Below are positions 1 to 64,000 of a stretch of 64,000 nt of DNA, in pieces; positions within the stretch are counted from its first letter, which is position 1; every line of letters begins with the position of its first letter. Under the pieces are notes generated by a model. The model was given only the letters and a program-made list of their open reading frames with translations. It did not search any database and was not told the origin of the DNA. A program made the position numbers and the translations under genes. Source of the DNA: Halapricum salinum (GTDB lineage: Archaea; Halobacteriota; Halobacteria; Halobacteriales; Haloarculaceae). The DNA is taken from assembly GCF_004799665.1 (NCBI RefSeq), contig NZ_CP031310.1, positions 488,887 to 552,886 of the forward strand, given 5' to 3'.

Positions 1-1560
1 CTGAATTCGGCCGCCAACGCCGCGATGCGGACCGCCGACCGCGAACACGGCGGCTTCGGCTCCTCTGGGCCGAAGTTCCCCCAGACCGGACGGCTGCACG
101 TCCTCCTCCGGGCGCACGAACGCACAGGTCGAGACGTCCTGCTGGACGTCGTCGAGGAGACGCTCGACGGGATGGCCGACGGCGGCATCTACGACCACCT
201 CGGGGGTGGGTTCCACCGCTATTCCACGGATCGGGAGTGGGTCGTGCCCCACTTCGAGAAGATGGGCTACGACAACGCCGAGATCCCGCGGGCGTATCTC
301 GCAGGGTATCAGGCCACCGGGAACGAGCGGTATGCGGAAGTGGTCGAAGAGACCTTCGCGTTCCTGCAACGGGAACTCCAACATCCCGAAGGCGGGTTCT
401 ACAGCACGCTCGACGCCCGGAGCGCACCGCCGGACGATCCATCCGCCGGGGACGAGGAAGGGGCGTTCTACACCTGGACGCCCGCGGAAGTTCGAGAAGC
501 GATCGACGACGAGACCACGGCGGAGCTGTTCTGTGATCGCTACGGCGTCACCGAGGCCGGGAACTTCGAGCGGACGACCGTGCTGACTCGCAGCGCGTCG
601 ATCGCGGAGCTGGCCGAGAGTTACGACCTTCCCGAGAGTGAGGTCGAAGAACGGCTCGAAGACGCTCGCGAGCAAGCCTTCGAGGCTCGGGAAGAGCGGC
701 CGCGCCCGAACCGAGACGAGAAGGTGCTGGCGAGCTGGAACGGCCTGCTCATCTCGGCACTCGCGGAGGGGGCGATCGTGCTGGAGGAGGACTATGTGGA
801 CGTGGCGGTCGCGGCGCTGGAGTTCTGTCGTGAGCAGTTGTGGGACGCCGAGGAGGAACGGCTCTCGCGGCGATTCAAGGATAGCGAGGTGAAGATCGAC
901 GGCTATCTCGAAGACTACGCCTTCCTCGCGCGTGGCGCGTTCGACACCTATCAGGCGAGTGGCGACGCGGCGCATCTCGGGTTCGCACTCGACCTGGCCG
1001 ACGCGCTGGTCGAGCGCTTCTGGGACCCACAGGAGGGAACGCTGTACTTCACCCAGACCGGCGGCGAGAGCCTGATCGCCCGCCCGCAGGAGCTGAACGA
1101 CCAGTCGACGCCCTCCAGTGCTGGCGTGGCCGCCGAGACGCTGCTCGCGCTGTCGCACTTCCGCCTCGATTCGGACTTCGAGGACGTGGCTTCGGGAGTG
1201 CTGTCGACTCACGCCGAGTCGATCGAGGGTAATCCCATTCAGCACGCCTCGCTAACGCTGGCAGCCGATCGCTACCGGAACGGATCGGTCGAGTTGACGG
1301 TGGCTGCGGATGACATGCCTGCCGAGTGGCGCGAGGTGCTGGCGAAGACGTACCTGCCGGCGCGGATTCTGGCCCGTCGGCCGGGAGACGATGGCGGGCT
1401 GGACGAGTGGCTGGTGGGGCTTGAGCTGGATGACGCACCGCCGATCTGGGCCGAGCGAGACGCGCGAGATAGCGAGCCAACCGTGTACGCCTGTCGGGAC
1501 TTCGCGTGTTCGCCGCCGCAGCACGATCTCGATGCAGCGATCGAGTGGCTTCGAGAGTGA
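1..1560 (+). CDS. DUF255/YyaL thioredoxin-domain protein, 3' part
   Basis: The reading frame is already open at base 1, so this is the C-terminal part (519 codons) of a family whose members are usually near 700 residues; the N-terminal thioredoxin-like domain lies outside the window. Visible family signatures are GGIYDHLGGGFHRYS (codons 61-75), PHFEKM (83-88), KVLASWNGLL, and a C-terminal YACRDFACSPP segment with two cysteines. The alpha/alpha-toroid body resembles N-acylglucosamine 2-epimerase folds. The catalytic role of the family is not established. One small oddity is MGYDNAE where homologs usually have MLYDNA. Confidence 0.9.
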   Translation: MNSAANAAMRTADREHGGFGSSGPKFPQTGRLHVLLRAHERTGRDVLLDVVEETLDGMADGGIYDHLGGGFHRYSTDREWVVPHFEKMGYDNAEIPRAYLAGYQATGNERYAEVVEETFAFLQRELQHPEGGFYSTLDARSAPPDDPSAGDEEGAFYTWTPAEVREAIDDETTAELFCDRYGVTEAGNFERTTVLTRSASIAELAESYDLPESEVEERLEDAREQAFEAREERPRPNRDEKVLASWNGLLISALAEGAIVLEEDYVDVAVAALEFCREQLWDAEEERLSRRFKDSEVKIDGYLEDYAFLARGAFDTYQASGDAAHLGFALDLADALVERFWDPQEGTLYFTQTGGESLIARPQELNDQSTPSSAGVAAETLLALSHFRLDSDFEDVASGVLSTHAESIEGNPIQHASLTLAADRYRNGSVELTVAADDMPAEWREVLAKTYLPARILARRPGDDGGLDEWLVGLELDDAPPIWAERDARDSEPTVYACRDFACSPPQHDLDAAIEWLRE

Positions 1561-1563
1561 GTG

Positions 1564-1579
1564 TCCTAACGAGTTAGGA
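1564..1579. promoter_or_regulatory. perfect 16-bp palindrome just upstream of a TATA-like box
   Basis: TCCTAAC-GA-GTTAGGA is a perfect inverted repeat (7-bp arms). It ends directly before an AT-rich box (about 1580-1588) that sits 27-35 bases before the ATG at 1615. This is the expected position for a dimeric regulator acting next to the TATA/BRE of a leaderless gene. It could also form a small hairpin after the preceding stop codon. Confidence 0.45.
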
Positions 1580-1614
1580 ACTATCGATAGGTCCGCACGC
1601 GAGAAGGTGTTGGT

Positions 1615-2007
1615 ATGTCGAGCACGACAGACATTCCGAATCCGAGCGAGTACGAGTGGTCATTCGAGAAGCGCGGCAGCGTCGGCATCTGGTTCATGGA
1701 GGGCTGGCAGGGTTTTGCCGACGAGGACCTGGAAGCCGCGAGCGATCACTACCGAGAGCGGGGCACGCGTAGCGACATCGAGGGGACGCTGGCAGTTTTC
1801 GGCGACAGTACGAATCTCGCTCGCGAGACCCAGGAGTACATGGGCGAAGCGTGGTCAGAGAACGGTGAGTACACTGGTGTCGACCGGATCGGATTCGTCT
1901 CGGAGGGGACGACCGCGATGGCCGTGAAGGCCGCTGTGGACGTCCCCGGAGCGGAAGTGGCGAGTTTCAGTGACGTGAACGACGCGCTCGAGTGGGCTCA
2001 GGAATAG
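1615..2007 (+). CDS. conserved small acidic protein, function unknown
   Basis: 130 residues, strongly acidic, no membrane segment or signal peptide. The alternating hydrophobic strands and short helices (SVGIWFMEGW; GTLAVFGDSTNL; GFVSEGTTAMAVKAAV; AEVASFSDVNDALEWAQE at the C-terminus) are reminiscent of STAS/SpoIIAA-like alpha-beta proteins, but I see no diagnostic motif. The ATG is preceded by a TATA-like box and the palindrome at 1564-1579, suggesting a leaderless regulated transcript. I infer a small cytosolic protein; no function can be assigned. Confidence 0.7.
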   Translation: MSSTTDIPNPSEYEWSFEKRGSVGIWFMEGWQGFADEDLEAASDHYRERGTRSDIEGTLAVFGDSTNLARETQEYMGEAWSENGEYTGVDRIGFVSEGTTAMAVKAAVDVPGAEVASFSDVNDALEWAQE

Positions 2008-2419
2008 CGTTCCCGGCAGTTTTTCGGTTGGCGATTCAGTATGCCGTCCGTGACTGTGCCACGATCCCTGTACACGGCCAGCGGCTTCCGACACGGACGG
2101 CTCTCTGACGGGAACGCAGACACGACCAACGCAGTGAAAGCCCCCGACGCGGACGGCTCGTGCGGCTCGCTGCGGTCCGTCGGTCCTTGCTTCGCCGGAC
2201 GTCGCCCTCCGCGTCGCCCCTTTCATTCCACCCGAAGCACAGCAACCGTGCCACACCCTCCCCAGCCGACTGCGCTGCTCGCTCACTTCGTTCGCTGTGC
2301 TGCTCATCCCTCGCACGGAGACAAGGCGCGCACGAGAGCGCGCCCGGCGCGCGCCAACCAGTCCTGTTCGGACAGCCGTCCACACGTCAGTGGCAGGTCT
2401 ACAGAATCGAGAGCCGATA
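2008..2419. other. 412-bp gap, no gene recognised
   Basis: Open frames exist on both strands but translate to arginine- and serine-rich text unlike the acidic proteins around them. The stretch contains GCTCGCTCACTTCGTTCGC-like GC-rich palindromic runs (about 2279-2300) of the kind seen in several gaps of this window. I see no RNA gene. Confidence 0.5.
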
Positions 2420-2821
2420 TCAATAGGTTTCTACGGACACGTCGTCGAGCAGCTCGAAGTCGTCGGTGTTCTCCGTCACGACCGTTGCGCCCGTCTCCTT
2501 GGCGACGGCTGCAATCAATATATCTCCAGCGAGGGAGTTTATCCTGTCCTGGTTGATGCTATCATCGCGGTGTAATGTCGCTTCTAACTGTCCGGCGATG
2601 ACTGCGTGGTCGGTCCGGAAGGGGACGACATCCAGCCACCCAAACGTCGACAGGATCTCGTGTCGGTCGAGTTTGTTCTGGAGGTCCCGCCCGACAGCAA
2701 TCTCCTTGGTGTTGAGCGTCGTCGTGATGAACTCGGACTCCTCGTTCCGTTCGAGGAACGCTCTCACGTTGTCTCGTCCGGCCCAGTAGCGGATGAGAAA
2801 GGTTGTGTCAAGCAGTTTCAT
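2420..2821 (-). CDS. vapC: VapC-type PIN-domain toxin
   Basis: 133 residues with a PIN-domain pattern: Asp5 in the opening KLLDTTFLI strand, Glu40 in NTKEIAVG, Asp100 in LAGDILIAAVA and an acidic ENTDDF cluster (118-122), the expected metal-binding carboxylates of this ribonuclease fold. VapC enzymes cleave tRNA or rRNA when released from VapB. Its start overlaps the end of the antitoxin gene by 14 bases, indicating co-translation. All key acidic residues seem present, so it is probably intact. The RNA target cannot be told from sequence. Confidence 0.9.
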   Translation of the reverse strand: MKLLDTTFLIRYWAGRDNVRAFLERNEESEFITTTLNTKEIAVGRDLQNKLDRHEILSTFGWLDVVPFRTDHAVIAGQLEATLHRDDSINQDRINSLAGDILIAAVAKETGATVVTENTDDFELLDDVSVETY

Positions 2822-3086
2822 CCATATCCTCGGTCTCGGAGAGTTCCTCGAGAACCTCTCGCTGGCGGTGCGCGAGGCCCGCGCTCGTCTGCCTGCGAGA
2901 CCTCTCGGCTGCCCGTTCCAGTTGCGCGGCCGCGTCTGCGTCGAGCGTCCCGAACCCCTCCCGCCAATCGGTTTGTGCCTCCGCGAGGAGACGATCTACG
3001 AGGTCTGTGAAACTTTCGCCCTCCCGCTTGCGGGCTTTCAGGCGTTCATAGACGTCCTCTCTGATGCCGATAGTTTTCGTCCCCAT
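2808..3086 (-). CDS. vapB: VapB-type antitoxin, ribbon-helix-helix like
   Basis: 92 residues. The N-terminal 36 (TKTIGIREDVYERLKARKREGESF then TDLVDRLLAE) fit a strand-helix-helix DNA-binding antitoxin, and the charged C-terminal half would wrap the toxin. It precedes vapC with overlapping ends. The ATG at 3086 lies two bases from a perfect palindrome (3088-3109), consistent with autoregulation of a leaderless transcript by the VapBC complex. Confidence 0.85.
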   Translation of the reverse strand: MGTKTIGIREDVYERLKARKREGESFTDLVDRLLAEAQTDWREGFGTLDADAAAQLERAAERSRRQTSAGLAHRQREVLEELSETEDMDETA

Positions 3087-3087
3087 A

Positions 3088-3109
3088 GTTTGTGTTTACA
3101 TACACAAAC
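3088..3109 (-). promoter_or_regulatory. vapBC operator palindrome
   Basis: GTTTGTGT-TTACAT-ACACAAAC is a perfect 8+6+8 inverted repeat. It fills the space between the vapB start (3086) and an AT-rich box on the minus strand (about 3112-3119). A bound complex here would cover the transcription start. This is the usual geometry for toxin-antitoxin autorepression; the binding protein is inferred. Confidence 0.7.
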
Positions 3110-3171
3110 ACAAAATAGTTACTCGGGAACACGGCGTGTCGACTGGCGTGCCCCGAGGAAATGCGAGTAGA

Positions 3172-3558
3172 TCAGTTCTCGTCGAAATATGCGCGAATCT
3201 CGTCGGCCAGATAGACGGCGATCGGCACCGGTTCCTCCTCGACGAAGCGGGCGACCTCCTCGCCGTCCTGCAGAACGACGACCGTCGGGATGTACTCGAT
3301 CCCGTACTTTTCGACTTTCGGGCCTTCCTTCGAGCCATCGTCGAGTTTCTCGACGGGGATCTCCTCGATTCGATCGTCGGAAATGCCTGCGGCGTCGAGT
3401 GCAGCGCCGAATTCGGGGAGTTGCTTGCGGCAGTCGCCACACCAGTCGCCGCCCCAGACGATGTACGTCAGATCGTCGAATTGGGCGAGCGTCTCGACAG
3501 TATCGCCGTAGGACTCGGCGTCGAAGACGGGATCGGGTCGCATCGTTTCGAGAGTCAT
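3172..3558 (-). CDS. thioredoxin-family protein with CGDC active site
   Basis: 128 residues with a thioredoxin-like fold: WGGDWCGDCRKQLPEF places a CxxC pair at Cys40 and Cys43, and IPTVVVLQDGEEVARF supplies the cis-Pro strand. CGDC instead of CGPC suggests a specialised thiol-disulfide exchanger. The ATG at 3558 was chosen; a second ATG at 3543 would remove five residues. The longer open frame upstream is the shadow of the next gene. No signal peptide, so it is cytosolic. Confidence 0.85.
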   Translation of the reverse strand: MTLETMRPDPVFDAESYGDTVETLAQFDDLTYIVWGGDWCGDCRKQLPEFGAALDAAGISDDRIEEIPVEKLDDGSKEGPKVEKYGIEYIPTVVVLQDGEEVARFVEEEPVPIAVYLADEIRAYFDEN

Positions 3559-3610
3559 GACTCCCCGTTCGAGAGCGGCGAATAAAACGGTCGCGGGTCG
3601 GAGTCGGGGA

Positions 3611-4810
3611 TTACTGCTCGAAGGCGCTGACGACTTCCTGGGTCGCGGCGTCGATGTCCCACTCGGCGACGAACGAGGACATCGCGGTCTTGAGTTCGAT
3701 GAGTTGGTCCGGCCGCACGCCCAGCCCGTGGGTGATCGACAGCGGCTGTGAGCGCGAGGACTGGAAGGCCTTGTGCTGGCCCTGGAGGAACGCATTGAAC
3801 TCCCCCATCGAGACGTCCGTCCGCGGCGGGATCGACCCCTTCTTCTGGTTGAATCGGCGCTGGCCGTCCGCCGAGCCGGCGTACTGCAGGAAGGTGCCGA
3901 CGGCGTCCTCGTTGTCGGTCATCGACGAGGCGATCACGGCGTCCATGTTCATCGCGTATTCGCCCTCGGTCCCGGGGAAGGGGACGTGTTCCCAGTCGCT
4001 ACCGTAGGTGAAGCCGTCGGTCTCGGTGTAGGCCCCGGCGGCCCAGTCGCCCTGGTGGAAGAACGTCGACTCGCCCTCGATGAAGCGTTCGTTGGCGTCG
4101 GTCAGCGACATGTACAGCGCGTCGTCGGTCGCGAGATCGGCGTAGGTCCCGACGATGTCCAGCGCGTCGGCGATCGCCTGCCGGTTGGCCGACGCTCGCC
4201 CGTCGCTCACGGCCTTGTAGACATCGTGGCCGTGCTCGCCCAGCAGCACTGTCTCCCACAGCTGCAGGACCGTCCAGGGGTTCTTCATCGGAAAGAGCAT
4301 GCCGACCTGCCCGGTCTCGGCTTCGGCCTGCCGGAGCATCTCCACGAACTCGCGAGGGCTCGACGCGCTGGAGGGATCGATCCCGGCCTCGACGGCCAGA
4401 TCGACGTTGTAGAAGAGGTTGTTGATCCGGTGGATGTTCAGCGGGACGGCGTGATAGACGCCGTCGAACTCCGAGGCCCCGCGCGGACCGTCGAGATACT
4501 GCTGCTCCATGTCCGACTGGTTCCAGACGTCGGAGATGTCCGCCAGGACGTTGGCCTCGACGTACGGAAAGAGGTTCTTGCCCGGCCACTCGACCCACAG
4601 GTCCGGCGGCGTCTCCTTGAGGATGCGACTCTTGACGGCCAGACTGAGGTTCTCGTTGGTGACGTCCCCCAGCGAGACGTCAGGATGGCGACTCTGAAAC
4701 CCCGACAACAGGGCCTCCATCGCCGCCTCACCATCGCCGCCCACCATCCGGTGAAGCAACTCCGTGTCGGTCCGGCCCCGGGAACTGAATTGCTCGCCAG
4801 AACGTGACAT
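3611..4810 (-). CDS. sugar-type solute-binding protein lacking a signal peptide
   Basis: 399 residues resembling ABC-transporter family 1 sugar-binding proteins: GGDGEAAMEALLSGFQSRHPDV near the start, NIHRINNLFYNVDL, FFHQGDWAAGAY, a PFPGTEGEYAMNMDAVI stretch and the long helical C-terminus. Normally these are exported lipoproteins with a Tat or Sec signal and lipobox Cys. Here the binding-protein fold begins by about residue 15 with no hydrophobic segment or Cys, and a TAG in frame at 4817-4819 excludes a longer N-terminus. No permease or ATPase genes are adjacent. The divergent neighbour is a chemotaxis transducer, so a signalling rather than transport role is likely. Confidence 0.85.
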   Translation of the reverse strand: MSRSGEQFSSRGRTDTELLHRMVGGDGEAAMEALLSGFQSRHPDVSLGDVTNENLSLAVKSRILKETPPDLWVEWPGKNLFPYVEANVLADISDVWNQSDMEQQYLDGPRGASEFDGVYHAVPLNIHRINNLFYNVDLAVEAGIDPSSASSPREFVEMLRQAEAETGQVGMLFPMKNPWTVLQLWETVLLGEHGHDVYKAVSDGRASANRQAIADALDIVGTYADLATDDALYMSLTDANERFIEGESTFFHQGDWAAGAYTETDGFTYGSDWEHVPFPGTEGEYAMNMDAVIASSMTDNEDAVGTFLQYAGSADGQRRFNQKKGSIPPRTDVSMGEFNAFLQGQHKAFQSSRSQPLSITHGLGVRPDQLIELKTAMSSFVAEWDIDAATQEVVSAFEQ

Positions 4811-4980
4811 GATCGTCTATACTGGCGTTTCTGCTACCCTGTATTGAACCTACCGCCGACGTTCTCACGTCTGGTAATACTTCCGGAGGCGTCCGCCGCT
4901 CTCCTCTCAGGTCGAGGAGATCCGACGAGAGAAGGCGATTTCGAGCGGGTCTGAGAACAAAATCTGATATTGGGTGGAAG

Positions 4981-4990
4981 GATATATATG
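4981..4990 (+). promoter_or_regulatory. TATA box of the transducer gene
   Basis: GATATATATG is centred about 28 bases before the ATG at 5013, the spacing of a leaderless haloarchaeal promoter. The 202-bp divergent region also serves the binding-protein gene at 4810, for which only a weak AT-rich box (about 4838-4845) is visible. Confidence 0.6.
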
Positions 4991-5012
4991 GTCGATTGGG
5001 TAACGTAGACAC

Positions 5013-6494
5013 ATGCGATTGTTCGCCGAACGAGCTACAACTGCGGCACTCGGATTCCAGCTGGTGCACGCGTTCTATCAGGCGCTTCTGCCGTCTCTCG
5101 TCTCCGGGCCGGCGTACGTGCTACTCGCGGCGAGCGGACTACTCGCAGCGGTCGGCACGCTCGGGTACGCCGTCTGGCGACTTGACGAGCGGTTCGCGAA
5201 CGTCCACGCCGAGCGGGAGGATCTCCGAGAGGAACGGGACGCACTCGAAGACGAGCGCGAGGCGCTCCGTGCGGAGCGGGACACGCTCGAAGTCCGTCTC
5301 GAAGCGGCACGGGATGCACTCACGGATCTGCAGGATCAACGCGTCCAGACTCCGGCGACGCCGATGACGACCGACGGTGGTGTCCAGACGGCCGGCAATC
5401 TCTCGACGGAGGAACTGGACGACTACATCGCCGTCTGCTGTGACACCATCGAGCAGACCGGCGACGGCGACCTCCGCCAGCGCCTCGACGTCGACACGCC
5501 TTCGGAAGCGCTCAATCGTCTCTCCCGGGAGTTCAACGAGATGGCGACGGCCTTCGAGCAAACGATCGACACGGCAAACGAGTTCAGCGAGGACGTCGCC
5601 GGCTCCTCAGAACAGGTCACGACCGCGACCCAGGCCGTGATGGAGGCTAGCGAGAGCGTCGCCGAGACGATTCAGGAGATCGCCGACGTCTTCCACGAGC
5701 AGCACACCCAGATCAGCCAGATCTCCGAGGAGATGGGCGACATGTCCGCGACGATTCAAGAGATCGCCGCCTCCAGCAACGAGGTCGCCGAGAAGGCAGA
5801 CAAGACCGAGCGCGAGACGGTCCAGGGGATCGAAGCCGCTCGCGGGGTCGCCGACGCGATGGACGAAGCCAGCGACCAGACCGACACCGTCGTCGAGGCC
5901 GTCGAGACGCTCGACGACCAGATGAAAGAGGTCGGACAGATCGTCGACATGATCGACCGGATCGCAGAACAGACGAACATCCTCGCGCTGAACGCCTCGA
6001 TCGAAGCCGCTCACGCCTCGACTGGCGAGGAGACCGGTTTCGGCGTCGTCGCAGACGAGGTCAAGAGCCTCGCCGAGGAGACCAAAGACGCAACCAAGCA
6101 GATCGAGGCGCTCATCGAGGACATCCAGGACCAGACGAGCGAGACCGTCGAGGAGATCAACGAGATGCAGTCGACTGTCGAAGACGGCCAGGAGGATGTC
6201 CAGGAAGGGCTAGAAGCGCTCGAATCGATCATGGACCACGTCCAGCAGACGACCAGCGGCGTCAAGGAGATCTCCAACGCGACCGACGATCAGGCCGCTT
6301 CCAGCGAGGAGGTCGCCTCGATCGCCGACGAGGCCGCAGAGACTTCCCGAGCGAACATGGAAGAGGCCGAGCACGTCGCCGCCGTCGCCGAAGAGCAGAC
6401 CCTCGCGCTCGGCGAGATGTACGTCAACGCGAAGATGCTCACGATGCGTGCCCGACAGCTCTCGACGCTGTTCGACCGCTACGAAACCGAGTGA
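5013..6494 (+). CDS. methyl-accepting chemotaxis transducer without ectodomain
   Basis: 493 residues. Two hydrophobic stretches near the N-terminus (about 8-30 and 32-54) with almost no loop between them, a charged coiled coil (60-108), a probable HAMP region (about 130-190), and a classic signalling hairpin with [18 protein letters not shown] at 316-333. Long flanking heptads carry Glu/Gln methylation sites. It should couple to CheW/CheA and flagellar control. There is no extracellular sensing domain, so input must come through the membrane segments or a cytoplasmic partner; the divergently encoded solute-binding protein without a signal peptide is the obvious candidate. Confidence 0.93.
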
Positions 6495-6557
6495 TTTCCC
6501 GCGAGTCGACGCCAGTAGAGGCCCACTTTTACTACCTGGTCGGTCCTGCACTCGACT

Positions 6558-7523
6558 ATGGACGTAGGCGTACTGACCGTTCCGCTCGGCGACCAGTCCC
6601 GTGAATCAGCGTTCGGATATCTTGCGGACCTCGGCGTCGGCGCGGTCGAGCTCGGCTGTGGTGGCTATCCCGGCCAGGGCCATCTCGACCGCGAGACACT
6701 GCTTACGGATCCGGACGCACGGGCCGACTTGCGTACGGATCTCGACGAGTACGATCTCCGCGTGAGCGCACTCGCGACGCACAACAACCCCTTGCACCCC
6801 GACGACGAGCGGGCCAGCGAGGCCGACACCGAACTCCGGGAAGCCATCGAACTAGCAGACGTGCTCGATATCGGCACTGTCACCTGCTTCTCGGGACTGC
6901 CGGCCGGCGGCCCGAACGACGAGGTGCCAAACTGGGTGACCGCACCCTGGCCCGGCGAGCACGCCGACGCCCACGAGTACCAGTGGGAGGTCGCCACCGA
7001 CTACTGGCGCGACCTGGCTGAACACGCCGCCGAACACGAGGTCGACGTCGCCATCGAGATGCACCCGAACATGCTGGTCTACGAGCCCTCGGGGATGCTC
7101 GAACTCCGCGACCGGACCAACGACCGGATCGGCGCGAACTTCGATCCCTCCCACCTGTACTGGCAGGGAATCGAGATTACCGACGCGATCCGGCTGCTGG
7201 GCGCACACGACGCCATCCACCACTTCCACGCCAAGGACACCAGAGTCTACGACGCCCAGGCCCGGACGAACGGTGTCCTCGACATGACGCCCTACGACGA
7301 GGTCGCGGATCGCTCGTGGATCTTCCGCTCGGTGGGCTACGGCCACGGCGAGGATCACTGGCGGGACATCGTCTCGACGCTGCGAATGGTCGGCTACGGC
7401 GGCGCGCTCTCGATTGAACACGAGGACGCGCTGACCTCGGCCAGTGAGGGGCTCGAAAAGGGAATCGAGCTGCTTCAGCGCGTGGTATTCGAGGAGCAGC
7501 CCGGGGACGCGTTCTGGGCGTAG
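6558..7523 (+). CDS. sugar phosphate isomerase/epimerase (xylose-isomerase-like TIM barrel)
   Basis: 321 residues with AP-endonuclease-2/xylose-isomerase barrel signatures: VGAVELGCGGYPG, VDVAIEMHPNMLVYEP (metal-ligand Glu), GANFDPSHLYWQG (Asp/His), IHHFHAKDTRVYD and GGALSIEHEDAL near the C-terminus (final metal-ligand Glu). These positions form the divalent-metal site used for ketose/aldose interconversion. It follows the transducer/binding-protein pair, so a link to sugar sensing is possible but not shown. Substrate unknown. Confidence 0.9.
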   Translation: MDVGVLTVPLGDQSRESAFGYLADLGVGAVELGCGGYPGQGHLDRETLLTDPDARADLRTDLDEYDLRVSALATHNNPLHPDDERASEADTELREAIELADVLDIGTVTCFSGLPAGGPNDEVPNWVTAPWPGEHADAHEYQWEVATDYWRDLAEHAAEHEVDVAIEMHPNMLVYEPSGMLELRDRTNDRIGANFDPSHLYWQGIEITDAIRLLGAHDAIHHFHAKDTRVYDAQARTNGVLDMTPYDEVADRSWIFRSVGYGHGEDHWRDIVSTLRMVGYGGALSIEHEDALTSASEGLEKGIELLQRVVFEEQPGDAFWA

Positions 7524-7566
7524 CAGCCGCTCTGGGTGTCACGCGATCGGAAAACTGGGTGTCCCG

Positions 7567-8067
7567 CTAGGCCGGGACCTGTCTGTCGAGAACGACCGCT
7601 GTCAGGACCGCAGTGACAGTTGCGCCGATCAGTGAAACGAGCACTCCCGCAATTTCGTCACCGATACTGAAGTCGATGGCGTCTGGCGCGGTGACCGTCA
7701 TGAGGAGTAGCGAGACGACGAGAACGACCGCCGTTCCAGCGGCGGCAGCGATCGCCGCGGGCTGGTAGGACGATATCTGGGCGTCCGTACTCGTGTGGTA
7801 GTACACACCGATACCGAAGGCGAACAGCAACCCGAATACGGGGCCGTCAGTGTACCCGAAGACAGCGTCCACTGCCCTGTAGAACATATCATCCTCGATA
7901 GCGCTGTATAGTCTCGAGTCCTCGGACGCGAGTGAATACTCCAGCAGATGATAGACGAACGATCCGATCGCGAATACCCCATACACTGCGATTCCGAATA
8001 GTGCATGACGAACGCCGTCTGATTGGCTTGACTGTTGTCGTGGCCGCCCACCCTGTTGTGAAGACAT
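7567..8067 (-). CDS. four-helix membrane protein, function unknown
   Basis: 166 residues: a polar Gln/Ser-rich N-terminus (1-20), then four hydrophobic segments at roughly 21-45, 65-88, 103-125 and 138-160, separated by an acidic loop (SLASEDSRLYSAIEDD). I recognise no family motif. The ATG at 8067 is preceded by an AT-rich box (TTTATATGTC on the minus strand, about 8090-8100) with leaderless spacing. It is encoded next to, and on the same strand as, another small membrane protein with a repeat tail. Confidence 0.75.
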   Translation of the reverse strand: MSSQQGGRPRQQSSQSDGVRHALFGIAVYGVFAIGSFVYHLLEYSLASEDSRLYSAIEDDMFYRAVDAVFGYTDGPVFGLLFAFGIGVYYHTSTDAQISSYQPAAIAAAAGTAVVLVVSLLLMTVTAPDAIDFSIGDEIAGVLVSLIGATVTAVLTAVVLDRQVPA

Positions 8068-8169
8068 ATCGACTTTTGATCCTCGACAGAGACATATAAA
8101 TCCTATTAGATAGGTTCCCCGATACAGGGGGCAGTTCGCTCAGTCAGCCTCCGCGAGACCTGATCGCCG

Positions 8170-9048
8170 CTACTTTTCGGTCTCGTCGTCCTTCTTGACC
8201 TTCTCCTCGACGGCCTCTTCGACTTTCTCCTCGACGGCCTCTTCGGCCTTCTCTGAGACTGTCTCCTCGGCTTTCTCTTCGACAGTCTTCTCGGCCTTCT
8301 CCTCGACGGCTTCTTCGGCTTTCTCTTCGATCGTCTCTTCTGCCTTTTCGGCGACCGTCTCCTCGGCTTTCTCTTCGACAGTCTTCTCGGCCTTCTCCGC
8401 AACGGCTTCTTCGGCTTTCTCTTCGACAGTCTCTTCGGCTTTTTCGGCGACGGCTTCTTCGGCTTTCTCCGTGACTGTCTCTTCTGCCTTCTCCTCGACG
8501 GCTTCTTCGGCTTTCTCCGTGACTGTCTCTTCTGCCTTCTCCTCGACGGCCTCCTGGGCCTTCTCTTCGACAGTCTTCTCGACCGTTTCAGCCACCGTCT
8601 TGTCGACCGTATCTTCGACCGTCTTCTCGACCGTCTCGGACACGGTCTTGTCGACCGTATCTTCGACAGTCTTGTCGACCGTATCTTCGACTGTCTTCTC
8701 GACGGTCTCTGCGACAGTCTTGTCGACCGTATCTTCGACCGTCTCGGCGACCGTCTTGTCTACTGTCTCACCGACAGTCTCTTCGACGGCTTCGCCGACC
8801 GTCTCGTCGACTTTCGCCTCGACGGTGTCGTCCATGGTCTCCTCGACGGTCTCTTTGACCGTCGACGTCATCCAGTCGGGGTCGAAGCGGGCCATCTTCC
8901 AGGCGACGTGGACGATGTAGGCGACGAGCACACCGAACCCGAAGGCCAGCCCGATGTCGTTGCCGGCCAGCAAGATCAGTCCGACCGACAGCGCGATGAG
9001 GAGTCCGTATGTCAGATCGACCAGCGAGTCGACGCGACTCGGATTCAT
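8170..9048 (-). CDS. membrane-anchored protein with 56 perfect tetrad repeats
   Basis: 292 residues from the ATG at 9048; a TTG at 9078 in the same frame would add ten. Residues 13-29 and 33-52 are membrane segments. From residue 61 to 284 the sequence is an unbroken run of 56 four-residue units, each ending in Val, Ala, Ile or Met: about 25 units of the xxTV kind, then 31 alternating EEKA/EExV units, ending in KKDDETEK. The domain is extremely rich in Glu and Lys. A long charged helix or coiled coil is likely. Function unknown. The codons vary more than the residues, so the pattern appears maintained. Confidence 0.8.
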   Translation of the reverse strand: MNPSRVDSLVDLTYGLLIALSVGLILLAGNDIGLAFGFGVLVAYIVHVAWKMARFDPDWMTSTVKETVEETMDDTVEAKVDETVGEAVEETVGETVDKTVAETVEDTVDKTVAETVEKTVEDTVDKTVEDTVDKTVSETVEKTVEDTVDKTVAETVEKTVEEKAQEAVEEKAEETVTEKAEEAVEEKAEETVTEKAEEAVAEKAEETVEEKAEEAVAEKAEKTVEEKAEETVAEKAEETIEEKAEEAVEEKAEKTVEEKAEETVSEKAEEAVEEKVEEAVEEKVKKDDETEK

Positions 9049-9130
9049 CCGTCGATCACCGTCTGCCAAATTGCGCAACCTGTCGCTCCTGCCGCTCGCG
9101 TAGAAGTCATATCACAAGCCAATAGCCCCG

Positions 9131-9149
9131 TCGGCAAGTAGCTTGCCGA
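9131..9149. terminator. 8-bp hairpin between two minus-strand genes
   Basis: TCGGCAAG-TAG-CTTGCCGA is a perfect inverted repeat. It lies 26 bases after the stop of the isocitrate-lyase-family gene and before the tetrad-repeat gene on the same strand. It may end the first transcript or act in the leader of the second. No clear T-run follows. Confidence 0.4.
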
Positions 9150-9174
9150 ACGCGATCACCAGCCGGATTCCGGG

Positions 9175-10047
9175 CTACTCCTCTGCGTACTCCCGCTGGC
9201 GCTCGCGGTAGGACTCGGTCCCGAGGACGTCCTCGAACTGCGCGAAAGTGACTGTCTCGACTGCGTCGGTCGTCCCGTGCGTCGCCAGTGCTTCGTAAGC
9301 CTCCCTGACCGCCCGAGTCATCGCGAACAGCGCGGTCAGCGGATAGACCACGATGTCGAACCCGAGATCGTCCAGTTCGTCGGCCGATAGCACCGGCGTC
9401 TTGCCGCCTTCGATCATGTTCGCGAACGTCGGCGCGTCGAAGGCAGTGGCGATCCGTTCGAGTTCCTCGCGAGACTGTGGGGCCTCGACGAAGACGACAT
9501 CAGCACCCGCGCGCTCGTAGGCTCGGCCGCGTTCGATCGCCTCGTCCAGCCCGTGCGGTTCGCGGGCGTCGGTGCGCCCGATCAACAGGAAGTCGCTGTC
9601 GCGCTCCTCGCGGACGTCCGCTGCCGCACGGATGCGCCGGACGTGTTCGTCGGTCGGAACGACTCGCTTCTCGTCCATGTGGCCACAGCGCTTTGGCCAC
9701 TGCTGGTCTTCGAGGATCGCGCCCGCGACGCCCGCGTCGATGCACTCGCCGATCGTCCGCCGGACGTTCAGCGCGTTGCCGTAGCCGGTGTCCATGTCGG
9801 CCACCAGCGGGATGGAGATGGATTCGGTGATCCGACGGATACGATCGACGTTCTCCGAGGCGGTCATCAGTCCCAGGTCGGGCAGCCCCAGCTGGGTCGC
9901 GGCGATCGAGAACCCGGAGGTGAACACGGTCTCGAAGCCGGCCTGTTCGGCCAGTTTCGCCGACATGGTGTCGTACGCGCCGGGGAAGACGGTGATCTCG
10001 GGCTGGTCGAGGAGTCGCCGGAGTTCGGTCGCAGGCTCGTCGGCCAT
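9175..10047 (-). CDS. isocitrate lyase/PEP mutase family enzyme
   Basis: 290 residues of the ICL/PEPM TIM barrel. Visible: YDTMSAKLAEQAGF, SGFSIAATQLGLPD, the metal-site strand PLVADMDTGYGN, the active-site loop QQWPKRCGHMDEK with the lyase-type Cys, LLIGRTDAR and FVEAP. The Cys-containing KRCGH loop favours a C-C lyase such as 2-methylisocitrate lyase over a PEP mutase. No propionate-cycle genes are adjacent, so the substrate stays open. An AT-rich box (about 10071-10079) gives leaderless spacing to the ATG at 10047; direct repeats at 10086-10148 lie just upstream. Confidence 0.88.
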   Translation of the reverse strand: MADEPATELRRLLDQPEITVFPGAYDTMSAKLAEQAGFETVFTSGFSIAATQLGLPDLGLMTASENVDRIRRITESISIPLVADMDTGYGNALNVRRTIGECIDAGVAGAILEDQQWPKRCGHMDEKRVVPTDEHVRRIRAAADVREERDSDFLLIGRTDAREPHGLDEAIERGRAYERAGADVVFVEAPQSREELERIATAFDAPTFANMIEGGKTPVLSADELDDLGFDIVVYPLTALFAMTRAVREAYEALATHGTTDAVETVTFAQFEDVLGTESYRERQREYAEE

Positions 10048-10085
10048 GTCTCCGGAGACGGATACTGGCCGCTAAAAACTACCGC

Positions 10086-10148
10086 GCTATCTGAACGTGG
10101 TCGAGCGACCACGCTATCTGAACGTGGTCCAGCGACCACGCTATCTGA
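10086..10148. repeat. two and a third tandem 27-bp units, each with a hairpin
   Basis: Unit 1 is 10086-10112, unit 2 is 10113-10139 (one base differs), and a partial third starts at 10140. Each full unit holds GTGGTC-NAGC-GACCAC, a 6-bp stem with a four-base loop. The array overlaps the stop codon of the glycosylase-like gene (10141) and sits immediately upstream of the promoter of the lyase gene. It could be a double operator or a terminator. Confidence 0.75.
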
Positions 10149-10764
10149 CGCGATAGGGGTCGTCTCCGGGGAGGAACCGACCGAGGTCGACCTCCTGGCG
10201 GTAGTCGCGTTGCTGGAGCGTGGTGAGGGCGTCGACGAGTTTCTGTTCGTCGGCGTCGGTCCACGTTCCGGGATCTTTGATCGGATAGATGAGCCAGCCA
10301 GCTCCCTGGCGTTCGGTGGCGTGGAGTGCGTCCATGTCGAGGTGGCCGTTGCGCGCGGCGTAGTTCGCCAACACGTGCTTGGTGGCGCGTTCGCCGACCG
10401 GCAGCAAGACGTGGGCGGTGATCGCCCGCAACTCGGAGTCGAAAAAGCGTTCGAGATCGTCGTAATCGGCCTGCGTGGGCGGGCCAGGAGTCACGCACAT
10501 ACACAGATACGAGAAGTAGGTCTGTGCGACCGTCGGTGGTGTCCCTGCGGATTCGAGGAGGCCGGCTTCGACCAGCGCCGACTGGAGGCGTTCGCTTCCG
10601 GGCGTCTCGGTGAAGGGGATACCCGAGTCGATCCCGCCGTGGACGCCCGGGTGGTCACCGATGACGTGGAAGTGGGCGTTGGCGTCGCCGTACCCCGGGA
10701 CGAAGTTCTGACAGTCCGGCTGATGACCGAACGGGTTGGACTGTCGATGCGTGACGTTCTTCAC
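10141..10764 (-). CDS. uracil-DNA glycosylase-like protein
   Basis: 207 residues if the GTG at 10764 is the start; the frame stays open to 10839, but the extra 25 residues are basic and unlike the haloarchaeal family start (VKNVTHRQSNPFG). GDHPGVHGGIDSGIPFTE resembles the active-site motif of family 4/5 uracil-DNA glycosylases, and LLPVGERATKHVL resembles the following helix. The four cysteines expected for the Fe-S cluster of family 4 are not clearly present. The fold is likely, but glycosylase activity is uncertain. It is divergent from a Nudix gene. Confidence 0.75.
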   Translation of the reverse strand: MKNVTHRQSNPFGHQPDCQNFVPGYGDANAHFHVIGDHPGVHGGIDSGIPFTETPGSERLQSALVEAGLLESAGTPPTVAQTYFSYLCMCVTPGPPTQADYDDLERFFDSELRAITAHVLLPVGERATKHVLANYAARNGHLDMDALHATERQGAGWLIYPIKDPGTWTDADEQKLVDALTTLQQRDYRQEVDLGRFLPGDDPYRVR

Positions 10765-10872
10765 GTCCGACCAGACGTGGCGGGCCGAAAAAACTCCGAC
10801 GGTTCGCCGCAAACCTGGCGAACAATCGTTCGGAACCAATATTTTTGGCGACGCCAGTCAGACGCACTTCCA

Positions 10873-11334
10873 ATGCGTGAAGCGACGCTCTGTCACCCCC
10901 TGCGCGACGACGACCTGCTGTTCATCCGCAAACAACGCGGCCCCGGAGCCGGGAATCTCGTCGCGCCCGGCGGCAAGATCGAGGACGGCGAGACGCCCCG
11001 GGAGTGTGCCGTCCGCGAGACGCGCGAGGAGGTCGGCCTCGAAGTTCGGGGCCTCGACAAGCGCGGGGAGTTGCGCTTCGTCTTCGGCGAAGAGCCGTTC
11101 ATGTTCGTCCACGTCTTTCTCACTCGCGATTTCGTAGGCCGTCCTCAGGAAACTGACGAGGGCGTCCCGCGCTGGATCGACACCGACGACCTGCCATACG
11201 AAGAGATGTGGGACGACGACCGCTACTGGCTGCCACTCCTGCTCGACGGCCAGCAGTTCCGGGGCGAGTTCTTCTTCGACAGCGACGGCGAGGACGTGCT
11301 GGAGTACGACCTGGTGACCGGTCTCGATTTTTGA
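10873..11334 (+). CDS. Nudix hydrolase, MutT-like
   Basis: 153 residues. The Nudix box is complete: GGKIEDGETPRECAVRETRE followed by EVGL (G-x5-E-x7-REUxEExGU). The opening REATLCHPLRDDDLLFIRKQRGPGAGNLVAPGG matches 8-oxo-dGTP/oxidised-purine type members. It probably hydrolyses damaged nucleoside triphosphates, fitting its neighbour, a DNA-glycosylase-like gene transcribed the other way. The ATG at 10873 follows a TATA-like AATATTTTT (about 10838-10846) at leaderless distance. Confidence 0.88.
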   Translation: MREATLCHPLRDDDLLFIRKQRGPGAGNLVAPGGKIEDGETPRECAVRETREEVGLEVRGLDKRGELRFVFGEEPFMFVHVFLTRDFVGRPQETDEGVPRWIDTDDLPYEEMWDDDRYWLPLLLDGQQFRGEFFFDSDGEDVLEYDLVTGLDF

Positions 11335-11377
11335 GGAGATAGGGGCTTATTTGTCACCCCGCGTCGAACTCCCAGAC

Positions 11378-12736
11378 ATGGAACTGTTCGGAACGGCCGG
11401 GATCCGCGGTCCCGTCGCCGACACCGTCACGCCGGAACTGGCACTCGACGTGGGCCGGGCCGTCGGTGTCGAGGCCGAGACGGTCGTCCTCGGACGGGAC
11501 GGCAGACAGAGCGGGACCGCTCTCGTGGGGGCCGTCGAAGCGGGACTGACCAGTGCGGGTGCGAGCGTCGTGCGTCTGGGGCAGGTCCCGACGCCCGCGC
11601 TCGCGGCAGCCAGCCGCGGCCGCTACGGCGTCATGTTGACGGCCAGTCACAACCCCCCGGCTGACAACGGGATCAAGCTGTTCGCAGACGGCGTCGAGTT
11701 CGACAGCGACGCCGAATCACGGATCGAATCCCGCGTCGAAGACGGTGTCCGCTCGGCTGAGTGGGCCGACTGGGGCGAGTCCAGAGGCGCCGACATCCTA
11801 CGGGGGTATCGCGAGGAAGTCGCGGACTTCGCTCGCGGGCACGGCGACGACCTCGACGGCCTCACGGTCGCGGTCGACTGCGGCAACGGGATGGCCTCAC
11901 TCGCCACGCCGCAGGTCATCCGGGCACTCGGTGGGGCGGTGCGAGCGCTCAACGCCAACGTCGACAGTCACTTCGACGCCCGCGGGAGCAAACCCACGCC
12001 CGAAACGCTGACTGGCCTGTGCGATTTCGTCGCGGGCCACGAGACCGTCGAACTCGGGATCGGCCACGACGGCGACGCCGATCGGATCGTGATCGTCGAC
12101 GGCGAGGGCGAGATCGTCCACGAGGACACCGTGCTGGCGATCCTCGCCGAACACTACGTCCGCGCCAGCGAGGCCGTCGATCCCGTGGTGCTGACGACGC
12201 CGAACGCCTCGGGCCGGATCGACGAGCGAGTCCAGGCTGCCGGCGGCCGCGTCGAGCGGATCGCACTCGGCGCACTTCACGAGGGCATCGCGGAGATCCG
12301 TGCTCGGACCGATCCGGGAGCAGCGGTCGTCTTCGCGGCCGAGCCATGGAAACACATCCATCCAGCACTCGGGGGCTGGATCGACGGCGTCGCCAGCGCG
12401 GCCGTCGTCGCCCGACTCGTCGCCGCCCAGGGACTCGACACGCTACGTGAGCCCGTGACCGAACGACCCTATCTCAAATCTGAGGTCACGTGCCCCGACG
12501 GACTGAAGCGCGCGGCGATGGCCGACCTCGAAACCCGGCTTCCCGACACGTATCCCGAGGCCGACGTTTCGACGGACTACGGCGTCCGGCTCTCCTTCGA
12601 AGACGGGTCGTGGACGCTCGTCCGGCCGAGCGGCACGGAACCCTACGTTCGGGTCTACGTCGAGAGCGACGACGCCCAGGCGATGCTCGCGGACGTGAAA
12701 TCTGTGATCGGCGACGCAGTCGAAACCGTCGACTAA
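11378..12736 (+). CDS. glmM: phosphoglucosamine mutase/phosphomannomutase family
   Basis: 452 residues of the alpha-D-phosphohexomutase family. Catalytic phosphoserine at Ser90 in LTASHNPPADNGIKLF, metal loop GHDGDADRIVI, sugar-binding loop AAEPWKHIHPALGGWIDG, and the C-terminal phosphate-binding RPSGTEPYVRVYVES. The sugar loop differs from the usual GEESGH type, as in haloarchaeal GlmM proteins. It interconverts hexosamine (or hexose) 6- and 1-phosphates for UDP-GlcNAc and glycan synthesis. The ATG at 11378 is chosen over an in-frame TTG at 11351 because MELFGTAGIRG is the family start. Its stop overlaps the stop of the converging gene. Confidence 0.93.
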   Translation: MELFGTAGIRGPVADTVTPELALDVGRAVGVEAETVVLGRDGRQSGTALVGAVEAGLTSAGASVVRLGQVPTPALAAASRGRYGVMLTASHNPPADNGIKLFADGVEFDSDAESRIESRVEDGVRSAEWADWGESRGADILRGYREEVADFARGHGDDLDGLTVAVDCGNGMASLATPQVIRALGGAVRALNANVDSHFDARGSKPTPETLTGLCDFVAGHETVELGIGHDGDADRIVIVDGEGEIVHEDTVLAILAEHYVRASEAVDPVVLTTPNASGRIDERVQAAGGRVERIALGALHEGIAEIRARTDPGAAVVFAAEPWKHIHPALGGWIDGVASAAVVARLVAAQGLDTLREPVTERPYLKSEVTCPDGLKRAAMADLETRLPDTYPEADVSTDYGVRLSFEDGSWTLVRPSGTEPYVRVYVESDDAQAMLADVKSVIGDAVETVD

Positions 12737-13503
12737 TTCCGGGGCGCGTGCTCGGACAGCGCGTCGACGACTGCCTCGACGTCTTCGATGTCCTCGCGGG
12801 CGAACGTCGCGTCCGAGTGATACCACGTCGGACGGAAGATGGTGAGCGCCTCGTCGGTGAGTTCGTAGCTCTCGACTGTGCCCCAGTCGTGGATCGTCCT
12901 GTCGACGCGCAGTCCCTCTTCGGCGACGGCCACCTCGTGGGTGGTGCGGTTCGTGAGGAGCATGATCCAGACCGGGACCATTGCCGGGAGCCAGACGTAC
13001 GAGGAAAGCGAGACGTCGTCACCGAGGAACAACGCCGACGCGACGACGACAGTGCCAGTGAGTACGAGCAGCGCGCCCACCGCGAGTTGGAGCTGGCGGT
13101 GCGTCTCCCGGGGCGGGCCTGCCTCGAACGTCACGTGCTCGGTCAGCGCTTCGATCCGCGCTCGCTGGCGATTGTCGTAGGCGACGAGCACGACGAGAAG
13201 CCAGACGCCGGCCGCGCACGCCCCCGCGAAGCACGGACTCAGGTAGAGATCGACCAGCGACTCGGCGGTCGTCACCATCGGGATCAGCCATACTAGCGGC
13301 AGTGCGAGACCGGCGACGGCCCGCAACGGGGACAGCACCGATTCAGCGTCGATCCGTCTGCTCGCGATCGCGCCGCCGACCGCCCCTACGGCCAGCCCGC
13401 CGGCGAACAGCGGCCACTCGGGGCCCGGCAGGAAGGCGGCGGCCGGACCGACCAGCAGCGCGACGTAGGCGGTCAGCGACGCCCGGAAGACGGTTCCTCT
13501 CAT
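12733..13503 (-). CDS. membrane protein with cytoplasmic strand-rich tail, paralog A
   Basis: 256 residues. Four to six hydrophobic segments (about 9-27, 33-48, 60-78, 90-108, 139-178) precede a soluble C-terminus ending RPTWYHSDATFAREDIEDVEAVVDALSEH. The tail (VAVAEEGLRVDRTIHDWGTVESYELTDEALTI) resembles small PH-like domains, but this is only a fold guess. It is a close paralog of the gene at 13577-14350 (same ending motif and same promoter). ATG at 13503; a GTG at 13506 is also possible. Confidence 0.78.
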   Translation of the reverse strand: MRGTVFRASLTAYVALLVGPAAAFLPGPEWPLFAGGLAVGAVGGAIASRRIDAESVLSPLRAVAGLALPLVWLIPMVTTAESLVDLYLSPCFAGACAAGVWLLVVLVAYDNRQRARIEALTEHVTFEAGPPRETHRQLQLAVGALLVLTGTVVVASALFLGDDVSLSSYVWLPAMVPVWIMLLTNRTTHEVAVAEEGLRVDRTIHDWGTVESYELTDEALTIFRPTWYHSDATFAREDIEDVEAVVDALSEHAPRN

Positions 13504-13563
13504 CACTCGACGGTTTCGACTCCGATATAAAAAGCCAGGGCGGAGAGTTTCCGAGGCTGAAGC
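13501..13563 (-). promoter_or_regulatory. promoter segment shared by paralogs A and B
   Basis: Reading away from the ATG, this stretch matches 14348-14408 almost base for base: the same CATCACTCG start, CTCCGATATAAAAA versus CTCCGGTATAAAAA TATA region about 26 bases from the start, then an AGTTTCCGNGGCTGAA block. The match extends through non-coding DNA, so the duplication included the promoter. Confidence 0.7.
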
Positions 13564-13576
13564 TCACTGTCGTCGC

Positions 13577-14350
13577 TCAGGTTTCAGGGAGCCGCTTCGA
13601 CAGCGCGTCGACGACTGCCTCGACGTCCTCGATGTCGTCGCGGTCGTAGCGAAGCGTCGAGTGATACCACGTCGGCCGCGATAGCGAGAGTTCCTCCTCG
13701 TCGAGGCTGTACGACGCGATGGTGTCCCACTCGTGGATCGTCGAGTGGACGACGATCCCGATGTCGGTAATCTGGACTTCACGGGAGTCCTGCTGGTCGT
13801 GAAGCAGGAGTAGAACGACGGACATCCCGGGCAGCCACGTCAGAAACAGGCCGTCGTCGAACCCGCCAGTGAGAGCGAGAACGACGACCGCGACGACGGT
13901 GACGAGACCGAGTACAATCGCCGCGACGTTGGCGACTCGCTCGTCGACTGCCGAGGCGGGTCGGGCCTCGAAGGACAGCTCGACCGTCGCGTCCTCGATC
14001 CGTTCCATCTGCTCGCAGTAGACCGCGGTCAGGATCGCCACCGGCCAGGCCACGATCCCGAACCCGCCGACGAACAGCGGCCCGCTGGCCACTCCATCGG
14101 GAACCGGGCCGATGCCCAGCCCGAGGACGAGCCAGACGACTGGGAGTGCGAATCCGGCGATCACGCGCGACCACGTGTCGAGCCATTTCTGTGGGTCGAT
14201 CCGGGCGGTGGCGACGGTTCCCACGAGAGCGCCGAGCAGTGCACAGCCGGCGATCAAGGGCGGTGTCGGTCCCGGAGCGAGCGAGGCGAGCGGCACGGCG
14301 ACGAGGGCGACGTAGGATATCAGCGTCGCGCGAAGGACGGCGTTTCTCAT
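13577..14350 (-). CDS. membrane protein with cytoplasmic strand-rich tail, paralog B
   Basis: 257 residues; same layout as paralog A: MRNAVLRATLISYVALVAVP start, about five to six membrane segments, then a soluble tail (VQITDIGIVVHSTIHEWDTIASYSLDEEELSLS) ending RPTWYHSTLRYDRDDIEDVEAVVDALSKR. The two genes are tandem, same strand, 73 bp apart, and share a promoter segment (14348-14408 here), so each is probably transcribed on its own. Function unknown. ATG 14350 chosen over GTG 14365 because it aligns with the paralog. Confidence 0.78.
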   Translation of the reverse strand: MRNAVLRATLISYVALVAVPLASLAPGPTPPLIAGCALLGALVGTVATARIDPQKWLDTWSRVIAGFALPVVWLVLGLGIGPVPDGVASGPLFVGGFGIVAWPVAILTAVYCEQMERIEDATVELSFEARPASAVDERVANVAAIVLGLVTVVAVVVLALTGGFDDGLFLTWLPGMSVVLLLLHDQQDSREVQITDIGIVVHSTIHEWDTIASYSLDEEELSLSRPTWYHSTLRYDRDDIEDVEAVVDALSKRLPET

Positions 14351-14408
14351 CACTCGCTGGTTCACGCTCCGGTATAAAAACAGGGTGCGGACAGTTTCCG
14401 GGGCTGAA
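14348..14408 (-). promoter_or_regulatory. promoter segment of paralog B
   Basis: TATA region GGTATAAAAA at 14371-14380 (plus-strand view), about 26 bases upstream of the ATG at 14350. It is homologous to 13501-13563, including the AGTTTCCGGGGCTGAA block that may be a regulator site conserved after duplication. Confidence 0.65.
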
Positions 14409-14464
14409 ATCGTGTACCAGTGATCGCCCCAGCGTATTTGCCGACCGGCGTCGAGAGACGAGAT

Positions 14465-14857
14465 ATGGACGACCTCATCGAGCAGGCGCGCGCGGCGATG
14501 GACGCCTCCTACGCCCCCTACTCGGAGTATCGCGTCGGTGCAGCACTGCAGACGGGCGACGGCACCGTGTTCACGGGCTGTAACATCGAGAACGCCAACT
14601 ACTCAAACAGCGTCCACGCCGAGGAACTAGCGATCAGCAAGGCAGTCGAGGCCGGCCACCGCGAGTTCGACGCGGTCGCCGTCGTCTCCAGCGAGTACGA
14701 CGGCGTGACGCCCTGTGGAATGTGCCGCCAGACGCTCGCGGAGTTCTGCGGCGAGGACTTCGCAATCTACTGCGACGAGGGCGACGGCGAGGTCAGCGAG
14801 TACACGCTGGGCGAACTGCTCCCGAACACGATCACGCGCCGCCATCTGGACGTATGA
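14465..14857 (+). CDS. cdd: cytidine deaminase
   Basis: 130 residues, the normal length for the tetrameric zinc enzyme. APYSEYRVGAALQTGDG, the HAE proton-shuttle motif in NSVHAEELAISKA, and PCGMCRQTLAEF (zinc cysteines) are all present. It deaminates cytidine/deoxycytidine to uridine/deoxyuridine. The ATG at 14465 is the family start; upstream codons in frame are not conserved-looking. Its stop overlaps the ATG of uridine phosphorylase (ATGA), so cytidine is salvaged in two consecutive steps by one operon. Confidence 0.95.
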   Translation: MDDLIEQARAAMDASYAPYSEYRVGAALQTGDGTVFTGCNIENANYSNSVHAEELAISKAVEAGHREFDAVAVVSSEYDGVTPCGMCRQTLAEFCGEDFAIYCDEGDGEVSEYTLGELLPNTITRRHLDV

Positions 14858-15705
14858 CTGACGACACTGCGGACTCGACTGTCCCGGGCGACTCCGAAGA
14901 CCCGAACGACGACCAACAGTATCACCTCGAAGTCGGGCCGGGCGACGTCGCCGAGAGCGTTCTCCTACCTGGGAACCCCGAGCGCGTCGCGAAGATCACC
15001 GACGTCTGGGACGAGAGCGAGGTCGTGGCCGACCATCGAGAGTACCGAACCGCGACCGGCACCGTCGAGGAAACGCCGATCTCGGTGACGTCGACGGGGA
15101 TCGGCAGTCCCGGCGCGGCCATCGCGGTCGAGGAACTGGCCCGCGTCGGCGCGGAGACGCTCATTCGAGTGGGTTCGTGTGGCGCGATCCAGCCCGAGGC
15201 CAGCGTCGGCGACCTGGTGATCACGACCGGCGCGGTCCGCCAGGAAGGCACGAGCAAGGAGTACGTCCGCGAGGAGTATCCGGCAGTTGCGGACCACACT
15301 GTCGTCGGGGCGCTGATCGCCGCCGCCGAGCAACTGGGCTACGACTACCACGTCGGGCTGACGTGTTCGACGGATTCGTTCTACGCCGGGCAGGGCCGCC
15401 CCGGCTTCGAGGGGTTCGAGGCCCGCGGCAGTGAGGGGCTGGTCGAGGAACTCAAGCAGGCGAACGTGCTCAACTTCGAGATGGAGGCCAGCTCGATCCT
15501 GACGCTAGCGTCGCTCTATGGACTTCGGGCTGGCGCGGTCTGCACCGTCTACGCCAACCGCGAGACCGGCGAGTTCCGAACGGAGGGCGAGCGCAAGGCG
15601 GCCAAGACAGCTTCGAAGGCGGTCGCGATCCTCGATTCGATGGACGAGACAGCCGCCGAAGCCGGGGCCGACCGGTGGCATCCCGGACTCGACATCGATC
15701 GGTGA
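14854..15705 (+). CDS. udp: uridine phosphorylase (PNP/UDP family)
   Basis: 283 residues. GDVAESVLLPGNPERVAKI, TGIGSPGAAIAVEEL, LIRVGSCGAIQPE and NVLNFEMEASSILTL are the phosphate- and nucleoside-binding signatures of the NP-I family; the FEMEAS motif carries the ribose-binding Glu. It splits uridine with phosphate into uracil and ribose 1-phosphate. An acidic extension of about 20 residues precedes the core. The start overlaps the cdd stop by four bases, so translation is coupled. Confidence 0.92.
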   Translation: MTDDTADSTVPGDSEDPNDDQQYHLEVGPGDVAESVLLPGNPERVAKITDVWDESEVVADHREYRTATGTVEETPISVTSTGIGSPGAAIAVEELARVGAETLIRVGSCGAIQPEASVGDLVITTGAVRQEGTSKEYVREEYPAVADHTVVGALIAAAEQLGYDYHVGLTCSTDSFYAGQGRPGFEGFEARGSEGLVEELKQANVLNFEMEASSILTLASLYGLRAGAVCTVYANRETGEFRTEGERKAAKTASKAVAILDSMDETAAEAGADRWHPGLDIDR

Positions 15706-15754
15706 CACAGGCGTACGACAACCCATATTAGTGGCCCACTCCGAAAGCTGGGAT

Positions 15755-16933
15755 ATGGTCGAAGTGCTTCTCGTCGTCGGTGTGCTCGTCGCGATGTTCG
15801 TCGCGTTCAACATCGGTGGGTCGACGACCGGGCCGGCGTTCGGGCCAGCCGTCGGCGCGAAAGCCATCTCGAAGCCGATGGCCGCGCTCCTGATGACGGT
15901 GTTTTTCTTCGTCGGTGCCTGGACGATCGGTCGCGAGGTCGTGGATACGCTCGGCAATTCACTCATCACGAACCCGGGCGTCTTCACGCTGGAGACGAGC
16001 ATCGGCGTCCTGTTTTTCATCGGCCTCGCGCTGTTCGTCGGCAACGTCTTCGGTGTCCCGGCCTCGACCTCGATGACAGCCGTGGGCGCGATTGCCGGGC
16101 TGGGCGTCGCGACGGGATCGCTCTCCTGGAGCGTCATGGGAGAAATCGCGACCTGGTGGATCGTCGCTCCAGTGATCGGCTTCTGGGTCTCGTTGATCAT
16201 CGGGCGGTACTTCTACGCTCGGATCAACAGATTGGTCGCCATGGACCGTTCTGAGGGGCCGCTGCTCGACGTCGACCGCTCGGGGGTCATTCCGTCGTTC
16301 TCGGTCCACGAGACGACGACTCGCCGCGAGTTCGCCGGCGTCGTGACCGTCGTCGTGATCGGCTGTCTGATGGCCTTCAGTTCGGGCACGTCGAACATCG
16401 CCAACGCCATCGCGCCGCTGGTCGGCAGCGAGTCGATCGATATGAACCCCGCCATCCTGCTGGGTTGTCTCGCCGTCGGGATCGGGACGTTTACGATCGC
16501 CCGCCGGACGCTGGAGACGATGGGCAGCGACATCACCGAACTCCCGCTGACGGCGGCGATCGTCGTCGCGACCGTCAGTTCGGGGCTGGTGATCTTCCTC
16601 TCGGCGATCGGCATCCCCGCGAGTTTCGTCGTCATCGCGACGATGTCGATCATCGGCCTGGGATGGGGCCGTGCCACGCGTCCTGTCACGGTTCCCGAGG
16701 CCGTCAAAGGCGACGACGTCCCGCCGGTGAGCGTCGACGCGCTCGCGGACGACGAACCCGGCGAGGAGATCCCACCGATCGGCGAGGAGGACCCGCACAC
16801 GGTCCCCAGCGCGACCGATCTGTTCGATCCGGCGACGACCGCACGCGTGGTTCTGATGCAGAACGTCGTCCCCGTCATCGCGACGCTGGGTGCGTTTCTC
16901 ACCTTCCGGTTCGTCCCGATCTTCGGGCTGTAG
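15755..16933 (+). CDS. inorganic phosphate transporter, PiT family
   Basis: 392 residues, about ten hydrophobic segments, with the two PiT repeats visible: VAFNIGGSTTGPAFGPAVGAK near the N-terminus and FSSGTSNIANAIAPLVGS in the second half, plus GVPASTSMTAVGAIAG. A cytoplasmic acidic loop (about 325-360) sits before the last membrane span. Expected to carry phosphate with a cation. ATG at 15755, preceded by CCCATATTAG (about 15722-15731) at leaderless distance. The universal stress gene follows 42 bp downstream. Confidence 0.9.
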   Translation: MVEVLLVVGVLVAMFVAFNIGGSTTGPAFGPAVGAKAISKPMAALLMTVFFFVGAWTIGREVVDTLGNSLITNPGVFTLETSIGVLFFIGLALFVGNVFGVPASTSMTAVGAIAGLGVATGSLSWSVMGEIATWWIVAPVIGFWVSLIIGRYFYARINRLVAMDRSEGPLLDVDRSGVIPSFSVHETTTRREFAGVVTVVVIGCLMAFSSGTSNIANAIAPLVGSESIDMNPAILLGCLAVGIGTFTIARRTLETMGSDITELPLTAAIVVATVSSGLVIFLSAIGIPASFVVIATMSIIGLGWGRATRPVTVPEAVKGDDVPPVSVDALADDEPGEEIPPIGEEDPHTVPSATDLFDPATTARVVLMQNVVPVIATLGAFLTFRFVPIFGL

Positions 16934-16975
16934 CCGGGTGGGAGCTTTTACCCGCTGGCCCGCCGTAGTTCGAGT

Positions 16976-17395
16976 ATGATCGACCGCATTCTGGTCCCGA
17001 TGGACGGCTCGGAGATGTCCGAACACGCCCTCGAATACGCCCTGGAGAACAACCCGAACGCGTCGGTGACGGTCCTCTATGTCGCTGGCGAGCCGTCGCC
17101 GATGATGGGCAAGGCCATGCGGATCGCGATGGAGACCGACGTCGACGAAGCCGCACAGGAGGTCGCCGAAGCGGTCTTCGGGCCTGCACGGGAGATTGCC
17201 AGCGAGTACGACGCCGAGATCGATACCGCGGTCGCGCTCGGCTCACCGGCCAGACAGATTCTCGACCGCGCTGGCGACTACGACGCCGTGATCATGGGCA
17301 GCCACGGAGGGGGCCTCCAGTCGACGCTCCTGATGGGCAACGTCGCGAGCAAAGTGTCCGCCCGCGCGCCAGTCCCGGTGACGCTGGTCCGATAG
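16976..17395 (+). CDS. universal stress protein (UspA family)
   Basis: 139 residues: DRILVPMDGSEMSEHALEYAL at the start and GDYDAVIMGSHGGGLQSTLLMGNVASKVSARAPVPVTLVR at the end, containing the ATP-binding G-x2-G-x9-G(S/N) pattern. Probably a nucleotide-binding dimer. Placed right after the phosphate carrier on the same strand, a combination often seen with transporters in haloarchaea. Confidence 0.92.
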   Translation: MIDRILVPMDGSEMSEHALEYALENNPNASVTVLYVAGEPSPMMGKAMRIAMETDVDEAAQEVAEAVFGPAREIASEYDAEIDTAVALGSPARQILDRAGDYDAVIMGSHGGGLQSTLLMGNVASKVSARAPVPVTLVR

Positions 17396-17404
17396 AACCG
17401 GTCG

Positions 17405-18118
17405 TCAGGCCTCGCCGTAGACCGGGACAGCCGCGCCACTGGTGACGCCCGCGGCGTCGCTGCAGAGAAAGAGGACGACCTCGGCGATCTCGGACGGCTT
17501 CACCCACTGCTCGTGGTCGGCGTCGGGCATCATCTCGCGGTTCATCGGCGTGTCGATCACGCTCGGCATGACCGCGTTCGCCCGCACCTCACCGGGATTC
17601 TCCTCGGCGATCGTCTCCGTGAGGATTCGCACACCGGCTTTCGAAGCGCGGTAAATCCCGTCGCCCTCGCCGCCTTCCAGCGAGGAGCGAGCCGAGACGC
17701 TGACGATCGCCCCGTCGCGCTCGCGAAGATGTGGAATCGCGTGTTTCGAGGCGAGGAACATCGTCTTGAGATTGACGTTCATCAGGAACTCGAAGGTCGC
17801 TGCCTCGGTCTCGTCGATGGGCGTCCCGCCGCGCCAGGTCCCGGCGACGTTCGCCAGGTGGTCGATCCCGCCGTGGTCTTCGACGATATCCCCAAAGACG
17901 CGTTCGACCTCACGCTCGTCGGTGAAATCACCCTGGTAGACCTCGACCGCCTCGCGGTCGGGATCGAGCAGGAAGTCCTCGCTATCTGGCTCGACGATGT
18001 CGACGGTGGCGACGGTCGCGCCCGCGTCGGCGAAGGCCGCGGCGACGGCGCTTCCGAGTGCTCCGCCGGCCCCCGTCACGACCGCCACGTCGTCGCTGAA
18101 ATCGAAGGTCACACTCAT
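17405..18118 (-). CDS. short-chain dehydrogenase/reductase
   Basis: 237 residues. Cofactor loop VVTGAGGALGSAVA, NVAGT strand, catalytic Ser in VSVSARSS and YRASK (Tyr-x3-Lys). Asp in TVDIVEPDSE at the end of the second strand favours NAD over NADP. Substrate unknown. The ATG at 18118 gives the usual SDR N-terminus; an upstream in-frame extension of 28 residues is not family-like. Confidence 0.9.
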   Translation of the reverse strand: MSVTFDFSDDVAVVTGAGGALGSAVAAAFADAGATVATVDIVEPDSEDFLLDPDREAVEVYQGDFTDEREVERVFGDIVEDHGGIDHLANVAGTWRGGTPIDETEAATFEFLMNVNLKTMFLASKHAIPHLRERDGAIVSVSARSSLEGGEGDGIYRASKAGVRILTETIAEENPGEVRANAVMPSVIDTPMNREMMPDADHEQWVKPSEIAEVVLFLCSDAAGVTSGAAVPVYGEA

Positions 18119-18194
18119 GGTACTCGTCTGGAAGGACCCCGCCGGAATAAAACTAGTCGGTGCGGGGATGGCGAGAGCGCGATCCTGCAGTATC

Positions 18195-20756
18195 TCACCC
18201 ACCGATCGGGAATCGGCGCTTGATCGTCGAGACGACGAGCAGATACGCGGGGAGAGCGACGAGAAGCACCGCAGCGAGGATCCCCCAGTCCCCGAGTCCG
18301 AGTGCGACCGTCCCGAAGTACTGATTCAGCGGCGTGTACAGGACCGCGAGTTGCAACGCGATCGACAGCCCGACCGCCAGGGCAAGCCACGGGTTCGAGA
18401 GTGTCGGCGTCTCGCGCAGCCAGCGAATGACGTACAGCTTCTCGAATTCGAGGAAGACGAATCCCGTGAACACCATCGTCATCGCGTACGGCGTGACCGC
18501 GGCCGCACCACCGAGTGTGTACACCATCAGCCCGAGCATGAGCGCCGTCGAGATCGCGCCGGTTCCCCCGATGAGCACCAGCATCGGGCGTTCGATGATC
18601 CCCCGGTCGGGGTCGCGCGGAGGCCGCTCCATCACGTCGCCGCTCTGGGGATCCGCCCCCAGCGCCAGCGCCGGCAGACCGTCGGTGAGGAGGTTAATCC
18701 AGAGCAACTGGACCGCCGGGAGCACGAGATAGCCCCAGAGCGACGCCAGAAAGACCAGCGCGACTTCGGCCACGTTCGCGCTGAGCAGGAAGGCGACGAA
18801 CTTCCAGATGTTGTCGAAGATCGCCCGACCCCGTTCGACGGCCCGTTCGATCGTCGCGTAGTTGTCGTCCAGCAAGATCACGTCGCTCGCCTGCTTGGCG
18901 ACATCGGTCCCGCGAACGCCCATCGCGACACCGATGTCGGCGTTCTTCAGCGCCGGCGCGTCGTTGACGCCGTCGCCCGTCATCGCGACGACGTGGCCGT
19001 TGTTTTGGAGTGCCCGCAGAATCCGAACCTTGTGTTCGGGCGAGGCCCGCGCGAACACGTCGACCTCCTCGACCCGCTCCGAGATCGCAGCGTCGTCGAG
19101 TCGGTCGAGTTCGCGGCCCTCGGTAACGGCTTGACCCATGCCGAGCGAGCCGGCGATCGCAGCGGCCGTACGGACGTTGTCGCCGGTGATCATCTTCACG
19201 TCGATCCCGGCCCGATCGGTGGCGGCCAGCGCGTCGGCGACCTCCGCCCGCGGCGGGTCGATCATCCCGACCAGCCCGAGGAACACCAGCCCCTCGTCCA
19301 GACCCGCATCCTCGGTGTCCGCGACCGCGAGGACCCGGAGCGCGTCGTCGGCGAACGACCGAACCTGCTCGCGGATCCGATCGGCCCGCTCGGGTGTGAG
19401 TTCGACCGGGCCGTCCGCCGTGAGCACGTGCGAGGACTTCGAGAGCACGACCTCGGGCGCACCCTTGACGCATCCCCGGTCGCCGTGGACGGTTCCCATC
19501 CACTTCTGTTCTGAGGAGAACGGAACCTCGTCGGTCCGGGGTTCGTCCTCGCGGAGTGTCGTGACGTCGATCCCCTGATCTTCGGCCGCCAGGACAAGCG
19601 CCTGCTCGGTCGGATCGCCCGTCTCCGCGGTGGCGTCGTTGCACAGGGCTCCGGCTCGGAGGAGACGGTCGACGCGCTCCGTCGGCGGTTCCTCACCAGT
19701 CCCGTCGAGGTCGACGACGTCGTCACTGACCCAGATCCGGCTGACGGTCATCTGCCCCTTCGTGAGCGTCCCGGTCTTGTCGGTGCAGATCACGTCCACC
19801 GAGCCGAGCGCCTCGACAGCCGGGAGGCGGCGGACCAGCGCGTTCTCCTCGGCCATCGTCCGCACGCCCAGCGCGAGCGTCAGCGTCACCACGGCCGGCA
19901 ACCCCTCCGGAATGGCGGCGACGGCCAGCGACACCGCGGTCAGCCCCGATTCGACCAGCGGCGTGTCCCGCAACAGCAACAGCGGAACCACGAGCGCCGC
20001 CAGCGCGAACACGCCGAGCCCGAGCCGGCGGCCGAGCGTATCCAGTTCCGCCTGCAGCGGCGTCTCCGTCTCCTCGGTGGCCGCCAGCTCCCGGGCGATG
20101 GCCCCCACTTCGGTGTCCATCCCCGTCGCGGTGACGACGACCGCCCCCCGGCCGCGCGTGACGTTGGTGCTGTTGTACACCATGTTCTCGCGCTCTGCCA
20201 GCGGCGTGTCGGAATCGACCGGGTCGGGAGATTTCGAGACCGGCGCGCTCTCGCCTGTCAGCGCCGCCTCGTCGACTTCCAGGCCCGCTTCTTCGAGGAG
20301 CCGGCCATCCGCGGGGACGACGTCGCCGCTCTCCAGTTCGATCACGTCACCGGGGACGAGTTCGGTCGCGGCGACGTCGACAGTCGTTCCGTCGCGCCGG
20401 ACCGTGGCGGTCGGCGCGGCCAGTTCCCGGAGGGCGTCGAGACTCTGCTCGGCGCGGTAGTCCTGGACGAACCCGAAGACGCCGTTGAGGACGACGATGA
20501 CGGTGATGAGAACGGCATCGACGATGTGGCCCGCCCAGGCCGACAGCCCCGCCGCCACCAGCAGCACCCAGATGAGCACGCTGTCGAACTGCGCGAGAAA
20601 TATCGTCAGCGGTCCCCGGCTGCTGGTCTGTGCGACCTCGTTCGTGCCGTACTCGTCGAGACGCTGCCGGGCCTCTGTGGCCGTAAGCCCCTCCGCAGCG
20701 GTGTCGTGGGCCTGGAGGACGGTATCGGCCGGCCGACTGTGCGGCGGGTCGGTCAT
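18195..20756 (-). CDS. P2-type cation-transporting ATPase, Ca-pump like
   Basis: 853 residues. N-terminal cation ATPase domain, LTGES (166-170), phosphorylation site CTDKTGTLT with Asp326, and MTGDGVNDAPALKNADIG hinge. Transport residues fit the SERCA/PMR1 pattern: IPEGLP in M4, SANVAEVAL in M5 and INLLTDGLPAL in M6, so calcium (or manganese) export is the best guess, not sodium/potassium. About ten membrane segments. ATG at 20756; a GTG at 20759 is an alternative. Confidence 0.92.
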   Translation of the reverse strand: MTDPPHSRPADTVLQAHDTAAEGLTATEARQRLDEYGTNEVAQTSSRGPLTIFLAQFDSVLIWVLLVAAGLSAWAGHIVDAVLITVIVVLNGVFGFVQDYRAEQSLDALRELAAPTATVRRDGTTVDVAATELVPGDVIELESGDVVPADGRLLEEAGLEVDEAALTGESAPVSKSPDPVDSDTPLAERENMVYNSTNVTRGRGAVVVTATGMDTEVGAIARELAATEETETPLQAELDTLGRRLGLGVFALAALVVPLLLLRDTPLVESGLTAVSLAVAAIPEGLPAVVTLTLALGVRTMAEENALVRRLPAVEALGSVDVICTDKTGTLTKGQMTVSRIWVSDDVVDLDGTGEEPPTERVDRLLRAGALCNDATAETGDPTEQALVLAAEDQGIDVTTLREDEPRTDEVPFSSEQKWMGTVHGDRGCVKGAPEVVLSKSSHVLTADGPVELTPERADRIREQVRSFADDALRVLAVADTEDAGLDEGLVFLGLVGMIDPPRAEVADALAATDRAGIDVKMITGDNVRTAAAIAGSLGMGQAVTEGRELDRLDDAAISERVEEVDVFARASPEHKVRILRALQNNGHVVAMTGDGVNDAPALKNADIGVAMGVRGTDVAKQASDVILLDDNYATIERAVERGRAIFDNIWKFVAFLLSANVAEVALVFLASLWGYLVLPAVQLLWINLLTDGLPALALGADPQSGDVMERPPRDPDRGIIERPMLVLIGGTGAISTALMLGLMVYTLGGAAAVTPYAMTMVFTGFVFLEFEKLYVIRWLRETPTLSNPWLALAVGLSIALQLAVLYTPLNQYFGTVALGLGDWGILAAVLLVALPAYLLVVSTIKRRFPIGG

Positions 20757-20940
20757 CACTGACTGTTCACTTCGGTCACACTTGGGTGTTGGCGTGGTTT
20801 TGCCAGCAGCTCAGAACGAAGGTCAGCCGAAGGACGTGACTAGCGAGCGGGAGAATATGACTGGCCGGGTGCTGATACGCATTACGGCAAAGAGTCGCAC
20901 GACGAGAAAGCAGAGCCGAGGCGAGGTAATATTAGAGATA

Positions 20941-21942
20941 TTAATTAGGGCTATCAGAGCGAGGGAACAGTTCCCGGATTAATATCTCCAATCGGTCTCT
21001 GACGTTTCTCACGTCAGTCTCAGCAAGCTCTCCAGATTTATGATGTGCCATCCACCGGCGCTCAACGCTATTCATCTCGTCTAATTTCTCAAATGTCTTC
21101 TGCGACACGTACTCATCATCTTTGAGTTCCCTTACTAACTCCCTGTAGTACTCACCACCTTCTTCCTTTTCTTCCTCAATAACGTCTCTCCGTCCCTCAC
21201 GTTTCAGATGAGTAATTATCAGCCATTCAATGCAGAGGATATAGCAGTTTAGAGCGGCGTTGAGCAACCCGCGTTGCAGACAAGCGTCACCTTCATTTAA
21301 ATACTGGAGTGCCGTATCACCATATTCTAACTGATTTAGTGCGTTTCTATGCTCTTGGTTGATTTCTGACTCAAGAACCTCAGCTTCCGTATAGGGTTTT
21401 TGCAGAGGGGTTGCTCCTATTTTTGAGAAGATACGTTCGATTTCTCTTTTTGTATATTTCACTGTTGTCTTCACATCAAAGTCTGAATCCGTAGTTAGGA
21501 TTCGCTGTCTGTATTGTTGTAGGAGGGTTGGAACCACAATTATTGTTGTTCTGAATCCGCTTGATTCATTCTCAATAGATCTGAAACGAATTTCAATCTC
21601 AAACGGGAGATCTTCAACTCGCTCTTCTATCCGCTTAAAAATGTATTCGCGTTGGTACGATGGGATTTCAGTATTGGAGGTGAATCCGAAGAAATCCTTT
21701 ATTCGCCACTTGAGAGGTGGATCTGATTTATCGAGATTCGGTTTAAATGTCATTGATTGGTGGATTGGGCCCACCATATCCATCCCAGCGTCAACCTGAA
21801 TATACTCTTTCTGCCGAAGGATAGCTCTAAATTCGTCCTTGATTTTACGGAGATTTCCGTCATCTGGTTCAACGGGGAGAAAATACTCTGCCTTCACAAT
21901 GAGTTCATCAGGGTCAAGATTGGGACGAGATATAGACGACAT
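20941..21942 (-). CDS. AT-rich gene with HEPN-like C-terminal domain
   Basis: 333 residues, no recognised family name. Base composition is foreign: in 21541-21600 only 20 of 60 bases are G or C. The N-terminal half (1-200) is mixed strand/helix with IEIRFRSIENESSGF. The C-terminal part (about 205-327) is helical with GLLNAALNCYILCIEWLIITHL and VERRWMAHHKSGELAETDV, which provides an R-x4-H pattern (Arg295-His300 or Arg296-His301) typical of HEPN ribonuclease/DUF4145-like domains. It lies next to tRNA-Thr. Transfer is likely; a defence or toxin role is inference only. Confidence 0.75.
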   Translation of the reverse strand: MSSISRPNLDPDELIVKAEYFLPVEPDDGNLRKIKDEFRAILRQKEYIQVDAGMDMVGPIHQSMTFKPNLDKSDPPLKWRIKDFFGFTSNTEIPSYQREYIFKRIEERVEDLPFEIEIRFRSIENESSGFRTTIIVVPTLLQQYRQRILTTDSDFDVKTTVKYTKREIERIFSKIGATPLQKPYTEAEVLESEINQEHRNALNQLEYGDTALQYLNEGDACLQRGLLNAALNCYILCIEWLIITHLKREGRRDVIEEEKEEGGEYYRELVRELKDDEYVSQKTFEKLDEMNSVERRWMAHHKSGELAETDVRNVRDRLEILIRELFPRSDSPN

Positions 21943-22304
21943 TTCAAGTTACTTTCGATTGTTTGTCTATTAGTGTTTTTCCCAATGTGGTAGGTTGTTA
22001 CAGAGAGCATACAAATCAATTTCAGTCGATTACGGCTACAGGAATGCAGGACCAGAGCCCCCTCAGAGCAATAATTAGTACTGAAACGAAACGGCAAAAT
22101 CGTCCATATAGCGGGCGCTAATTGCTTCTTTCATAACAGGAAAACTAAGTAAGCGGCCCGCTGTCTGTCCATTTAGGCTATTCCCAAGGAAAGAGCCGGT
22201 GAAGTGGATTGTGAACTACGCCGAGACTGCTCGCTTCGCTGCGCGTCTCGTCTAGTTCAAATCCCTCGACCGCTTTCGCTGCTCACGAATTGTTCGCAGC
22301 AGAA
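21943..22304. other. AT-rich gap with tRNA-like debris
   Basis: No convincing gene. 21943-22190 stays AT-rich like the neighbouring gene. 22195-22222 is an imperfect copy of the 3' end of the nearby tRNA-Thr. 22223-22246 forms a GAGAC...GTCTC hairpin around a CTCGCTTCGCTGCGC core, and 22254-22266 carries a T-arm-like GTTCAAATCCCT on the plus strand. This looks like the scar of an integration next to the tRNA. Confidence 0.5.
22195..22222 (-). repeat. degenerate copy of the tRNA-Thr 3' end
   Basis: The plus-strand text GCCGGTGAAGTGGATTGTGA parallels GCCGGTGAAGGGATTTGAA at 22306-22324, the acceptor stem and T arm of the tRNA, with inserted or changed bases. Such copies are made when an integrase uses a tRNA 3' end as attachment site. 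No integrase gene is in the window. Confidence 0.5.
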
Positions 22305-22378
22305 AGCCGGTGAAGGGATTTGAACCCTTGACCTATTCCTTACGAAGGAATCGCTCTACCAGTCTGAGCTACACCGGC
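22305..22378 (-). tRNA. tRNA-Thr(CGT)
   Basis: On the minus strand a full cloverleaf reads: 7-bp acceptor GCCGGTG/CACCGGC, D arm GCTC/GAGC, anticodon stem ATTCC/GGAAT with loop TTCGTAA (anticodon CGT), variable AGGTC, T arm AAGGG/CCCTT with loop TTCAAAT. The base after the acceptor gives a U discriminator, as in other haloarchaeal threonine tRNAs. CCA is not encoded, and no intron is present. It decodes ACG. Confidence 0.95.
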
Positions 22379-22440
22379 ACCCTTGCAGGCAATAAATTCT
22401 TGGAGCGATTACCACAATAAGGGTTGCGAATCGAACGCCC

Positions 22441-23424
22441 TTAGCGAGTCAATCGCACGTCCAAACAGACGTTCACCTCGTGTGGCGCGTACGAACGCAC
22501 CGTGTGGCGCGTCTCCACCTCGACGGCGTAGCCCGCCGGCTCGGCCACCGCCCGGATCGCGCTCTCGCCCGGCCCGTAGGGATCGTCCTCGTGCTGGATG
22601 TCGTAGAAGTGGAGCACGCAGTCGTCGCCGGCCAGTTCGACCGCCGTCTCCAGGAACTCGTCGGCGCTGTGGGGCAGATTCATCACCAGTCGGTCGGCCC
22701 AGCCCTGGTACTCCGCTGCCACCTCTCTGACATCCCCACAGATCCCGGTCACGCGGTCTTCGACGTCGTTCCGTCTCGCGTTCTCCCGGAGGTACTCGAT
22801 GGCGGCGGCGTTGATGTCGACGCCCACCGCCGTCGCACCCCGCTTTGCTGCGGGGATCACGAACGGCCCGACGCCCGCGAACATGTCGAAACAGTGCTCG
22901 CCCGAGTCGACCTGCTCGATCACGCGGTGGCGCTCGGTCGCCAGTCTGGGCGAGAAGTACACCGCCGCGACGTCGACCAGAAATTCACAGCCGTACTCGC
23001 GGTGGACGGTCTCGGTCCCGTCGCCAGCAAGGACGTCCCACTCGCGGACACGCTGCTCGCCTTTGACCTTCGAGGCGCGGTTGATTACGGTTTCGACCGG
23101 CAACGAGGAGTCCATGATCGCGTCGGCGACCTCCTGAGCGCGGTCGGGGTCGTCCTCGTCGATAATCACGATCTCACCCAGGCGCTCGTAGGACGGTTCG
23201 AACCCGAGGATGTCCTCGGGAAGGGTCTGGGTCTCGCGTGCGGGGACGTCCCGGGTCACGACATCGAGGTCGTCGGGGACGGCGTCGGAATCGCTGACTG
23301 GGATGAAGAGGTCGCCGTCGTCGTGGACGATCTCGTAGTCGTGGGCCAGCAGCTCGGCTTCGTCGAGGCGCTGTCGCGTGGCCTCGCCGTTCTCGCGGGC
23401 GACGCGAACGCAGGGGACGTCCAT
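22441..23424 (-). CDS. trm5: tRNA (guanine37-N1)-methyltransferase Trm5
   Basis: 327 residues. N-terminal D1-like region, then a Rossmann methyltransferase: FDMFAGVGPFVIPAAKRG (SAM loop), VGVDINAAAIEYLRENARRN, and the catalytic VMNLPHSADEFL (N-x-P-P-like motif). VYFSPRLATER precedes the SAM domain, as in archaeal Trm5. It makes m1G37 next to the anticodon, which prevents frameshifting. ATG at 23424 was chosen because the 85 upstream open codons are arginine-rich, non-family text. Confidence 0.92.
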   Translation of the reverse strand: MDVPCVRVARENGEATRQRLDEAELLAHDYEIVHDDGDLFIPVSDSDAVPDDLDVVTRDVPARETQTLPEDILGFEPSYERLGEIVIIDEDDPDRAQEVADAIMDSSLPVETVINRASKVKGEQRVREWDVLAGDGTETVHREYGCEFLVDVAAVYFSPRLATERHRVIEQVDSGEHCFDMFAGVGPFVIPAAKRGATAVGVDINAAAIEYLRENARRNDVEDRVTGICGDVREVAAEYQGWADRLVMNLPHSADEFLETAVELAGDDCVLHFYDIQHEDDPYGPGESAIRAVAEPAGYAVEVETRHTVRSYAPHEVNVCLDVRLTR

Positions 23425-23480
23425 CACTTCGACTGTGGCCGGGGGCGGGCGAAAACGTTGGCGTTTGTGCGACGAGCCGG

Positions 23481-23927
23481 TTAGCCCCTGCCTTCGACGA
23501 TCCCCTTCAGGCTCTCGGCTCGAAGTCGATAGATGCCGAACTCGATCTCGTCTGTCGGGCGGTCGAAAACTCTGAAGTACGGAATTTCGAGTCGCTGGAC
23601 GGCTTCGAGGACGGGGTCGTCGAGTCGTTGTTCGGTCTCGACTATTTCGAGGCGACCACTCGCGACGACGCTCTTCCATCGCCCGTCCGCTCTGCCGTGG
23701 ACGACGAACGAAGCGAGGTCGGTCCGCTCGAGGAACTTCTGTTTCTGGCTCCCGGGCGCGAACCCGAGTCGAAAGTACAACTGCTGGTCGTCGGGCTGGA
23801 AGTAAAACGACACCGGCACGGCGTAGGCGTCGTTTCCGTCCGCGAGTGACAGCACACCCGTCTCCTGTGCGGCCAGAAAGTCGGTGATATCGAGCGCGTC
23901 CATATCCTCGGCGTTCTGTGGATCCAT
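23481..23927 (-). CDS. pyridoxamine 5'-phosphate oxidase-fold protein
   Basis: 148 residues with a split-barrel flavin-binding pattern: FLAAQETGVLSLADGNDAYAVPVSFYF, LYFRLGFAPGSQKQKFL, VVASGRLEIVE. Such proteins bind FMN or F420, or occasionally heme; the exact reaction is not predictable. ATG 23927 (MDPQNAEDMD) is used; an in-frame Met eight codons later is possible. Divergent from the diphthine synthase gene. Confidence 0.82.
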   Translation of the reverse strand: MDPQNAEDMDALDITDFLAAQETGVLSLADGNDAYAVPVSFYFQPDDQQLYFRLGFAPGSQKQKFLERTDLASFVVHGRADGRWKSVVASGRLEIVETEQRLDDPVLEAVQRLEIPYFRVFDRPTDEIEFGIYRLRAESLKGIVEGRG

Positions 23928-24032
23928 GTGTGTTAGTTTATGCCAAAGGTAGTTAATCTCGACTCTCCGAGCGACGGGGGAAGATTCGAACGGTTCCGGA
24001 CCGCTTATTCGATCCCGCGACCCACAACTGGT

Positions 24033-24821
24033 ATGCTCACTTTCGTCGGTCTCGGGCTCTACGACGAGAGCTCGATCACGTTGCAGGGCCGGGAAGCCCT
24101 CCAAGAGGCTGATCGCGTCTTCGCCGAACGCTACACCAGTCGACTCGTCGGCGCGTCCTTCGAGGACGTCGAAGCCGCCCACGACGTCGAGATCGAACTC
24201 CGGTCGCGCGAGGGCGTCGAGCAACACCCCGAACCGATCCTCGACGCCGCGAGCGAGGGCGACGCCGTCTTCTGCACCGCCGGCGACACCATGATCTCGA
24301 CGACCCACGTCGACCTTCGACTCCGGGCGCACGAACGGGGGATCGATACCCGGATCGTCCACGGGACGACCGCCGCCGCCGCGGCGAGTTCGCTCACGGG
24401 CCTGCAGAACTACCGCTTCGGCAAAGCGACGACGCTGCCCTTCGAAACCTCGCACGGCGGCGAGGGTGTTCCGGGGAGCGTGATCGAGACGATCGAGGCC
24501 AACCGCGACCGCGGCCTCCACACGCTCGTCTTTTTGGACATCAAGGTCGACGACGACCGCGAGGACTACATGACCGGTAGCGAGGCCGCCGACCTGCTCG
24601 CGAGTGACTGGGACGACGAGGCCCTGGGTGTGGTCGTCGCGCGTGCGGGGAGCCCGGATCCAGTTGTCGCGGCCGACACGCTCGACGCGCTCGCCGAGAT
24701 GGACTTCGGCGAGCCGTTGCACATGCTCGTGATCCCCGGAGAACTACACTACATCGAGCGGGACGCACTGGTCGAACTGGCCGGCGCGCCCGAGTCCGTG
24801 GCGGATTCGCGACTCGTCTGA
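24033..24821 (+). CDS. dph5: diphthine synthase
   Basis: 262 residues, normal for Dph5. MLTFVGLGLYDESSITLQGREAL, the GDTMISTTHVDLRLRA SAM-binding stretch, NYRFGKATTLPF, and VVVARAGSPDPVV are characteristic of this tetrapyrrole-methylase-fold enzyme. It methylates the modified histidine of elongation factor aEF2 in diphthamide synthesis. ATG at 24033; the CGCTTATTC box about 28 bases upstream suggests a leaderless message. Converges with artA. Confidence 0.94.
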   Translation: MLTFVGLGLYDESSITLQGREALQEADRVFAERYTSRLVGASFEDVEAAHDVEIELRSREGVEQHPEPILDAASEGDAVFCTAGDTMISTTHVDLRLRAHERGIDTRIVHGTTAAAAASSLTGLQNYRFGKATTLPFETSHGGEGVPGSVIETIEANRDRGLHTLVFLDIKVDDDREDYMTGSEAADLLASDWDDEALGVVVARAGSPDPVVAADTLDALAEMDFGEPLHMLVIPGELHYIERDALVELAGAPESVADSRLV

Positions 24822-24833
24822 AACGGTTTGGAA

Positions 24834-25820
24834 CTACTCTTCGACCCCGCCGTCGGCCCGGACGCCGACCCCGAGCGCTTTCTGCAAGTCGTACTCCTTG
24901 CGGGTGATTACGTACAGCCCCTCCTCGACGATCGCGAGCACTTCGGGTAACTGCATCACGACGATGTAGGTGATGCCCACGAGGGCAGCCACAGAGAGGA
25001 ACTGGGCGATAATCCGGTCGGCGACGATATACGAGACTTCCAGGTGTGTCTGGAGGCCGAACGCCGACATCACGGCGTCGGGGAAGACCTGGAGGCGCTG
25101 GTAGCCGAAGGTGTAGGCGATGAAGACGTTGCGCGCGATGTTGAGCACCCAGATGATCCCGACGGCTGCGGCCAGCGCCTTCAGTTTCCGTTTCAGTGGG
25201 GCACGGACGGCGGCGATGAGCCCGCCGAAGATCGCCATGCTGCCGACGCCGGTGCACGCCATCTTGATCGTGTAGACGATGTTGTAGCCGCCGTTTCGCT
25301 CGGGGAACTGGAAGAAGAAAGACTGGTGGTACGACTGTGGCGGTTCGGCCAGCGAGATATCGGCGGGGAAGTTGTTGCCCGCCACGACGCTGAAGTCCGC
25401 GCCGATCAGCGAGAGGACGACCGCGGTCTGATCGGTGACGACCGCGATCAGCGGATCGCGCAGGAACGGGACCGTCGACAGCGGGAGATAGATGAGCCAC
25501 GCGACCGCGACGCCCCGTGAGATCATCAGGAGTCGATCTCGGCCCGTCGCCAGCAGATAGCCCACGTACAGCGACAGCGGAATAGCAGCGACGACGGCGA
25601 TTCCCTCGGTGATCGACTTCTGATCGAAGACGAACTGGTAGATCGAGGACACCCAGAACAGCGCCAGCACGACCCAGCCGCCGACCAGCAGGTATCGACC
25701 CCACTCACGGTCGTACATCTCCACGACCGCGCCCGCGAGGAAGACGAACATGACGAGCCAGGAGAGGACTGCCCACCACTGGTGGGCCCACTCGAAGACG
25801 CCTGCGACTCCAGAGAGCAT
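24834..25820 (-). CDS. artA: archaeosortase A
   Basis: 328 residues with about eight membrane segments. The catalytic triad of the exosortase/archaeosortase superfamily is visible: Cys189 in YTIKMACTGVGS, Arg230 in LNIARNVFIAY and Arg269 in ADRIIAQF. All three are offset by the same 16 positions from the Cys173/Arg214/Arg253 that I recall for Haloferax ArtA. The enzyme removes PGF-CTERM tails from surface proteins (such as the S-layer glycoprotein) and attaches lipid. No PGF-CTERM substrate is encoded in the window. ATG 25820 has a TATA-like box (AAGTATATGC region, about 25842-25852) at leaderless spacing. Confidence 0.93.
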   Translation of the reverse strand: MLSGVAGVFEWAHQWWAVLSWLVMFVFLAGAVVEMYDREWGRYLLVGGWVVLALFWVSSIYQFVFDQKSITEGIAVVAAIPLSLYVGYLLATGRDRLLMISRGVAVAWLIYLPLSTVPFLRDPLIAVVTDQTAVVLSLIGADFSVVAGNNFPADISLAEPPQSYHQSFFFQFPERNGGYNIVYTIKMACTGVGSMAIFGGLIAAVRAPLKRKLKALAAAVGIIWVLNIARNVFIAYTFGYQRLQVFPDAVMSAFGLQTHLEVSYIVADRIIAQFLSVAALVGITYIVVMQLPEVLAIVEEGLYVITRKEYDLQKALGVGVRADGGVEE

Positions 25821-25941
25821 AGCCTGTGCCGTACTTACCCGACGGCAAGTATATGCTTTGCCGTCCGTCCGTGCAGCCACTGCACACGACCGCACTGGGC
25901 GCTGAGCGTCTCGTATGTGTGGTACGTCGTCACTCACAAGG

Positions 25942-26066
25942 TTTATTCGTCCCACCTGCCTCGTTTCGCGTACGATGTACGTCGGTGATCGATTTACACC
26001 GCGGTCCGTGTGATCACCGACCGTCAGGTCCGCGATTTTCCGCCTCCTCGGGCGGTGTGATTCATC
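25942..26066 (+). promoter_or_regulatory. thrS promoter and structured leader
   Basis: TTTATT at 25942-25947 predicts a start near 25970, leaving a leader of about 95 bases, unusual where most genes look leaderless. Hairpin 1: GTCGGTGATC (25981-25990) pairs perfectly with GATCACCGAC (26012-26021), enclosing ACAC/GTGT (25996-25999/26008-26011) around an eight-base loop CGCGGTCC. Hairpin 2: CCGCC (26040-26044) with GGCGG (26051-26055), eleven bases before the ATG. This may control translation of thrS. Confidence 0.5.
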
Positions 26067-28022
<1,956 letters not shown>

Positions 28023-28079
28023 TCGGGTTCGTATCAGCCCGTCGAAACACTTATTTCACGAGTTGTCGAACCCGTATTT

Positions 28080-28484
28080 GTGAAACGACGCGACCTTCTC
28101 GTCGCGACTGGATGCGCCTTCTCGGGAGCCGTCGCAGGCTGCCAGTCCACGACCGCGTCGGATGCCGAAATAACGGCCATCGAACTCGAGAATCACCGCA
28201 CCGAGGCTGCTCACGAGTTTTCGGTGCGGATCGACCGCGACGAAGAGACGGTATACGAGACCACCCGGCGACTGCGTGCGTCCGGTTCGGACAATTCGAC
28301 CGCCGTGCTGGATCGTCCCGTCGAGGGTGCAGGCGACTACGAGGTGTTCGTTTCAGCCGGAGCTTTCACTGAGAGTGTACACACCCGCAAGTTGCTCTAC
28401 GGCGAGCAGACGTGCCTCCACCTCGAGTTCTATCTGGGTGATGGGACGCTCCACTGGGAACGCACGAACCACAACGAGTGCTGA
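28080..28484 (+). CDS. Tat-exported lipoprotein, function unknown
   Basis: 134 residues starting at a GTG. KRRDLLVATGCAFSGAVAGC is a twin-arginine signal ending in a lipobox (AVAGC), so the mature protein is lipid-anchored at Cys21 outside the membrane. The rest is strand-rich (ITAIELENHRTEAAHEFSVRIDRDEETVYE), like small immunoglobulin-type haloarchaeal lipoproteins. A TTATTT box (28051-28056) 26 bases upstream supports the GTG as a leaderless start. No enzyme motif is visible. Confidence 0.82.
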   Translation: MKRRDLLVATGCAFSGAVAGCQSTTASDAEITAIELENHRTEAAHEFSVRIDRDEETVYETTRRLRASGSDNSTAVLDRPVEGAGDYEVFVSAGAFTESVHTRKLLYGEQTCLHLEFYLGDGTLHWERTNHNEC

Positions 28485-28491
28485 CAGGCGA

Positions 28492-28950
28492 TCAATCGTC
28501 GGTCGCTGCCGCCTTCTCGGCGTCCAGATCGTCCAGTGCCCACTGGACGACCCGCGCCTGCACGAGCCGTTGCTCGCCGACGGTCTCGTCTCGCTCGTAG
28601 GCCGCGATCGCCTCGCGGGCGTCCTCGCGCATTTCGGATTCGAGCGGGCGCTGATCGGGCTCGTCGCGGACGTCGTTGAGCAGCGCCTCGAAGTCCTCCC
28701 GGAGGTCGAAACTCGCCCGGGCGGCGTTACACCGCGAGAGCGGACTCACGCCCACGTCGAGGACGAGTTCGGCGACCAGCTCGAAGTCGTCGCCACAGAA
28801 GTACAGTGAGACCTCGCCGACGATGTCCTGCCAGGCGATCGGGTCAGCGTGTTTGCACAGCTGGAGGGCACGTGGCGGCAGATCCAGCCGTGCGCTCGTC
28901 TCCGGCGACCCGCACAGACAGCAGGGCTTCTCGGTCTTGCCGGTGTACAT
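28492..28950 (-). CDS. small cysteine-containing protein, function unknown
   Basis: 152 residues. Opens with MYTGKTEKPCCLCGSPETSA (CxxC-type cluster), followed by a helical acidic body and one more Cys in SPLSRCNAARASF, possibly completing a metal site. No known enzyme motif. Converges with the lipoprotein gene (seven bases between stops). The ATG at 28950 is taken; the 15 extra upstream codons are not distinctive. Confidence 0.7.
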   Translation of the reverse strand: MYTGKTEKPCCLCGSPETSARLDLPPRALQLCKHADPIAWQDIVGEVSLYFCGDDFELVAELVLDVGVSPLSRCNAARASFDLREDFEALLNDVRDEPDQRPLESEMREDAREAIAAYERDETVGEQRLVQARVVQWALDDLDAEKAAATDD

Positions 28951-29078
28951 ACCCGCCCTGTGGACCAGATCGACTTGTAGTTGTTCCCGGGCCAAGGTGG
29001 CACGTCGAGTGACGAATAGATCCGCGTGGCTACGTGGCTCGGCGTATCTGTGTCGAAAGACGACAGGGACAGACCCAC

Positions 29079-29098
29079 CATAATAGTACCAAATTATG
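29079..29098. promoter_or_regulatory. palindrome upstream of the lactate genes
   Basis: CATAAT-AGTACCAA-ATTATG is a perfect 6+8+6 inverted repeat in an AT-rich patch (29076-29115) that probably holds the promoter of the lactate permease gene. The leader to the ATG at 29257 would then be over 130 bases and ends in a strong purine-rich GGAGGG-type ribosome site (about 29234-29250). A dimeric regulator site is likely; no regulator gene is adjacent. Confidence 0.45.
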
Positions 29099-29256
29099 AT
29101 TAACTATTTGCTATCGTAGCGTAATCTGTGGTGCATGCGAGCTCGACACTGGCAGGATTCGGGTGAGAGTCCGAACGAAACACGGCCGGAGACCGCTGTA
29201 CTGCACTCACGTTTCGATACAGGTGCCGAACTGGGGAGGGGGAGGGAAGGTGAAAC

Positions 29257-31023
29257 ATGGCTTCGATAGTGGAGCTCCTGCTGGCGTTTGCACCGCTGTT
29301 CGTCGCGGGGGTACTGCTCGTCGGCTTCCTCTGGCCGGCGACGCGGGCGATGCCGCTGGCCTGGCTGACGGCTGTTCTCGTGGGATATACTGTCTGGGAG
29401 ATGCCGGTCGACTGGATCGCGGCCGCGTCGATCGGCGGTGCGATCACGGCGCTGACGATCCTCTGGATCGTCTTCGGTGCCCTGTTCCTGCTGTACGTGC
29501 TCCAGCAGGTGGGCGCGTTCGACCGCATCAATCGGGGCTTTGCCGCTGTCTCGGACGACCGGCGCGTCCAGATCGTCTTGCTGGCGTTCTTCCTGTCGAC
29601 GTTCATCGAGGGTGCCGCCGGGTTTGGGACGCCCGCGGCAGTCGTCGCACCGCTGTTGCTCGGGCTCGGGTTCCCCGGGCTGGCAGCCGTCGTCGTCGCC
29701 ATCATCGGTCACATCATCGCGGTGACCTACGGCGCCGTCGGGACACCGATCATCATCGGCATCAGGAACCCGCTACAGGCCTTCGAGGCGCCGATCAACG
29801 GCGGTGGATTCACCGTCGTCGAGTTCGCCGATCAAGTTGCAGCGTGGGCCGCGACGTATCACGCACTGGTGGGCTTCCTGATGCCGCTCATCGCCGTGAT
29901 GATGGCCGTGTACTTCTTCGGCGAAGAGCGCACGGTTCGTCCGGCGTTCGAAGTCGCGCCGCTGTGCCTGTTCGCAGGCATCGCCTTCGTCGTCCCCTAC
30001 TGGATCTCTGCGTGGTTTCTCACCGCCGAGTTCCCGTCCCTGATCGGCTCGATGGTCGGCGGTGGGATCACCATCGCCGTCCTCAGAGCGGGCTACCTGC
30101 TCCCCGACAGCCACTGGGAGTTCCCCGCTCAGGAGAGCTGGCCCGACCACTGGGTCGGCTCCGTCAAACCCGGCGGCTCGAACGCCCCTACCGACGGTGG
30201 CGTCGACCTGGCGGCGGACATGTCGCTGCTGAAAGCGTGGGCTCCCTACGTCCTGCTGGTGGTCCTGCTGGTCGTCACGCGGGCCAGCGACCAGATCAGC
30301 GAGGCGATCGGCGACGCGAGCATCGGGGCCACTGTCTCGGACGTGTCGCTGCTGGGGACCGACGTCGGAAACTTCACCCTCGGCATCGTTCTCGGGTGGA
30401 GTCAGATCCTCGGGACGGATATCGGAAACAGTATCGCCTGGATGAGCGTACCCGGCTTCTGGCTGGTCGTGAGCGCACTCGCAGCGATCCCGCTGTACCG
30501 GATGTCCGGGACGCAGGTCCGGGACGCGCTGGATGAAACGCTGGAGAAACTCGTCTCACCGCTGATCGCGCTCGTGTTCGTCATCGCGATGGTGCAGGTG
30601 ATGCTGCAGTCGGGCAACCCACCGGGTGCCGAACTCGACGGGATGATCGTCGTCCTCGCTCGCGCGACGGCCGACGTGCTCGGGCCGGCCTACCCATTCG
30701 TCGCGGCGTTGATCGGCGCGCTCGGCGCGGCGATGGCGGGATCGAACACCGTCTCGAACATCACCTTCAGCGGGTTCCAGTTCGAGGCGGCGGGCGAAGT
30801 CGGTGCGCCGCGACAACTGGTCGTCGGCGCCCAGGCCGTCGGCGGGGCCATCGGGAACCTCGTCGCCATCCACAACCTCGTGGCGGCGCTGGCGACCGTC
30901 GGCCTCGTCGGTCAGGAGGGGCGGGTGATGCGACTGAACTTCATCGTCCTGCTGTACTACTCGCTGGCCGTGGGCGTCCTGGCGATGCTGTTCAGCTACG
31001 TCCTCTTTCCCACCCTGTTCTAA
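29257..31023 (+). CDS. lctP: L-lactate permease
   Basis: 588 residues, about 13-14 membrane segments, LctP family. Signatures: FFLSTFIEGAAGFGTPAAVVAPLLLGLGFPGL, GTPIIIG, and GSNTVSNITFSGFQFE near the C-terminus. Imports lactate (and possibly glycolate) with a cation. First gene of a cluster with the two lactate-oxidising systems downstream. A central soluble loop (about 295-320) is Gly/Pro-rich. Unlike most genes here it has a ribosome-binding site and a long leader. Confidence 0.94.
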   Translation: MASIVELLLAFAPLFVAGVLLVGFLWPATRAMPLAWLTAVLVGYTVWEMPVDWIAAASIGGAITALTILWIVFGALFLLYVLQQVGAFDRINRGFAAVSDDRRVQIVLLAFFLSTFIEGAAGFGTPAAVVAPLLLGLGFPGLAAVVVAIIGHIIAVTYGAVGTPIIIGIRNPLQAFEAPINGGGFTVVEFADQVAAWAATYHALVGFLMPLIAVMMAVYFFGEERTVRPAFEVAPLCLFAGIAFVVPYWISAWFLTAEFPSLIGSMVGGGITIAVLRAGYLLPDSHWEFPAQESWPDHWVGSVKPGGSNAPTDGGVDLAADMSLLKAWAPYVLLVVLLVVTRASDQISEAIGDASIGATVSDVSLLGTDVGNFTLGIVLGWSQILGTDIGNSIAWMSVPGFWLVVSALAAIPLYRMSGTQVRDALDETLEKLVSPLIALVFVIAMVQVMLQSGNPPGAELDGMIVVLARATADVLGPAYPFVAALIGALGAAMAGSNTVSNITFSGFQFEAAGEVGAPRQLVVGAQAVGGAIGNLVAIHNLVAALATVGLVGQEGRVMRLNFIVLLYYSLAVGVLAMLFSYVLFPTLF

Positions 31024-31035
31024 TCGTAACCACTG

Positions 31036-31043
31036 TTTATATT
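31036..31043 (+). promoter_or_regulatory. TATA box of the FAD/Fe-S dehydrogenase gene
   Basis: TTTATATT lies 23-30 bases before the ATG at 31066, so this gene can be transcribed leaderless from its own promoter and not only from the permease promoter. Confidence 0.55.
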
Positions 31044-31065
31044 TCAGCAGACCAACCAGACTACA

Positions 31066-34000
31066 ATGTCAAGACATAACACGCCACAATCGAGCACCGA
31101 TCCGGCGAGTGACCCACACGCCGACTACGACTACCGCAACGACGACACCAACCGGCCCGAGGTCGTCGCCGCGCTCGAACCACGAATCGACGGGGACGTC
31201 CGGTTCGACACCTACACACGGGAACTGTACGCGACCGACGCCAGCGCGTACGAGCAACTCCCGATCGGCGTCGTGTCCCCAGTTTCGACGGCCGACGTCG
31301 CGACAGTCGTGCGGTACTGTGCCGACAAGGAGATCCCAGTCTTGCCCCGCGGTGGCGGCACCAGCCTCGCGGGACAGGCCGTCAACGAGGCTGTCGTGCT
31401 GGATTTCAAGCGCCACATGGACGAGTTCGTCTCGTTCGACCCCGACGAGGAGACCGCGCGTGCCCAACCGGGGATCACCATCGCGCGTCTCAACGACCGC
31501 CTGTCGGGACACGGACTGAAGTTCGCACCGGATCCCGCCTGGGGCGACAAGTCCGTCCTCGGCGGTGCGATCGGGAACAACACCACGGGCGCACACTCGC
31601 TGAAATACGGCAAGACAGACGCCTACGTCGAGGAGTGTGAGGCCGTCCTCGCGGACGGAACGGTCACCACCTTCGGCTGGGTCGACGTCGCGGACCTCCA
31701 CGACCGGGCCGACCGCGTCGCCGAGATGGCCGATCCCGGCCTGGAGGACCGCGTCTACGCGGAAGTCTCGCGGATCCTCCGCGAGGAGACCGACGAGATC
31801 GAGGCCCGCTATCCCGACCTCAAGCGCAACGTCTCGGGATACAACCTCGATCACCTCCTCGAGAACGCTCGCGAACACGACGCGGTCAACCTCGGACGGT
31901 TGCTGGCCGGCAGCGAGGGGACCCTGGCCATCGTCACGGAGGCCGAGGTCTCCCTGGAGCCCATTCCCGACTCGAAGGCCGTGGTCCTGCTGACCTACGA
32001 CGGCGTCATCCCGGCGATGCGGGACGTCGCGCCGATCCTCGAACACGACCCCTCGGCGGTCGAGGTCATGGACGACGTCATGCTGGACCTGGCCCGGAAC
32101 ACCGGGGAGTTCGCCGACCTCGTGGCGACGCTCCCCGAGGGGACCGACTCGACGCTCCTGGTCGAGTTCTACGCCGACTCGATGGACGAGGCGCGCCGGA
32201 AGATCGCGGACCTGCTGGCCGACCGGCTCCCCGGCTACGAAGCCGCCGTCGAACCGAGCGAGAGCCACCTCGAAACGAGCGCGGACACCCACGCGATCGA
32301 CGCCCTCGAAGCGTACGACCCCGACCGCCAGGCGAAGTTCTGGAAGATGCGCAAGTCCGGACTCCCGATCTTGCTCTCCCGGACCGGTGACGACAAACAC
32401 TGGCCGTTCGTCGAGGACACGGCCGTCCCGCCCGAGCACCTCCCGGAGTACGTCGCCGACCTGCAGGACCTGTTCGACTCCCACGACACGTTCGCGGCCT
32501 ACTACGCCCACGCGGGGCCCGGCGTCCTTCACATCCGGCCACTGCTGAACCTCAAAGCCGCCGACGGCATCGAGACGATGGAGGCCATCTCCGAGGCGGT
32601 GACCGACCGCGTGATCGAGTACGGCGGCTCGGTCTCGGGGGAACACGGCGACGGCCGCGCCCGCACGAAGTACAACCGGAAACTGTACGGCGAGGACCTC
32701 TGGCAGACCTTCCGGGAGCTGAAGACGGCCTTCGATCCCGACTGGCTGCTCAATCCCGGCAACGTCTGTGGCGACCACGACCCGAGCCAGCGGCTCCGGT
32801 ACGACGCAGGCTACGAGTTCGAATCGGATTTCGACCCCGTGCTGAACTGGGACAACGACAACGGCTTCCAGGGCATGGTCGAACTGTGTCACGGCTGTGC
32901 CGGATGCACGGGCCATCAGGACACGACCGGCGGCGTGATGTGCCCGACCTACCGGGCCGCAGACGAGGAGATCACCAGCACGCGGGGGCGGGCGAACATG
33001 CTCCGACAGGCCATGAGCGGCGACCTCCCCGCGGACGTCTTCGACGAGGAGTTCGTCTCGGAAGTGATGGACCTCTGTATCGGCTGCAAGGGCTGTCGCA
33101 ACGACTGTCCCAGCGGCGTCGACATGGCCAAACTCAAAGCGGAGGTCGGCCACGAGTACCACCAGCGCGAGGGTCTCTCCCTACGCGACCGCCTGTTCGC
33201 CAACGTCGAGACCGTCCTCAAACTCGGCAGTACCTTCGCGCCGCTGTCGAACTGGGCGATGGCCCTCCCCGGATCGGGCTGGATCGCCGAGAAGACCGTC
33301 GGTATCGCCCGCGACCGGACGCTCCCGTCGTTCCACCGCCGGACCTTCCGTGACCGGGTCGACGCCCGCGACGGACCGGCAGTCACCGAGGCGGCTGCCG
33401 AACGGAAGGCGTTGCTGCTGGCCGACCCCTACACCGACTACAGCCACCCCGACGTCGGCGAGGCTGCGCTGGACGTCCTCGAAGCCGCCGGCGTCCACGT
33501 CCAGGTCTCCGACGACGTCACCGACAGCGGGCGCCCGGCCTTCTCGAAGAGTATGCTCGATCACGCCCGCGAGACCGCCGAGGCAAACGTCGCAGCGCTG
33601 GCTCCGCGAGTACGCGACGGCTGGGACGTCGTGGCTGTCGAGCCCAGCGACGCCGTGATGTACCAGCTCGACTACCTGGATCTGTTGTCGGGTACGGAGG
33701 TCGAAGCCGTCGCCGAGAACGTCTACGGGCTCTGTGAGTACCTCGACGTTCACGGCCTCGACGACGACATCGCGTTCGACGCGCCCCCAGAATCGATCGC
33801 CTATCACGGCCACTGCCAGCAGAAAGCGACCCGGAAGGACCACCACGCCGTCGGCGTCCTCCGGCGGGCGGGCTACGAGGTCGACGCCATCGACTCGGGA
33901 TGCTGTGGGATGGCCGGGAGTTTCGGCTACGAGGTCGAACACCGCTCGATGAGCGCGGCCATCGGCTCGATCCTCTTCGAGCAACTGGACGACTCTTCGG

Positions 34001-34110
34001 CGACCCAACCGGTCGCGCCGGGAGCGTCCTGCCGGTCGCAACTCGAAGACTACGAGGAGACGCAGGGCGAACCCCCACATCCGGTCGAGATGCTCGCCGC
34101 CGCGCTGTAG
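31066..34110 (+). CDS. D-lactate dehydrogenase-type FAD/Fe-S fusion protein
   Basis: 1014 residues. N-terminal FAD-binding PCMH domain (PVLPRGGGTSLAGQAVNEAVVLDF; GGAIGNNTTGAHSLKYG), FAD-oxidase C-terminal domain (SGEHGDGRARTKYNRKLYG), then a ferredoxin-like region with CHGCAGCTGHQDTTGGVMCPTYR and CIGCKGCRNDCPSGVDM for two 4Fe-4S clusters, and a C-terminal CCG domain (YHGHCQQKATRK; SGCCGMAGSFGYE). This fuses GlcD-like and GlcF-like parts. It should oxidise D-lactate (less likely glycolate) and pass electrons to the quinone pool from the inner membrane face. Confidence 0.92.
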   Translation: MSRHNTPQSSTDPASDPHADYDYRNDDTNRPEVVAALEPRIDGDVRFDTYTRELYATDASAYEQLPIGVVSPVSTADVATVVRYCADKEIPVLPRGGGTSLAGQAVNEAVVLDFKRHMDEFVSFDPDEETARAQPGITIARLNDRLSGHGLKFAPDPAWGDKSVLGGAIGNNTTGAHSLKYGKTDAYVEECEAVLADGTVTTFGWVDVADLHDRADRVAEMADPGLEDRVYAEVSRILREETDEIEARYPDLKRNVSGYNLDHLLENAREHDAVNLGRLLAGSEGTLAIVTEAEVSLEPIPDSKAVVLLTYDGVIPAMRDVAPILEHDPSAVEVMDDVMLDLARNTGEFADLVATLPEGTDSTLLVEFYADSMDEARRKIADLLADRLPGYEAAVEPSESHLETSADTHAIDALEAYDPDRQAKFWKMRKSGLPILLSRTGDDKHWPFVEDTAVPPEHLPEYVADLQDLFDSHDTFAAYYAHAGPGVLHIRPLLNLKAADGIETMEAISEAVTDRVIEYGGSVSGEHGDGRARTKYNRKLYGEDLWQTFRELKTAFDPDWLLNPGNVCGDHDPSQRLRYDAGYEFESDFDPVLNWDNDNGFQGMVELCHGCAGCTGHQDTTGGVMCPTYRAADEEITSTRGRANMLRQAMSGDLPADVFDEEFVSEVMDLCIGCKGCRNDCPSGVDMAKLKAEVGHEYHQREGLSLRDRLFANVETVLKLGSTFAPLSNWAMALPGSGWIAEKTVGIARDRTLPSFHRRTFRDRVDARDGPAVTEAAAERKALLLADPYTDYSHPDVGEAALDVLEAAGVHVQVSDDVTDSGRPAFSKSMLDHARETAEANVAALAPRVRDGWDVVAVEPSDAVMYQLDYLDLLSGTEVEAVAENVYGLCEYLDVHGLDDDIAFDAPPESIAYHGHCQQKATRKDHHAVGVLRRAGYEVDAIDSGCCGMAGSFGYEVEHRSMSAAIGSILFEQLDDSSATQPVAPGASCRSQLEDYEETQGEPPHPVEMLAAAL

Positions 34111-34270
34111 TGGCTCGTGAGGTCGCCTCTCCCGTCGCCCCTCAGTGGCGACAAACGAGCGGCCCCAAAGAGATAACAGCGCACGCACCTCATGCTAGGA
34201 CGTTTCAGAACAGGGGGACAGGTCGGCGAGGGTCCGCGTCGGCCTGCCGGAAAACAGGGCCCAGATACAG

Positions 34271-34777
34271 ATGACGACACGATCCGACACCTACGATCGG
34301 TTCGCCGACAAGGCGGCCGCATACGACGTCGAACTGACGCGCACGGAAGTCGAATCGCTCCCGGAGACGATCTCGGACATGCTCGAAACGCCCGCGGTCG
34401 GAGCGCCGTTGCCGTGGGACGGGTGCTCGCTTCCAGAGAGCGTCACGACCGACCCGACGCCAGCACAGTTGAACGCGGCCGTCTCCGGCGTCACGGCCGC
34501 CTCGCTGGCCGTCGCCGACTACGGGAGTCTCGTCCTGGAGGCGACACCGGGCGGTGCCGAACCGGCGAGTCTCTTCGTCGACGAGCACGTGGCCGTGCTC
34601 CGCGAGCAGGACATCGTCCCCGACATGGCAGCAGCCTTCAAGTGGTTCGGTGATCGATTCCGCGAGACGCGCGGCTCGGCGATCATCGCCACCGGCCCGT
34701 CGGCGACGGCCGACATGGGCGCCCTCGTGAAGGGCGCACACGGCCCGAAGACGGTCCACGTGGTGGTAATTCCATGA
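34271..34777 (+). CDS. lutC: LUD-domain protein LutC
   Basis: 168 residues with the LutC ending GPSATADMGALVKGAHGPKTVHVVVIP and ADYGSLVLEATPGG typical of LUD folds. LutC works with LutA and LutB in the iron-sulfur L-lactate oxidase. It overlaps the next gene by four bases (ATGA), so the two are co-translated. The 160-bp gap before it has only a weak AT box (about 34166-34178). Confidence 0.93.
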   Translation: MTTRSDTYDRFADKAAAYDVELTRTEVESLPETISDMLETPAVGAPLPWDGCSLPESVTTDPTPAQLNAAVSGVTAASLAVADYGSLVLEATPGGAEPASLFVDEHVAVLREQDIVPDMAAAFKWFGDRFRETRGSAIIATGPSATADMGALVKGAHGPKTVHVVVIP

Positions 34778-36984
34778 GCACCGACTCACGGGCAGCCAAG
34801 GCCGCTCGGATCAGGGAATTGCTCGACACCGAGGGCGAAGCCGTCGCAACGAACACCCGCGGATTCAATCAGGGCCGCTACGACTCGGTCGCCCGCCTGG
34901 AGGATTACGAGGGACTCAAAGACGAGGCGCGGGCGATCAAAGAGGACGCCATCGAACGCCTTCCCGAACTCCTCGACGAACTCACCGAGACTATCGAGGA
35001 GAACGGTGGCACAGTATACGTCGCCGAGGACGCGGCCGACGCGAACGAGTACATCGCCGACGTCTGTGCCGACGCCGAAGCCGACCGCGTGGTCAAGAGC
35101 AAGTCGATGACGAGCGAGGAGATCGAGGTCAACGACCACCTGCATTCGCGAGACGTCGACGTCGTCGAGACCGACCTCGGCGAGTGGGTCCTCCAGCTCG
35201 CCGACGAGGCACCGAGCCACATCGTCGCGCCGGCGATCCACAAGTCCCGACAGGGCATCGCCGAGTTGTTCGAAGAGCGTTTCGATCCCGACGAGCCACT
35301 GGAGACCGCCGAGGAACTGACGATGTTCGCCCGCGAGAAACTGGGCGAGCGCATCGAGGGGGCCGACGTGGGGATGACGGGCGCGAACTTCCTGACTGCT
35401 GACACGGGGACGATGGCACTCGTGACGAGCGAGGGCAACGCCCGCAAGAGCGTTACCGTCCCGGACACGCACGTCGCGGTCGCCGGCGTCGAGAAGATCG
35501 TCCCGAGCGTCGAGGACCTCCGGCCGTTCGTCGAGTTGATCGGCCGCTCGGGGACCGGCCAGGACATCACCAGCTACGTCTCGCTGTTCACGCCGCCGAT
35601 CGACTCGCCCACAGTGGACTTCGACGATCCCGACACGCCCATCACCGACGGGGAGATCGATCGGGAGTTCCACCTCGTGTTGATCGACAACGGCCGGCTG
35701 GCGATGCGCGAGGACCCCGACCTGAAGGAGACGCTGTACTGCATTCGGTGTTCGGCCTGCTCGAACACCTGCGCGAACTTCCAGTCGGTCGGTGGCCACG
35801 CCTTCGGTGGGGAGACCTACTCCGGCGGCATCGCGACGGGCTGGGAAGCAGGGATCGAGGGGCTGGACACCGCCGCCGAGTTCAACGACCTCTGTACCGG
35901 CTGCTCGCGGTGTGTAGAGGCCTGCCCAGTGAAGATCGACATCCCGTGGATCAACACCGTCGTCCGCAATCGGATCAACGAGGGTGGCAACGGCGGTCGC
36001 TTCGACTTCCTCGTCAATGGCCTGTCGCCGGACGCCGAGGACGACGCCAGCCCCACGCTCCAGAAGCGGGTGTTCGGCAACTTCGAGACGCTGGCGAAAC
36101 TCGGGAGCGCGACCGCACCGCTGTCGAACTGGATGGCCCACTCCCGGCCCGTGGGCTGGCTGCTCGAACGGACGCTGGGCGTCGACCACCGTCGCGAGTT
36201 CCCGGCGTTCCGTCGCCAGACCCTCGTGAAGTGGGCACGCGACCGTGACGGAACTGCCCCCACCGACCCGGAGCGCCGCGTCGTCCTCTACCCGGACGTC
36301 TACACCAACTACATGCTCGTCGAGCGCGGGAAAGCCGCAGTCAGAGCCCTCGAAGCGCTCGGTGTCGCCGTCGAGGTCCCGTCGGTCCCCGGATCGGGAC
36401 GGCCACCGCTCTCCCAGGGGATGATCGACACTGCCCGCGCCAAGGCCGAGGGCGTCGCGGAGGCACTTGACCCCTACCTCGAAGACGGAGACGATATCGT
36501 CGTGATCGAGCCGAGCGACCTCGCGATGTTCACGGGCGACTACGAGCGCCTGCTACCGGCCGAGGACTACGAGCCACTCGCGGCCAACAGCTACGAACTC
36601 ATCGAGTACGTCTACGGCCTGCTGGAGAACGGCGCGAGCCCGGAGACGCTCTCGGTGGCAGACAGCTCCGAAACTGTGGCCTACCACAGCCACTGCCAGC
36701 AGCGAACGATGTCCCTGGAGGCCCACACGGTCGCGGTGCTGACCGAGTGTGGCTACGACGTGACCACCAGCGACGTCGAGTGTTGCGGGATGGCCGGCAG
36801 CTTCGGCTACAAGAGCCAGTACTACGATCTCTCGATGGACGTCGGCGAGAACCTTGCGGGCCAGCTGCGCGAGGCGGACGCCGATCACGTGTTGGCCAGC
36901 GGGACCTCCTGTACCGACCAGATCGGCGACCTGCTGGCGAGCGAGCCTCGGCACCCAATCGAGTTGCTCGATCCCGCGCGCTGA
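34774..36984 (+). CDS. lutB: LutB-LutA fusion, iron-sulfur L-lactate dehydrogenase subunit
   Basis: 736 residues. LUD domain (GMTGANFLTADTGTMALVTSEGN), ferredoxin pair CIRCSACSNTCANFQ and CTGCSRCVEACPVK, then an added C-terminal CCG domain (HSHCQQRTMSLEAH; VECCGMAGSFGYKSQ), which in many bacteria is the separate LutA protein. The fusion with LutC in front forms a complete Lut system. Its CCG tail resembles that of the D-lactate enzyme upstream, so both enzymes may have been assembled from the same module. Together they would oxidise both lactate enantiomers. Confidence 0.92.
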   Translation: MSTDSRAAKAARIRELLDTEGEAVATNTRGFNQGRYDSVARLEDYEGLKDEARAIKEDAIERLPELLDELTETIEENGGTVYVAEDAADANEYIADVCADAEADRVVKSKSMTSEEIEVNDHLHSRDVDVVETDLGEWVLQLADEAPSHIVAPAIHKSRQGIAELFEERFDPDEPLETAEELTMFAREKLGERIEGADVGMTGANFLTADTGTMALVTSEGNARKSVTVPDTHVAVAGVEKIVPSVEDLRPFVELIGRSGTGQDITSYVSLFTPPIDSPTVDFDDPDTPITDGEIDREFHLVLIDNGRLAMREDPDLKETLYCIRCSACSNTCANFQSVGGHAFGGETYSGGIATGWEAGIEGLDTAAEFNDLCTGCSRCVEACPVKIDIPWINTVVRNRINEGGNGGRFDFLVNGLSPDAEDDASPTLQKRVFGNFETLAKLGSATAPLSNWMAHSRPVGWLLERTLGVDHRREFPAFRRQTLVKWARDRDGTAPTDPERRVVLYPDVYTNYMLVERGKAAVRALEALGVAVEVPSVPGSGRPPLSQGMIDTARAKAEGVAEALDPYLEDGDDIVVIEPSDLAMFTGDYERLLPAEDYEPLAANSYELIEYVYGLLENGASPETLSVADSSETVAYHSHCQQRTMSLEAHTVAVLTECGYDVTTSDVECCGMAGSFGYKSQYYDLSMDVGENLAGQLREADADHVLASGTSCTDQIGDLLASEPRHPIELLDPAR

Positions 36985-37010
36985 GCCGCCTCGCTTTCAG
37001 GACCGGTGAA

Positions 37011-37098
37011 ACGCGCCTACGGCGCGTATGCTCGTGTCTCGCGGGTCGCTTCGCTCCCCGCTCGAACCTGGAGATTCATCGCTTCGCTCAGAATCTCC
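37011..37098. terminator. three hairpins between converging genes
   Basis: ACGCGCC-TAC-GGCGCGT (37011-37027), GCGGG...CCCGC (37041-37061) and GGAGATTC...GAATCTCC (37070-37098) are three consecutive inverted repeats filling the space between lutB and the VOC gene, whose stop starts at 37099. The two longer loops contain TCGCTTCGCT. They probably act as a bidirectional transcription end. Confidence 0.5.
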
Positions 37099-37860
37099 CT
37101 ACCGCCGCACGACCTCGATCTCGTGGCCGTCAGGGTCCTTGGTGAACGCGTAGTTGTAGTCACAGGACTCGGGGTCGCGGTAGTCCTCGGCGTGGCGGTC
37201 CATCAGCATCTCCCAGTACTCCTCCAGATCCGACTCGTCGGCGCGAACTGCGACGTGGCCCCACGCGTCGCCCATATCGTACTCCCGCCCGTCGTAATTG
37301 TAGGTCAGTTCGAGGCTCATCGCTTCCTCGGGAGCGTCTTCGGGCTTCATGAAGTACAGCGCAAAACTGCTGTGCTCGGAGCGGCGGAACATCTCGTAGT
37401 CCAGCTTGCGGGTGTACCAGCCGATCGATTCGTCGACGTCTTCGACGCGGATCATCGTGTGGTCGATGCTGTACTTCGCGCCGTGGTCACGTTCGACGAG
37501 TTCGATCTCGTGGCCGCTCGGGCTCTTGACGAAGGCGTAGGAGCCGCCACAGGAGTCGGGATCGCGGTAGTCCTCGACGCCCTGGTCCATCAGGTCCTCG
37601 TAGGCCTCGTAGACGTCCTCACAGCGCACGGCGATGTGACCCCACGAGTCGCCGAAGTCGTACGAACGGCCGTCGTGGTTGTAGGTCAGTTCGAGCACTG
37701 CGCCGTCCTCGTGCATGTCCTCGGGGCCGAGGAAGGCGAGGGTGAACGAGGAGTGTTCGCTCTTGCGCTTGAGTTCCCAGTCCAGATGCTCGGTGTACCA
37801 GTCGATCGACTCTTCCAGATCTTCGACGCGGACCATCGTGTGGTCGAGAATGCCGTCCAT
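37099..37860 (-). CDS. two-domain VOC (glyoxalase-like) protein
   Basis: 253 residues made of two similar halves. Each has the pattern DHTMVRVEDLEESIDWYT / DHTMIRVEDVDESIGWYT, an SEHSSFTLAFLGPED / SEHSSFALYFMKPED segment, LELTYNHDGRSYDFGDSWGHIAV / LELTYNYDGREYDMGDAWGHVAV, and a final GHEIELVER / GHEIEVVRR. His and Glu ligands of the lactoylglutathione-lyase metal site appear in both halves. A glyoxalase I-like detoxification of methylglyoxal is plausible; the thiol cofactor would differ, since haloarchaea use gamma-glutamylcysteine. Confidence 0.85.
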   Translation of the reverse strand: MDGILDHTMVRVEDLEESIDWYTEHLDWELKRKSEHSSFTLAFLGPEDMHEDGAVLELTYNHDGRSYDFGDSWGHIAVRCEDVYEAYEDLMDQGVEDYRDPDSCGGSYAFVKSPSGHEIELVERDHGAKYSIDHTMIRVEDVDESIGWYTRKLDYEMFRRSEHSSFALYFMKPEDAPEEAMSLELTYNYDGREYDMGDAWGHVAVRADESDLEEYWEMLMDRHAEDYRDPESCDYNYAFTKDPDGHEIEVVRR

Positions 37861-37904
37861 ACCTGAGTGGAGGGTCGGCGCGTCGAAAAACGTTCGGAAA
37901 CCAG

Positions 37905-38348
37905 CTATCGAGTATCGAAGAACGCACCCTTGAGATGGGGCCAGTAGACCCACCACACCAGCGTCAGCGTCGTGATCGTCGCGACCGGGATCGCGGTTCG
38001 TCTCGGAAGGGATCCCCACCCCAGCGCGAACTGCAACTGCGTCAGCCCGACCAGCGCGAGTAGTCCAGCGGTGACGCGGCGGTCCTCGCGGTCGACCAGG
38101 CCGAGCGCGGCCGACCCCAGCGCGAGCAGCCAGAGTCCCACGCCGAGGGGCCACGCGTAGACGTACTGAGGAAGGCCCTGCGTGTAGATGAACAGGTAGT
38201 CGTAGATCGTCACGACGCGAGTCGGTGTCTCGACGTTGAGAAATCCGAACGGAAAGTACAGCGTCGTCACAGTTGAGGTCTGGATCAGCGACCACGGCAG
38301 TATCCCCACCATCAGGACCAGCAGCAGTCGCTGGCGAGCCGAAGCCAT
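37905..38348 (-). CDS. TIGR04206-like haloarchaeal membrane protein
   Basis: 147 residues with four hydrophobic segments (about 8-28, 48-62, 65-83, 92-130) and the motif LVDREDRRVTAGLLALVGLTQLQFALGW, which I associate with the haloarchaeal family TIGR04206. Function unknown. Its ATG overlaps the stop of the DRG GTPase gene (TGATG), so the two are translationally coupled. A GTG three bases upstream is an alternative start. Confidence 0.78.
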   Translation of the reverse strand: MASARQRLLLVLMVGILPWSLIQTSTVTTLYFPFGFLNVETPTRVVTIYDYLFIYTQGLPQYVYAWPLGVGLWLLALGSAALGLVDREDRRVTAGLLALVGLTQLQFALGWGSLPRRTAIPVATITTLTLVWWVYWPHLKGAFFDTR

Positions 38349-39460
38349 CACCGACTCACGACGATCCGGAGCACGTCCTCGTCGGCTAGTTCGTGGTCGC
38401 GTCCGACCTGCTGGTCGTCGTGTTTGGCGCTGTCGCCGGAGACGCGTGCGAACCTGAATCGCTCGTCGAAGCTGCCGCCGAGTTTCTTGCAGGCGTCGCC
38501 GACGGTGTCGCCCTCGAACAGCATCAGCGGTTCCTCGTAGTCGACGCCGCGGCCGGGCTTGTCCATGTAGATCCGCATCAGCCCGAGTTCGTCGTAGATT
38601 CGCTCTTTGAGCACGTCCAGGCCCTTCTCCTTCACGGCGCTGATGAAGATGGCGTCGTCGGGATCGATCCCGTGCTCGCGGAGGTCCTCGTCGACGGTGG
38701 GCTTGTAGTCGGGCTCGATGAGGTCGGCCTTGTTGACGGTGACGATCGAGGGGAGGTACTCGCGGTTGTCCATGAACCCGTCGATGAGGCGGTCGAGATC
38801 GACCTGCTCGCCGACGGTCACGTCGGCGTTGACGTAGCCGTGCTCGCGAAGCACGCTCTTGACTGTCTCCTCGTCGAGATCGAGATCGACCGAGGAATTG
38901 ACGCTGATGCCGTCTTTGTGCTTCTTCCGGATAGAGACGTTCGGGGGCTTCGTATCGAGGCGGACCTTGTTCTTGTAGAGTTCCTCGCGCAGGCGGGCGT
39001 ACTGCTCGATCTCGAACACCGAGAGGACGAACACGACGAGGTCTGCGGTGCGGACGACCGAGAGGACTTCTTTCCCGCCGCCGCGGCCACCCGCGGCGCC
39101 CTCGATCAGGCCGGGGACGTCCAGCATCTGGATGTTCGCGCCCTTGTACTTGAGCATCCCCGGATTGACGTTCAGGGTGGTGAACTCGTACTCGCCGGTC
39201 TCGCTGTCGGCGTTGGTCATCGCGTTGATCAGCGTGGACTTGCCGACGCTGGGAAAGCCCACCAGCGCGACGGTCGCGTCACCGTGTTTCTCGACGGCGT
39301 AGCCGGGGCCGCCGCCGGAGCCGGACTGGCGCTTCTCGAACTCGTCTTTCTTCTCGGCGAGTTTGGCCTTGAGTCGGCCGATATGGGCCTCTGTCGACTT
39401 GTTGTAGGGCGTCTCGGCTATCTCCTCCTCGATCGCCTCGATCTCCTCTTTGAGCCCCAT
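38348..39460 (-). CDS. drg: DRG-family OBG GTPase
   Basis: 370 residues. Helical N-terminus (1-50), G1 GFPSVGKST, G3 DVPGLIEGA followed by GRGGGKEVLSVVRTADL, G4 NKADL, G5 SAVKEKG, and a C-terminal TGS domain (about 290-368, YMDKPGRGVDYEEPLMLFEGDTVGDACKKL). Typical of archaeal/eukaryotic DRG proteins that bind ribosomes and are involved in translation. Downstream partner is the small membrane protein with the overlapping start. Confidence 0.95.
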   Translation of the reverse strand: MGLKEEIEAIEEEIAETPYNKSTEAHIGRLKAKLAEKKDEFEKRQSGSGGGPGYAVEKHGDATVALVGFPSVGKSTLINAMTNADSETGEYEFTTLNVNPGMLKYKGANIQMLDVPGLIEGAAGGRGGGKEVLSVVRTADLVVFVLSVFEIEQYARLREELYKNKVRLDTKPPNVSIRKKHKDGISVNSSVDLDLDEETVKSVLREHGYVNADVTVGEQVDLDRLIDGFMDNREYLPSIVTVNKADLIEPDYKPTVDEDLREHGIDPDDAIFISAVKEKGLDVLKERIYDELGLMRIYMDKPGRGVDYEEPLMLFEGDTVGDACKKLGGSFDERFRFARVSGDSAKHDDQQVGRDHELADEDVLRIVVSR

Positions 39461-39568
39461 TAGGGGGTACTCCGCTATCGTCGGTCAAAAGGGCTTTCGT
39501 CCACGGTCGTCACCCGAATCTGGGGGACTTCGACACACATATACGCAACGGCAAGGAGATTCGAAATA

Positions 39569-39766
39569 ATGGATGCGGCCTCGCTTCGGGACAGTACGCA
39601 GATCCTCCTGCCAGCCGAGGCACTGGAGGGGATTCGCGGCGATCTCGACGAGCAGTTCACGCTGACGATCCGTCAGGAGGACGAGCAAGTCCGCATCATC
39701 GGCAGCCCAGTTGAGATCAAAGACGCCAGCGACTTTCTCACCCGCAACGGGATCGCCGTCGCGTAG
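39569..39766 (+). CDS. small conserved-looking protein upstream of L11
   Basis: 65 residues: LLPAEALEGIRGDLDEQFTLTIRQEDEQVRIIGSPVEIKDASDFLTRNGIAVA. Strand-helix pattern, acidic, no cysteines. Position in front of the L11 gene on the same strand suggests a translation-related role, but this is inference. The ATG is preceded by an AT-rich stretch at 39558-39568. Confidence 0.7.
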   Translation: MDAASLRDSTQILLPAEALEGIRGDLDEQFTLTIRQEDEQVRIIGSPVEIKDASDFLTRNGIAVA

Positions 39767-39852
39767 ACGCCTGCGAGCGGTCGCTGTGACCTGTTCTCAC
39801 ACACGTGGCCCTGAAAAGCAATTCTTAAACCCGCGCCGACGGACTCACGCAT

Positions 39853-40341
39853 ATGGCAGGCACAATCGAAGTTCTCGTTCCCGGTGGCCAGGCCAACCCT
39901 GGCCCGCCGCTCGGTCCCGAGCTGGGGCCGACCCCGGTAGACGTCCAAGCAGTCGTCCAGGAGATCAACGACCAGACCGAAGCCTTCGACGGCACCGAAG
40001 TCCCCGTCACCATCGAGTACGAGGACGACGGTTCGTTCTCGATCGAAGTCGGTGTCCCGCCGACGGCCGAGCTCGTCAAGGACGAGGCCGGCTTCGAGAC
40101 GGGCAGCGGCGAGCCTCACGAGGAGTTCGTCGCCGACCTCAGCGTCGACCAGGTCAAACAGATCGCCGAGCAGAAACTGCCGGACCTCCTCGCGTACGAC
40201 CTGAAAGGTGCCGCGAAGGAAGTCGTCGGGACTTGCACCTCCCTGGGTGTCACCATCGAGGGCGAGAACCCCCGAGAGTTCAAGGCGAAGATCGACGCTG
40301 GCGAGTACGACGACGTTTTCGCTGAGGAAGCGGCGGCGTAA
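39853..40341 (+). CDS. rpl11: 50S ribosomal protein L11
   Basis: 162 residues. The N-terminal ANPGPPLGPELGPTPVDVQAVVQEIND is the Pro-rich L11 signature, and the C-terminal rRNA-binding domain ends in KAKIDAGEYDDVFAEEAAA. It binds the GTPase-centre RNA of 23S rRNA together with the L10-L12 stalk. A TATA-like TTCTTAAAC about 25-30 bases upstream gives a leaderless transcript. Transcribed separately from L1-L10-L12, as in other haloarchaea. Confidence 0.97.
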   Translation: MAGTIEVLVPGGQANPGPPLGPELGPTPVDVQAVVQEINDQTEAFDGTEVPVTIEYEDDGSFSIEVGVPPTAELVKDEAGFETGSGEPHEEFVADLSVDQVKQIAEQKLPDLLAYDLKGAAKEVVGTCTSLGVTIEGENPREFKAKIDAGEYDDVFAEEAAA

Positions 40342-40732
40342 GCCGGCGCTGACGAAGCGAAAGCTAGAAAACGAACAGAGTGAGTTTTTCGGTGTTTCAC
40401 AGTCTGAGCGGCAGCGAAGACTGTGAAGCAGAAGAGGTCGCGACGTACGCCGCGTCCGACGACGCAAACACTCAAAAGCGAGCATCACCACCGGGCTCTC
40501 ACGGGCGTTCAAACACCACGTCGAACTCCGTGACGGCGACGCTGGCCCCGAAGTCCGTGTCGACGAGGGTCCCTGGAAGCAAGTCGCGCTGTGACCCCCG
40601 ACTCTCGAGTCGCACCTCGTTCGCCCAAACGGAGACGTTCGCGACGGCACACGTCTCCCGGCTCGCGGTTCCTATCGTCACCGCTCGCACGAACCGAGAT
40701 GTGCCTTTCAGTCACGTCTCCCGTTCGACGGG
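40342..40732. other. gap between L11 and the L1 promoter
   Basis: The only strong structure is the inverted repeat at 40396-40427. A 63-codon frame on the minus strand (40499-40690) has only a GTG start and no family resemblance. I see no RNA gene. Confidence 0.45.
40396..40427 (+). terminator. 10-bp perfect hairpin after L11
   Basis: TTCACAGTCT (40396-40405) pairs with AGACTGTGAA (40418-40427) across the 12-base loop GAGCGGCAGCGA. A T-run (40384-40388) lies just before it. It is the likely end or 3' stabiliser of the L11 message, 55 bases after its stop. Confidence 0.5.
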
Positions 40733-40826
40733 TTTAAATAGCGCATCGGCGTGTTCCCTGGTGAGACAGGCGTCCGCCTGTTTCACTGACCCGTAGAAGC
40801 CATCTGGCGTACTACGGAGGTGAACA
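40733..40826 (+). promoter_or_regulatory. promoter and leader of the L1-L10-L12 operon
   Basis: TTTAAATA (40733-40740) predicts transcription from about 40763. A hairpin is at the very 5' end: GTGAGACAGGC (40761-40771) pairs with GCCTGTTTCAC (40776-40786) including one G-U pair, with a tight GTCC loop. The leader ends in a strong GGAGGTGA ribosome site (40816-40823) four bases before the L1 ATG. In archaea L1 represses its own operon by binding a leader or early-gene structure, and this hairpin is the candidate site. Confidence 0.6.
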
Positions 40827-41465
40827 ATGGCAGATCAGGAAATAGAGAACGCAGTCTCTCGCGCACTCGAGGACTCACCGGACCGGAACTTCCGTGAGAC
40901 GGTGGACCTCGCAGTCAATTTGCGCGATCTTGACCTCAACGATCCGTCGAATCGTGTAGACGAAAGTGTCGTCCTGCCGGCCGGAACCGGCCAGGAGACG
41001 AAAATCGTGGTCTTCGCCGAAGGTGAAACAGCCCTTCGTGCCGAGGATGTCGCAGACGACGTCCTCAGCGGCGACGACCTCGAGGACCTTGGCGACAACG
41101 ACGACGAAGCCAAGGACCTCGCCGAGGACACCGACTTCTTCATCGCCGAAGCCGACATGATGCAGGACATCGGTCGCTACCTCGGGACCATCCTCGGGCC
41201 ACGCGGAAAGATGCCCGAACCGCTCCAGCCGGACGACGACGTCGTCGAGACCGTCCAGCGAATGAAGAACACGGTCCAGCTTCGCAGCGGTGACCGCCGG
41301 ACCTTCCACACCCGCGTTGGTGCGGAAGACATGTCCGCCGAAGACATCGCCGACAACATCGACGTCATCCTGCGCCGACTCCACGCCGACCTCGAAAAGG
41401 GGCCGCTGAACGTGGACTCGGTGTTCGTGAAGACGACGATGGGGCCGTCCGTGGAGGTGGCCTAA
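40827..41465 (+). CDS. rpl1: 50S ribosomal protein L1
   Basis: 212 residues. [25 protein letters not shown] is the L1 N-terminal signature, [23 protein letters not shown] the central loop, and [16 protein letters not shown] the C-terminus. It binds 23S rRNA to form the mobile L1 stalk and is the probable autoregulator of this operon. Its TAA is immediately followed by the L10 ATG. Confidence 0.97.
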
Positions 41466-42515
41466 ATGAGCGCCGAATCCGAGCGCAAGACCGAGACGAT
41501 TCCCGAGTGGAAACGTGAAGAGATCGACGCGCTGGTCGAGACCCTCGGTCAGTACGAGAGCGTCGGTATCGTCGACCTGACTGGCATCCCGAGCCAGCAG
41601 CTGCAGGACATGCGTCGTGACCTCTACGGCACGGCCGAACTGCGCGTCAGCCGCAACACGCTGCTGGCCCGCGCCCTAGAAGAGGTCGACGACGGCTTCG
41701 AGCAGCTCACCGAGTACATCTCGGGCCACGTCGGCATCATCGGCACGAACGACAACCCCTTCGGGCTCTACCAGCAGCTGGAAGCCTCGAAGACGTCCGC
41801 TCCGATCAACGCGGGCGAGGTCGCGCCCAACGACATCGTCATCCCCGAGGGTGACACGGGCGTCGACCCGGGGCCGTTCGTCGGCGAACTCCAGTCCGTC
41901 GGTGCGAACGCGCGCATCCAGGAAGGGTCCATCCAGGTGCTCGAGGACAGTCACGTCCTCGACGCCGGTGAGGTCGTCTCCGCCGATCTGGCGAACGTCC
42001 TCTCGGAACTCGGCATCGAGCCCAAGGAAGTCGGCCTCGACCTGCGCGCCGTCTTCTCGGAGGGCGTGCTCTTCGAGCCCGAGGACCTCGCGCTGGACAT
42101 CGAGGAGTACACCCGCGACGTCGAGACCGCGGCCGCTCGCGCACGGAACCTGGCGCTCAACGCCTCGTTCCCGACCGCACAGACCCTGCCGGCACAGCTG
42201 GGCAAAGCCAGCGGCGAAGCCAAGAACCTCGCGATCTACGCGGCCATCGAGGACGAGGCAGTCATGCCAGACCTCGTGAGCAAGGCAGACGGCCAGGTCC
42301 GCGCGCTCGCTGCACAGATCGACGATCAAGAGGCGCTGCCAGAGGAACTCCGTGACCTCGAGGCGCCCGAGACCGAATCGAGCGACGAAACAACCGAAGA
42401 CGAAACCGAGGACGTCGACGAGGCCGACGAGGCCGAGGAAGCGGACGCCGCCGACGAAGACGAGGACGAAGACGACGACGGCGACGCAGGCGCAGCACTC
42501 GGTGACATGTTCTAA
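41466..42515 (+). CDS. rplP0: 50S ribosomal protein L10 (P0)
   Basis: 349 residues: RNA-binding N-terminal domain ([37 protein letters not shown]), the archaeal-specific insertion, helical L12-binding spine (about 240-290), then a long acidic tail of Glu/Asp/Ala ending GAALGDMF. The ending resembles that of L12, the shared factor-binding tip. No gap follows L1. Confidence 0.97.
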
Positions 42516-42530
42516 CACAAGGTGACAACA

Positions 42531-42875
42531 ATGGAATACGTTTACGCAGCACTCATCCTGAACGAATCGGGCGAAGAGATCAACGAAGCGAACCTGACGG
42601 ACGTGCTCGACGCAGCAGGCGTCGACGTCGAGGAGTCTCGCGTCAAAGCGCTCATCGCAGCGCTCGAAGACGTCGACATCGACGAAGCCGTCGACCAGGC
42701 CGCCGCCGTCCCCGCGACGGGCGGTGCCGCGACGACCGACGACGTCGAGTCCGCCGACGAGGGCGGCGACGAGGACGCCGCAGAAGAGGAAGAGGCCGCC
42801 GACGAGGAAGACGCAGGCGACGACGACGAGGACGACGAGGCCAGCGGCGAGGGCCTCGGCGAACTCTTCGGTTAA
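42531..42875 (+). CDS. rpl12: 50S ribosomal protein L12 (P1-type stalk)
   Basis: 114 residues. [54 protein letters not shown] is the dimerisation domain, followed by an Ala hinge, a Glu/Asp-rich linker and the factor-binding tip [12 protein letters not shown] at 42531 follows a GGTGA ribosome site; an in-frame ATG-less extension upstream is not used. Last gene of the stalk operon. Confidence 0.97.
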
Positions 42876-43008
42876 GCCTCTCGAAACCAGCTTCAGTTCT
42901 TTCGACGCGACGCTCTAGCGGTGGGTCCGTCACTACCGGCGTAGCAGCAGTACCGCCCGAACTCCCGGTCCGCGATTTTATAAGACAACCCGTCAGAAGA
43001 ACGGTTCA

Positions 43009-43698
43009 ATGGAAGCCGCGGGCGTTCGGATCGTCGTCGACCCCGGTGTGACGGCACTGGTGCTCGCCTACGTCGGGAGTGGCATCTGTCTCGGGACGCT
43101 CAGTGGGCTCACGCCGGGGCTGCACGCCAACACCTTTGCACTACTGCTGGCGGCGTTCTCGACGGCAATTCCCGGGCCGCCGCAGTACGTCGCGGCCGCG
43201 ATGTTGGCGGCGGGCGTCGTCCACACCTTTCTCGATGTCGTGCCGGCGCTGGCGCTCGGCGTGCCGGATCCCGCGATGGCCGCCAGCGCGCTGCCGGGTC
43301 ACGAACTCGTCATCGCGGGTCAGGGGCGGGAAGCACTGCGGCTGTCGGCGCTTGGCAGTGGGTTGGCCGTCGTGGCGGCGGTCCCGCTGGCGATTCCACT
43401 GACCGAGGGCATGCGGATCGGAATGCCGTGGCTGAACGAGCACTTGCCAGTCGTGCTGACGGCAGTCGTCGCCGTGCTGATCCTGACCGAACCCACCAGA
43501 GCAGCGCGGATCGGCGCAGCCATCTGTTTCACCGCGAGTGCCACTCTGGGCTGGTTCACGCTCGATATGTCGGTCGGTGGGATCGTACCGGTCGGGAGTA
43601 CGCTCGCCCCGCTGTTCGCGGGCCTGTTCGGTGCGCCCGTGTTACTGGACGCGATCGGTGGCTCGGGCGTCCCCCACAGAACGACCCGGACGTGTTGA
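43009..43698 (+). CDS. TctA-like carrier, N-terminal half
   Basis: 229 residues, about five to six membrane segments. SGICLGTLSGLTPGLHANTFALLL carries the G-x-L-x-G-x-x-PG motif of the tripartite-tricarboxylate TctA/DUF112 fold. The protein stops at 43698 in HRTTRTC, whereas the frame one base earlier continues the homologous sequence (next entry). The break lies at a run of five C (43673-43677). Either one C is missing, by mutation or sequencing error, or this family is encoded as two coupled halves here. No partner binding protein is adjacent. Confidence 0.8.
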   Translation: MEAAGVRIVVDPGVTALVLAYVGSGICLGTLSGLTPGLHANTFALLLAAFSTAIPGPPQYVAAAMLAAGVVHTFLDVVPALALGVPDPAMAASALPGHELVIAGQGREALRLSALGSGLAVVAAVPLAIPLTEGMRIGMPWLNEHLPVVLTAVVAVLILTEPTRAARIGAAICFTASATLGWFTLDMSVGGIVPVGSTLAPLFAGLFGAPVLLDAIGGSGVPHRTTRTC

Positions 43699-44243
43699 CC
43701 ACCCGATCGACCGTGCTCGTGCTGGCCGGGTTGGGCACACTCGCCGGAGCGATCGTCGGGTTTCTGCCAGGTGTCTCGAGTGCCGTCGCGGCGACGATGG
43801 TCCTGCTCGCGGTCCCCCAATCCCGGGGTTCGCGGGGGTTCGTGGTGGCGACCAGCGGCGTGAATACGGCGACGGCGATCTTCGCGCTCGTGGCGTTCGT
43901 CACGTTCGGGTCGACCCGGACGGGCGTGCTGGTGGCCGTCGAATCGGTTCGTGCGCCGCAGTCGCTGGCGCTGTGGATCGCGTCGATTGCCATCGCCGCG
44001 ATGGTCGGATTCGTCCTCGTGCTCGTCGTCGGGGATCGCTATCTACGGCTCGTCGGGCGGCTGGACAACACGCACGTCTCCGTGTTCGTGCTGGGGCTGC
44101 TGGTCGTCCTGATCGGGCTGTTGAGTGGCGTGGTTGGGGTGGGGATCTTCGCTCTGTCGACCGTAGTCGGGCTGTTGCCGCCGCGACTCGGCGCACGCCG
44201 CGTCTCGCTGATGGGGGTGTTACTCGGCCCGTTGATTCTCTAG
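43692..44243 (+). CDS. TctA-like carrier, C-terminal half
   Basis: 183 residues from a GTG at 43692 (a TTG at 43695 overlaps the preceding TGA as TTGA). It repeats the inner motif, GAIVGFLPGVSSAVAATMVLL, matching the first-half GTLSGLTPGLHANTFALLL, so each half carries one copy of the internal duplication. About five membrane segments, then PPRLGARRVSLMGVLLGPLIL. If the homopolymer were one C longer, the two frames would join as a roughly 410-residue protein of normal length. Its stop overlaps the corA stop by four bases. Confidence 0.7.
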   Translation: MLTTRSTVLVLAGLGTLAGAIVGFLPGVSSAVAATMVLLAVPQSRGSRGFVVATSGVNTATAIFALVAFVTFGSTRTGVLVAVESVRAPQSLALWIASIAIAAMVGFVLVLVVGDRYLRLVGRLDNTHVSVFVLGLLVVLIGLLSGVVGVGIFALSTVVGLLPPRLGARRVSLMGVLLGPLIL

Positions 44244-45205
44244 ATATACTCTCGCTGGCGGAAGAACCAGATCATCCCGATACCGATAGCGAGCATTACC
44301 ATCCAGACCGCAAAGTAGCCGTATCGCCACCCAAGCTCGGGCATGGTCTCGAAGTTCATCCCGTAGATCCCGGCGATAAAGGTCAGCGGAATGAAAATCG
44401 TCGCCACCACCGTCAGCACCTTCATCACCTCGTTGGTCGACTGGGAGAGGCTGTTGAGGTAGATGTCCCGCGCCCCACTCACCAGATCGCGATACGTCTC
44501 GGTCAGATCGACGAGCTGGACGACGTGATCGTAGACGTCCCGGAAGTACTTCTCCGAGGACTCCTGCACGAGTTTCAGATCCCCGCGAGCCAAGACGCCC
44601 AGCGCCTCTCGGGCGGGCCACAGCAACTTCCGAAAGGAGAGCAACTCCCGACGAACGCTGTTGATCTCGTCGAGGACGTCGATCTCCGTCGACTCGATAA
44701 CGTCTTCTTCGATACTCTCGATCTGGTCTTCCAGGGTATCGAGCAGGTCGAAGTAGCTGTCGACGATCACGTCGACGATCCGGTAGGCCGTGAAGTCTGG
44801 CCCGCGTTCGAGGAGTCGCTCGTCGCCGGCCTGGACAGCGTTTTTCACGCGGCCGACCATCGACGCCGTCCCGGGCGACATCGAGACCACCCAGTCGCTC
44901 CCGAAGAACACGCCGACGGGATCGTCGACGATTTCCTCCTCGAACGTCGTGTCCCCGCGGGTCAGCCGCGCAGTCTTGAGCAAGGCGAACACGAACTCGG
45001 GGAACTCCTCAGTCTTGGCGCGGACGTTGCTGTTCACGTCCTCGATCGCCAGCGGGTGCAGATCGAAGGTCTCGGCGATGTGGCTACGCTCGTCGGCGGT
45101 GACCTCCGTCGCGTGGACCCAGGTCGTCCCCTGGGCGGCTTTAGCTTCCCCGAGGTCGTCGTAGGATTCGACGGAGCCACTTCGGTAGACGAGCGATTCG
45201 ATCAT
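44240..45205 (-). CDS. corA: magnesium/cobalt transporter CorA
   Basis: 321 residues: acidic cytoplasmic N-terminal domain, the long coiled helix (SLSQSTNEVMKVLTVVATIFIPLTFIAGIYGMNF) and the signature YGMNFETMPELG before the second membrane span (VWMVMLAIGIGMIWFF). Forms a pentameric Mg2+/Co2+ channel. ATG at 45205 chosen; a GTG two codons earlier is possible. AGACTTTTTT (about 45226-45236 on the minus strand) is a TATA-like box at leaderless spacing. Confidence 0.95.
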   Translation of the reverse strand: MIESLVYRSGSVESYDDLGEAKAAQGTTWVHATEVTADERSHIAETFDLHPLAIEDVNSNVRAKTEEFPEFVFALLKTARLTRGDTTFEEEIVDDPVGVFFGSDWVVSMSPGTASMVGRVKNAVQAGDERLLERGPDFTAYRIVDVIVDSYFDLLDTLEDQIESIEEDVIESTEIDVLDEINSVRRELLSFRKLLWPAREALGVLARGDLKLVQESSEKYFRDVYDHVVQLVDLTETYRDLVSGARDIYLNSLSQSTNEVMKVLTVVATIFIPLTFIAGIYGMNFETMPELGWRYGYFAVWMVMLAIGIGMIWFFRQREYI

Positions 45206-45253
45206 ATCCACCCGGTCGCTTGCGAGTGAAAAAAGTCTATGGCCGGCCTCCGC

Positions 45254-46738
45254 CTACTCCAGCCGCGCTACAGGCCCCTCGTCGGTATCCTGCACCTCGA
45301 CGCCCAGCGCTTCGAGTTCGTCCCGCAGTTCGTCGGCGCGCTCGTAGTTGCCGGCCTCGCGCTCTCGCTCGCGAATGTCGAGGACCAGATCCACGACGTC
45401 CTGAGCCAGTTCGACGTTCCCGCCGTCTGCCCCACCGAGCGAGAGCCCGAAGATTCCACCCGCGAACTCCTCGATAGTCTCGATGGCCTCACGCAGCCCC
45501 CGGTAGTCATACTCCGCGTGTGAATCGGCGTGGGTGTTGACCGCACCCACGAGATCCAGCAGGGCCGCCATCGCCGCCCGGGTGTTGAAGTCGTCGTTCA
45601 TGGCCGCTTCGAACTCCTCGCGGGCGCTTTCGACTGCGTCACGGAGGTCCGAATCCTCGACCTTGGTCCGGGCGTCGACGCTATCACAGGCCTCGACGGC
45701 GCGCTCGTAGCCCCGTTCCAGTCTGTCGAAGCGCTCGATAGCCTCCTGAATGGTGTCCTCGCCGTAGACCGCGCTGTTGTGGTAGGCTGTCGACAGCAAG
45801 AACGTGCGGACCACGTCGGTCCCGTAGTTTTCGATGGCCTCCTGGACGGTCTCGAAGTTGCCCAGCGAGGAGGACATCTTCTCACCCTTGGTTTCGAGCA
45901 GGCGGACGTGCAGCCAGTAGTTGGCGAACCGCTGGCCCGTGGCGGCCTCGCTCTGGGCGATCTCGTTCTCGTGGTGGGGAAAGACCAGATCCTGGCCGCC
46001 GACGTGGATGTCCAGCGTCTCGTCCAGATGGGTCATGCTCATCGCCGAGCACTCGATGTGCCAGCCCGGCCGCCCCTCGCCCCACGGTGAGTCCCAGGTC
46101 TCGGCGGTCTCGCAGGCCTCTTCGGCGGGTGCGGCCTCGGGATGCTGATGGTCCTCGATCTCCTCAGGACCGACACCGCCGGCCTTCCAGAGCGCGAAGT
46201 CCGCGGGATTGCGCTTTTCGGACTGTTCGGACTCGTCGCCCTGTGCCTCCAGTTCCTCGACGTCCTGATTGGAGAGCTTGCCGTACTCCTCGAAGGAAGT
46301 CACGTCGAAGTAGACCGACCCGTTCGATTCGTAGGCGTGTCCCGTCTCGATCAGCGTCTCGACGAGGTCGATGATCTCGGGGACGTGCTCCGAAACTCGG
46401 GGGTAAACCTCTGCGCGCTGAAGATTGAGGCCCCGCATGGCCTGGATGACCTCCTGGATATAGGATTCAGCGACGTCGGCCTCGCTGTCGCCGTCCTCGC
46501 CGACGCGGGCGACGATCTTCTCGTTGATGTCAGTGAAGTTCTCGACGTGGTGGACGCTAAAGCCGAGCCAGCGCAGCCAGCGGGCCATAACGTCGACGTG
46601 GACCCATCCCCGGGCGTGGCCCAGGTGGGGCGGGTCCGAGACCGTGAGCCCGCAGTAGTAGAGCCGAACCGTGTCGGGGTCTTCGGGTTCGAAGGGCTCG
46701 CGCGCGCCGGTCAGCGTGTTACTCACGCGGAGTGTCAT
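45254..46738 (-). CDS. cysS: cysteinyl-tRNA synthetase
   Basis: 494 residues. Class I signatures HLGH (in [16 protein letters not shown]) and KMSSSLGNF, zinc ligands [15 protein letters not shown] and [19 protein letters not shown], and the helical anticodon region with the DALR-type tail. An acidic insertion ([18 protein letters not shown]) is common in haloarchaea. Charges tRNA-Cys directly. Confidence 0.96.
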
Positions 46739-46825
46739 TGCCCGTCACTACGCGAGCCAGCGTTTCAATCCGTCGGAGTCGGGTTTGGCCACAGGCCTTT
46801 TTCGGTCGGGACTGCAGACCCGAGT

Positions 46826-47665
46826 ATGACTACTCCCGACGTCACCGAGCACGCGGATACCGCAAAGGAAGCTGGCAAGTCCGCCTACAGGTCGATCCTC
46901 GACGTGATCCTGACGGGAATCGTCGTCATCGTCCCGCTGGTCATCACAATCTACGTCCTCAAGATGGCCTTCGACTTCGTCGCGAGCGCGCTCAAACCGT
47001 TCATCCAGCTCCTCCGATACGGCGGGCTGATCGAGAGCGTCAAAGAGTGGGGCTTCGTGGACTTCCTGCTGACGGTCGGCATCTACACGAACGTCGTCGA
47101 CTTCGTCACCGAGGTCACGGCGCTGTTCATCCTGATCTGTATCGTCGTCGGCGTCGGTCTGCTAGCTCGCAATCGCTACGGTGAGCAACTCATCGACTAC
47201 TTCGACGCCATCATCGGCGCGATTCCCGCCGTCGGCTCGATCTACGGGAGTTTCCGCCGGATGGGCGACGCCATGCTCGAGAGTAGCGTCGACAACTTTC
47301 AGGAAGTCGTTCTGGTCGAATTTCCCTACGACGACGTCTACGTCATGGGGTTCAAGACCAGCGAAGCAGCCGTCCCGATCGCCGCGGCCGCGGGCGAGCG
47401 CGACGTCGAGACGCTGTTTCTCCCGCTGGCCCCGAATCCCGTGATGGGCGGGTTTCTGGCACACATCCCCGCCGAACGCGTCAGCACAGTCGACATGACC
47501 GTCGACGAGGCCGTGAGTACGATCATCACCAGCGGGATCGCGACCGAATCACCGGACGGCCAGAAGTACCGCGACCTCTCCGACGAGGAACTGGCCGAGA
47601 TGCGCGAAGTAACTGTTCCAACTGACGACGACTCCACCCCGCAGAGCGACAGCGACGACGAGTGA
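46826..47665 (+). CDS. DUF502 membrane protein
   Basis: 279 residues. Two membrane spans (about 28-55 and 90-115), then AIPAVGSIYGSFRRMGDAMLESSVDNFQEVVLVEFPYDDVYVMGFKT and FLPLAPNPVMGGFLAHIPAERV, the DUF502 signatures. The C-terminus is a cytoplasmic acidic tail. The family is widespread but uncharacterised. ATG 46826 follows a GCCTTTTTC box about 30 bases upstream. Confidence 0.9.
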   Translation: MTTPDVTEHADTAKEAGKSAYRSILDVILTGIVVIVPLVITIYVLKMAFDFVASALKPFIQLLRYGGLIESVKEWGFVDFLLTVGIYTNVVDFVTEVTALFILICIVVGVGLLARNRYGEQLIDYFDAIIGAIPAVGSIYGSFRRMGDAMLESSVDNFQEVVLVEFPYDDVYVMGFKTSEAAVPIAAAAGERDVETLFLPLAPNPVMGGFLAHIPAERVSTVDMTVDEAVSTIITSGIATESPDGQKYRDLSDEELAEMREVTVPTDDDSTPQSDSDDE

Positions 47666-47674
47666 GCAGGCCGC

Positions 47675-48145
47675 CTAACCGGCGTTCGATTCGATGAGGC
47701 GAACCGCGTTCGGACCGTCACGACGCCCGACGACGAGCACAATGGTGTCTTCCCCGACGGCCGCAGCCTCGACACTGACGTCGCCGGCCGAACACTGTCC
47801 GAGGACTGTCCCCAGAAGATTGGGGTCGACGTCACCTGTCGCGACGACGGCAGTCGAGTCCCCACCCTCGGCCGCAAGTGCGGTGTCACCGACCACGAGC
47901 AGTGCCTCGTCAGTGGTCTCGGCGGGACCGACGCCGCTGTGCATGGTCACGCGCAGGTCTCGATCGGTCTCCGTCGGTTCGGGGAGTTCATCCGCGTACC
48001 GTCTGAGCGCGGCGACGACAGTGTCGGTGTCGCCGACGTCGAGGTAACGAGCGGCAGCGGAGTAGTTCACAACCCCTGCACGTAACCCCTCGTAGACGAA
48101 CGGGTGGGAGCGAACGGCCTCGCGGGTCTCCGCAGCGAGTGACAT
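47675..48145 (-). CDS. small ACT-like haloarchaeal protein, function unknown
   Basis: 156 residues. Begins MSLAAETREAVRSHPFVYEGLRAGVVNYSAAARYLDVGDTDTVVAALRRYAD, a helical HTH-like start, followed by paired strand-rich repeats (DEALLVVGDTALAAEGGDSTAVVATGDVDPNLLGTVLGQC; VEAAAVGEDTIVLVVGRRDGPNAVRLIE) resembling ACT domains. A regulatory ligand-binding role is possible. Converges with the DUF502 gene. Confidence 0.7.
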   Translation of the reverse strand: MSLAAETREAVRSHPFVYEGLRAGVVNYSAAARYLDVGDTDTVVAALRRYADELPEPTETDRDLRVTMHSGVGPAETTDEALLVVGDTALAAEGGDSTAVVATGDVDPNLLGTVLGQCSAGDVSVEAAAVGEDTIVLVVGRRDGPNAVRLIESNAG

Positions 48146-48245
48146 ACCCGCTGCTGAGAGTGGAATCGAAAAATACCCCCCGGTTCTGGCTGCAAGGTTT
48201 CGGGGAGACAGAGACACTATAGTTCGCCAGCCCCACCTCTCGGCC

Positions 48246-49121
48246 ATGCCTGCGCTCGTCATCGCCGCCCACGGCTCGCATCTCAACCCCGATTCGAGCA
48301 CGCCGACGTTCGAGCACGCCGACACCATCCGCGAGACGGGTGCGTTCGACGCAGTTCGGGAAGCCTTCTGGAAAGAAGAGCCCCACTTCCGGGAGGTACT
48401 GCGGACGCTCGACAGCGACGAGGTCTTCGTCGTCCCGCTATTCGTCAGCGAGGGCTACTTCACCGAGGAGGTCATCCCGCGGGAACTCCGCCTGGAAGAG
48501 TGGGGCCCGGAGCTGTGGGACTCCGACGGAACGAGCGCAACCCACGCCACCTGTACCGCGAGCGACACCGGTCAGACCGTCCACTACTGCGGACCCGTCG
48601 GCACCCATCGGGCGATGAGCGACGTGATCGTTCGTCGGGCCGAGTCGGTCACCGACGACCCCGACGTGGGCGCCGGATTCGGACTCGCAGTGGTCGGCCA
48701 CGGGACCGAGCGCAACGAAAACTCCGCGAAGGCCATCGAGTACCACGCCGATCGGATCCGCGAACGCGACCGTTTCGACGAAGTGCGGGCGCTGTTCATG
48801 GACGAAGACCCCGAGGTCGACGACGTGACCGACTTCTTCGAGAGCGACGATATCGTGGTGGTCCCGCTGTTCATCGCCGACGGCTATCACACCCAGGAGG
48901 ACATCCCCGAGGACATGGGCCTCACAGAGGACTACCGGACGGGCTGGGAGACGCCCGCCGAGGTCGACGGCAAGCGCATCTGGTACTCGGGGGCCGTCGG
49001 GACCGAGCCGCTGCTGGCCGACGTGATCCTCGAACGGGCGGCTGACGCCGGCGCAGATGTCGAAGATGCGCTGGAGATGGTGCGCAAGCGGACAGGCGGC
49101 GCGGCGCTGATCGAGCAGTAA
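48246..49121 (+). CDS. cbiX: CbiX-like chelatase, two-domain
   Basis: 291 residues with two copies of the CbiX/SirB half-domain: LVIAAHGSHLNPDS at the start and LAVVGHGTERNENSAKA in the middle, each followed by a VVPLF(I/V) strand (FVVPLFVSEGYFTEE; VVVPLFIADGYHTQED). Histidines of both halves fit metal binding. The canonical role is insertion of Co2+ (or Fe2+/Ni2+) into sirohydrochlorin-type rings. The next gene encodes a DR2241-family iron-sulfur protein; the two commonly occur together. Confidence 0.88.
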   Translation: MPALVIAAHGSHLNPDSSTPTFEHADTIRETGAFDAVREAFWKEEPHFREVLRTLDSDEVFVVPLFVSEGYFTEEVIPRELRLEEWGPELWDSDGTSATHATCTASDTGQTVHYCGPVGTHRAMSDVIVRRAESVTDDPDVGAGFGLAVVGHGTERNENSAKAIEYHADRIRERDRFDEVRALFMDEDPEVDDVTDFFESDDIVVVPLFIADGYHTQEDIPEDMGLTEDYRTGWETPAEVDGKRIWYSGAVGTEPLLADVILERAADAGADVEDALEMVRKRTGGAALIEQ

Positions 49122-49168
49122 CTGTCGAAAGGGTCGCCCTTTAGCCACTCGCGCCCGTGCTCCCGCAC

Positions 49169-50248
49169 ATGGACACGTCGCCGTACGAGGCGCTGGCGGA
49201 GGCGGCCGCCGACGGAGTCGAGTTCGACGGGCTGGTCGCCACGCGAGAAGGAGGGCAGCTGTTGGTCGAGACGCCCGAGGAGACCCTGACCGCGCCGGTC
49301 GAGACGCCACGGTCGGCGCTTGCGGAAGTCGGCGAGTACGTCGAAAACTGGTTCTTCTGGCATCAGGTCGCGCCCCAGGCCGAATCCCGGTGGGCGTTTC
49401 TCCGCTGGCTCGAACGGGCCGGCGGTCACGCGGTCCCGGAGCGCTACGACGCACTCGAAGACGGGCTCTCGCGATCGTGGGGTCAGCTCCGCGTCACCGC
49501 GACGCTGGACGACGACCAGCGCCGGTACGACCTCCGCCACGAGGCCGACGCCGACCGCGCGGCCGCCGATCTACAGCGCTCCGACGACCCACGAGACGCC
49601 CGCGATATCACGAAGCTCGACGCCGACGGGGAGTACCGACCGCTCAAGACCGCGCCGACGCTCCGTTCGGGCTGGGTCTTCCCCGACCTCGACGCCACCG
49701 ACCTCGTCGCTGCTGTCGATTTCTTCTACCCGGCGACGATCGAGAACTGGCATCGCGAGCGCGAGGGCGACCTCGATATCTCGCACTGGCACGAGACGAT
49801 GGCCCGCCAGACCGGGATCTACGGCGTGGTCGAAACCTGGGATCGCCAGGAGGGTCACGACCACGTCGAGTGGGTCGCCGAGGCCTGCTGTGACGACTCC
49901 CAGTGTCTCAAGCGCCGCGAGTGGGACTACGACGCCGAGACGCCGCTGGAGACGGACGGCGGCTCGGGCGTCTTCCCCTGCCGAGAGCCCTGTTCGATCG
50001 TCGTCTCGGCGGCCCGGCAGTGGACCAAACAGGAGGGCAAGCAGGCCCTGACCTACGAGTTCGAACTCACCCCGACCGAGAAGGAGCAGCTCGAAGCGGT
50101 CGTCGACGCCGTCGCAGAGGGTCGAATCGACGACATCCGCCCGGCGGACGTCCGCAACGAGGCCAATCAGCTCCGGATTCGGTTCCTCCGGGCGAAACTG
50201 TTCGACGACGACGGGAATTTGGGTGGCGTGCAGACCAGCGACGAGTGA
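49169..50248 (+). CDS. DR2241-family iron-sulfur protein
   Basis: 359 residues. C-terminal cluster EACCDDSQCLKRREWDYD ... GVFPCREPCSIVVSAAR gives five or six cysteines for a 4Fe-4S centre of the type described for DR2241-like proteins; the N-terminal part is acidic alpha/beta. Located 47 bp after the CbiX-like gene on the same strand, so a joint role in tetrapyrrole metal chemistry is likely. ATG 49169 is used; a GTG at 49157 is in frame. Confidence 0.83.
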   Translation: MDTSPYEALAEAAADGVEFDGLVATREGGQLLVETPEETLTAPVETPRSALAEVGEYVENWFFWHQVAPQAESRWAFLRWLERAGGHAVPERYDALEDGLSRSWGQLRVTATLDDDQRRYDLRHEADADRAAADLQRSDDPRDARDITKLDADGEYRPLKTAPTLRSGWVFPDLDATDLVAAVDFFYPATIENWHREREGDLDISHWHETMARQTGIYGVVETWDRQEGHDHVEWVAEACCDDSQCLKRREWDYDAETPLETDGGSGVFPCREPCSIVVSAARQWTKQEGKQALTYEFELTPTEKEQLEAVVDAVAEGRIDDIRPADVRNEANQLRIRFLRAKLFDDDGNLGGVQTSDE

Positions 50249-50636
50249 CCTCGGGAGGAGGCTTCTGTGGAGGGCGCGACCGAGAGAAACTGCGGTGGCC
50301 GGGAGGGCGTTTCATCGCCCGACCCGGGGAAGGGCAGGCTTGTGCTCGCGATGCGGTCCCTGGTGGATCGAAAGGGCGAGACTCGCTGGCGCTGAGCGCA
50401 GCGAAGAGCGTCGCTGAGGTGGCTCTATTCGACCAAAGGGAGAATATCCACCACAGCGACCGCCAGCGAGTCGAGGGCTTTCCTGCGTTATTCGCGTTGC
50501 TGCCTCCGGTTCCTAGCCATCGAGTCGAGGGTGTTCCTGCGTTGATCCCGCTAGAGACGCTGTTTCCTCGCCGTCAGTTCCACCAAAATCCACGAACACA
50601 GAGGCTTTACACGCCCGCCAACTACCAGAGAGCAAT
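50249..50636. other. 388-bp gap with a short direct repeat
   Basis: No gene is evident. CGAGTCGAGGG-N3-TCCTGCGTT occurs at 50467-50489 and again at 50521-50543 (54-bp spacing, small mismatches). GCTTTACAC (50604-50612) is the TATA-like box of the RaSEA gene at leaderless distance. Confidence 0.5.
50467..50543. repeat. pair of 23-bp imperfect direct repeats
   Basis: Copies at 50467-50489 and 50521-50543 share CGAGTCGAGGG and TCCTGCGTT with differences in the three bases between. They sit about 100-170 bases upstream of the RaSEA start. Purpose unknown. Confidence 0.6.
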
Positions 50637-51734
50637 ATGAGCAAGCCGAGCCCCGAAGTCTACGAGCAGGGCAAGGGGATGGACGCCCACAATCAGGTGA
50701 TGCGGGAGATCCGCGGGCGCAAGGACAAGACCTACGATCCGACCGAGCCCACGCGGGTCTGGATCGACGAAGACAACACGCCCGACGGAGTCTACCAGAG
50801 CCTGACGATCATCCTCAACACCGGGGGCTGTCGCTGGGCCCGCGCCGGTGGCTGCACGATGTGTGGCTACGTCGCCGAGAGCGTCGAAGGCGGCACCGTC
50901 GCCCACGAGGACCTGATGACCCAGGTCCAGGCCTGCCTCGACCACGAACAGGAGAACGCCGACGAGCAGTCCGGCCTCATCAAGATCTACACCTCCGGTT
51001 CCTTCTTGGACGAACGGGAAGTCCCCGCAGAGACGCGCCAGGCCATCGCCGAGACGTTCGGGGATCGAGAGCGGATCGTCGTCGAGTCACTCCCGGATTT
51101 CGTCGATCGCGAGAAGATCGGCGACTTCACCGCACAGGGCCTGAACACCGACGTCGCGGTCGGCCTCGAAACCGCCACCGACCGCGTGCGCCACGACTGC
51201 GTAAACAAGTACTTCGACTTCGCGGACTTCGAGGACGCCTGCGCGCAAGCCCGTGCAGCCGACGCAGCCGCCGAGGCCGTCGACGTCGGGATCAAAGCGT
51301 ATCTCCTGATGAAGCCGCCGTTCCTGAGCGAGAGCGAGGCGATCGAAGACATGAAATCCTCGATCCGCCGCTGCGCCGCCGTCGAGGGCTGTCACACCGT
51401 CTCGATGAACCCCACGAACGTCCAGAAGTTCACCGAGGTCGAACAGTTGTACTTCGACGACGGCTACCGACCGCCCTGGCTCTGGAGCGTCGCCGAGGTG
51501 CTCGAATCGACTGCCGACGAGGAGGTCATCGTCGTCTCCGACCCCGTTGGCCACGGCTCCGACCGCGGCGCGCACAACTGCGGGGAGTGCGACGACCGCG
51601 TCCAGAAGGCCATCAAGGACTTCGACCTCCGGCAGGACGAAAGCGTCTTCGAGCAAGTCACCTGTGACTGCGAGCACACGTGGGAGGTCGTCGTCGAACG
51701 CGAGACGAGCTACAATCTTCCGCTCGCGCGGTAG
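50637..51734 (+). CDS. raSEA: archaeosine synthase radical SAM subunit RaSEA
   Basis: 365 residues. TGGCRWARAGGCTMCGY places Cys65, Cys73 and Cys76 in the C-x7-C-x2-C pattern of the Elp3-like radical SAM branch. KIYTSGSFLDEREVP, ESLPDFVDREKI, VAVGLETATDRVRH and SMNPTNVQKFTEVEQLY follow. RaSEA acts with ArcS: ArcS adds lysine to preQ0 at position 15 of tRNA, and RaSEA cleaves it to leave archaeosine. ArcS is not in the window. Confidence 0.93.
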   Translation: MSKPSPEVYEQGKGMDAHNQVMREIRGRKDKTYDPTEPTRVWIDEDNTPDGVYQSLTIILNTGGCRWARAGGCTMCGYVAESVEGGTVAHEDLMTQVQACLDHEQENADEQSGLIKIYTSGSFLDEREVPAETRQAIAETFGDRERIVVESLPDFVDREKIGDFTAQGLNTDVAVGLETATDRVRHDCVNKYFDFADFEDACAQARAADAAAEAVDVGIKAYLLMKPPFLSESEAIEDMKSSIRRCAAVEGCHTVSMNPTNVQKFTEVEQLYFDDGYRPPWLWSVAEVLESTADEEVIVVSDPVGHGSDRGAHNCGECDDRVQKAIKDFDLRQDESVFEQVTCDCEHTWEVVVERETSYNLPLAR

Positions 51735-51885
51735 GCCTGCCACCGACTCACACCATCTTCTCACGTCCCGCACTTTCACTTTCACTCCGGTAGGCCGGCC
51801 TTCATGGGGGTGGCGCCAGTACGAGTAGATACGGGGCCCGGATCACTGTCACACGCTCCATGGCCCCGCTCCCCTTTGCTTCTAC

Positions 51886-51936
51886 TCGAGTAGCGACAGG
51901 ACGACCATTCCCAAGAGAGACGAGGTCGCTACTCGA
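51886..51936 (-). terminator. 12-bp perfect inverted repeat over the moaC 3' end
   Basis: TCGAGTAGCGAC (51886-51897) and GTCGCTACTCGA (51925-51936) are exact reverse complements, separated by 27 bases; the second arm includes the moaC stop codon (51929-51931). Part of the first arm also forms CTACTCGAGTAG, a 12-bp self-palindrome. It likely caps the moaC transcript. Confidence 0.55.
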
Positions 51937-52438
51937 CGCTCCGCTTGCGCTTTTCCAGCACGTGGACGTCCTCGATTCGCGTCTCGGGATACTCCCCATC
52001 AGCGTCCTTTTCGGCGGATTTCACCATGTCCCAGACGACGTTCAGCCCCGTCGTCACGCCCTCCAGTGCCTCCATCTCACAGCCAGTCTTCCCCGTCGTC
52101 TCGACAGCCACCGTGAGCGTCACCGACGACTCGCCCACTTCGAAATCGGTCTCGACGTTCGTGATCGGGATCTGATGGCACATCGGGATCGTCTCCCAGG
52201 TGTGTTTCACGGCCTGGATCGCGCCGATCCGAGCAGTCCCGAGGACGTCGCCTTTCCCGATCTCGCTTGCCTGAATCGCGTCGACGGTCGACGCCTGCAG
52301 GTGGATCGTCCCGCGAGCCACGGCCCGGCGCTTCGAGTCGGGCTTGTCGCCGACGTCGACCATCTGAGCCTCGCCCGAGTCGTCGGTGTGGGTCAGATCC
52401 GACGTGTCCGCCCCGTCCGTCCCGCTTTCTTCACTCAT
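51929..52438 (-). CDS. moaC: cyclic pyranopterin monophosphate synthase MoaC
   Basis: 169 residues. IPMCHQIPITNVETDFE, TGKTGCEMEALEGVTTGLNVVWDMVKSAEKD and VARGTIHLQ are the MoaC active-site segments, including the catalytic Lys/Asp region. It converts the GTP-derived intermediate into cPMP for molybdenum cofactor. A 25-residue acidic N-terminal extension is present. Its start overlaps the end of the NAD(P)HX repair gene by eight bases. Confidence 0.95.
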   Translation of the reverse strand: MSEESGTDGADTSDLTHTDDSGEAQMVDVGDKPDSKRRAVARGTIHLQASTVDAIQASEIGKGDVLGTARIGAIQAVKHTWETIPMCHQIPITNVETDFEVGESSVTLTVAVETTGKTGCEMEALEGVTTGLNVVWDMVKSAEKDADGEYPETRIEDVHVLEKRKRSVE

Positions 52439-53885
52439 CGCTATCCCTCCACATGACCGGGGGAATCGCCTTCAGGAGGTCCGTCGCGACCAGCCCGTAG
52501 CCCTGTGCGTCGACGACTCGATCGCCGGCCGCGCCGTTGACGTACGCGCCGAGCGCGGCCGCGTCGATCGATTCTTGCGTGGCCGCCAGCGCTGCCGTCA
52601 CGCCAGCGAGCACGTCGCCAGTCCCGCCGACGGTCATCCCCGGATTGCCAGTGCGATTGACGCGGGTCCGCTCGCCGTCCGAAATGACGTCGTATTTCCC
52701 CTTGACGAGGAGTGTGTGGCCGATTTCGGCCGCGAACGCCTCGACCAGATCGGCGCGCTCGCGCCACTCCTCGGCGGTCTTCCCCCCCATCTTCCGAAGT
52801 TCCCCCTGATGAGGCGTACAGACCAGTGTCGCCTCGGTGTCGACCCCCGGGACGACCTGCAGCGCGTCGGCGTCGACCACCGCGGTACCGTCGAAGCCAT
52901 GGAGGAACTCCTGGACCGCGACGAGGGTATTGTCGTCGGCACCGAGACCGGGACCGAGGACGACGGTGTCGTGCTCGGCCGCCAGTTCCGCCACCGTCTC
53001 GACGGCGTGCGGACTGAACACCTCGCCCTCGAACGGCCGGACGATCAGGTTCTCGCTGTAGCCCTGCAACTCGCGGGCGACACCCTCGGGACAGGCCACC
53101 CGAACCAGATCCGCGCCCGCCCGCAAGGCCGCCTGCGCCGAGAGCGCGGGTGCGCCGGTGTATGGACCACCACCGACCACCAATACCTCGCCGAAGTCGC
53201 CCTTGTGAGTGTCGGCCGGCCGGGAGAGTCGCAGAAGGTCGCCGCGCTCGACGTAGCGCTCGGCCGCCGATGGAATGCCGATATCTGCGACAGTCACCGA
53301 GACGTCCAGTGCGTCGAGGCCGGGCTTCGGTTTGTGGAAAGTGACGACGTGATCGGCAGCGACGGCGTTTTTCGCGAGTGCGCCCGTCTCGGCGTCCAGC
53401 CCCGAGGGAACGTCGACAGCGATCACAGGAGTGTCACTGGCGTTCATCTGTGCGGCCGCGGCAGCCAGCGGTTCGCGGAGGTCGCCGCTGATCCCCGTCC
53501 CGAGCATCGCGTCGACGAACAGATCGGGCTTGCCGAGATCCAGTGCAGTCGAATCGCGCACGCTCTCGGTGGGGATCTCGGCCCGTTCGAGCGCGTGCCA
53601 GTTCTCGCGCGCGATGTCAGTCGTGATCGTCTCCGGACGGCCCAGCAGGAAGACCCTCACTTGAAAGTCGTCCAGAAACCGGGCCGCGACGAGGGCGTCG
53701 CCGCCGTTGTTGCCGCGGCCGGCGACGATCGCGATCTCGTCGCCGGGATCGGCCTCCGCCCGGACCGCGCGGGCGAGGGCGTGGCCCGAGGACTCCATCA
53801 GTTGCTTGCGCGGCACGCCAAGCGCAGCCGCGTTCGCGTCGATCACCGCCATCTCCCTGCCCGTGATGACCTGGCCGAAACTCAT
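52431..53885 (-). CDS. nnrD: bifunctional NAD(P)HX epimerase/dehydratase
   Basis: 484 residues. N-terminal epimerase domain (IAIVAGRGNNGGDALVAARFL; DAMLGTGISGDLREP; AVDVPSGLDAETG), C-terminal ADP/ATP-dependent dehydratase of ribokinase fold (KGDFGEVLVVGGGPYTGAP; PGLGADDN; TPHQGELRKMGG; GNPGMTVGGTGDVLAGVTAAL). It repairs hydrated NADH/NADPH. ATG at 53885 (MSFGQVITGREM) matches the family start better than the longer frame. The moaC gene overlaps its 3' end. Confidence 0.94.
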   Translation of the reverse strand: MSFGQVITGREMAVIDANAAALGVPRKQLMESSGHALARAVRAEADPGDEIAIVAGRGNNGGDALVAARFLDDFQVRVFLLGRPETITTDIARENWHALERAEIPTESVRDSTALDLGKPDLFVDAMLGTGISGDLREPLAAAAAQMNASDTPVIAVDVPSGLDAETGALAKNAVAADHVVTFHKPKPGLDALDVSVTVADIGIPSAAERYVERGDLLRLSRPADTHKGDFGEVLVVGGGPYTGAPALSAQAALRAGADLVRVACPEGVARELQGYSENLIVRPFEGEVFSPHAVETVAELAAEHDTVVLGPGLGADDNTLVAVQEFLHGFDGTAVVDADALQVVPGVDTEATLVCTPHQGELRKMGGKTAEEWRERADLVEAFAAEIGHTLLVKGKYDVISDGERTRVNRTGNPGMTVGGTGDVLAGVTAALAATQESIDAAALGAYVNGAAGDRVVDAQGYGLVATDLLKAIPPVMWRDSDE

Positions 53886-53923
53886 ACCTCCGGGTTCGAC
53901 TGGCCCGGGCAAAAACTCGTGGG

Positions 53924-54202
53924 CTATCGGCGAATCTCGAAGCCGTCGTGTCCCTCGGAGTCGCCGTACTCGACATCGACATCGTCGACCCGGGCCTGGG
54001 GACTCCCCTCGTGACAGAACTCGACCATCGCTTCGACCGCTTCCTCAGGCCCCTCGAAGACTGCCTCGACGCGACCGTCAGCGAGGTTTTTGACCCATCC
54101 GTCGACGCCGTGTTCGCGTGCGGTATCGCGGGTCGTTGCCCTGAAGAACACACCCTGGACGCGCCCGGAGACGTACACGTGTGCGCGGGTTCGATCAGTC
54201 AT
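53924..54202 (-). CDS. acyP: acylphosphatase
   Basis: 92 residues, standard size. VYVSGRVQGVFFRATTRDTAREHGVDGWVKNLADGRVEAVFEG contains the phosphate-binding loop GRVQGVFFR with the catalytic Arg, and the conserved Asn in GWVKNL. It hydrolyses acyl phosphates in the cytosol. Same strand as, and close to, the NAD(P)HX repair gene and the glycosylase gene. Confidence 0.95.
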   Translation of the reverse strand: MTDRTRAHVYVSGRVQGVFFRATTRDTAREHGVDGWVKNLADGRVEAVFEGPEEAVEAMVEFCHEGSPQARVDDVDVEYGDSEGHDGFEIRR

Positions 54203-54234
54203 ACGAAACTGTGGGGCGTCCGCCCACAAAAACG

Positions 54235-55167
54235 CTAGTCGTCGCCGCCGTTTCGCAGGTGGTGGAAGACGTACGTCTGGGCGTAGCCGGCGTACTCGCC
54301 GCCGAGTCGCTCACGGATCGCCCGGGAGGTGTCGGCGTAGTTGCCGCGGTCGCAGTCTGGATAGTACTCGGCGATTGTCTTGCGAATCCAGGTATCCAGC
54401 GGGACGGCTTCCAGAAAGTCGAGCGAAAAGAGGAGGACGCAGTCAGCGACTTTCTCGCCGACGCCGACGAACTGCGTCAGATACTCGCGGGCGTCCTCGT
54501 AGCTCAAGTCGCGTGCCTCGGCAGGGTGGGCCTCCCCGGAAGCGACCATCTCGGCGCTCCGCTGAACGTATGGCGCGCGATATCCGAGACCGAGATCGCG
54601 CAGTTCGGCCTCGCTGGCCGCCGCGAGCTGGACGGGCGTCGGGAACGCATGATAGCTCCGACCGTCGAAGTCGACAGTGTCACCGAAGGCCTCCGCGAGC
54701 GCGACCTGCATGTCGTGGATGCGCGAGACGCGCATCTGGGCCGAGCAGATGAACGAGATCAGTGCGCCGAAGGGCGGATCCCGAACGAGGCGCATCCCCC
54801 AGTAGCGTTCGTAGGCGGCGTCGATCAGGGAGTCGGGGGGTGTCGCCGCACGGATCGCCGGCAGGTCGTCGTCCAGCCGTAAGAGCGAGCGGACCACTGC
54901 CTCGGCGTCGACTGTCGACTCCCACTCGAGTAGCCCACCACGCTGGCGGACCCGGACCACGGCCGGCTCGCCCGCGTCGAGACGCGCCTCGCCGCTCTCG
55001 TCGGGCCGCACAACCGTCACGTACCAGGCTTCTCCACCCGTTTGTTCGCCGTCTTCGTACATCCGTCCGTCTTCTCGTCGCCAGAGGTACGACTGCCCAC
55101 TCTCGAGCGTCGCCTGCAAGTCGAGGCTACCGGCGAGCGACGAGACGTCGATCGTTCCAGAGTGCAT
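54235..55167 (-). CDS. ogg: 8-oxoguanine DNA glycosylase/lyase, Ogg-like
   Basis: 310 residues. N-terminal strand domain (ATLESGQSYLWRREDG), helix-hairpin-helix YLTQFVGVGEKVADCVLLFSLDFLEAVPLDTWIRK with the expected lyase Lys in VGEKVADC and Asp in PLDTW. It should remove oxidised guanine and nick the DNA. The substrate is inferred from resemblance to the Ogg1 family; AlkA-type activity is less likely. Confidence 0.88.
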   Translation of the reverse strand: MHSGTIDVSSLAGSLDLQATLESGQSYLWRREDGRMYEDGEQTGGEAWYVTVVRPDESGEARLDAGEPAVVRVRQRGGLLEWESTVDAEAVVRSLLRLDDDLPAIRAATPPDSLIDAAYERYWGMRLVRDPPFGALISFICSAQMRVSRIHDMQVALAEAFGDTVDFDGRSYHAFPTPVQLAAASEAELRDLGLGYRAPYVQRSAEMVASGEAHPAEARDLSYEDAREYLTQFVGVGEKVADCVLLFSLDFLEAVPLDTWIRKTIAEYYPDCDRGNYADTSRAIRERLGGEYAGYAQTYVFHHLRNGGDD

Positions 55168-55261
55168 CTGGCTGGCTTCGGACCTGGAGCGGCTTTTCGG
55201 TTACGAGAACACGGCAAAACGCTGGCTAACCTTCATATCGGTGGGAGAGCAATGGTAACAT

Positions 55262-55741
55262 ATGGACTGTCGCGTTGTCGTCGAAGCCGCTGTCCCCGTG
55301 TACGACGTCGAGACGGCCGACGAAGCGGTTCGGATAGCCATCTCCAAGACCGGCGAGATGCTCAATCCGGACCTCAACTACGTCGAGATCAACATGGGTG
55401 GACGCTCCTGCCCGCATTGCGGCGAGGAACTCGAACCGGCGTTCATCGCCGCCGACGAGAGTCTCGTCGCGCTCGAACTGGAGATGACCGTCTTCAACGT
55501 CGAGCGCGACGAACACGCCGCACGTATCGCCCGCAAAGAGATCGGCCAACGGCTGACGAACATCCCCCTCGATGTCCTCGAAATCGAAGTCACCGACGAA
55601 GACGACGAAGACGACGAAGACGAGACAGCCGAAGAGAGTGAAAGCACCGAAGACAGAGACGAACGCGAGACGAACGCCGACGAATCCCGGTCGAGCGACG
55701 GCGACGTTCTCCCCGAGTTCGAGGAACTGATCGACGAGTAG
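55262..55741 (+). CDS. UPF0212 (DUF555) family protein
   Basis: 159 residues. First 110 residues are the family core: MDCRVVVEAAVPVYDVETADEAVRIAISKTGEMLNPDLNYVEI, then SCPHCGEELEPAFIAADESLVALELEM with a CxxC, and RIARKEIGQRLTNIPLDVLEIE. The last 45 residues are a low-complexity Asp/Glu/Ser tail. Archaea-only family without known function; the CPHC pair may bind zinc. Confidence 0.9.
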   Translation: MDCRVVVEAAVPVYDVETADEAVRIAISKTGEMLNPDLNYVEINMGGRSCPHCGEELEPAFIAADESLVALELEMTVFNVERDEHAARIARKEIGQRLTNIPLDVLEIEVTDEDDEDDEDETAEESESTEDRDERETNADESRSSDGDVLPEFEELIDE

Positions 55742-55832
55742 TATCTGTTTTCACCGCCGGGAGCGACGACAGCAGCCGCTCACTGACGAGACGTGTATCG
55801 AGACAGAGAACCCACCCGGTTCCCAGTCCGTA

Positions 55833-56069
55833 TCAGTCCGCAGCCGCAGAAACTGGCTCTTTGACTTCCGATTCGAGTTCGCCACACAGCCCGTCCGCCA
55901 GCGCGAAGACCGCCGCTTTGTGGTCTGTTTTCGACTTGTGAATCGATGTAGGCCGCACGCTCTGCTCGAGATACTCGTCGTGGTCGACGGTATTTCCGGT
56001 GCGCTCTTCGTAGTGATCTTGTACCTGTGCGAGCAGGCCGTGAAGGTGAATGAGCTCCTGCTTCTTCAT
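55833..56069 (-). CDS. UPF0058 family protein
   Basis: 78 residues: MKKQELIHLHGLLAQVQDHYEERTG ... VRPTSIHKSKTDHKAAVFALADGLCGELE, the archaeal UPF0058 signature. All-helical, with conserved His and Asp that could bind metal. The ATG at 56069 (MKKQ) is the family start; an ATG two codons before is also in frame. Function unknown. Confidence 0.9.
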   Translation of the reverse strand: MKKQELIHLHGLLAQVQDHYEERTGNTVDHDEYLEQSVRPTSIHKSKTDHKAAVFALADGLCGELESEVKEPVSAAAD

Positions 56070-56266
56070 GGTCACTCCCTTCTACCGACTCAAGGATTAT
56101 AGTAGTATCCTGAGTATCGTTAGCATGCACCTCCCATTTTCAGGGGTTTTATCACGGTCTATCAGTCGATATGAGGGTGGACGAAATACTACCTCACACA
56201 CTTGGCGGTTCGAGGGTGGCTGGACGACTCTGAAAGGCTTTTGATGTGGCCCCAGCTAGAACGGGT

Positions 56267-56671
56267 ATGGATTACGACGACATGCTCGATCGGGCACTCG
56301 ACGAGACGCCCGACATCGACGGCGACAGCGAACGGTTCGACGTCCCCGACCCCAACGTTCGACAGGAAGGCAACGTCACTGTCTACGAGAACTTCCAGGC
56401 GACGGTCGACCGTCTCGGCCGTGAGGAAGACCACGTGATGAAGTTCCTCCAGAACGAGGTCGGGACCAGCGGCCACATCGACGAGAGCGGGCGCGCCCGC
56501 CTGACTGGCAGCTTTAGCAAGCGCCGGATCTCCGAGGCCCTCGACGCCTACGTCGAGGAGTTCGTCCTCTGTTCGGAGTGTGGCCTGCCGGACACCAAGC
56601 TCGTACGCGAGCAGGGAGCGATCCTGCTGCAGTGTGAGGCGTGCGGCGCGCGCTCGGCGACCAGTAGCTAG
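56267..56671 (+). CDS. eif2b: translation initiation factor aIF2 subunit beta
   Basis: 134 residues. Helical start, core EGNVTVYENFQATVDRLGREEDHVMKFLQNEVGTSGHIDESGRARLTGSFSKRRISEALDAYVEEFV, and a C-terminal zinc ribbon CSECGLPDTKLV...LQCEACGA (two CxxC). It joins aIF2 alpha and gamma to deliver initiator tRNA. ATG at 56267; an in-frame ATG seven codons upstream is poorer. Confidence 0.96.
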   Translation: MDYDDMLDRALDETPDIDGDSERFDVPDPNVRQEGNVTVYENFQATVDRLGREEDHVMKFLQNEVGTSGHIDESGRARLTGSFSKRRISEALDAYVEEFVLCSECGLPDTKLVREQGAILLQCEACGARSATSS

Positions 56672-56697
56672 GGGCTACTGCCAGCCTCACCAGGAGA

Positions 56698-56877
56698 TTA
56701 CTGGAGGCGCTTGAGCGTCTGGAGGTCGTGATCGGTCCGCATGAACTCCGAGAGGTGTCGCGATGCGTGACAGTTCGGGCAGTGGAACACGCGATTCGGT
56801 TCGGGGAGATCCCTGGGCGTCGACTCCCAGTCTTTGGCACACTCAGGACAGAGCAATCGAACGTACGCTTCCTCCAT
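56698..56877 (-). CDS. 59-residue double-CxxC zinc-binding protein
   Basis: A short frame, easily missed by length cut-offs, codes for MEEAYVRLLCPECAKDW... with CPEC (10-13) and CPNC (33-36) knuckles, then ASRHLSEFMRTDHDLQTLKRLQ. The two knuckles would make one zinc ribbon. Codon choice is GC-rich and coherent, and the gene fills the gap between aIF2-beta and the next promoter. It could bind nucleic acid or protein; no partner is shown. Confidence 0.8.
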   Translation of the reverse strand: MEEAYVRLLCPECAKDWESTPRDLPEPNRVFHCPNCHASRHLSEFMRTDHDLQTLKRLQ

Positions 56878-57067
56878 GTGGGTACGTCACACACGGTAGA
56901 TAGAAAAAGGTTGGCGCCGGGGCCGGAAGCAGACAGGCGTCTGACAGCGTCGAAAAGCTATATATGTCTCTGCCGCCGTCCTCTATGCTAACAGTGGGGA
57001 ACCATGGGCACGCAGGTAGCACATAGACTACAGGTCAGTGACAATAAGGGCAGCGGGGAGGGGCAAG

Positions 57068-57613
57068 ATGCCGAGTCATAGTGACGTCCAGTCGACACAG
57101 AGTCGTCGGCTGCGGCTGGACGCCGGCACACAGGCGCTGGTCGCGACTGACTCACTGCGACCGTCGCTCTCGCTGTTGCCCGCAGCGGCCTACCAGCAGT
57201 TGTTGATCGTCTCGCCGCGAACGCCGGCAACTATCGAGCGGCTCGTCCGGGAAGCCGGCGGCGACGTTTCGACGGTGGGCCACCTCCCGCTGTCGGCGAC
57301 AGAACACGACTACGAGGGGCCGATGTGGACGACCGAGAGTATCGACCCGAGCGATCTCACCGGGTTGAGTATGCAGTACAATCGCGCCCTGCGGGCGCTC
57401 GAAGACGGCCACGGCTGGGTCCTGTTCGACGACTTCAACACCCTCCTGCTGTACACCGACGCCGAGCGCGTCGTGCGGTTCCTCGGCCACGTCACCCAGC
57501 GGACCCGTGAAGCCGGTGTCAGGAGCGCGATCACCGTCGTCCGCGACGCGATGGACGACCAGACCTACGCGTCGCTCCAGCGTGCGGTCGACACGGAGAT
57601 CGACCTGCGGTAG
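57068..57613 (+). CDS. RecA/KaiC-like protein without Walker motifs, function unknown
   Basis: 181 residues: QQLLIVSPRTPATIERLVREAGG, VGHLPLSATEHDYEG, LTGLSMQYNRALRALEDGHGWVLFDDFNTLLLYTDAERVVRFLGHVTQRTREAGVRSAITVVRDAMDDQTYASLQ. The order of strands (including a Walker-B-like VLFDDFN) is that of degenerate KaiC/DUF7504-type haloarchaeal proteins; no P-loop is present. A GGGGAGGGG ribosome site precedes the ATG at 57068. The TATA-like CTATATATG (about 56958-56966) implies a leader of about 80 bases. Confidence 0.72.
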   Translation: MPSHSDVQSTQSRRLRLDAGTQALVATDSLRPSLSLLPAAAYQQLLIVSPRTPATIERLVREAGGDVSTVGHLPLSATEHDYEGPMWTTESIDPSDLTGLSMQYNRALRALEDGHGWVLFDDFNTLLLYTDAERVVRFLGHVTQRTREAGVRSAITVVRDAMDDQTYASLQRAVDTEIDLR

Positions 57614-57622
57614 CCGATCCAG

Positions 57623-58024
57623 CTACGCGCTGTAGCGCTCGATCAGCGACACGTAGTGGCTCTTCTCACGGACGCCCGTCAGCTGTTCGGCCGTCTCGCC
57701 GTCGACCGCCAACACGACGGTCGGAACGCCGCGGACACCGTACTGGGCGGCCAGCTGCTGGTGGGCGTCGACGTCAACTTTCGCGACCGCGGCGTCGGTC
57801 TCGGCGGCGATCTCTTCGACGACGGGTTCGAGCATCTGACACGGCCCACACCAGTCCGCGTAGAAGTCCACGAGCACGACGTCGTACTCACCGAGCACCT
57901 CCTCGAAGTGCTCACCGCTCTCGACGTGGATCGGCTCGCCCGGCGCGGGCGTCCGCTGGGTCTGTTGCTGTAACTCCTCACGTTTCTGTTCGCGGATCTC
58001 TTCCAACTCGTCGGTGTCGGTCAT
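57623..58024 (-). CDS. trxA: thioredoxin
   Basis: 133 residues. Thioredoxin fold with DVVLVDFYADWCGPCQMLEPVVEEIA (CGPC) and GVRGVPTVVLAVDGE (cis-Pro). A charged 30-residue N-terminal extension (TDTDELEEIREQKREELQQQ) may form a helix. Reduces cytosolic disulfides. Divergently transcribed from a TrmB-like regulator whose own sequence has a Cys pair. Confidence 0.93.
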   Translation of the reverse strand: MTDTDELEEIREQKREELQQQTQRTPAPGEPIHVESGEHFEEVLGEYDVVLVDFYADWCGPCQMLEPVVEEIAAETDAAVAKVDVDAHQQLAAQYGVRGVPTVVLAVDGETAEQLTGVREKSHYVSLIERYSA

Positions 58025-58258
58025 ACCACGACATTGGGAGTCAGCAGCCTTAATGATTTTGCTAAGTGCGTGCAATACCACCGGCTCCGGGCGAGCAGAA
58101 TCGGAGTTGCGAAGTCGGTTCCTTCCCCACTGGATAGGCGATCGTTCCCCTTTGTCGCAATATCGAGGGGTAGAATACCTGCGTGCGAAGTGATCGTGTA
58201 ATCTGGTTAACTCGAAGATCGTGGCGACTCGAGAGGGGTTTCGCGGTTATGCACATTA

Positions 58259-58275
58259 CTCACAAGGCTTTTGAG
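58259..58275. promoter_or_regulatory. near-palindrome overlapping the regulator promoter
   Basis: CTCACAAGGCTTTTGAG matches its own reverse complement at 14 of 17 positions (counting the self-paired centre as a mismatch). It lies 15-40 bases upstream of the candidate starts at 58290 and 58299, where a TATA box would be. A dimeric HTH protein, possibly the encoded regulator itself, may bind here. Confidence 0.35.
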
Positions 58276-58298
58276 TCGACTCCGCGTATATGAGCGTA

Positions 58299-58688
58299 AT
58301 GCCAGAATCGATGACCGAGTATCTCTCACAGGACATGGAGTGTGAGGGGCTACTGGAGTGTATCCACGGACTGAAAGAACTCGACAAGGAAGTGTTTCGG
58401 ACGCTGACGCGCGCGGAGGAGCCGCTGACGGTCGACGAGATCGCAGAGGCGGTCCAGCGCGAGCGCTCGACTGCCTACCGGTCGGTCCAGCGACTGCTCT
58501 CGTCGGGGTTCATCCAGAAAGAGCAGGTCAACTACGAGCAGGGCGGGTACTACCACGTCTACCGGCCGACCGACCCAGATCAGATCGCCGACGACATGCA
58601 GCGCGTGCTCAACGACTGGTACGCGAAGATGGGGCAGTTGATCGGCGAGTTCCGCGAGGAGTACAAACAGTCCGTTCCTGCCGAGTGA
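58299..58688 (+). CDS. TrmB-like HTH regulator with N-terminal Cys pair
   Basis: 129 residues. MTEYLSQDMECEGLLECIHGLKELDKEVFRTLTRAEEPLTVDEIAEAVQRERSTAYRSVQRLLSSGFIQKEQVNYEQGGYYHVY is a winged helix-turn-helix; the C-terminus (QRVLNDWYAKMGQLIGEFREEYK) is a dimer helix. CEGLLEC provides two cysteines that could sense redox; it resembles the haloarchaeal thiol regulator OxsR as I remember it, but this needs comparison. Opposite a thioredoxin gene. An ATG at 58290 would add three residues. Confidence 0.8.
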   Translation: MPESMTEYLSQDMECEGLLECIHGLKELDKEVFRTLTRAEEPLTVDEIAEAVQRERSTAYRSVQRLLSSGFIQKEQVNYEQGGYYHVYRPTDPDQIADDMQRVLNDWYAKMGQLIGEFREEYKQSVPAE

Positions 58689-58940
58689 TCACGCCAGTGC
58701 CAGCGGGATTCCGAAGACGACTGCCAGTCCGATCGCGAGTACGACGACGCCCGTCAGCACCTGGCGCATCGTGAAGTCGCTCTGGGGAGCAGTGCTTCGA
58801 AGTGGGGGTTCTCGGGACGGCAACTCGACGTTCTCGGGATCGTAGTCCGGGCGATCCGCGCCGTGGTCGTGTTCGTCGTGGTGATCGTGGGTCGTGTCGT
58901 GTTCCTGCTCGCCGTCAGTAGTCTCGTGCTCGTCGGCCAT
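58689..58940 (-). CDS. small His/Asp-rich single-span membrane protein
   Basis: 83 residues. N-terminal half is full of His, Asp, Glu (HDTTHDHHDEHDHGADRPD), with a C-terminal membrane segment (about 58-82, RQVLTGVVVLAIGLAVVFGIPLALA). Probably tail-anchored with the charged part in the cytosol; a metal-buffering role is conceivable but unproven. The stop begins right after the stop of the regulator gene. Confidence 0.75.
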   Translation of the reverse strand: MADEHETTDGEQEHDTTHDHHDEHDHGADRPDYDPENVELPSREPPLRSTAPQSDFTMRQVLTGVVVLAIGLAVVFGIPLALA

Positions 58941-59025
58941 ACCCGCCGATTCGTCCGGGCCCGTCTTTTAGCTATTGAACTCTATCCCACCGGCTTATTT
59001 ATATGATGATCGTGGAGAACGTCAC

Positions 59026-60054
59026 ATGGGAGTGCGGCAACAGCAGCAAACGGGTGGATCGTTATCGAACGTCTCGATCGGGAAGGGGATCGGTGTGGGG
59101 ATCCTGGCGTGGATCGTCACGTTCGTCCTCGCGAATCTCCTGTTCGTCCTCGAAATCGGCAACAGCGACCAGGGGTTCGAGTACTACGGCCAAACTGGCT
59201 GGCGGGATCTGGTCGGCTACAAGTTCGGTGAGAACTACTTTTCGGCCTATCCGGGCGCGTTCGACAGCCCAGAGCGGCTGAACGAGCTCCTCGTGAGCTA
59301 CGACACTGTCCCCGACATCGTCTACATCCTGCTCGTCGTCGGAATCCTGGCGTTGCTGGGGTATCGGATGGTTTCGAACGCAGTTGCTGACTTCGACGAG
59401 GTCGGAGCCGCTGCGCAGGGTGCGACCATGGCGATTCCCTACGCCGTGTTGATGGGGCTCACCGTCCTGGCTGTCGGTGCGTTCATGGAAGACAACCTCC
59501 TGGTCCTCTCCTCGGACATCTTCTCCGACGAGCTGACCAACATCGTGATCGTCGGCGGGATCATCTACCCCGCAGTCTTCGGCGGTCTCGGCGGCGTCGC
59601 CGCCGTCTTCAGAGAAAAGCAGTCCGCGGGTCAACAGCCAGCCGGACGACCACCAGCGCAGGGACAGCCACCCGCGGGCGGCCAGGCGCGCGCGCCACAA
59701 CACCAGCCAGGCCAGCCACAGGGACAGCGACCCGGCGGCCAGCAGGCCGGTCAGCCACAGGGTGGACAACAAACTCGACAGCCCCAGGGTGGCCAGCCAC
59801 AGGGTGGACAGCCCCAGGGCGGTCAGCCACAGGGCAGTCACCAATCAGGCCAGCCACAGGGCGGCCAGCCCCGAGACGCTCAACAGCCCGGACGACCGCA
59901 GAGCGGCCAGCAGCCGCCGACTGAAGAGCCAGCGACCGATGACGCGGACGCGTCCGAGGAGTCATCCGAGGACGATGGCGACGACTCGGTAGATTCAGCG
60001 GGTGCTGACGACGCCAGCGGAACTGGCTCCGGGAACCCTAGCGGCGACATCTGA
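59026..60054 (+). CDS. four-span membrane protein with Gly-Gln-Pro repeat tail
   Basis: 342 residues. Four hydrophobic spans (about 18-40, 95-115, 128-150, 172-195), then a long tail (about 200-300) of GQPQG/GGQPQ-type pentads (for example QPQGGQPQGG), ending in an acidic Ser/Asp/Glu stretch (TEEPATDDADASEESSEDDGDD). The membrane half is like the haloarchaeal YIP1-type/DUF7-thousand hypothetical proteins but not identified. ATG 59026 follows TTATTTATATG (58995-59005) at leaderless distance. The tail is disordered and low-complexity. Confidence 0.75.
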   Translation: MGVRQQQQTGGSLSNVSIGKGIGVGILAWIVTFVLANLLFVLEIGNSDQGFEYYGQTGWRDLVGYKFGENYFSAYPGAFDSPERLNELLVSYDTVPDIVYILLVVGILALLGYRMVSNAVADFDEVGAAAQGATMAIPYAVLMGLTVLAVGAFMEDNLLVLSSDIFSDELTNIVIVGGIIYPAVFGGLGGVAAVFREKQSAGQQPAGRPPAQGQPPAGGQARAPQHQPGQPQGQRPGGQQAGQPQGGQQTRQPQGGQPQGGQPQGGQPQGSHQSGQPQGGQPRDAQQPGRPQSGQQPPTEEPATDDADASEESSEDDGDDSVDSAGADDASGTGSGNPSGDI

Positions 60055-60121
60055 GCGCTGGCGTCAGGTTCGCGCCGAACGAAACCGTCAACACCGCGCG
60101 CGGCCAACGTCGCAGTAGTAG

Positions 60122-60934
60122 ATGCTCACCAAACGGATCATCCCCTGTATCGACGTCGACCTGGACGACGAGGGGAACGCAGCGGTGTACACGGGGGTCA
60201 ACTTCGAAGACCTCGAATACACGGGCGACCCCGTCGAGATGGCCAAACGCTACAATCGCGCGGGGGCCGACGAGTTCGTCTTCCTGGACATTACCGCCTC
60301 CGCGGAGGGGCGAGAGACCATGCTCGATACCGTCGAGTCCGTCGCCGACGAGGTCTTCATCCCCCTGACTGTCGGGGGCGGCATTCGAACTCGCGAAGAC
60401 ATCAAAGAAACCCTCCGGGCGGGCGCGGACAAGGTGTCGATCAACTCCGGGGCTATCGCCGAACCCGACCTCATCGACGAGGGTGCGCGAGCGTTCGGCA
60501 GCCAGTGTATCGTCATCAGCGTCGACGCCAAGCGCCGCTTCGACGAACAGGGCGAGTACTACGCCGAGGTCGACGGCGAGTCCTGCTGGTTCGAGTGCAC
60601 GGTCAAAGGCGGACGCGAAGGCACCGGCCTCGACGTCGTCGAGTGGGTCCAGGAAGCCGAAGATCGGGGTGCGGGCGAGCTGTTCGTCAACTCAATCGAC
60701 GCCGACGGGACCAAAGACGGCTACGACATCCCGCTGACCAAAGCTGTCTGTGACACCGTCTCGACGCCCGTGATCGCCTCCTCGGGCTGTGGCGGCCCCG
60801 AAGACATGTACGAGGTCTTCACTGAAGCTGGCGCGGACGCCGGCCTCGCGGCCTCGATCTTCCACTTCGAGGAGTACTCGATCTCGCGCGTCAAGGAGTA
60901 TCTCGACGAGCGCGGCGTGCCGGTGCGGCTCTAA
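60122..60934 (+). CDS. hisF: imidazole glycerol phosphate synthase cyclase subunit HisF
   Basis: 270 residues (beta/alpha)8 barrel. [11 protein letters not shown] with the catalytic Asp near residue 10, [43 protein letters not shown] with the second Asp, and [32 protein letters not shown]. Histidine biosynthesis: makes IGP and AICAR using ammonia from HisH. No other his gene is nearby. Confidence 0.97.
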
Positions 60935-61245
60935 ACGAAGAACTACGATTCAGCGGTGGCGCGCGCCAGCGAGCGTGCCAGTGGCCGCGAGGTGGCGTCG
61001 CGCGAGGGATGAGTAAGGGAGTGAAACGACCGAACGAATCGGCTGGGGAGGTCTGTGGCCGTTGCGGTGCTGTGCGGGGACGCCGTTGCCGACGAATTCA
61101 CTGTGCAAGATCACAGCGAAGACATTCCCGATAGCCTGCACGTCCCCAACCAGGACACGCCGATAGCAACCAATAGCACACGCGATTCGCATTCGAGCGA
61201 GAAGATGTCGGCCCGCTTATTACAGCCCAGCCCCGAACCTGAGTC
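60935..61245. other. 311-bp gap before the zinc-ribbon gene
   Basis: GC-rich palindromic runs at 60958-61010; a short CTGTG...CACAG inverted repeat at 61101-61116; a TATA-like CGCTTATTACAG (about 61214-61225) at leaderless distance from the GTG at 61246. No gene or RNA is convincing. Confidence 0.45.
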
Positions 61246-62088
61246 GTGAAGTGGCGCTGTCCGCAGTGTGGCAAACCCCACGAGAAAAACGACCCGCCGT
61301 GTGACAACTGCGGCCATCACAAGTTCGAGCGAGCAGTCGTCCCCACCGCCAGCGCCGACGAAGACCACGAACAGTTCGTCTGGGCCTGCACCGAGTGCGG
61401 TCGCCACCACCAGCGCAACAACCCGCCCTGTAGTCGGTGTGGCAACGCGAAATTCGAGAAGGAACCCCTCGATTACGACGAGTTTGATCCCGGCAGTACA
61501 GCGAGCTACTTCGATCTCGTCGGCCGGCTCGAAGTCAGCGCGGCCCTGGTCATCGTCGCGCTCGTCACGGTGGGCGTCCTCGGCTTCCTCGGCGTGATCA
61601 ACGTCCCGGGGCTCACCCCACAGGGGCCGCCGACCGTCGAGAACGTGCCGGGCAACGAAACGGCAGTCGGCGACGTCTCGCTGGCCGACGTCGAGACGTC
61701 GGTCTTCGGTGAACTGAACGTCGACCGGACACCGCGAATCGGGCGGGCCGGCGGACTCGACGCGATAGCGACGTACGTCAACCAGCGGACCGTCAAGAGC
61801 GCCTACACTGACACCGATGGCAGAATCAGCGACGATCAACTCCGTCAGTTCGACGTCAGTTGTTCTGGACGACTGGGATACCTACCACTGCAGACGCGCG
61901 AACCCGTCAACGATGGAGACACTGCCGACGCAGTTGCGCGTGAGTTTACACCAACACTCGAATCGATTCGAACGGCCGAGACTGGAGAACAGACCTACCG
62001 ACTCGAAAACGTCGGCATCGACGCCCACGCTGGCCCAGACGGGCGCGTGTTCGTGACCGTGGCGTTCTGTCAGACCGCGGCCTCGTAG
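61246..62088 (+). CDS. double zinc-ribbon membrane protein with CAP-like outer domain
   Basis: 280 residues from a GTG. Two cytoplasmic zinc ribbons, [19 protein letters not shown] and [19 protein letters not shown], a single membrane span (about 98-118), and an external domain (about 140-280) that may be a divergent CAP/SCP-like fold ([13 protein letters not shown] ... [20 protein letters not shown]). The two ribbons are near-duplicates, each with CxxC-x9-CxxC. The last 19 bases overlap the converging rpoL gene. Function unknown; a membrane signal transducer is one idea. Confidence 0.78.
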
Positions 62089-62354
62089 GCCTCGCTCAGC
62101 GCGTCGGTCTTCTCGATGACGCGATCCGTGCCGTCTTCCAGCGCGTCCAGTGCGTCCGTCCCCTCCTCGGTCTTGATCGTCAGCACGGGGTCGGTCTGGC
62201 CCCCGGACTGTTCGGGGTTCATGTCGTAGGTCGCGGCGGCGACGCCGTCGGTCTCCAGCAGCGCGCCTTTGAGTACGTTCATGAACGTGTGATCCTCACC
62301 AGCAATCTCGATAGAGAGCGCGTTCTCGTCTTTCTCGATGACCCGCAGGTCCAT
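62070..62354 (-). CDS. rpoL: RNA polymerase subunit L (Rpo11)
   Basis: 94 residues: [79 protein letters not shown], the Rpb11/AlphaN-like L subunit that pairs with subunit D. The ATG at 62354 is the family start. The frame stays open upstream through a repeat array, which I regard as non-coding (see rejected items). Confidence 0.93.
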
Positions 62355-62400
62355 ACCTACGGGTACGCGTGAGGCGGAATAAGTCTCACGACCTGAATTG

Positions 62401-62670
62401 ATGTCGACGGTCGGCTCGTGAGCGTTTTTATACGCGAACAGTCCAGCCGGGAGACGTAAGGTGTCGACGGCCGACACGGCCACGCGTTTATGCGTGGCCA
62501 GTCCAGCCGGGAGACGTAAGGTGTCGACGGTCGGCTGCAAGTGCCGACCGCCCAACTGTCGACGGCCGACTCGTGAGCGCTCTCGTGCGCGAACAGTCCA
62601 GCCGGGAGAAGCAGTGTCGACGGCCGACTCGCGAGCGTTTTTATACGCGAACAGTCCAGCCGGGAGGCGC
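62401..62670. repeat. tandem array of structured repeats between ndh and rpoL
   Basis: Four long copies, R1 62403-62460, R2 62463-62520, R4 62558-62613 and R5 62616-62670, plus a truncated R3 (62523-62556). Conserved parts are GTCGACGG at the start and CAGTCCAGCCGGGAG at the end. In each long copy the columns 15-22 bases after the copy start pair with those 29-36 bases after it: R1 GTGAGCGT/ACGCGAAC, R2 GGCCACGC/GCGTGGCC, R4 GTGAGCGC/GCGCGAAC, R5 GCGAGCGT/ACGCGAAC. R3 has its own 8-bp hairpin (62528-62535/62543-62550). The array runs from 48 bases before rpoL right up to the ndh stop codon. Confidence 0.9.
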
Positions 62671-63831
62671 CTACATATCGGGCCAGGCTCGCAGCGCCCG
62701 GCGGATCGAGGAGACGTCGGCGATCCAGCGCGCGGCGATGGCCTTCTTCAAGAGTTTGGCGGGCAGGCCACCGAACGTCGAGATGGGCAGCAGCATGACG
62801 TCGTGGGCGACAGCCTCCTCACCGATGGAGATGGCCGTCCCTTTGTCTTTGAATTTCCAGGGCTTCAACGGCTGGCCGCGCATCTGTCGGGCGATGTTCT
62901 CACCGACGAGTTCGGCGGCCTGCCAGGCGGCCTGGGCGGTCGGCGGCGCTGGTTCGCCGTTCTGGTCGACCAGCGCGGCGTCGCCGATGGCGAACACGCG
63001 CTCGTCGTCGGTCTGGAAGGTCGTCTCCGCGCGGACGCGATTGGACCGCTCGTCCTTGTCGAGGGCGACGTGTTGCATGGCCTCGCGACCGGTGATCCCG
63101 CCGGTCCAGACGAGGACGTCGTAGGACATCTCCGCGTCGTCGCCGACGTAGATTTTCTCGGCGTCGACCTCGCCGATGAACTCGCCAGTCTCGATCTGGA
63201 CGTCCCGGGCTTCCAGACGGCTCCTGAGTGCGCCCTGCAGTTCGGGATCGCTCTCGGGAAGGATGTTGTCCAGCCCTTCGACGAGCGTGATGTCGATGGG
63301 GGCACGCGCCTTCTCGCGGTACTCCGCGACCTCGCCGGCGACCTGGATCCCCGAGAGCCCGGCCCCGCCGACGACGACTTCGGCGGGATCGGATTTCGTC
63401 GCCTCGCGGCCGGCCTCGGTGACGGCGTCGTGGATGGCCAGTGCGTCGTCGAGACTCTTGAGGGTGTGGGCGTGCTCGCGGAGACCCTCGATCCCGAAGA
63501 AGGCCGTCCGAGAGCCGATCCCGATCAGCAGGTAGTCGTAGTCGACAGTCCGATCGTCTTCGAGGACGACCGTGCGTGTGTCGGTGTCGACGTCCGTGAC
63601 GGTCCCCTGGAGGAAGCGTGTGTCCGCGGATTTGATCGCGTCGACGGGGACGGTAATCTGCTCCTGCACGCTTGGGTCTTTGATACAGCGGTGAACTTCG
63701 TGAAGGACGAGATGGTAGTCGACGTCCGAGATCCACGTAATATCGGCCTCGTCGCCCAGCTCGGCTTCCAGGCTGTTGATGGCTCCTGCACCCGCGTACC
63801 CGGAGCCGAGGACGACGACCTGCGCTGTCAT
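62671..63831 (-). CDS. ndh: type II NADH dehydrogenase / NAD(P)-FAD oxidoreductase
   Basis: 386 residues. Two dinucleotide folds: [17 protein letters not shown] at the N-terminus and [22 protein letters not shown] in the middle, [12 protein letters not shown], and the FAD-binding [29 protein letters not shown]. The C-terminal helices ([14 protein letters not shown]) would dock to the membrane. Probably passes electrons from NADH to menaquinone without pumping; a sulfide:quinone oxidoreductase is less likely, as the extra cysteines are absent. Confidence 0.9.
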
Positions 63832-64000
63832 ACCCGTCGTTCAGGTTCGGCCCGATACAAAGGTGTTGGAATGGCTCCGGCAGTCGGTTAGTCCTCCACC
63901 GACGAGGATGACAAATCCACGGGGGCGAAGAGGCTACCGCCGCCCCTCCTGTGAAATATTCTCGCCGCAGAAACATACGCAACATTTGACTACCCGTCAA
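63832..64000. other. window end, upstream of ndh
   Basis: 169 bp with no gene seen. It must hold the ndh promoter; no clear TATA box is visible at leaderless distance. Confidence 0.4.

Follow-up and report, generated by a model that had tools for sequence, protein, structure and literature searches.

The transducers that partner the haloarchaeal binding proteins BasB and CosB have outer domains, and the basB and basT genes are adjacent. Another haloarchaeal transducer, MpcT, has a minimal loop and is not known to have a large outer domain. The description of BasB and CosB as exported, given in an earlier note on the DNA analyzed here, agrees with a passage of PMC3579733, which presents them as putative periplasmic binding proteins that were co-purified with their Htrs. 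Solute-binding proteins (SBPs) in general are regarded as extracytosolic in the abstract of PMC9602780, and a search of CC-licensed PMC papers by title found none in which a signal-less SBP serves a chemoreceptor.

The locus described here lies in a stretch of 64,000 nucleotides from Halapricum salinum (the window) and contains an SBP gene and a transducer gene in divergent orientation.

3611..4810, minus strand: cytosolic (signal-less) SBP of the glucose-binding-protein type, 399 aa (SBP_bac_8, 4.3e-21)
4811..5012, no strand: divergent intergenic region shared by the SBP and the transducer; all 14 linked pairs have this divergent layout
4817..4819, minus strand: in-frame TAG excluding a longer SBP start (direct reading of the sequence)
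5013..6494, plus strand: hairpin transducer (methyl-accepting chemotaxis protein, MCP), 493 aa (MCPsignal, 1.3e-40; alignment of 21 relatives; model)
6558..7523, plus strand: xylose-isomerase-like TIM-barrel protein adjoining the transducer (AP_endonuc_2, 8.3e-34)

Inspection by eye showed a TATA-like run near 4983-4989, before the start of the transducer. The same genome contains CheA and archaellin genes and 10 genes with the MCP signaling domain, the transducer included.

The window SBP combines the SBP_bac_8 profile with a two-lobed SBP fold (AlphaFold2 model, pLDDT 92). It matches PDB entry 2b3b in phmmer (5.5e-35), and the two structures align over 379 residues (VIA-align; Z 48.9, rmsd 2.0); a Foldseek search of the model covered the PDB only. 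The earlier note had seen neither a signal peptide nor a lipobox in this protein, and this is borne out: residues 1 to 60 lack a hydrophobic stretch (the highest Kyte-Doolittle mean over 19 residues is 0.44), a scan of the N terminus found no RR and no lipobox, and in the model residues 1 to 13 are disordered and the fold begins at about residue 14, which leaves no space for a signal peptide. The in-frame TAG was also confirmed by direct reading; it occupies 4817-4819, two codons before the ATG, and excludes a longer start. Among the ORFs read at positions 1-9500, no ABC permease or ATPase genes lie beside the SBP gene; the genome's secreted paralogue, L060, has an export signal and linked ABC permease and ATPase genes. 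A signal peptide in relatives at the same locus, which the earlier note would have taken as a sign of truncation, was searched for and found in 0 of the 14 linked pairs, one of which (G004) is frameshifted. Local truncation of an exported gene is therefore ruled out, the same-locus relatives and their entire clade being signal-less. The SBP evolves under purifying selection in Halapricum (dN/dS of 0.11 to 0.27 in six pairs), and both the missing signal and the missing ectodomain recur in 14 of 14 linked pairs, so that they represent more than chance.

The transducer comprises the following parts.

5031..5099, plus strand: TM1, residues 7-29, with (nearly) invariant Q16, H19, and Q23 (alignment, model, hydropathy)
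5100..5108, plus strand: predicted outer loop of about 3 residues, 30-32 (model)
5109..5177, plus strand: TM2, about residues 33-55 (model, hydropathy)
5178..5348, plus strand: predicted coiled stalk prolonging TM2, residues 56-112, from the membrane to HAMP (model)
5349..5405, plus strand: low-confidence linker, residues 113-131, with an invariant DGG (alignment, model)
5373-5381, plus strand: DGG motif, residues 121-123, in 21 of 21 aligned transducers
5406..5594, plus strand: HAMP-like region, residues 132-194 (sub-threshold Pfam HAMP, 0.0072; two helices in the model)
5607..6488, plus strand: MCP signaling domain, residues 199-492 (profile, model)

The signaling domain (PF00015) scores above the cut-off at 1.3e-40. 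The AlphaFold2 model (pLDDT 74.6, pTM 0.37), used solely for helix limits, places helices at residues 7-29 and 33-112, so that the outer loop would consist of about 3 residues. Hydrophobic 19-mers start at residues 12 and 36 (means, 1.27 and 1.93), the rest remaining below 0.6, and the two adjacent membrane segments with nearly no loop that the earlier note had recognized are thereby upheld. The coiled stalk varies in length by 7 residues among the aligned relatives, and the linker has a pLDDT of <50 at residues 112-129. Among the nine MCP frames of this genome that were read, only the window transducer and L036, the latter at its C-terminal end, have DGG; the DGG linker is possibly a docking motif. 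Outside Haloarculaceae, the transducer N terminus has no strong match (best, 1.4e-9).

The signal-less trait extends beyond the window locus; the clade that it characterizes has 42 loci, distributed over 34 genomes. A tree was built from 158 relatives, leaving out L046 (frameshift), L128 (in-frame stop), and L022, L023, L031, and L314, which lie on short contigs, are partial, or contain a stop. Its 41 signal-less proteins form a single clade with SH-aLRT support of 100, and the remaining 117 all carry Tat export signals. The signal-less proteins are still a clade when the tree is rooted with bacterial outgroups (input of 33 signal-less rows out of the 41 and 40 signal-bearing rows drawn at random from the 117), with the outgroup placed inside the secreted rows. 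Outside the family, a signal is present in 76 of 77 loci, the other being cut by a contig end; this sample is not exhaustive, and family loci were removed from it with a hand-made list. The order-level search found a match at E <= 1e-60 in 249 of 392 sampled genomes. These data bear on the possibility that the SBP is exported by an unrecognized route and acts outside, in the manner of BasB, on the tiny loop or on a second outer partner. The fold is indeed that of exported SBPs, and the closest bacterial structures are periplasmic. However, an exported SBP would find no outer domain on the transducer, only the loop predicted by the model; all secreted sisters use Tat, with or without a lipobox; and the signal-less state is that of one old clade, in which residues that the secreted relatives conserve have been lost. 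We therefore regard export as highly improbable.

Most core residues of the sugar pocket are kept in the signal-less proteins, as judged from the following positions of the window SBP and their equivalents in the Pseudomonas putida protein GltB.

4745..4750, minus strand: R21-M22, at the position of the stacking Trp (W35/W36) in secreted relatives and GltB
4043..4045, minus strand: pocket residue W256 (GltB W270), W in 41 of 41 signal-less relatives
3941..3943, minus strand: pocket residue D290 (GltB D303), D in 34 of 41
3839..3841, minus strand: pocket residue K324 (GltB K339), K in 31 of 41
3728..3730, minus strand: pocket residue H361 (GltB H379), H in 35 of 41

Of the sugar contacts of GltB, equivalents of W270, N301, D303, K339, and H379 are present in the window SBP and those of W35, W36, and W250 are replaced. 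Across the clade, the sugar-binding Trp, Asp, Lys, and His are largely retained and the stacking Trp is mostly replaced (the second-position Trp is found in 6 of 41 signal-less versus 109 of 117 signal-bearing relatives). Because of this loss, sugar binding itself is uncertain. R21, together with the neighboring dehydratase in Haloarcula, suggests that the ligand of the window's sub-branch may be a sugar acid such as gluconate.

The pair that the earlier note proposed to look for in other genomes proved to be conserved. The hairpin N terminus of the transducer is found in 34 of 146 Haloarculaceae genomes, and all 34 have at least one signal-less SBP; the 112 genomes without the transducer have none (137 SBP loci in 78 genomes read; family relatives collected down to an E value of 1e-40). 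The two genes are adjacent and divergent in 14 of the 34 genomes, these 14 belonging to three genera, and unlinked in 20, so that linkage alone does not explain their co-occurrence there. Several SBP paralogues belong to the signal-less clade, and some genomes have two per transducer. The SBP gene is broken by a frameshift in G004, and in G277 its frame contains a single TAG; the transducer frame is open throughout in both.

These counts include a few assignments made by hand. Loci L259 (G421) and L050 (G011), labeled as signal bearing by the script owing to an RR far upstream, were recounted as signal-less, since they have no lipobox, have an ATG right before the fold, and fall inside the clade; if the script labels were kept, G421 would be the sole exception, as G011 still has L144. 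L279 and L280, unlabeled in the tree, were counted as signal-less after reading. Longer starts hiding a signal were considered for L044, L048, and L132, where an open frame upstream includes short hydrophobic runs. These regions were read by eye as promoter-like AT-rich DNA, and the runs were not taken for signals because they lack conservation and none combines an RR with a lipobox.

The phylogenetic depth of the association was assessed on an EF-2 tree of 30 genomes hand-chosen from the 146 for within-genus contrasts (28 matched; G011 and G030 without a match). The tree has only about 5 changes in joint presence and provides four supported independent contrasts, 4 of 4 concordant (p = 0.125). 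With so few contrasts, shared ancestry explains much of the 34/34 agreement, and one could hold it mainly responsible, both genes being ancestral to several genera and retained or lost jointly by chance. Against this, all the contrasts agree; the genes are unlinked in Halosimplex and Halomicrobium, so that a single deletion cannot take both; and the purifying selection and the duplication in the SBP branch argue for use. Chance retention is thus an improbable main cause. G325 and G422 are without both genes and also without detectable CheA; four other genomes without the pair (G002, G418, G371, and G244) retain CheA, and the loss is therefore not simply a loss of taxis.

Internal sensing is a fitting role for these proteins, as enzymes of sugar and sugar acid metabolism adjoin several of the genes. 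An aldonate-type (gluconate/galactonate-type) dehydratase adjoins the SBP in 8 of 8 Haloarcula pairs and the transducer in four loci of the Halomicrobium group. The SBP gene L120 is surrounded by galT, a galE-like gene, galK, and GH42; L273 and L279 by genes for an L-rhamnonate-type dehydratase and a hydrolase of the 2,4-didehydro-3-deoxy-L-rhamnonate type; pgi (phosphoglucose isomerase) is near L048, and transketolase and GH4 are near L053. Relatives of the TIM-barrel protein adjoin the transducer in Halapricum, Haloarcula, Halomicrobium, and G011. The neighborhoods of SBPs L052/L125/L126, L121/L123, L127-L129, L133, and the Halosimplex set, like that of the G011 SBP, showed no sugar genes. 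Single ligands can be guessed from the adjoining genes, namely, galactose and gluconate-type and rhamnonate-type acids; glucose in haloarchaea is assigned to the semi-phosphorylative ED pathway in a passage of PMC10817205. Since several SBPs are adjoined by regulators as well as catabolic enzymes (IclR at L279 and, by eye, a TrmB-like protein at L132), the pair might instead constitute a co-inherited sugar acid catabolic regulon without contact, with the SBP sensing or buffering sugar in the cytosol on behalf of metabolism or regulation while the hairpin responds to something else, such as membrane potential. MpcT, listed as a membrane potential sensor in Table 2 of PMC3579733, likewise has 2 predicted TM segments, and the conservation of polar Q16, H19, and Q23 inside TM1 looks as if the hairpin itself were functional. 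However, the co-occurrence persists without a common cluster in 20 of the 34 genomes, among them Halosimplex and G011, in which the surroundings of the SBP revealed no sugar genes, and a shared regulon gives no reason for the absence of the SBP clade from every genome that lacks the transducer. This alternative appears rather unlikely.

Instead, the cytosolic SBPs probably inform one hairpin transducer about the sugars or sugar acids inside the cell, which would then steer by its internal supply. In such a scheme, a haloarchaeal branch of glucose-type SBPs would have lost its Tat/lipoprotein signal once, in the ancestry of Haloarculaceae, and become a family of cytosolic receptors. These would bind sugars or sugar acids already imported and, loaded or empty, act from the cytosolic side on a transducer anchored solely by its membrane hairpin, with the extra coiled stalk and DGG linker preceding the HAMP region. 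The MCP domain would relay the signal to CheA, so that the cell would steer by internal carbon source supply, not outside concentration, and several SBPs with different ligands could feed one transducer type. The earlier note's proposal that both partners sense inside the cell is supported, neither truncation nor a non-conserved pairing having been found; direct contact and its site, the identity of the ligand, and the taxis output and direction of the response are what we infer. A bolder version, to which we give somewhat less than even credence, is that Haloarculaceae possess an internal exchangeable sensor set, in which several cytosolic SBPs tuned to different internal sugars or sugar acids, each encoded beside its own catabolic enzymes, dock from the inner side on either the stalk or the DGG linker of one hairpin transducer, so that many receptors share a transducer and the cell steers by metabolite pools; the set would have been founded by loss of the export signal. 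If true, a transport protein would have been turned into an internal receptor, a whole clade having moved inside with most of the pocket kept while tracking one receptor type. This would offer a molecular handle on metabolism-dependent taxis, whose internal signal is often unknown.

Among known systems, BasB-BasT and CosB-CosT of Halobacterium salinarum resemble the Haloarculaceae pair in that an SBP is paired with a methyl-accepting transducer that signals to CheA; whereas BasB and CosB are putatively periplasmic in the cited passage of PMC3579733, the Haloarculaceae SBP has no export signal and its transducer no outer domain. Two more H. salinarum transducers described in PMC3579733 are comparable. 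Car (Htr11), the cytoplasmic arginine transducer, also senses an internal nutrient, but it has 0 predicted TM segments and is listed as the receptor itself, unlike the Haloarculaceae case with its separate proposed SBP receptor and membrane-bound transducer (two hydrophobic helices). MpcT (Htr14) shares the 2 predicted TM segments but is listed without a binding protein, whereas the Haloarculaceae transducer is accompanied by an SBP. The glucose-binding proteins of Thermus thermophilus (2b3b) and P. putida (5dvf/5dvj) share the fold (Z 48.9 and 47.3) and most pocket residues with the window SBP; they are exported, function in transport, and have two stacking Trp residues, in contrast to a cytosolic protein with R21-M22. 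Finally, in GltB-GtrS of Pseudomonas aeruginosa, a glucose-type SBP activates a sensor by contact that requires the sugar pocket, according to a passage of PMC7927077, and similar contact may occur here; however, GltB is periplasmic and targets a histidine kinase, whereas the Haloarculaceae SBP is signal-less and its proposed target is a transducer.

The host genome is a single haloarchaeal contig of 3.45 Mb that encodes one CheA and archaellins. The following features of the window are considered here.

2420-3086, minus strand: toxin-antitoxin pair, a PIN-domain protein and a VAPB_antitox-family protein
3611-4810, minus strand: SBP_bac_8 solute-binding protein (SBP) of 399 aa (ORF reading and profile match)
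5013-6494, plus strand: transducer; its profile matches are an MCP domain and, below threshold, HAMP
8170-9078, minus strand: protein anchored in the membrane, its long tail nearly repetitive (ETVEKTVEDTVDKTV followed by EKAEEAVEEKAEET)

The in-frame TAG that the earlier note placed upstream of the SBP is confirmed by the sequence at 4817-4819, and its description of the transducer as two adjacent membrane segments holds as well: the structure model and hydrophobicity indicate a two-helix hairpin with a loop of ~3 residues. Among solved structures, the Thermus glucose/galactose-binding protein 2b3b is nearest to the SBP in sequence (5.5e-35), and the SBP model (pLDDT 92) matches it with Z of 48.9 and rmsd of 2.0 over 379 residues. 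Disorder is limited to the first 13 residues; thus, the chain begins where the mature part of the secreted relatives begins. The nearest paralogue in the same genome (L060, 42%) has a Tat motif and a lipobox, with ABC permease and ATPase genes alongside.

In a tree of 158 mature SBP sequences, 39 rows labelled signal-less and two unlabelled copies from the genome G403, which proved signal-less on reading, are separated from 117 signal-bearing rows by a branch with SH-aLRT of 100. Signal state requires one change on this tree; after shuffling, the mean is 35. When three bacterial outgroups are added, the signal-less rows still form one clade (100) and the outgroup is placed inside the secreted rows. 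This agrees with the signal having been lost once; as the outgroup branch is long, that direction is likely rather than certain. Outside the family, a signal is present in 76 of the 77 distinct SBP loci read, the last one being truncated at the end of its contig.

Of the 146 Haloarculaceae genomes, 78 have SBP relatives (E <= 1e-40); all 137 loci were read for the signal, with the labels of L259 (G421) and L050 (G011) changed by hand. The transducer N terminus (residues 1 to 196), searched in 392 genomes of the order, matches 39 genomes at 1e-8. The 27 genomes with matches of 2.6e-14 or better are all in the family, and the best match outside it is 1.4e-9. At 1e-12, it is found in 34 of the 146 family genomes. 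Signal-less SBPs (42/137 loci) are confined to exactly these 34 genomes, while 44 further genomes have only signal-bearing relatives and 68 have none. Fisher's test yields 5e-34 for all 146 genomes and 7e-23 for the 78 with SBP relatives, although the genomes are not independent. Mapped on an EF-2 tree of 28 genomes, the joint trait shows five changes, with four supported independent pairs, all concordant (p = 0.125); the two genes are unlinked in the contrasts from Halosimplex and Halomicrobium. CheA is kept in G002, G418 (completeness of ~99%, contamination of 10%), G371, and G244, genomes that lack both genes; it was not found in G325 (completeness of 89%) and G422, which also lack both.

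The two genes are adjacent in 14 of the 34 genomes (5 Halapricum, 8 of the Haloarcula-Halomicroarcula group, and G010), divergent in every case, and lie apart in 20. With more than one signal-less SBP in seven genomes (42 loci in 34 genomes) and a single transducer per genome at 1e-12, the pattern is many-to-one. G403 encodes a second signal-less SBP twice, as the identical copies L279 (G403:C2:33268-40422) and L280; they lie ~240 kb from each other on a 284-kb contig, in a catabolic cluster of the L-rhamnonate type. In G305 and G360 of the Haloarcula group (L153 and L154), the contig with the signal-less pair also carries, ~22 to 24 kb away, a signal-bearing SBP accompanied by ABC transporter genes, and uptake system and internal sensor may form one island.

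Twelve glucose contacts are described for Pseudomonas putida GltB in PMC7927077. Transferred by profile alignment, W270, N301, D303, K339, and H379 are retained in the window SBP, W35-W36 become R21-M22, and W250 becomes L236. Over 41 signal-less versus 117 signal-bearing rows, Trp at the W36 position is found in 6 versus 109, whereas W270 is kept in 41 versus 116, D303 in 34 versus 116, K339 in 31 versus 117, and H379 in 35 versus 116. By sequence, the pocket core is retained in the signal-less SBPs and the stacking Trp is mostly lost, so that their ligand binding is probably weaker or different, as would suit internal pools in the millimolar range. For the sub-branch of the window SBP, R21 suggests an acidic ligand; this residue is present in 13 of the 41, at Halapricum, Haloarcula, and L047.

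In all eight Haloarcula-group pairs (L115 to L119, L234 to L236), the SBP adjoins a dehydratase of the enolase superfamily whose closest matches, scoring below NCBIfam cut-offs, are galactonate and gluconate/galactonate dehydratases; at four Halomicrobium-group loci (L140, L142, L143, L146) the same dehydratase adjoins the transducer, not the SBP. Downstream of the transducer in Halapricum, Halomicrobium, G011, and most Haloarcula loci is a TIM-barrel protein, often together with a Gfo/Idh oxidoreductase whose closest match, below cut-off, is levoglucosan dehydrogenase; at L140:8717-9832, L043 to L046, and L115, this enzyme lies next to the TIM-barrel protein, and a 3-keto-sugar pathway is possible. 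Elsewhere, signal-less SBPs neighbor galT, a galE-like gene, galK, and GH42 (L120); a mutarotase-family protein and GH2 (L122); phosphoglucose isomerase (L048); transketolase, fructose-6-phosphate-aldolase/transaldolase, and GH4 (L053 and, by eye, L054 and L124); a BadF-type sugar-kinase relative (L132); or an L-rhamnonate-type dehydratase and a matching hydrolase family (L273, L279). No evident sugar genes adjoin those at L052/L125/L126, L121/L123, L127 to L129, L133, and in Halosimplex. In Halorhabdus (L135 to L138, L145, L147), the transducer by eye adjoins 2-oxoacid-ferredoxin-oxidoreductase-like and CheC-like genes, not sugar genes.

Among 21 aligned transducers (55 to 70% to that of the window), Q16, H19, and Q23 of TM1 are invariant or at least 90% conserved, and stalk length varies. 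An invariant DGG lies within a low-confidence linker; its only occurrence in the other MCP frames read in the same genome is at the far C terminus of L036. In the G004 transducer, H19 and Q23 are both altered, and the SBP of G004 is frameshifted, a suggestive coincidence in one draft genome. At that locus (L046), the adjoining transducer is otherwise intact; joint decay or a draft-assembly error is possible. A cytosolic partner could, at a guess, dock on the stalk and linker that connect TM2 to HAMP.

The semi-phosphorylative ED pathway leaves free internal glucose and gluconate, so internal free sugars and aldonates would be available to a cytosolic SBP. This pathway is the route of glucose breakdown in sugar-using haloarchaea, according to PMC10817205.

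PMC3579733 describes BasB, CosB, and two further proteins of Halobacterium salinarum, co-purified with Htrs, as putative binding proteins of the periplasm, and lists Car as cytoplasmic and MpcT as having two TM segments. According to PMC9602780, SBP profiles also match some single-domain proteins of the cytosol, and among automatically retrieved proteins ~1% were predicted to be cytosolic; cytosolic SBP-like proteins as such are therefore already known. Among CC-licensed PMC papers, by title and listing, no signal-less SBP clade tied to a chemoreceptor was found, and we rate the signal-less SBP with its hairpin transducer as a new variant of binding-protein-mediated taxis.
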